From a virus, in the IMG/VR virus record IMGVR_UViG_3300024231_000071, positions 1 through 20,278 of that record: DNA of 20,278 bases; one strand, given 5' to 3'. Position numbers and translations under genes: made by a program. Within the stretch, counting starts at the first letter, position 1; each line of letters opens with the position of its first letter. The notes under the pieces were generated by a model that was not told the origin of the DNA, searched no databases, and saw only the letters and a program-made list of their open reading frames with translations. Positions 1 to 20,278 of the stretch are shown here, in pieces.

Positions 1-8
1 TTTATTGT

Positions 9-311
9 ATGAAAAAGTTTATACCCCTAATGCTGCTAGCTATAGCAGTAAGTTGTTCTGAGAACAAACAAGAAGAAATCATTATTACTCCACCCGGAAA
101 ATACGACCATTGCTTTAATGTCATTTCAATTGCCACAAATGAAGCTAGTTGTGATGATAAATTAGCTATTGAAGTAGTCAGACACCATGATTTTAGACAT
201 GCAGATTCTTACCTTCAAATCAAAAGAACAATCTGTATTAATGAAGATAATTTTGAGTTCAATGACTTTCAATTAGGTCAACTAATTTGTGATCTTTCCA
301 TCTACAAATAA
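9..311 (+). CDS. small four-cysteine lipoprotein, function unknown
   Basis: This 100-aa protein has a short basic N-terminus (MKK), a hydrophobic stretch and a lipobox ending AVSC, with the lipidated cysteine at residue 16. It should therefore be an exported, membrane-anchored lipoprotein with a mature part of about 85 residues. The mature part has four further cysteines (C35, C48, C76, C94), enough for two disulfides, and is rich in acidic and aromatic residues. I recognise no family. It lies upstream of the packaging genes on the same strand, separated by a weak terminator-like hairpin, so it may be the last gene of a preceding phage operon or a cargo gene. Phage-encoded lipoproteins of this size are often superinfection-exclusion or spanin-type proteins, but the sequence shows neither. 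The ATG is 8 bases from the window edge, so its promoter cannot be judged. Confidence 0.75.
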   Translation: MKKFIPLMLLAIAVSCSENKQEEIIITPPGKYDHCFNVISIATNEASCDDKLAIEVVRHHDFRHADSYLQIKRTICINEDNFEFNDFQLGQLICDLSIYK

Positions 312-320
312 TTTTACAAG

Positions 321-345
321 ATTAAAATAACCTTTTTAATTTTTT
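321..345 (+). terminator. weak A/T-only intrinsic terminator-like hairpin after the lipoprotein gene
   Basis: The arms ATTAAAA (321-327) and TTTTAAT (334-340) enclose a 6-nt loop and are followed by five T. It starts 9 nt after the lipoprotein stop codon. The stem has no G-C pair, so it can only be a weak terminator. Confidence 0.35.
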
Positions 346-350
346 ATGAT

Positions 351-358
351 TAATTTTG
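351..358 (+). promoter_or_regulatory. possible -7 element for the packaging operon
   Basis: TAATTTTG fits the Bacteroidota -7 consensus TAnnTTTG exactly. No TTG lies 14 or about 19-21 nt upstream, so the -33 half is missing and the call is tentative. Transcription from here would give a leader of about 100 nt before the 59-aa ORF, containing the perfect hairpin at 413-431. Confidence 0.3.
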
Positions 359-412
359 GGTAACCCCTAAAAGGGAAGTGCTACACACTAACGTATTGCA
401 GTAAATTTAAAA

Positions 413-431
413 CACCATTAAAATAATGGTG
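413..431. repeat. perfect 8-bp inverted repeat in the packaging-operon leader
   Basis: CACCATTA (413-420) and TAATGGTG (424-431) are exact inverted copies around AAA. There is no T tract on the + strand. On the - strand the hairpin is followed by TTTTAAATTT, so a leftward terminator is possible, though no leftward gene enters it. Otherwise it may be an operator or a leader RNA hairpin. The rest of 312-462 shows nothing coding. Confidence 0.5.
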
Positions 432-462
432 CATCCCTGTATACGTTCATTTCAGAAGTAGC

Positions 463-642
463 ATGTACATATATAGGATCAAAAGAAATACAGTTTACCA
501 TGATTATTCCATTCAATACGATACTAAAGAAGAAGCTCTTGAATGGTTTGAATCAAAGGGCAGTATATTAGAAAAAGTTAGTAATCGAAAATTTGTATTA
601 TTTAGAAATAGTTTAAGAGTAAAAGATGGCGCATCCAAGTAG
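463..642 (+). CDS. small hypothetical protein upstream of terS (59 aa)
   Basis: An ATG at 463 opens a 59-codon frame ending TAG at 640-642. It overlaps the terminase small-subunit start (626) by 17 nt, the same overlap length as seen for terS/terL and portal/minor head, which suggests translational coupling. The product begins MYIYRIKRNTVYHDYS, has a charged middle (DTKEEALEWFESKG) and a basic end, with no cysteine or membrane segment. I recognise no family. Its position directly before terS, its tight overlap and its ordinary composition make a real gene likely. It could be a small packaging accessory or regulatory protein, but nothing in the sequence proves that. Confidence 0.55.
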   Translation: MYIYRIKRNTVYHDYSIQYDTKEEALEWFESKGSILEKVSNRKFVLFRNSLRVKDGASK

Positions 643-1054
643 AATATTTAAGACTCCAGAAGCTTTGGAAAAAGCTTTTGAAGAATATAAGGCTAATCAA
701 ATAAAAAAGGCAGAGAAATGGCTTAGGATCCAATACGTTGGTAAAGAGGGTGCAAGAAAGACTGATGCGCAAAAACTCCCATTAACTATGGATGGATTTG
801 AGATATTCTGTTATAAAAATTATGGATGTGTGCATCAATATTTTGACAATAAAGAAAATTATTATCCAGACTTCGTGACTATCTGTTCGCGTATAAAAAA
901 AGAAATCCGAGAAGATCAAATAACAGGAGGGATGCTAGGCTTTTACAATGCGTCAATCACACAGCGTTTGAATGGCTTGGCAGAGAAACAACAAACAGAA
1001 ATAAAAGCATCTATTAATATACCAAAGCTCCCGGATATTGGAACTAGAGAATAA
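626..1054 (+). CDS. terS: terminase small subunit (TerS)
   Basis: TerS recognises the phage genome and delivers it to the large terminase subunit for packaging. The 142-aa product starts MAHPSRIFKTPEALEKAFEEYK and contains a block typical of Bacteroidota phage small terminases: LTMDGFEIFC near residue 53, then a tyrosine-rich stretch with YFDNKE, then a C-terminal section with TICSRIKKEIREDQ, GGMLGFYNAS and ITQRLNGL. The N-terminal half is the likely DNA-binding part and the C-terminal half the oligomerisation and TerL contact part; that division is family knowledge, not visible here. It overlaps the preceding small ORF by 17 nt and terL by 17 nt. The assignment rests on the motif pattern and on its place directly before an unmistakable TerL. 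Confidence 0.85.
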   Translation: MAHPSRIFKTPEALEKAFEEYKANQIKKAEKWLRIQYVGKEGARKTDAQKLPLTMDGFEIFCYKNYGCVHQYFDNKENYYPDFVTICSRIKKEIREDQITGGMLGFYNASITQRLNGLAEKQQTEIKASINIPKLPDIGTRE

Positions 1055-2255
1055 GTACAACTACTCTAAAGCCTATTTTAAAATATTAGATTTAATAAAG
1101 TCTAATCCAAAAGAAAATGTCTTTGTTATAAGAGGAGGTCAAGGAGCAGGTAAAACAGTTAGTATAATTCAACTAATCATCCAAAGTCTATGTTCTTCTC
1201 CAAAGGAAGCAACGATACTCTCTTCAGAGCTGTCAAAGATGAAGCGAACAGTCATTAGAGATTATAAAAAGATATGTAAAGATTGGGGTGTTTTAGCCAA
1301 TGAATTAGATTACAATAAATCGGAAAGCAAACATGAGTATCAAAACGGAAGCTATTTAGATTTCTTAGGTGCTGATGTGAATGATGTGGGAAAGGGATTC
1401 CGGAGAGATATTTTATACATCAATGAAGCAGATAAAATGGAGGTAGATACTGCGGTGCAGTTTATCTCTAGGGCAGGCTTAACCATTATAGATTACAACC
1501 CGGACAGTTTGTTCTGGGGAGATGATTACATCAATGAAAATAACTTTATTACGCTAACCTATGAAGACAATGAGTTCCTTGCAAAAAGTGAAGTTAAATC
1601 AATATTAGATTATAAGCATAAAGGGTTTTTCAATATTGAGTTACCCACAGAGTCTTTGTTCTTTGATGGTAATGTAAAGAATAAGTATTGGGCAAATAAG
1701 TGGAGGGTATATGGCTTAGGCTTAACAGGAAACCTAGATGGGATTGTCTTTGACAATTGGAGTATTATAAGCAATATCCCTGAAGGCGCACGTTTGATTG
1801 GGATCGGCTTAGACTTTGGTTACTCCAACCATGAAACCGCTGCAATAGAAGTGTATAAGTACAATGATAAAAGAATCTTAAACGAAATTGTCTATAGAAC
1901 AGGGATGCTAAACAATGATATTGCTGAGGTCCTTCCAAAAAATACTTATGTTTATGCTGATAGTGCAGAACCTAAATCTATTGAAGAAATCCGAAGAACA
2001 GGTGTTAATATATTGCCTGTTAAGAAAGGAGCAGATAGTATTGTTTTTGGAATACAAACCATGCAAACACAAGAGTATTTAATTACTTCCAGATCAAAAA
2101 ATATTATCAATGAGTTCCAAAAATACACATGGGCTAAAGACAAAAGAGGAGATACACTCAATAAACCCATTGATAAATTCAACCATGCTATTGATGCGAT
2201 CCGCTACCATGAGATGATGGACTTAGGAATCCAGCACAAAGTATTCTTTTTTTAA
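1038..2255 (+). CDS. terL: terminase large subunit (TerL), Terminase_3 type
   Basis: TerL is the ATPase and nuclease that pumps DNA into the prohead and cuts it. The 405-aa product has the Walker A loop GGQGAGKT at residues 33-40 and a Walker B-like ILYINEAD with the likely catalytic Glu130. The C-terminal half has the RNase H-like nuclease acidic residues D259 (GLDFGYSNH), D308 (YADSAEP) and D386 (NHAIDAIRY). This is the Terminase_3 plus Terminase_3C arrangement and the length is complete. The start is a TTG inside the end of terS (17-nt overlap). The next methionine is residue 68, behind the Walker A motif, so no ATG can serve. Coupled translation with terS is likely. Confidence 0.95.
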   Translation: MELENKYNYSKAYFKILDLIKSNPKENVFVIRGGQGAGKTVSIIQLIIQSLCSSPKEATILSSELSKMKRTVIRDYKKICKDWGVLANELDYNKSESKHEYQNGSYLDFLGADVNDVGKGFRRDILYINEADKMEVDTAVQFISRAGLTIIDYNPDSLFWGDDYINENNFITLTYEDNEFLAKSEVKSILDYKHKGFFNIELPTESLFFDGNVKNKYWANKWRVYGLGLTGNLDGIVFDNWSIISNIPEGARLIGIGLDFGYSNHETAAIEVYKYNDKRILNEIVYRTGMLNNDIAEVLPKNTYVYADSAEPKSIEEIRRTGVNILPVKKGADSIVFGIQTMQTQEYLITSRSKNIINEFQKYTWAKDKRGDTLNKPIDKFNHAIDAIRYHEMMDLGIQHKVFFF

Positions 2256-2279
2256 ATTAACATTATAAATTTTATTGAT

Positions 2280-2310
2280 TATTTTTGGTTATACAATAAA
2301 TTTTTACTAT
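2280..2310 (+). promoter_or_regulatory. promoter-like region before the portal gene
   Basis: The 58-nt gap between terL and the portal ATG holds TATTTTTG (2280-2287), an exact match to the Bacteroidota -7 consensus. It also holds a looser copy of the intergenic element found at 4524, 9959 and 14854: TTTTTGG followed after about 14 nt by TTTTACTAT, ending 3 nt before the ATG. The second reading resembles the element before the tube-LRR fusion gene (shared TTTTTACT). Which one acts as a promoter cannot be decided from sequence. Confidence 0.35.
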
Positions 2311-2313
2311 TAT

Positions 2314-3699
2314 ATGGGGTTTTTAGACATATTCAAACGGAATACTAACATCAATAAATACAATCAATCATTCTTTAAATTATTAGGCATTAACTGGACT
2401 GCTTATGATAATAATGCACCAACCTATATTGAGGAAGGGTATAACATCAATCCGATTGTATATGCTGTTGTTTCTCAGATGGCAACTAAGACTTCTTCAG
2501 TTCCTTTCAAGATAAAAAAAATAGAAAGCAAACAAACAAAAGCTAAGATAGACAACTTACTTAAAGCCACCGGTTATAATTTAAGCGCACAACAATACGG
2601 TAAGAAAATGCTGTTAGAGAAAAAGGCGTACAGTTCTGATGACATCGCAATGCCTTTGGAACGACCAAACCCATTACAGACATGGGCGGAGTTCCTGGAG
2701 CTGTACAAAACCTTCATGAAGCTAACCGGGAATGCGTACATCTATAAGTTGAGAGTTGCTGAAGGTAGAAACGCTGGTAAAATAAAAGGAATATATTTAC
2801 TTCCTTCACATTTGATGAACATCGTTTTAAAACCCAATGCGGATTTAATGACCATCGAATCACCAATAGGTGGCTATAAACTAATCAGTGGTGAAACAGG
2901 GATAGAGTTTACTCATGAAGAGGTTACTCATATCAAATACCCAAATCCAAATTACGATACCAACGGAGCGCATCTGTATGGTTTCAGTCCAATCAGAGCG
3001 CTTTTGAAAAATGTTCAATCCTCTAATACTGCATTAGATTTAAACATCAAAACAATGAACAATGGTGGTGCATTTGGATTTGTACACTCCAAAGGTCCAA
3101 CACCGTTAACAGATGCTCAGGCAAAAGGAATTAAAAGCAGGATAAAAGATGCGTTTAATGATAAAGACAAGCTCTCACAAATCATGGGGGTTTCTTCAGA
3201 GATTGGCTTCACCAGAATAGGGATGACCACAGATGAGTTGAAACTCTTTGATTATTTAAACTTTGATCAAAAGCAAATTTGTAATGCCTTGGGTTGGTCT
3301 GATAAATTACTAAACAATGATGCAGGCGCAAAGTATGACAATGTAAACTCCTACCGTAAGCAAGTTGTAATAGATAATATCATCCCAGATTTAAATTTAT
3401 TTACAGAAGCATTTAACAGTGATATATTACCAAGCTTTAAGGGTTATGATAATACCTGTATTGTGTTTGAGTACTCAGAGTTACCAGAGATGCAGCAAGA
3501 CATGACTCAGATGATTGCATGGATCAGACCATCAATTGAGATAGGATTGATGAGTAGAGAAGAGTCAAGAACATTTATGAAGCTACCAAAGACTGAGAAT
3601 GAGAGCATGAAAGAATTTACAGTCAATGCAGATATTATGACCTTAGAGCAAAGCTTAGATGATTTCCCAAATGTAGTTCCGAATGATCAGGCAATTTAG
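2314..3699 (+). CDS. portal protein, HK97 family
   Basis: The portal forms the dodecameric ring at one capsid vertex through which DNA enters and to which the tail is attached. From the ATG at 2314 the product has 461 aa and begins MGFLDIFKRN, the usual start of HK97-type portals. An earlier in-frame TTG at 2275 lies in the promoter-like gap and is unlikely. Family features are the early NPIVYAVVSQMATK block, the wing region with LYKTFMKLTGNAYIYK, and GFSPIRALLKNVQSSNTAL in the stem/clip part, followed by the LSQIMGVSSEIGF and LNFDQKQICNALGWSDKLL blocks. Its 3' end overlaps the minor head gene by 17 nt. The order TerL, portal, MuF-like protein, protease, capsid is the classic HK97-type head module. 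Confidence 0.92.
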   Translation: MGFLDIFKRNTNINKYNQSFFKLLGINWTAYDNNAPTYIEEGYNINPIVYAVVSQMATKTSSVPFKIKKIESKQTKAKIDNLLKATGYNLSAQQYGKKMLLEKKAYSSDDIAMPLERPNPLQTWAEFLELYKTFMKLTGNAYIYKLRVAEGRNAGKIKGIYLLPSHLMNIVLKPNADLMTIESPIGGYKLISGETGIEFTHEEVTHIKYPNPNYDTNGAHLYGFSPIRALLKNVQSSNTALDLNIKTMNNGGAFGFVHSKGPTPLTDAQAKGIKSRIKDAFNDKDKLSQIMGVSSEIGFTRIGMTTDELKLFDYLNFDQKQICNALGWSDKLLNNDAGAKYDNVNSYRKQVVIDNIIPDLNLFTEAFNSDILPSFKGYDNTCIVFEYSELPEMQQDMTQMIAWIRPSIEIGLMSREESRTFMKLPKTENESMKEFTVNADIMTLEQSLDDFPNVVPNDQAI

Positions 3700-4501
3700 A
3701 AAGCAATGGTTGAAATGGCATGGTTCTTACGAGAAGAAAGCTAGGATCATCTTCCAACGGACCTTTAAAGAATTAGCTAGGTCCATTCCGTTTGAGAGAA
3801 TGACCGAGGATACCTATCCGATTTATATTTCTTTCCATGTATCAGAACAAGTCATTAAAGAAGCCTATTTTAAAGTGTACAAAGAAATAGGAATGCTACA
3901 TGGTAAAAGGGTAGGAAAGCAAATCAATAGACAAATAGGGCAGAAGGATTATACCATTGATGGGTTTACAAATGAATTCTTAAATAACTTATTTCAGTGG
4001 ATTTCTAAAAACACAGGTCAAAGAATTGTGAGTGTGCGTGAAAAGTATATTGTCTTTATTAGGACAATTGTTGCAAATGGCTTGGAAGAAGGAAAAAGTA
4101 TTTCTGAGATAGCCACTGAAATGCAACGGATTATAAAAAGTAGAAACTTCTACCGATGGCAATCGCTCAGAATTGCAAGAACAGAGACAACTACTGCTGC
4201 TAATTATGCTGCCTCAGTTGCATCCAATGTGAGTGGTGTAATTATTGATAAAGTATGGATCAGTGCTTTGGATGCTCGTACTAGAAGACCACCTGAGTCT
4301 GTTTTTGACCACTATTCCATGAACCAAAAAATAGTTCCTTTAGCACAGCCATTTGATGTAAGTGGCGAAAAACTTATGTTTCCCGGTGCGCCTACAACTC
4401 CCACTGGCGCTGAGACAAGTGCGCAGAATGTCATCAATTGTAGATGCACAGTTGCACGAATTGTGAGAAGAGATAAAGAAGGCAATATCATACGAGTATA
4501 A
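3683..4501 (+). CDS. minor head protein, SPP1 gp7 / Mu gpF-like
   Basis: Proteins of this family (Phage_Mu_F, SPP1 gp7) bind the portal inside the prohead and are needed for proper packaging or ejection. The 272-aa product has a basic, helical N-terminal half. The C-terminal domain carries the family marks: the arginine-rich helix SLRIARTETTTAANYAA (about residues 160-176), WISALDARTR with the following H of FDHYSM, and the closing INCRCTV with two cysteines. The ATG at 3683 gives a 17-nt overlap with the portal gene, matching the other overlaps here. The C-terminal fold resembles metal-binding ADP-ribosyltransferase-like or toxin-like domains in some relatives, but this copy has no added toxin domain. 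Confidence 0.88.
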   Translation: MIRQFRKQWLKWHGSYEKKARIIFQRTFKELARSIPFERMTEDTYPIYISFHVSEQVIKEAYFKVYKEIGMLHGKRVGKQINRQIGQKDYTIDGFTNEFLNNLFQWISKNTGQRIVSVREKYIVFIRTIVANGLEEGKSISEIATEMQRIIKSRNFYRWQSLRIARTETTTAANYAASVASNVSGVIIDKVWISALDARTRRPPESVFDHYSMNQKIVPLAQPFDVSGEKLMFPGAPTTPTGAETSAQNVINCRCTVARIVRRDKEGNIIRV

Positions 4502-4523
4502 ATATTATTTATTAAAATCCACT

Positions 4524-4552
4524 TTGGTATAATTAATATTTATATTTGTGTA
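4524..4552 (+). promoter_or_regulatory. phage intergenic promoter element, copy before prohead protease
   Basis: The element is TTG (4524-4526), 14 nt, TATATTTG (4541-4548), then TGTA. It matches the element at 9959-9987 at 27 of 29 positions. The TATATTTG half is a perfect Bacteroidota -7 box. The TTG spacing of 14 nt is 5 nt shorter than in the tRNA promoter in this window. The box ends only 5 nt before the protease ATG at 4554. Confidence 0.6.
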
Positions 4553-4553
4553 T

Positions 4554-5270
4554 ATGGACACTATTTTAAAATATAAAAGCATTTTTGGATCGATTGAGGA
4601 CATCGATATGAAGAACAAAATAGTCACTGGATACTTGTCATCTTTTGGCAATAAAGACTATGATGATGATATTATTATGCGAGGTGCTTATAAGAAATCT
4701 ATAACCGAGCGCAAAAACGATATTTACTTCTTAAACCAACACGATTGGAAGCAACCGCATGGGAAGTTTAATGTATTGGAGGAAAGAGAGAAAGGACTTT
4801 ATTTTGAGTCTACTCCTCTGATAGATACAAGCTATTCTATGGATGCTTTAAAATTGTATCAAGCAGGGATTGTGAAAGAACATTCCGTTGGTTATCAGGT
4901 TATGAAAGAAGAGTATAGCAAAAACGACCAAGCCAACATCATTAAAGAAATTAAGCTCTATGAGGGTTCTAATGTAACCTTAGGAGCAAACAGCAATACC
5001 CCTTTTACCGGTTTCAAGTCATACACTTTAAAGCAGGTAAATGATCAATACAAACAAATTTTAAAAGCGTACAGAAATGGCACGTTTACAGACGAAACGT
5101 TTGGCTTGTTAGATATTGCCTTAAAGCAATTACAAGCGCAAATGTTTGAATTAGGAAAACAATCACTTGAGACTACAACAGCCGACAATGTCACTGATAT
5201 AGAAGTTAAAAAGCCGATTATAATTGATACAAACAAACAAATTATTAACGAATTTTTACAAACCATATAA
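4554..5270 (+). CDS. prohead maturation protease (HK97-type, S78)
   Basis: This serine protease cleaves the scaffold or delta domain of the capsid protein during head maturation. From the ATG at 4554 the product has 238 aa; an in-frame GTG 6 nt upstream lies inside the promoter element and is less likely. The S78 pattern is complete: NKIVTGYLSSFGNKD and DIIMRGAY at the start, His63 in LNQHD, Ser111 in KEHSVGYQ, and Glu137 in KLYEGSNVTLGAN, which line up with the His-Ser-Glu triad of HK97 protease. The last 80 residues are helical and charged and may act as a scaffold-like tail. It ends 1 nt before the capsid gene. Confidence 0.93.
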   Translation: MDTILKYKSIFGSIEDIDMKNKIVTGYLSSFGNKDYDDDIIMRGAYKKSITERKNDIYFLNQHDWKQPHGKFNVLEEREKGLYFESTPLIDTSYSMDALKLYQAGIVKEHSVGYQVMKEEYSKNDQANIIKEIKLYEGSNVTLGANSNTPFTGFKSYTLKQVNDQYKQILKAYRNGTFTDETFGLLDIALKQLQAQMFELGKQSLETTTADNVTDIEVKKPIIIDTNKQIINEFLQTI

Positions 5271-5271
5271 A

Positions 5272-6396
5272 ATGGAATTAAAAGAACAATTAGAGGCTTT
5301 ATCTTTAAAATTAGAGGGGAAGTCCAAAGAACAAATAAAAGCGGACCTTACTGCTTTTGAAGAAAAGAACAATGAATTAATTGAAACATCAATCAAATCT
5401 GTTAGAGAAGAATTAGCAGCAGAGATGAAAGCAATTCAAGATCATGCAGACGCACTAGATGTGAAGTTGCAAGAAAAGAAAAAACAAGAGAGCAATGCGA
5501 ATACTGATCCTTTAGTAAAATCAATTTCTGATAATATTGATAAAATAAAAGAGGTGAGAACAGGGAAAGCTTTTGAAATTAAAGCAGTAGCAAATATGAC
5601 TACAGCTAATTTAACAGGTACAGCACCGAGAACGTACAATTTCGATATTGTGAAGTTTCCATCGCAAAAAGTCAACATTGAGGACTTTGTTGGAAGTGTA
5701 TCTGCACCAAATGGTATTTATACCTATACTGTTGAAGGAGCTGGTGAAGGATCTATTGGTTCACAAACTGAGGGAGCTGATAAAAATCAAAGAGATTATG
5801 ACTTCACTTCAATAGATGTATCTACTGACTTTATTGCTGGGTTTGCGCGTTACTCTAAGAAAATGAGAAACAACCTTGCTTATATAACCACTTCCATTCC
5901 AACAATGTTAAGACGTGATTATTTCAAGGCTGAGAATAGCTCTTTCCAGACTGTTTTAGCAGCAGGAGCAACTGCTTCTACTGAGATAATTACAGGAAAA
6001 ACAAAAGCAGAAATGTTAATCAATGAGATTGGGAAGTTAGAGGATGCTGATTATTCTGAGAACAACTTAATTGTTGTAAAGCCTACAGACTATCTAAGCA
6101 TCTTGAAAACAGCAAAACAAGACTTAGCAAGTGCAGTGACTTATGAGGCAGGGGTCTTAAGAGTTGCAGGAGTGCAAGTTTTAAAAGCTTCATCATGGTT
6201 ACCAGCTAACAAATACTATGTAGGAGACTGGTCTCGAGTGAATAAGATAATTACTGAGGGTGTTTCTATAGAATTCTCTGAGGAGGAAGGAAATAACTTT
6301 GTTAAAAATAACATCACAGCAAGAGTAGAAGCGCAAGTTGCTATTGTTGTAGAGCAACCAGCTGCAGTAATTTTAGGTGATTTTACAGCAACCTAG
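5272..6396 (+). CDS. major capsid protein, HK97 fold
   Basis: This is the shell protein. The ATG at 5272 (MELKEQLEALSLKLEGK), immediately after the protease stop, gives 374 aa; a longer frame from 5224 overlaps the protease and is not needed. Residues 1 to about 85 form a charged coiled coil (ELIETSIKSVREELAAEMKA) typical of the delta domain that guides assembly and is removed by the protease. A flexible lysine/asparagine-rich linker follows. The mature HK97-fold part starts near residue 100 with the N-arm (ANLTGTAPRTYN) and includes the E-loop-like segment YTVEGAGEGS and the late block VAGVQVLKASSWLPANKYYVGDWS. A strong terminator follows directly, as expected for the most abundant product. 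Confidence 0.93.
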   Translation: MELKEQLEALSLKLEGKSKEQIKADLTAFEEKNNELIETSIKSVREELAAEMKAIQDHADALDVKLQEKKKQESNANTDPLVKSISDNIDKIKEVRTGKAFEIKAVANMTTANLTGTAPRTYNFDIVKFPSQKVNIEDFVGSVSAPNGIYTYTVEGAGEGSIGSQTEGADKNQRDYDFTSIDVSTDFIAGFARYSKKMRNNLAYITTSIPTMLRRDYFKAENSSFQTVLAAGATASTEIITGKTKAEMLINEIGKLEDADYSENNLIVVKPTDYLSILKTAKQDLASAVTYEAGVLRVAGVQVLKASSWLPANKYYVGDWSRVNKIITEGVSIEFSEEEGNNFVKNNITARVEAQVAIVVEQPAAVILGDFTAT

Positions 6397-6409
6397 AATT
6401 TATTTACAT

Positions 6410-6450
6410 AAGCCCATTATTTAGGTAATGGGCTTTATATAATTTTTTAA
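6410..6450 (+). terminator. intrinsic terminator after the major capsid gene
   Basis: A perfect 10-bp stem, AAGCCCATTA (6410-6419) with TAATGGGCTT (6426-6435), has a 6-nt loop and is followed by an AT-rich tract containing TTTTTT. It sits 13 nt after the capsid stop. No promoter-like element follows before the next gene, so downstream head genes probably depend on partial read-through. Confidence 0.8.
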
Positions 6451-6452
6451 AT

Positions 6453-6626
6453 ATGGTTTTAATAACAAAAGATTTTTTTAGCATCAAACTTCAGAAGAAT
6501 TATAAAAAGGGTGAAAAAGTTTCATTCACCAAAGAATTGGAGAAGCTTTATATAGAGAGTGGATGCGCAAAGAAAATAACTGACAAGAAAACAAAAGAGA
6601 AAAAGCTGTCAATTAAAAAGAAATAA
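6453..6626 (+). CDS. small post-capsid protein, function unknown (57 aa)
   Basis: An ATG at 6453, just past the capsid terminator, opens a 57-codon frame whose TAA shares its last base with the next gene's ATG (6626), the same TAATG junction as at 8999 and 11135. The product has the shape of short phage proteins often found directly after the capsid gene: a strand-rich start (MVLITKDFFSIKL), then KGEKVSFTKELEKLYIESGCAKKI, i.e. a small beta domain followed by an ageing 'left/right of capsid' helix with a terminal Gly-Cys-Ala, and a lysine-rich tail of about 15 residues. No function is established for such proteins that I can name. The coupling and pattern make a real gene likely. Confidence 0.7.
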   Translation: MVLITKDFFSIKLQKNYKKGEKVSFTKELEKLYIESGCAKKITDKKTKEKKLSIKKK

Positions 6627-7075
6627 TGAGCTATATCAATATCATTCCATTACAAGATGCCAGAGTTTACCTAAGAATAGATGACACATTAACTCAAGAT
6701 AATGAAGCAATTACTAGAATGATCAATGCTTCTTTGGCGAAGGTTGAGCAAATGACCAACGTTCATCTTATTGCAAAAAGTAAGGAGTATATTTTTGATG
6801 ATTTAAAGGCTACTGTTTATGATTATCCAATCAATAGTCTTACAAGTCCTACAACTGCAACAGTCGTAGAAAAGACACAATACAGTGTGTACACCGCTGC
6901 ATTAAAAACGGATTTAAAATTAGTCTTAAACGTAGGATACACACAAGTTTCAGATGTGCCAAAAGATTTGATTGAGGTGGCTTATGAGATGATTGACATC
7001 ATGTATTATAACAAAGAAAATAAGCTGTCTAATTTATCACAAGCTACATTAGATGCTTACAGAAGGTTTATCTAA
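6626..7075 (+). CDS. head-tail connector (gp6 / YqbG-like adaptor)
   Basis: This 149-aa protein fits the phage gp6-like connector family, whose members form the ring under the portal (adaptor). The diagnostic opening is LQDARVYLRIDDTLTQDNEAITRMINASLAKVEQMTN: a helix hairpin starting with the 'LRID..T.D...I..MI..A...VE..T' pattern. It is followed by a beta segment (EYIFDDLKATVYDYP) and a C-terminal helical part with PKDLIEVAYEMIDIMYYNKE. Size and position after the capsid gene agree. It shares one base with the preceding small gene and abuts the next gene without a gap. Confidence 0.85.
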   Translation: MSYINIIPLQDARVYLRIDDTLTQDNEAITRMINASLAKVEQMTNVHLIAKSKEYIFDDLKATVYDYPINSLTSPTTATVVEKTQYSVYTAALKTDLKLVLNVGYTQVSDVPKDLIEVAYEMIDIMYYNKENKLSNLSQATLDAYRRFI

Positions 7076-7501
7076 ATGGCAAAAAGAACAACGAATAGAA
7101 GGTTTTCAAAAATAGTTGAGTTGTGGCAAACAGCTTTTGTTTTTGATGGATTCAGTGGGAAGACTCCCGGTGAAGATGTCTTATTAACTAAAAGTTGGGC
7201 TGAGATAAAAACTGCCAATGCTACTAGTAGGTTTAGAAATACAGATAACGGAATTACAAGTAATACCAATCAAATTATAATAACCACTAGAAAAAGAAAA
7301 GATGTAACATACAATTCCATCAATCAATTTATAGTGTATAGGGGAGAAAAATATACCATTTCAAACCAACCCTATGAAGTTGATTTTGATAACTCTTTGA
7401 TTGAGATAGTGGCAACTAAAAACGCTGTTAAAAGCGTTACTGAAATTGTTCCGGTTGGGGAGAATTTATTTGATTTAACATTCGATAACACATTTAATTA
7501 A
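7076..7501 (+). CDS. head-tail joining protein (SPP1 gp16 / Phage_H_T_join-like)
   Basis: Proteins of this family close the connector after packaging (stopper). The 141-aa product shows the family pattern: IVELWQTAFVFDGFSG near the start, KSWAEIKTANATSRF in the middle, and TRKRKDVTYNSINQFIVYRGEKYTI before the C-terminal strand DNSLIEIVA. This is a small beta barrel with a long loop. The last 20 residues (ENLFDLTFDNTFN) are an extra tail. Its ATG follows the previous stop directly and the fibre gene begins 1 nt after its end. Confidence 0.85.
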   Translation: MAKRTTNRRFSKIVELWQTAFVFDGFSGKTPGEDVLLTKSWAEIKTANATSRFRNTDNGITSNTNQIIITTRKRKDVTYNSINQFIVYRGEKYTISNQPYEVDFDNSLIEIVATKNAVKSVTEIVPVGENLFDLTFDNTFN

Positions 7502-7502
7502 T

Positions 7503-8999
7503 ATGAGCATAAAGGGAAATGCTGAAGTCATAAGAGATGAAACAGCAACAGGCGCAAATACAGCCGCTAGAGTAGGGAGTAACTTGGTTGAAATCGCAAA
7601 TGATTTAATAGATAAAAATGCACTAATATCTGCAAACTCTTCAAAGGTTGGTTATACAGATGCTCTGGTAGCAGCAGCACCAAGTGTAACAACTAATGGA
7701 ACAAATATTGCAACCAATGCAACCAATATTGCAAATAATGCGACTAATATATCATCTAACGATGTTGACATCGCTGCAAATGTGGCAAATATTGCTGCAA
7801 ATACTTCAGGGGTAGCATCGAATCTCAATTCACTGAGTACAAAAGTAAATACCTCTTCTATTGTAAATGATTTGACAACAGGAGGAGCTGCGGTGCCATT
7901 GTCTGCACAGCAAGGTGTTGCTTTAAAAGCATTAATTGATTCAGGGGGTGTTGTTCCAATAAACAATTTAACCTCTACAAGTGCTACAATTCCTTTGGCA
8001 GCAAACCAAGGGCGTGTTTTAAAAGGCTTGGTAGATGGTAATACCTCAAACATAACAACCAACACTTCTGGAGTTGCAACCAATACCTCAGGTGTTGCAA
8101 CCAATGTATCTAACATAGCAACCAATACTTCTGGTGTTGCAACTAATACTTCAGGTATTGCAACCAATGTATCTAATATTGCAACCAATACTTCAGGAGT
8201 CGCAACTAATGTAACAAACATAGCAACCAACACCTCAGGAGTTGCTACTAATGTAACTAATATTGCAACCAATACTTCTGGAGTTGCAACCAATGTAACA
8301 AACATAGCAACCAATGTAACAAACATAGCAACCAATACCTCTGGAGTTGCAACCAATGTAACAAATATTGCTACAAATACCGCTGCAATAGCAACTATAG
8401 GAGGTGCATTTACAGGAGGTATTTGGAACGGTTATACCTATCAAACAGTTACTTCTCCTACAACAGGTCGTGTATGGCTCGATCGAAATTTAGGAGCGAA
8501 CAATGTCGCTGGAAGTTCTAATGATAGCAACGCTTACGGATTCTTATACCAATTTGGTCGAAAAGACGATGGTCATCAACTGAGAAATTCAAGTACTGTA
8601 AGTACAAAATTAAATAGTGTTTATTCTCCAAGCGATTTGTTCGTGATTAACAGTTCGGATTGGGCTAATAATTTCAATTATAAAGTTTGGCTAGAGGATT
8701 GGGAGGGACTACAATTGAATAGCGTTGCACCTAAAGGGTTTCGCTTACCAACACAAACAGAATTCTACAATGAGATTGCAGGATTCTCATCAAGTGATAC
8801 AAGTGGAGCTTTTGCAAGCTTTTTAAAGTTACCAATCAATAAATCGAGGTCATATATAAACGGATCAATCAGTACTGCTGCCGAGGCTTATTTGTGGTGC
8901 AGTGATCGTGTCGCTGTTCAAATTACAAGTTCTAATATAACGTATCCCGGTGTAGTCCTTGGAACGGGTTGTGGTGTAAGATTGATCAAAGATAATTAA
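7503..8999 (+). CDS. fibre protein with heptad-repeat shaft and FISUMP head
   Basis: This 498-aa protein looks like a trimeric fibre. Residues 1-60 are a capsid- or tail-binding N-terminus. Residues 60-110 hold NIAxN repeats. Two related modules follow (about 119-146 and 154-178), each with the pattern LTxxxAxxPLxAxQGxxLKxL(I/V)D seen in phage fibres. Residues 181-299 are 17 heptads, mostly TSGVATN alternating with V(S/T)NIATN. The C-terminus (about 306-498) is a FISUMP (Fibrobacter major paralogous) domain: YQTVTSPTTGRVWLDRNLGA, AYGFLYQFGR, APKGFRLPTQTEF and the ending GCGVRLIKDN. FISUMP domains are often surface or ligand-binding, so receptor or polysaccharide binding is likely. It lies between connector and tail-completion genes rather than in the tail-tip block, so it might be a head or neck fibre. 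Confidence 0.85.
   Translation: MSIKGNAEVIRDETATGANTAARVGSNLVEIANDLIDKNALISANSSKVGYTDALVAAAPSVTTNGTNIATNATNIANNATNISSNDVDIAANVANIAANTSGVASNLNSLSTKVNTSSIVNDLTTGGAAVPLSAQQGVALKALIDSGGVVPINNLTSTSATIPLAANQGRVLKGLVDGNTSNITTNTSGVATNTSGVATNVSNIATNTSGVATNTSGIATNVSNIATNTSGVATNVTNIATNTSGVATNVTNIATNTSGVATNVTNIATNVTNIATNTSGVATNVTNIATNTAAIATIGGAFTGGIWNGYTYQTVTSPTTGRVWLDRNLGANNVAGSSNDSNAYGFLYQFGRKDDGHQLRNSSTVSTKLNSVYSPSDLFVINSSDWANNFNYKVWLEDWEGLQLNSVAPKGFRLPTQTEFYNEIAGFSSSDTSGAFASFLKLPINKSRSYINGSISTAAEAYLWCSDRVAVQITSSNITYPGVVLGTGCGVRLIKDN
8043..8399 (+). repeat. in-frame 21-nt tandem repeat array in the fibre gene
   Basis: There are 17 imperfect 21-nt units encoding heptads of the form TSGVATN or V(S/T)NIATN, often paired as 42-nt units. 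Synonymous differences (e.g. aatacttct, aatacctca, aacacttct for NTS) show that the copies are not fresh duplications. The array forms the fibre shaft. Confidence 0.9.
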
Positions 9000-9514
9000 T
9001 GGCGGTCAAAGGGTTAAAAAAGGTATTATCCAATTTAAAAAAGTTTGGAGCTGAGGCAGCCGTTGAAATTGATATAATAACAAAAGCAACTGCTTTAGAT
9101 ATTGCAAAAGATGCTAAAACTTTAGCACCTAAAAACTTAGGTAAATTAGCTCAAAGCATTTATGAAGTTGAACTTGGAGAATCTGATTATAAAGTAGTAG
9201 TAGGAGCTTCCTATGGTGCTTATGTAGAGTTTGGAACAGGGATAAAAGTTCAAGTTCCCGCTGAAATGCAAGAGATAGCATCACAATTTAAAAATAAAAA
9301 ATCGGGTTCTTTTGAAACAGGATTGCAATCGATAAAAGATTGGTGTAAAAATAAAGGAATTGATGAAAGTGCTGCATATCCAATTTTCATAAGCATTTTA
9401 AATAAAGGAATGCAACCTAAACCTTTTTTATACCCAGCTTTTGTTAAAGGAAGAAAAGAATATAAGAAGGATTTAAAAAAATTATTAAAAATATTAACTA
9501 AGAAATATGAATAA
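8999..9514 (+). CDS. HK97 gp10-like tail completion / neck protein
   Basis: The 171-aa product fits the HK97-gp10-like family, neck proteins acting at the head-tail interface. Key blocks are the N-terminal helix LKKVLSNLKKFGAEAAVEID, then AKDAKTLAPKNLGKLAQSI (the APxxTGxLxxSI-type motif), then VGASYGAYVEFGTGIKV (YAxyVEFGTG) and the end MQPKPFLYPAFVKGRKEY. All are characteristic. An insert of about 50 residues between the FGTG motif and the QPKPFL motif carries a short helix with IKDWCKNKGIDESAAYPIFISI. The gene shares one base with the fibre stop and overlaps the next gene by 8 nt. Confidence 0.9.
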   Translation: MAVKGLKKVLSNLKKFGAEAAVEIDIITKATALDIAKDAKTLAPKNLGKLAQSIYEVELGESDYKVVVGASYGAYVEFGTGIKVQVPAEMQEIASQFKNKKSGSFETGLQSIKDWCKNKGIDESAAYPIFISILNKGMQPKPFLYPAFVKGRKEYKKDLKKLLKILTKKYE

Positions 9515-9941
9515 GAATTTGCCAGATAAATGGATCCGAAAGGCGGTTTATGATGCGGTTAATAATATTGTAGTTGATACATTTACCATTCCTTGTTATG
9601 ATGGGAGAGTTGTAGGAAATATTATTCCTGATCATTTTATACTGTTAACGACTCAAACTAGCCAAACCAATCAAATTATAAAATCTGAAAGATCATGGGA
9701 GAGTTCTATTCTTATTGATATTATTACAACTTACAAAGGCACTTCAAACCCGGGTTCAAGAGTTCTTGCAGACAATATTTTAGATGCTGTTAGAAATGCG
9801 ACTAATAATTTAGTATTAGATGCTAGCTGTGGTTTGGTTATTCAAAGACAAACTCAAGACTTTCCAAATGACATTATTACGGTTTCTCAAAATGAAAATA
9901 TTTTCAGAAAATTAATGAGAATTGAACTAACTATAAATTAA
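9507..9941 (+). CDS. tail terminator / tail completion protein (gpU- or DUF3168-like)
   Basis: This 144-aa protein lies in the slot for the tail terminator, which caps the tail tube and docks to the neck. The pattern agrees: helix WIRKAVYDAVNNI, strand TFTIPCYDGRV, the conserved HFILLTTQTSQTNQ strand-turn, SSILIDIITTYKG, the helix SRVLADNILDAVRNA, and a final strand FRKLMRIELTIN. It overlaps the gp10-like gene by 8 nt and is followed by the promoter element and the tail tube gene. Assignment is by pattern and position; individual residues are not diagnostic. Confidence 0.72.
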   Translation: MNKNLPDKWIRKAVYDAVNNIVVDTFTIPCYDGRVVGNIIPDHFILLTTQTSQTNQIIKSERSWESSILIDIITTYKGTSNPGSRVLADNILDAVRNATNNLVLDASCGLVIQRQTQDFPNDIITVSQNENIFRKLMRIELTIN

Positions 9942-9958
9942 AATTATTAAAAACGACA

Positions 9959-9987
9959 TTGATATAAATAATATTTATATTTGTGTA
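9959..9987 (+). promoter_or_regulatory. phage intergenic promoter element, copy before the tail tube gene
   Basis: TTG (9959-9961), 14 nt, TATATTTG (9976-9983), TGTA. It matches 27 of 29 bases of the element at 4524-4552. Here the predicted start point leaves an A-rich leader of about 20 nt before the ATG at 10011 (ending TTACAAAAAAA), typical for highly expressed Bacteroidota genes. Confidence 0.65.
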
Positions 9988-10010
9988 AAACGAACTAAAT
10001 TACAAAAAAA

Positions 10011-10445
10011 ATGAGTCAATTAATTAAAGGAGAGTTGGTCGTTCTTGATATATGGGATGGATCTGCTTACAAGCCAGTTGGGGGGCTAACCTCAAATACT
10101 TTAAGTGTTACAAGAAACATTATAGAAGCACAAATTAAAGACAATCCGGGAGTAATACTCAGACAAGCGGGTACTACAAGCTCTGAGATTTCTTTTGATG
10201 CAAACTATATAAAAACAGATTCGACAAAAACAGATTTTGATGCGATGTTGGCATTTATCAATACAGTTTCAGGAACTACTCAAACGTGGCGTATGTCTTC
10301 AGATCAAACAACTCCGGTTTATTACTATGGTACTGGAATTTTTGCAAGTTTAGAACTTACTTCTGCAAGTGGTGATGAGTTTGCAACTTACAGTGGTACA
10401 ATTCAAAACACAGGGTTAGTTGTTACAGTTGATCCAAACGCATAG
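10011..10445 (+). CDS. major tail tube protein (TP901-1 type)
   Basis: This 144-aa protein should form the hexameric rings of a flexible siphovirus tail. It shows the TP901-1-like tube pattern: a first strand LVVLDIWDGSAYKPVGGLTS, then NTLSVTRNIIEAQIKDNPG, a middle strand SSEISFDANYI, the helix FDAMLAFINTVSG, and the final strands GTGIFASLELTSASGDEF and ATYSGTIQNTGLV. The tube domain is complete and there is no Ig-like addition. The protein at 14887 has a related N-terminal domain with the same PVGxLxSNxL and DEFxxxS signatures. It has its own upstream promoter-like element and precedes the tail assembly chaperone. Confidence 0.88.
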   Translation: MSQLIKGELVVLDIWDGSAYKPVGGLTSNTLSVTRNIIEAQIKDNPGVILRQAGTTSSEISFDANYIKTDSTKTDFDAMLAFINTVSGTTQTWRMSSDQTTPVYYYGTGIFASLELTSASGDEFATYSGTIQNTGLVVTVDPNA

Positions 10446-10449
10446 ATGA

Positions 10450-10818
10450 ATGATACAAAATAGTATAAAATTAGATTTTGGATCTAAAAAGCTAGAGTTC
10501 TTTTTTGGCATGTCTTTTTTAGGCGAGTTTTTAGAAGAAGAAAAAACTGATGTTAAAGAAATTTATGCAAATATCAAGCGCAATCCTTATGGTTATGTTC
10601 CTGATTTAATGTACCGTAGTCACTTACACAATTGTAAGCGTAAAAAAGAGGATCCTAATTTAAAACCTTTTGAAATGGCTGATTTAATTGAAAGCTCAGG
10701 ACATTTTAAAGAAGGTTCGGAAAGTTTAAAGTTTATAGAGGTTTTTATGCAGTCTATTTTAGATGGATTGCCAGAACCAGAACCAGAAACAAAAAAAAGC
10801 AACTCAAAAAAAAAATAA
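10450..10818 (+). CDS. tail assembly chaperone, short form (gpG-like)
   Basis: The gene between tail tube and tape measure in long-tailed phages encodes a chaperone that coats the tape measure protein. The 122-aa product begins IKLDFGSKKLEFFFGMSFLGEFLEE, a familiar start for this class, is helical and charged, and ends in a proline/glutamate run followed by lysines. Near its 3' end are two A runs, A8 at 10791-10798 and A10 at 10806-10815, the second just before the stop TAA (10816-10818). Either can act as a slippery site, leading into the open -1 frame that continues to 11135. The ATG at 10450 is chosen; an ATG at 10446 is in another frame and stops at once. Confidence 0.82.
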   Translation: MIQNSIKLDFGSKKLEFFFGMSFLGEFLEEEKTDVKEIYANIKRNPYGYVPDLMYRSHLHNCKRKKEDPNLKPFEMADLIESSGHFKEGSESLKFIEVFMQSILDGLPEPEPETKKSNSKKK

Positions 10819-11135
10819 ACTGGAATGCTGATGTGGTTTCTCTTTGTTTAGGAGAATTCAACTGCTCTTATGAAGAATATTGTAATATGACATGGGCGGA
10901 GTTTCAACTTCGTCTTTTTGCTTTTAATAGGATGCAAAAAAGAGAATGGGAAAAGATTGCTGAACTCTCTACCAATATTATTATTGCTGGGTTTATCGAT
11001 GGAAAAGAAAAGAAAAAAAGAATTAACCAAATACAAAAAGCTTATTTAAACACCACTCCATCAAAAGGCATGAGTGAAGCAATGAAACAAGCAATTTTAA
11101 AAGCACAACAAGAATATAATAATAATAAAAAGTAA
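10806..11135 (+). CDS. tail assembly chaperone extension made by -1 frameshift (gpGT-like)
   Basis: This frame has no credible start of its own; the first GTG is at 10833 and no ATG lies before residue 19 of that reading. In the -1 frame relative to the short chaperone it is open through both A runs and gives KKKINWNADVVSLCLGEF across the shift, with INWxxDV immediately after the lysines as in known T extensions. The long form would be about 228 aa (121 from the first frame, 107 from the second). The extension has the helical pattern of T domains: YCNMTWAEFQLRLFAFNRMQKREWE, then lysine-rich helices. In lambda-like systems the T part binds the tape measure. The stop shares one base with the tape measure ATG (TAATG). 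Confidence 0.85.
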   Translation, partial: KKKINWNADVVSLCLGEFNCSYEEYCNMTWAEFQLRLFAFNRMQKREWEKIAELSTNIIIAGFIDGKEKKKRINQIQKAYLNTTPSKGMSEAMKQAILKAQQEYNNNKK

Positions 11136-12967
11136 TGGCAGAATTAAGTGTTGAGATAAACGGTAAAATGGACAAGCTTGATAAAGCCTTGTCTGATTCT
11201 GAAAAAGCTTTAAAACAATTTGATAAAAAAGCCAACAAGATTTCTAAAACAAATAGCAATCTAGGGTCAAGCTCAGTTTTAGCTGCCAAAGGAATGGGGA
11301 AACTTAGAGGGCAGGCCATTAACGGAAATGCTGCAATGACTGCTTTCAGTAGAACCATACAAGATGCACCTTTTGGTATCATGGGGGTCTCCAACAACAT
11401 TACCAACCTAACGGAACAATTTGGTTATTTAAAGAACAAAACAGGATCTGCTGGAGGTGCTTTAAAAGCAATGCTCAGAGATTTAAAAGGTTTTGGAGGA
11501 GTTACATTGGCAATATCATTGGCAACTTCTGCTCTAGTACTTTTTGGAGATAAATTATTTCAAACAAAAGACAAAACAAAAGAATTAAGAGATGAACAGG
11601 AGAGACTTACTAAGTCTTTAGATGACTATATTTTTGGGTTATCTGCTGTAGAAAAAGCCAATGTAAAAGGAGAACAAAATGCACAAAAAGAGTTAACTAC
11701 TTTAAAACTTTTAAAATCTCAAATAGAAAACACAACGTTATCTACTGAAAAGAGATTAGAGGCTGTTAGAGAAATTAGGAGAATTTATCCTTCATATTTT
11801 AAAGATATGTCGAATGAAAAAATTCTAAATGGAGGCTTGGCAACGACTTATGATACCTTAACTACTTCTATTTTAAATAGAGCCAAGGCGACTGCTGCTA
11901 CAAATATGATCGTTAAAAACAGCGAAAAGCTTATAGCTATAGAAGGTAAATTAGCAGTAAAGAGAGAAGAAAGACTTAAAGCAGAAAAAAAATATAATGC
12001 TGTATTAGATAATAATAAAAAAAGCGTTAATAATTACAGAGGTGCAGCAGTAGATAGTGCGTTTGCAGAATCAGGAGCTTTAAATGCTCTAAATAAATTA
12101 AGAGAAGAAGAAAATAAATTAATTGCTAAAAAACAAACCTTAGAATTAGCCAATATTGATTTAAATCAAACCATAGGAGATGTTGGTGGAATTACAATAC
12201 CTGTTACAACTACAGGGGAGGAAATAAGAGAAAAAGTAAAAAATGCTTTTGTAGATTTTAAAGAAACATACAAAGACGAAAAAGATTATTTTGAAGATTG
12301 GGTTGAAGAAGATCCAATAACTATAGCAGACAATGCAGAATGGAAATCAATTGATTGGGAAGCTTATTTTAATTCTAAACAATTTGAGGAGAAAGAACTT
12401 GAACTAAAAGCTAGATTAGAAAAGCTTAAAGAGGATATAAATAGTTTACCTGAACAAACTTTGGCTAGTGGAATTACTTCAATAGGTCAAAGTATAGGTC
12501 AAGCATTGGCAAACGGAACAAGTGTTATTGGTGCTGTTGGAATGTCGTTATTAAAGACACTAGGTAGCTTCTTATCTCAACTTGGTGCAAAGTTAATTTT
12601 ATATGGTGTTTTAGCAAAGAAAAAAGGAGCATTAGATGTTGCTATGCTTGCTGGTGGACCAGCGGCTATAATAGCAGGTGCTGCGGCTATTAAAATAGGA
12701 GTATTAGCTGTTGCTGCAGGTGCTGCTATTAGTGCTTTTGTTGGTAATGCTACTGGTTCTGGAGCAGGTGCAGGTAGTCAAGATAGCGGTTCTGTTTCAA
12801 CTGATACAAGTACTTTTTCTCCTAGTTCAAGTAGCTTCTCTGGAGGTGGATCATCAGGTGGTTTGCAAAATGTAGTGTTTGAAATACAAGGAACTAAATT
12901 AGTAGGCGTCTTGTCAAATACGCTTTCAAGAAACAGAGCTTTAGGTGGTTCATTAAGTCTTACATAA
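11135..12967 (+). CDS. tail tape measure protein
   Basis: The tape measure sets tail length and helps DNA enter the cell. At 610 aa it is short for the class, which by the 1.5 angstrom-per-residue rule suggests a tail of roughly 90 nm. Residues 1-45 form a lysine-rich coiled coil (MDKLDKALSDSEKALKQFDK). A hydrophobic segment (GGVTLAISLATSALVLFG) lies near 125-142. Long charged helices run to about 430. A second hydrophobic block near 465-550 (AVGMSLLKTLGSFLSQL, LILYGVLA, AAIIAGAAAIKIGVLAVAAG) is followed by a Gly/Ser linker and a small C-terminal domain LQNVVFEIQGTKLVGVLSNTLSRNR, common at the end of Bacteroidota tape measures. Position after the chaperone pair confirms the role. Confidence 0.88.
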   Translation: MAELSVEINGKMDKLDKALSDSEKALKQFDKKANKISKTNSNLGSSSVLAAKGMGKLRGQAINGNAAMTAFSRTIQDAPFGIMGVSNNITNLTEQFGYLKNKTGSAGGALKAMLRDLKGFGGVTLAISLATSALVLFGDKLFQTKDKTKELRDEQERLTKSLDDYIFGLSAVEKANVKGEQNAQKELTTLKLLKSQIENTTLSTEKRLEAVREIRRIYPSYFKDMSNEKILNGGLATTYDTLTTSILNRAKATAATNMIVKNSEKLIAIEGKLAVKREERLKAEKKYNAVLDNNKKSVNNYRGAAVDSAFAESGALNALNKLREEENKLIAKKQTLELANIDLNQTIGDVGGITIPVTTTGEEIREKVKNAFVDFKETYKDEKDYFEDWVEEDPITIADNAEWKSIDWEAYFNSKQFEEKELELKARLEKLKEDINSLPEQTLASGITSIGQSIGQALANGTSVIGAVGMSLLKTLGSFLSQLGAKLILYGVLAKKKGALDVAMLAGGPAAIIAGAAAIKIGVLAVAAGAAISAFVGNATGSGAGAGSQDSGSVSTDTSTFSPSSSSFSGGGSSGGLQNVVFEIQGTKLVGVLSNTLSRNRALGGSLSLT

Positions 12968-12968
12968 T

Positions 12969-14831
12969 ATGGCGTTAAAATATTGGTTTGAGTTTACGGA
13001 TATAAAAGAGATTATTCATCGAGTAGAGATTTCTAATACTGCTTTTACAGGAGCTTCGACACAAATTTATGGTCGTTGTTCTCTAGAAGTGTCTGAAACA
13101 AAAGACACGCTAGATGCTATTAGAGGGTCTGGTTTAAAAATAGAAATAGAAGCCAATTCTAACCTTACTTTTTACGACCTCTACAGCGAGGAGGAGCGGA
13201 CCTTTTCAGTAGTGTACAAAAGAAATAACCAAATCTTATTTAACGGTTGGTTGTCTCCAGAGGGTTTGTATGAAGATTATGTTGCGGACCATTGGATCAT
13301 CTCTTTAGACTGTACTGATGGCTTAGGGTTTTTGAATAATCTTTCTTACGTAGAGGATGCTACTGGTTTGACTTTTTCAGGAAAACAAACGCTGTTGGAA
13401 ATTGTTGTGAATTGCTTGAAAAGAACCAAAACACCTCAAAACATATTGACCTCTATTAATATCTATTATGTAGGCTTGTCTCAATCTGTAGATCCTTTTG
13501 TCAATGTATCATATAATGTAGATCGTTTTATAAAAGATGATGAGAAAACCATTATGAACTGTCAAGAGGTTTTAAAATCTGTGCTAGAACCATTTGGCGC
13601 TGTTCTTACAAGTTACAACGGTGAGTGGTTGATTTACAAACCAAATTCATTGGTAGATGCTTCATCACAAACGTTTTTCTCCTATAGTAATTTAGGGGTT
13701 GCGCTAAGTCCTACGACAAAAACCATTGATTTTTCTTTTGCTATCGGAAGTCAAATTGACAACTACTATCCGCATCATGTGAATGCAAACCAGCAAAAAT
13801 CTATTAAAAGTTCGATTGGTGCTTTTCGTATTAATTATAAATATGGATTGGTGAAATCGCTGTTAAGAAATATTGACTTGTACAGTGAAAACGGAGTGGT
13901 TGATAATTTTACAATTGATTCCTTGGCTACTTTGGTATTGCCTTCTCCAAATGGTTTTGGTGTGGGGATGCCTTTTAGTAATACTATAGCTAATGGTTTG
14001 AATATGACCTCGAATGCTTGTATTGTTGCCCTAGATGATGTACTCACTTTAAATATTGATTTTACGGTAGAACTTCCTTCTTTAGCTGGAACTTTTAAAT
14101 TTCAAATGGTTGTTTCAGATGTGGAGCTTCCAAATGCAGCAGCAGTAGTTTACCATCTACAAAATGACTTGTCCTGGAGTACAACTACTAACGGGATGAC
14201 TTTTAATTTCCAAAATAAAGCGAGTATTCTTCAGACGTTTAACTTAGCACCGATTCCTCAAAATGGATTTTTATATTTGTACATCCAAAAACCGCAACCA
14301 GTCTCATCAATACCGACTCAAAATACTGTAACAATTAATCAGTTATCATTAGTTCCTGAAGGAGATCGTTTAAGAAAGGAAGGGGAAAACCATACCTTCC
14401 AAAGAACATTAAAACCGTCTTCTAAAATCAAAGACATTAAAAAAGTATTTAACGGAGACAATCCTTCGCAGATTTATTTTGGAACAATTTACAAAGCCGA
14501 TCAAACAACTCCAACAGAGAATTGGACCAGATATGGTGCTTCTGAAACAAAACCAATCCTTCGCATTATGGGAGAGGAGCGCATGAAGATGTATGCTACT
14601 CCTTTGCAAGTTTTTAGCGGAGATGTCTATGGTTATTTTAATTATTTATCATTGGTCACTATCAATGGATTGACAGGGAAGTTTATGCCTACACGATACC
14701 AATACAATGCCTTTGACAACACTACTTCTTTAATTTTAACAGAGGTCTTAAATACGGATATTTTAAGTGATGTTGAATATCTTAACACCCCTGATTATGG
14801 TGAAGTTGTAGAGCCTACAATCAAGGGTTAA
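12969..14831 (+). CDS. putative distal tail / baseplate hub protein
   Basis: This 620-aa protein follows the tape measure, where distal tail (Dit-like) and hub (Tal-like) proteins are encoded. The first 100 residues look like a distal-tail-type beta domain (KYWFEFTDIKEIIHRVEI, then TFSVVYKRNNQILFNGWLSPE). Next comes a part with ISLDCTDGLGFLNNL and a helical LLEIVVNCLKRTKTP, then VLKSVLEPFGAVLTSYNGEWLIYKP, a block that recurs in Bacteroidota tail proteins. The middle (about 290-480) is a beta-rich, possibly carbohydrate-binding or jelly-roll insertion, and the end SLVTINGLTGKFMPTRYQYNAFDNTTSLILTEV resembles hub ends. No peptidase or lysozyme motif is visible. The exact family was not identified. 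Confidence 0.7.
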   Translation: MALKYWFEFTDIKEIIHRVEISNTAFTGASTQIYGRCSLEVSETKDTLDAIRGSGLKIEIEANSNLTFYDLYSEEERTFSVVYKRNNQILFNGWLSPEGLYEDYVADHWIISLDCTDGLGFLNNLSYVEDATGLTFSGKQTLLEIVVNCLKRTKTPQNILTSINIYYVGLSQSVDPFVNVSYNVDRFIKDDEKTIMNCQEVLKSVLEPFGAVLTSYNGEWLIYKPNSLVDASSQTFFSYSNLGVALSPTTKTIDFSFAIGSQIDNYYPHHVNANQQKSIKSSIGAFRINYKYGLVKSLLRNIDLYSENGVVDNFTIDSLATLVLPSPNGFGVGMPFSNTIANGLNMTSNACIVALDDVLTLNIDFTVELPSLAGTFKFQMVVSDVELPNAAAVVYHLQNDLSWSTTTNGMTFNFQNKASILQTFNLAPIPQNGFLYLYIQKPQPVSSIPTQNTVTINQLSLVPEGDRLRKEGENHTFQRTLKPSSKIKDIKKVFNGDNPSQIYFGTIYKADQTTPTENWTRYGASETKPILRIMGEERMKMYATPLQVFSGDVYGYFNYLSLVTINGLTGKFMPTRYQYNAFDNTTSLILTEVLNTDILSDVEYLNTPDYGEVVEPTIKG

Positions 14832-14853
14832 TTTCGCAATATTTATTTACACT

Positions 14854-14878
14854 TTGCAATAGTTTTTATCTATTTTTA
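14854..14878 (+). promoter_or_regulatory. phage intergenic promoter element, copy before the tube-LRR fusion gene
   Basis: The 55-nt gap 14832-14886 holds TTG (14854-14856), 14 nt, TATTTTTA (14871-14878). Spacing equals that of the two near-identical copies, though the last base of the -7 box differs (A for G). The ATG at 14887 follows after 8 nt. Confidence 0.5.
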
Positions 14879-14886
14879 CTTAAGTA

Positions 14887-16215
14887 ATGATAGATGGAAC
14901 TTATAATATACTATATATTAATGCAGGAGATGGGTTTTTTCCTGTTGGAAATTTAGTGTCTAATAGCTTAAATGAAAGCATTGATACAATTGACAGTACA
15001 ACCAGAGACAACGCAGGTTGGAAAACACAAACACTCACCAATCAAAGTTATAATTTAGAGTTTAATGGTTTGCTTTCAAACGCTATTAGTACCACAAAAA
15101 TTAACTACGAAACAATAAAAAACATAAAAAGAAACAAGCAGATCATTGATTGGAAAGTTTCTGACAACCAATTAAGTATCGAAGGAGGGAAAGCTCAAAT
15201 TACTTCTTTAAGTAATGAATCTAGTACAGATGAGTTTGTAAGTTTTTCCGCGAGTTTACAAGGATACGGAACTTTTAAAAATTACAAATTTGAATTCCAA
15301 GTAAATACTAGCAATACAGGAACAAGTAATAGCAATCAATTTACGCTTCCGTTAAATTCATCTTTTACTGGCAATATTAACGTTGATTGGGGGGATGGTA
15401 CAATAAATAATATTAGTTCATACAATCAAGCAGAAGTAACACATACATTTCCTTTTTCTGGAACTTATGATATTAAAATTTCAGGTGTAATCTCGGCTGG
15501 ATGGAGCTTTGGTAACACCGGGGATTGTAAAAAAATGGGTGATATTTCTAACTGGGGAGCTTTTTCATGTACCGCAACCAGTGCCTTTGCAGGATGCTCT
15601 AACATGACCTCTATTGGAAGCGATGTAGACTTTTTAAACCAAGCGGTTAATTTAAATGGATACTTTGATTTATGTGGCTTGCTAGGATTACCATCAACCT
15701 TGACTTTAGAAAAATTAGAGGAAGGCTTTCAGATGCTTCGATATAATTCAATCCCTATATTACCTTCAGGAATGCTACTGCATAATTTAAAAAATGGAGG
15801 TATAATGTTTAGAGGTAACCCTTTAACTTCTGGATTACCTGAGGGAATGGTATTAGAAAATGTAACAAACGCATTCTATATGTTTGAAGGATGTCAACTT
15901 CCAAATTTACCATCAACATTAACCTTATTGAATGTAGAAAATGCAAGTTATATGCTCAAAGGAAATTCAGTAACTGATATCCCATCAGGTGTAACATTAC
16001 CAAATTTAAATAATGGTGCAAATATGCTGACAGGAAACACCATAAACACCACAAGGTACTCTCAGTTATTAGTTGATTTAGAGAATTTAAATACCAACAA
16101 TAATTTTAGCTTCCATGGTGGGAACTCGCAATACAACACGACAGGGCAAACAGCTAGAAATATATTGACAGCTTCACCGCGAAATTTAACAATCACCGAT
16201 GGTGGCTTAGCATAA
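14887..16215 (+). CDS. tail-tube-like domain fused to PKD-like and leucine-rich surface repeats
   Basis: This 442-aa protein is a mosaic. Residues 1-130 resemble the tail tube protein at 10011: PVGNLVSNSLNESIDTIDSTTRDNAG and STDEFVSFSASLQGYG line up with PVGGLTSNTLSVTRNIIEAQIKDNPG-like and GDEFATYSGTIQNTG there. Residues about 150-200 look like a PKD/Ig domain: NINVDWGDGT, then VTHTFPFSGTYDIKISG. Residues 264-384 are five 24-25-residue leucine-rich repeats with consensus LPxxLxLxNLxNxxxMLxGN, as in BspA/DUF285-type surface proteins. The end (NSQYNTTGQTARNILTASP..LTITDGG) is also typical of these. It probably sits on or at the tip of the tail and contacts the host surface or environment; that role is inferred. 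No chaperone or enzyme motif is seen. Confidence 0.82.
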   Translation: MIDGTYNILYINAGDGFFPVGNLVSNSLNESIDTIDSTTRDNAGWKTQTLTNQSYNLEFNGLLSNAISTTKINYETIKNIKRNKQIIDWKVSDNQLSIEGGKAQITSLSNESSTDEFVSFSASLQGYGTFKNYKFEFQVNTSNTGTSNSNQFTLPLNSSFTGNINVDWGDGTINNISSYNQAEVTHTFPFSGTYDIKISGVISAGWSFGNTGDCKKMGDISNWGAFSCTATSAFAGCSNMTSIGSDVDFLNQAVNLNGYFDLCGLLGLPSTLTLEKLEEGFQMLRYNSIPILPSGMLLHNLKNGGIMFRGNPLTSGLPEGMVLENVTNAFYMFEGCQLPNLPSTLTLLNVENASYMLKGNSVTDIPSGVTLPNLNNGANMLTGNTINTTRYSQLLVDLENLNTNNNFSFHGGNSQYNTTGQTARNILTASPRNLTITDGGLA

Positions 16216-16219
16216 AAGT

Positions 16220-16420
16220 ATGAAAGGAAAAGAATTAAAATATCCGAAAAAAACAACCTATTATATCGCATGGGATAAAAAAGAAATAAAAGTGTATGGC
16301 TCAGTTTCGCCAAAAAATCATTTTACTACCCCATGGAAAAAAGTAGATTTTTATACAGATAAAGAAAAATGGCTAAAAGTCTTAGAAAAAAATGGAATTA
16401 AAATAGATGAATTAAAATAA
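16220..16420 (+). CDS. small hypothetical protein (66 aa)
   Basis: The ATG at 16220 follows the previous stop by 4 nt. The product (MKGKELKYPKKTTYYIAWDK..) is basic, with several aromatic residues, three beta-like strands (TTYYIAWDKKEIKVYGSV) and a C-terminal helix (EKWLKVLEKNGIKIDELK). There is no membrane segment or cysteine. I recognise no family. It lies between the last tail gene and the lysis block and may be a tail chaperone or lysis accessory. Confidence 0.65.
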   Translation: MKGKELKYPKKTTYYIAWDKKEIKVYGSVSPKNHFTTPWKKVDFYTDKEKWLKVLEKNGIKIDELK

Positions 16421-16445
16421 ATTAATAACCCCTAAATCATGAAGA

Positions 16446-16613
16446 ATGAAACTCAATGACATAAAAGTATATGGTGTTAATGGCTTCGGTTTGATGGTAA
16501 ACTTTTCCTCAATCGATCTAACTTTAAAATCAATATTAACATTTATTATTATCGGATATACCCTTCACAAATGGTACTTGATGTATCATAATAACACTAA
16601 AAAAAATGAGTAA
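16446..16613 (+). CDS. small membrane protein at the head of the lysis block (55 aa)
   Basis: An ATG at 16446 gives 55 codons ending TAA (16611-16613), overlapping the M15 peptidase gene by 8 nt. The product starts MKLNDIKVYGVNGFGLMVNF, a recurrent opening in small proteins next to endolysin genes of Bacteroidota phages, followed by one hydrophobic segment (about residues 26-41, SSIDLTLKSILTFIIIGYTL) and a basic tail. It is probably an inner-membrane protein of the lysis cassette, e.g. a holin-like or endolysin-accessory protein. A single segment and the presence of a better holin candidate at 17115 leave its role open. An upstream ATG at 16439 stops after six codons. Confidence 0.72.
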   Translation: MKLNDIKVYGVNGFGLMVNFSSIDLTLKSILTFIIIGYTLHKWYLMYHNNTKKNE

Positions 16614-16932
16614 GTATTTTAAAGAAATAGAAGGCAATATGGATACTGATTTTCTTGCCAAATTAGATGAGGCAAGAGAGTATGCTAATATCCCATTTGT
16701 GATCAATTCTGCTTATAGAAGTCCAGAGCATAATGCTAGAGTAGGAGGTAAACCTACTTCTTCTCATCTAAAAGGATTGGCAGTAGATATTAGCGCAAAA
16801 GATAGCAGTACAAGAGGAATAATTTTAGATGCTTTAAGAGCAGTTGGATTTAATAGAATAGGAATAGCAAAGACTTTTATTCACGTGGATATGGATACTG
16901 AAAAATCTCAAAATGTAACTTGGTTGTATTGA
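16606..16932 (+). CDS. endolysin: M15-family zinc D,D-carboxypeptidase/endopeptidase
   Basis: This 108-aa enzyme should cut peptidoglycan peptides to release progeny phage. It has the complete M15 signature: SAYRSPEHN (R38), SSHLKGLAVDIS with zinc ligands H54 and D61 (SxHxxGxAxD), and FIHVDMD with H93 as third ligand and D95 nearby. The length is that of a bare M15_3 catalytic domain without a cell-wall-binding domain, normal for phages of Gram-negative hosts. No signal peptide is present, so export through a holin is expected. It overlaps the upstream small membrane protein by 8 nt. Confidence 0.93.
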   Translation: MSKYFKEIEGNMDTDFLAKLDEAREYANIPFVINSAYRSPEHNARVGGKPTSSHLKGLAVDISAKDSSTRGIILDALRAVGFNRIGIAKTFIHVDMDTEKSQNVTWLY

Positions 16933-17060
16933 TGCAAAAAAAGAGTAAGAAAGTATATGTATAAAAAAATCAATTCTCTTTACAAAAGGGATTTAATATG
17001 ATAAGAAATCAAGATTACACTAACAAATAGTTATAACTAGAAGTGAACACGATGGTAAGG

Positions 17061-17089
17061 TTTACCCTTATTTAGTGAACAAGGGTAAA
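17061..17089. repeat. perfect 9-bp inverted repeat in the lysis-block gap
   Basis: TTTACCCTT (17061-17069) and AAGGGTAAA (17081-17089) flank an 11-nt loop. No T tract follows on either strand, so it is not a plain terminator; an RNA hairpin or operator is possible. The short direct repeat AGTGAACA occurs at 17042-17049 and 17074-17081. The rest of the gap 16933-17114 has no ORF longer than 25 codons that I would defend. Confidence 0.5.
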
Positions 17090-17114
17090 TACTCATAAAA
17101 AATACAGTTGAAAA

Positions 17115-17558
17115 ATGAAAATATTACAAATAATTAGAAATTTACTAGGGATCGGAAGAGATGCTTTAAAAAATAGAGCGGAACTTAAACGATTAAAAGC
17201 AGTGCAGGAACACGCAATTCTAGAGGCGCAGACAAAAGCGCAAGTTGATAGAATACTATCTAATACGGATTCAGACAATCAAATTGATTTAATTACAGCG
17301 CAGGATAAAAGGCACACATTCAAAGATGATGTGGTTACCTATTTGTTTTTGATCCCGGTGGTGATTGCAACCATTACTCCGTTTATTATTGCTTATGAGG
17401 AGGCAAACTTTACAAATTTGGCGCAAGATATTCGTGTTTCTTATGAGAATTTAGATTGTTTGCCAAAGTGGTATAAGTACGTTTTAGGTGCTATTATCAT
17501 TGATGTATTAGGCTTCAGGAGCTTTGCTAGGAAATTGATTGGGAAGTATATTAAATAA
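17115..17558 (+). CDS. holin-like membrane protein (GTA/3TM holin type)
   Basis: This 147-aa protein has a basic amphipathic N-terminus (MKILQIIRNLLGIGRDALKNR), a helical charged section to residue 65, then a hydrophobic segment VVTYLFLIPVVIATITPFIIAYE (about 73-95) and a second one near WYKYVLGAIIIDVLGF (about 123-138). The FKDDVVTYLFLIPVV entry into the first segment matches the 'KDE..TLL..IP' pattern of the GTA-type three-TM holins, which open the membrane for the endolysin. A weak third segment lies at the N-terminus. It follows the peptidase gene after a 182-nt gap and ends 3 nt before the phosphoesterase start. Confidence 0.72.
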   Translation: MKILQIIRNLLGIGRDALKNRAELKRLKAVQEHAILEAQTKAQVDRILSNTDSDNQIDLITAQDKRHTFKDDVVTYLFLIPVVIATITPFIIAYEEANFTNLAQDIRVSYENLDCLPKWYKYVLGAIIIDVLGFRSFARKLIGKYIK

Positions 17559-17561
17559 AAT

Positions 17562-18803
17562 TTGAAACTAAGAAAAAGACTTTTTAAAGAAGAAGCTATT
17601 GAATTAGGGATTTCTCCAAAACCTGATGAGAAAGGGAGGAAAAATGCAAAGTATTATATTGAAGAAGGGGAGTGGAAGAAAATAAAAGAATATAGAGAAA
17701 ACTTTGGAACTCCTGTAACCACCGATACCAAAACCAACGAATACAAAGAGAAGTTTGTTTTATCCGCTTGGAACAAACAGACTGGGCAGATGATGGATAT
17801 TGATACCTATTGCTCTCACTATGCGTTACCTAGAGCTGACATTTCTTCTTATAAATTAGTTTCTCATACAGGAACTCCTTATTATAATATCGCTTTTAAA
17901 GAAAATGTTGCTGAAATTGTAAATGATTTTGATTTCGATAGTATCATCAAAAAATACATTCAACCGATTAAGCAAAAAAAACGTTCTCCTTTTAATACTA
18001 CCAAAGATTTTGACACCTTAACAATAACCGATGTTCACGTGGGGATGGATACTGATGCAGACAATAATACCATGTATCAAAATCCCTGGAATAAAAAAGA
18101 GCTGTTTAAAACTGCTGACATTATTATTGAGAAAACCTTGGAAGAGCAAGAAAGCGCTACCTTATATATAGATGACTTGGGTGACCTTCCGGATGGATAC
18201 AATGCACACACCACAAGAGGGGGTCATGCTTTGCCACAAAATATGACCAACGAAGAGTGTTTTAATAATGCGTTGGAGTTTAAATTGAAGATCTTATATG
18301 GCTTGGTTGATCATTATGATAAAATTTATTTTAATAATATCTGCAACGATAACCATGGTGGAAGCTTTACCTATTTTATCAATGAAGCTTTTAAACAGAT
18401 TGCAGAAGTTCAATATAAAAAAGTAAGTGTTACCAATCATCGTAAATTCATCAATCATTATTATATAGGTAAAATTTGCTTTGTAATTTCACATGGTAAA
18501 GACGATAAAAGTTTAAAGTTTGGTTTCAAACCTCAACTGGACCTAAAGGGTGCTGAGAAAATAGATCAGTACTGCAAACAAAATAAAATCTATAAAAAAG
18601 CGGATCTGGTAATCTTTAAAAAAGGAGATTCGCACCAAGCTTTATTTGATATGTGTTCTAGTGATGATTTCTTTTACTTTAACTACCCAGCTCTTTCTCC
18701 AAGCTCAAATTGGGTGAAAAATAATTTTAAGTTGGGTAGGAGGGGTTTTGTGAATGAATCTTTTAAGGGTTTGAAGAATTATGTAAAACCACACTTTATA
18801 TAA
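17562..18803 (+). CDS. metallophosphoesterase (calcineurin-like), possible nuclease
   Basis: All five metal-binding blocks of the calcineurin-like superfamily can be seen: D157-V-H159 (TITDVHVGM), G207-D208-LP-D211-G212, N262-D263-N264-H265 (in place of GNHD/E), S310-H311-G312 and G355-D356-S357-H358 (GxH-type). The 413-aa length and the 140-residue N-terminal extension point to a phage version, often annotated as DNA-repair exonuclease-like. The N-terminal part matches no family I know. Substrate (DNA or phosphodiester) is not determined. The start is TTG; the next methionines are residues 77-78, too late for the N-terminal domain. It is the last gene of the + strand block and overlaps the integrase stop by 8 nt tail-to-tail, with no terminator between. 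Confidence 0.8.
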   Translation: MKLRKRLFKEEAIELGISPKPDEKGRKNAKYYIEEGEWKKIKEYRENFGTPVTTDTKTNEYKEKFVLSAWNKQTGQMMDIDTYCSHYALPRADISSYKLVSHTGTPYYNIAFKENVAEIVNDFDFDSIIKKYIQPIKQKKRSPFNTTKDFDTLTITDVHVGMDTDADNNTMYQNPWNKKELFKTADIIIEKTLEEQESATLYIDDLGDLPDGYNAHTTRGGHALPQNMTNEECFNNALEFKLKILYGLVDHYDKIYFNNICNDNHGGSFTYFINEAFKQIAEVQYKKVSVTNHRKFINHYYIGKICFVISHGKDDKSLKFGFKPQLDLKGAEKIDQYCKQNKIYKKADLVIFKKGDSHQALFDMCSSDDFFYFNYPALSPSSNWVKNNFKLGRRGFVNESFKGLKNYVKPHFI

Positions 18804-20043
18804 TGACATCGATTTTCTCAGACCAATCTTTTGGAATATCCGCATCGATAGCATGAATATAATTCATCAATCCACTTTCAGAGCTATGCCCTGTTATCGG
18901 CATCAACTGTTGTATGGCTTGGTAAAAGCTTAAATTCTCTTTGGTTCGTAAGTGTCTGAATAAATTGGTTATATAAGAATGTCTAAAAGAATAGATGTTG
19001 TCTCCCTTTTCTAATTCAATGCCTTCTTGAACCATTTGTGATTTTAATCTTGTAAACCTACGAGTAATAACTCCTCTTCTTTGTGTATCAGATCCTTCCC
19101 ATTCTCCCGGTACTCCAGAAGGAGTAATTAAATATGAATCTTTGTCATAATTATGTAGGTTCATTTTTTTAAGACCATCTAATAATAAGGAAGGAATCCT
19201 TTTTGTTTTTAATGGTTTGTTTTTTGCCTGATAATAAAGCAAGGCTTCCTCCAAGTTTAAATCTTTTATTTTTAAACGACACACTTCCACAGGTCTTAAA
19301 AAATTATATGCCACAAATCGAATTACTAATAAGACAACCGGATCATTAACTTTTAAAAAATCGGTAATTTGTATTAGCTGTTTATTTGTAAGTGTTCTAT
19401 TTCTTCGATGCTTAACTTTTTCTTTCTCAATATTTTTGATAAAGTTGTAATCAATCAATAATAGCTTCTTTTCTAAGATTGTAAAAACAGCAGACAAATC
19501 TGTTCTATAATTATTTCTAGTTCTTGCAGAGGTTTTTTTAAGGACACCATTTAAATAGGTGATTACAATTTTACGAGTGACCAATTTAATGTCCTTGAAT
19601 TGGTTGTGCTTCCCTAAAAATTTTAGAAAATGATTTGATGTTTTTTTATAGTTACCGTAAGTGTTCGGAGTAACGGTAGATTTTGCAATTTCTAAAGCTT
19701 GGTCAATAGCTTCTTTTACTGATGTTGATGTTTCTTTTTCTTTTTGACCTATATTAATGACTTCTTTATCATTATATGGTACATGACCATTTTTTAAAAC
19801 TTTAATCAATTTTTTTTTGATATACTTCAGGACTTTTAATCGCTCATTTTTAGTCTTAAATGAATTTACACCACCATGGATATTGTTTTTCCTTTCTAAT
19901 TTTCCTGTCAAGGGGTTTCTATAAGACCATCGAAGATACCAAGATTTAGATAGAGCAATTGATTTTTCTTTTTTAGTTAATTTATCCCATTGATCAATTT
20001 TCACTCCTCCTGTATAAAATCCGATTGAGTATTTTTTTGACAT
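18796..20043 (-). CDS. int: tyrosine recombinase / phage integrase
   Basis: This enzyme integrates and excises the prophage. From the ATG at 20043 (MSKKYSIGFYTGG) it has 415 aa. The N-terminal arm-binding part contains YLRWSYRNPLTGK; a SAM-like core-binding domain follows (ALEIAKSTVTPNTYGNYKKT). The catalytic domain has Arg250 in FLRPVEVCRL, a beta-strand Lys near 281 (KTKRIPS), YSFR354-H355 (the HxxRH box with Tyr in place of the first His), GH386SS and the nucleophile Tyr395 in NYIHA. Longer starts exist at ATG 20097 and GTG 20130; homologues known to me begin near (K)KKYS..YTGG, favouring 20043. The reading is leftward, away from the tRNA. The leader holds an inverted repeat (20102-20132). 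Confidence 0.93.
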   Translation of the reverse strand: MSKKYSIGFYTGGVKIDQWDKLTKKEKSIALSKSWYLRWSYRNPLTGKLERKNNIHGGVNSFKTKNERLKVLKYIKKKLIKVLKNGHVPYNDKEVINIGQKEKETSTSVKEAIDQALEIAKSTVTPNTYGNYKKTSNHFLKFLGKHNQFKDIKLVTRKIVITYLNGVLKKTSARTRNNYRTDLSAVFTILEKKLLLIDYNFIKNIEKEKVKHRRNRTLTNKQLIQITDFLKVNDPVVLLVIRFVAYNFLRPVEVCRLKIKDLNLEEALLYYQAKNKPLKTKRIPSLLLDGLKKMNLHNYDKDSYLITPSGVPGEWEGSDTQRRGVITRRFTRLKSQMVQEGIELEKGDNIYSFRHSYITNLFRHLRTKENLSFYQAIQQLMPITGHSSESGLMNYIHAIDADIPKDWSEKIDVII

Positions 20044-20101
20044 AATATGGGTCTTTAAAAAAGTGTAGTCTAGAGTGTACTTCTTGGGTTTTGGCATGAT
20101 T

Positions 20102-20132
20102 GAGTGGTTTATGTTTTGAGTATAAACCACTC
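20102..20132. repeat. perfect 11-bp inverted repeat between tRNA and integrase
   Basis: GAGTGGTTTAT (20102-20112) and ATAAACCACTC (20122-20132) are exact inverted copies with a 9-nt spacer. It begins 21 nt past the tRNA 3' end. No T run follows in the tRNA transcription direction, so a tRNA terminator is doubtful. It may be an integrase operator, a recombinase core or arm site, or an RNA hairpin in the integrase leader. Beside it, TTGATATA (20140-20133, - strand) resembles the start of the phage promoter element. Confidence 0.6.
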
Positions 20133-20191
20133 TATATCAACACTTTAAACTAGTAGCGAGGAGCAGATTTGAACTGCCGACCTCAGGGTTA
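20131..20191. other. probable prophage right attachment site (att) at the tRNA 3' half
   Basis: The integrase gene starts just beyond the 3' end of an intact tRNA and reads away from it, the usual attachment arrangement for tyrosine recombinases that use tRNA 3' ends or anticodon loops. The second copy of the tRNA 3' end, which would mark the other boundary, does not occur in this window, so the limits of the site are inferred. Confidence 0.4.
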
Positions 20192-20227
20192 TGAATCCTG
20201 CGCTCTAACCAACTGAGCTACCTCGCC
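20154..20227 (-). tRNA. tRNA-Met (anticodon CAT), elongator class
   Basis: A full cloverleaf can be drawn: acceptor GGCGAGG pairing CCTCGCT with a terminal G-T, discriminator A, D-arm GCTC/GAGC, anticodon arm CAGGA-TTCATAA-CCCTG, T-arm GGCAG-TTCAAAT-CTGCT. CCA is not encoded. The top pair of the anticodon stem is an A31-C39 mismatch. A CAT anticodon may also belong to tRNA-Ile2, so elongator Met is the likelier but not the only reading. It is preceded by a host-type promoter and followed by the integrase leader. Confidence 0.9.
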
Positions 20228-20244
20228 ATAAGGTTTTAAGGCTG

Positions 20245-20274
20245 CAAATATAATTGAATTTTGCTAACTAGCAA
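20245..20274 (-). promoter_or_regulatory. host promoter of the tRNA gene (Bacteroidota consensus)
   Basis: On the - strand, TTG (20274-20272), 19 nt, TATATTTG (20252-20245) matches the Bacteroidota primary-sigma consensus TTG / TAnnTTTG at normal spacing. The start point should fall near 20240, about 13 nt before the mature tRNA. The -33 box is part of a small palindrome TTGCTA-GT-TAGCAA (20274-20261, - strand). This supports both the host group and the chromosomal nature of the tRNA. Confidence 0.75.
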
Positions 20275-20278
20275 GAGG

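Follow-up and report, generated by a model that had tools for sequence, protein, structure and literature searches.

A tail-tube-fold protein fused to a PKD-like domain and leucine-rich repeats as a probable tail-tip adaptor in a relative of flavobacterial siphophages

Little is known of the parts with which flavobacterial siphophages bind their receptors. In phage lambda, gpM has the topology of the gpV tube domain and forms a ring that anchors the trimeric tail tip to the hexameric tube (PMC10721106). Tube folds with an externally displayed C-terminal domain, the arrangement considered here, are known from lambda gpV, T5 pb6, and SPP1 gp17.1* (PMC8718954); unlike the protein described below, these are major tube proteins, and their displayed domains are Ig-like or FN3 domains without leucine-rich repeats. 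BspA/DUF285/PARCEL proteins (PMC2996958) stand alone in many phages, and the phage forms share a PKD-like start, a repeat solenoid, and a TITDGG cap.

We analyzed a virus sequence of 20,278 nucleotides (IMG/VR record IMGVR_UViG_3300024231_000071), which is called the window in its whole length. An uninterrupted open reading frame at 14887-16215 encodes a protein of 442 amino acids, termed T2, which is fused from domains of several kinds. The major tail-tube protein encoded in the same window is termed T1.

14887..16215, plus strand: T2, a fusion of tail-tube domain, PKD-like domain, leucine-rich repeats (LRR), and C-terminal cap, 442 aa
14887..15276, plus strand: tail-tube domain of T2, aa 1-130 (PF06199, PHROG 1407, Foldseek)
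15325..15501, plus strand: PKD-like domain, aa ~147-205 (sub-threshold PF18911/PF00801; shared with related cassettes; low-confidence model)
15688..16050, plus strand: five leucine-rich repeats of 24-25 residues, aa 268-388 (period 24, pLDDT about 90-97)
16051..16212, plus strand: C-terminal cap ending TITDGGLA, aa 389-442 (common to the same cassette in many phages)
10011..10445, plus strand: T1, major tail-tube protein and paralogue of T2 (PF06199, PHROG 1407, tree)

A first-pass annotation had noticed a resemblance of residues 1-130 to the tube protein encoded at 10011, and profiles and alignment agree with it. The shared motifs lie at residues 19 (PVGNLVSNSL), 41 (DNAG), and 115 (DEFVSFS). 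Residues 4-130 match PF06199 (Phage_tail_2) with 38.7 bits against a gathering cut-off of 23.8 (E=1.3e-9), and the domain also matches PHROG 1407, major tail protein (E=5.5e-18). T1 matches the same two families, the direct alignment of T2 with T1 has 28% identity (E=8e-8), and a T2 profile retrieves the tube proteins of the family with E-values of about 1e-9 to 1e-26. The equivalog cut-off of TIGR02126 (TP901-1 major tail protein) was missed by T2, with 26.1 versus 37 bits. An AlphaFold model of T2 was built from 48 sequences (pTM 0.56), with pLDDT of about 80-93 over most of the tube domain and about 90-97 over most of the repeats and the cap; it falls to about 60 or less in the PKD-like region and in the residues that follow, so that the model describes the single domains rather than their mutual placement. 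The predicted fold of residues 1-130 is that of a tail tube: the monocin tail tube (8qhs/9j1j/9j1k) heads the Foldseek matches (best E=5.4e-6), which also include the GTA tube, the lambda tube, and further siphophage tubes. Judged from sequence, residues 1-130 of T2 are homologous to T1. The idea of a tube-fold docking module with a displayed repeat domain is upheld; tube homology is found by profile and by fold, and the PKD-like domain, repeats, and cap follow behind.

The PKD-like stretch contains WGDG and HTY-type motifs (VDWGDGT at residue 166 and THTF...GTYDIKISG at 185-200), as the first-pass annotation had pointed out, but PKD models stay below their cut-offs. PF18911 scores 15.2 bits in T2 against a cut-off of 27, 18.1 in a sister phage, and 21.8 in L025, which carries a relative of the cassette. 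We consider the PKD-like stretch to be real but sub-threshold. The five LPxxLxLxNLxN...MLxGN units start at residues 268, 292, 317, 341, and 365, and their self-identity of 27% at lag 24 was reached by none of 5000 shuffles. No LRR, DUF285 (PF03382), or PARCEL (TIGR02167) model matches the repeats of the window, nor does any library family recognise them; the label "BspA-like" lacks a direct model match but is justified through relatives of the same cassette, as L025 scores 201 bits with PF03382 and also matches TIGR02167. In the viral structure library, the C-terminal part of T2 resembles a protein with a PKD domain from Synechococcus phage S-SKS1 (TM-score 0.56, by target length).

The succession of a PKD-like domain, repeats, and a TITDGG cap is widespread, with a relative encoded in at least 425 viral contig stretches; it is also found in the form of separate phage proteins. 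The repeats of these relatives are of the DUF285/BspA type where tested, and 104 phage records contain a match to the DUF285-type module. Among the best 80 of the at least 425 relatives in virus contigs, no tube fusion was found besides that of the sister phage. A head-completion-like N-terminus precedes a PKD-DUF285 cassette in L120, L132, L135, L136, L139, L143, L152, L153, and L156; the head-completion domain PF05521 reaches E=1.4e-8 in L120 and is Pfam-confirmed in L120 alone. In these contigs, the same adhesin-like cassette is grafted at the neck of other phages.

Scans for the tube domain of T2 yielded 63 loci on virus contigs plus 2 from Chryseobacterium genomes, and 55 of the T2 sequences, including that of the window, are distinct. 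In host genomes of the sampled order, the domain occurs in 2 of 398, and none was found on plasmids; LRR fusions of T2 were seen in virus records only, with the searches of host genomes and plasmids included. Nearly all T2 proteins are short (134-172 aa), and most end in a small tail, e.g., LLNNGDPSVIVQDGNTNLIKV. L063:5995-7497 encodes a T2 with a different long extension (500 aa, with a very weak CBM_6 match), and L063 retains a 482-aa gene downstream. Family members include Cellulophaga phage phi10:1 gp089, annotated by similarity alone with several neighbours detected by mass spectrometry, and Flavobacterium phage 11b gp44. These two orthologues (NC_021802.1 gp089 and NC_006356.2 PHG11b_44) carry the database label "major tail protein" or "phage tail protein"; our analysis suggests that they are tip adaptors rather than the major tube protein. 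In a tree with 35 T1 sequences from the same contigs, T1 and T2 form two separate clades with support of 100/100. This makes T2 a paralogue of long standing that has become fixed, rather than a stray duplicate, and a recent duplication of the tube gene was rejected on the same family-wide ground.

The position of T2 in the tail operon is defined by its upstream neighbours.

11135..12967, plus strand: tape-measure protein, 610 aa, ending directly 5' of the hub gene (position and length; phi10:1 gene order)
12969..14831, plus strand: tail hub, Mu gp44-like, with a carbohydrate-binding-module-like insert (model pLDDT 88, Foldseek)
14832..14886, plus strand: region upstream of T2, with a flavobacterial -7 box in relatives that is degenerate in the window

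The T2 gene had been described as lying after the hub gene, and the protein of 12969-14831 indeed models as a Mu gp44-like hub, with the MuSo2 43 kDa tail protein and Mu gp44 as top Foldseek matches. The hub model also matches CBM16, CBM22, and CBM4, with an insert at an estimated range of residues ~295-480, which suggests that the predicted hub carries a sugar-binding-like insert. At 55 loci, including the window, a gene longer than 500 codons ends at most 81 nt upstream of the T2 start. The remaining loci are truncated upstream, are broken (L046, L076), or have an extra gene (L032, L033, L035); in the last three, one gene of 348-349 aa separates the hub-size gene from T2, which counts against an adaptor role. 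No gene lies between the tape measure and the hub in the window, and T2 is therefore the only tube-fold candidate seen for a distal ring. After the tube gene, at 10450-11135, two frames overlap, the first ending at 10818 and the second open from 10710, with an A-run at the junction; a -1 frameshift giving tail chaperones of the gpG/gpGT type is likely.

T2 had also been credited with its own copy of a promoter element. The exact element AATATTTATATTTGTGTA, located at 4535 and 9970 ahead of the 4548 and 10011 genes, is absent before 14887, and only the shorter AATATTTAT is shared. A flavobacterial -7 box, TAnnTTTG, stands ahead of T2 in 28 of 46 relatives versus 2.0 expected, which makes a T2 promoter a trait of the family. 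In the window, the box is degenerate (TATTTTTA, or TTTACACTTTGC further upstream), and across the whole window TAnnTTTG occurs at chance level (27 seen versus 31.2 expected).

On balance, we favour the interpretation that T2 is a tail-tip adaptor resembling lambda gpM, whose fused PKD-LRR crown takes over the binding to the host surface. The precedent of the gpM ring and the lack of a gene between tape measure and hub lead us to read T2 as the distal tail protein. As in lambda, the major tube protein has a separate tube-fold paralogue that is encoded with the hub; against the likeness, the T2 gene follows the hub gene and lambda M precedes it. The tube-fold N-terminus of T2 would assemble into a ring where the tail tube ends, and would hold the trimeric Mu gp44-like hub. 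In relatives, tip proteins and fibres have genes of their own, and the short C-terminal tail of T2 probably serves as their anchor. In the phage of the window, a PKD-like stalk, an LRR solenoid, and a conserved end cap would replace this short tail and the fibres, so that the ring itself might bear a crown of adhesins for binding to the host surface. We infer the ring position, the copy number (six or three), and receptor binding; the last is indicated indirectly by the absence of downstream fibre genes and the divergence of the repeats. The first-pass annotation had left the choice between a minor ring and a tail-tip adhesin open, and the tail tip is favoured, as T2 is an ancient, hub-adjacent paralogue that is 95% identical between the window and its sister phage and normally has fibre-size genes behind it. 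Its further suggestion of mucus binding finds nothing that supports mucus in particular.

The genes downstream of T2 distinguish the fusions from the short forms. Among loci of short T2 with at least 1.5 kb of downstream sequence, 37 of 37 have a gene of at least 225 aa (median 646) starting within 1.3 kb downstream. At the three LRR-fusion loci (the window, its sister L013, and L024), no downstream gene exceeds 147 aa; instead, a small homologous ORF is followed by an M15 peptidase and a 147-aa protein.

16220..16420, plus strand: 66-aa ORF at the place of the tail-tip/fibre gene of relatives (with a homologue, 42%, behind the other LRR fusion as well)

The PKD-LRR fusion is confined to two lineages, exactly those without downstream genes of tail-tip or fibre size; one or two events may underlie this association. 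In the tree of T2 domains, a clade that joins L024 to the window and its sister is rejected (p-AU 1e-4), despite the related downstream genes. We do not claim two clearly independent LRR fusions, as a related downstream ORF, the M15 peptidase, and the 147-aa gene occur in both lineages; a single cassette exchanged at the tube/PKD boundary would be as likely as two independent fusions. The tube anchor and the display cassette thus seem to have evolved along separate paths, which is what recombination at the point where they join would produce.

The comparison of the window with its sister phage separates the parts of T2 further. For tube domain, linker with PKD, repeats, cap, and hub, dN is 0.020, 0.103, 0.222, 0.008, and 0.016, and dS is 0.26, 0.40, 0.84, 0.29, and 0.22, respectively. 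The repeats have an omega of 0.26 with dS also raised, and the N-terminus of T2 has a dN/dS of 0.08. We did not adopt positive selection on the repeats, given their omega and raised dS; recombinational exchange is the safer reading. Divergence in the repeats is many times that of the parts on either side, and with dS raised as well it fits a repeat segment that might have been exchanged while anchor and cap stayed in place. Identity between the two phages is 39-40% for T1, 95% for the tube domain of T2, and 97% for the hub. T1 (10011-10445 in the window and L013:1000-1437 in the sister) seems to have been replaced by recombination, as the flanking structural genes are far more alike. Among 29 phages, the partial distance correlations are 0.52 for T2 and hub given T1, 0.58 for T1 and T2 given the hub, and 0.03 for T1 and hub given T2. 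This pattern is expected if T2 touches both T1 and the hub, with the limit that the bootstrap interval of the difference between the T2-hub and T1-hub correlations includes zero. As far as such sequence distances tell, the inheritance of T2 follows that of the hub rather than that of the tube.

Other roles have to be weighed against that of a tip adaptor with a built-in adhesin. T2 has the same fold as T1, and it could be a minor tube subunit among the T1 rings with the PKD-LRR part as a non-essential decoration, comparable to the Ig-like and FN3 domains of lambda gpV, T5 pb6, and SPP1 gp17.1*; C-terminal Ig-like decorations of tubes are well known and dispensable in some phages (PMC8718954). 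The known decorations, however, sit on the major tube protein itself, and T2 is an ancient hub-side paralogue, mostly undecorated in its family, that has remained almost unchanged while T1 was replaced, which makes this role unlikely. The idea of a host-surface adhesin, exported or lipoprotein-like and acquired by lysogenic conversion, with an incidental tube domain, could draw on the frequency of DUF285/PARCEL repeats in bacterial surface proteins (PMC2996958) and on an integrase-like gene at 18796-20130, read from the sequence. It is highly improbable: a signal peptide is not apparent in T2, the gene lies within the tail operon, and the N-terminus is under strong purifying selection and orthologous to short tail proteins.

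The most serious rival concerns the function of the repeats, though not the position of T2.

7503..8999, plus strand: 498-aa fibre-like protein in the neck gene region, a possible alternative receptor-binding protein (PF22337, weak FISUMP)

T2 would still form the distal ring, but its PKD-LRR part would merely stabilize the tip or weakly bind sugars, and the true receptor-binding protein would be this fibre, which has fibre repeats (PF22337) and a weak lectin-like FISUMP C-terminus. Among the head-tail regions compared, a gene occurs at that place only in two LRR-fusion phages: a fibre-like gene lies between the head-completion and tail-completion genes in the window and in the other LRR-fusion phage (L161:3395-4009), and the three phages with a short T2 whose head regions were inspected (L160, L162, L164) lack it. 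Yet the gene is located among head-completion genes rather than tail-tip genes, its product is 91% identical in the sister phages and varies less than the LRR, and the fast divergence of the LRR between a constant anchor and a constant cap is left unexplained. We hold this division of roles to be rather unlikely.

Returning to the tip adaptor, a more far-reaching scheme is possible but doubtful. The PKD-LRR part on the tube-fold tip ring might be a swappable unit that replaces a whole fibre operon, recombines between constant anchor and cap, and thereby changes host specificity; the cassette would also move onto other ring proteins, e.g., those of head completion. Under the favoured interpretation, a second tube-like protein labelled "major tail protein" in the database (11b gp44) gets a likely place as tip adaptor, and the phage of the window appears to manage without separate tail fibres, with leucine-rich repeats borne on the adaptor. 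The portable PKD-repeat-cap cassette on many virion proteins is open to systematic search.

Compared with known systems, T2 is closest in design to lambda gpM (PMC10721106), having the gpV-N tube fold in a protein separate from the major tube protein, and gpM is expected to link the hexameric tube with the trimeric hub. Unlike T2, gpM is a protein of 109 aa without an adhesin, encoded before the hub, and the likeness comes without a sequence match. The proteins phi10:1 gp089 and 11b gp44 are orthologues of the tube domain of T2 (about 40% identity), encoded directly after the hub gene; in contrast to T2 of the window, they are short, have no PKD-LRR part, and are followed by tail-tip or fibre genes. 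From the BspA/DUF285/PARCEL proteins, the window differs by its repeats of 24-25 aa, which the models do not match, and by its tube anchor, the cassette elsewhere usually sitting on short N-termini. The fusions of PF05521 head-completion domains with PKD-DUF285 in L120 and similar contigs likewise put a cassette of this kind on a virion protein that forms rings; they anchor it at the neck, whereas the T2 fusion would do so at the tail tip. In the open papers, we found no description of a T2-type tube domain combined with PKD-LRR. The parts are known, but their combination and the apparent replacement of fibre genes are apparently new as far as our searches reach.
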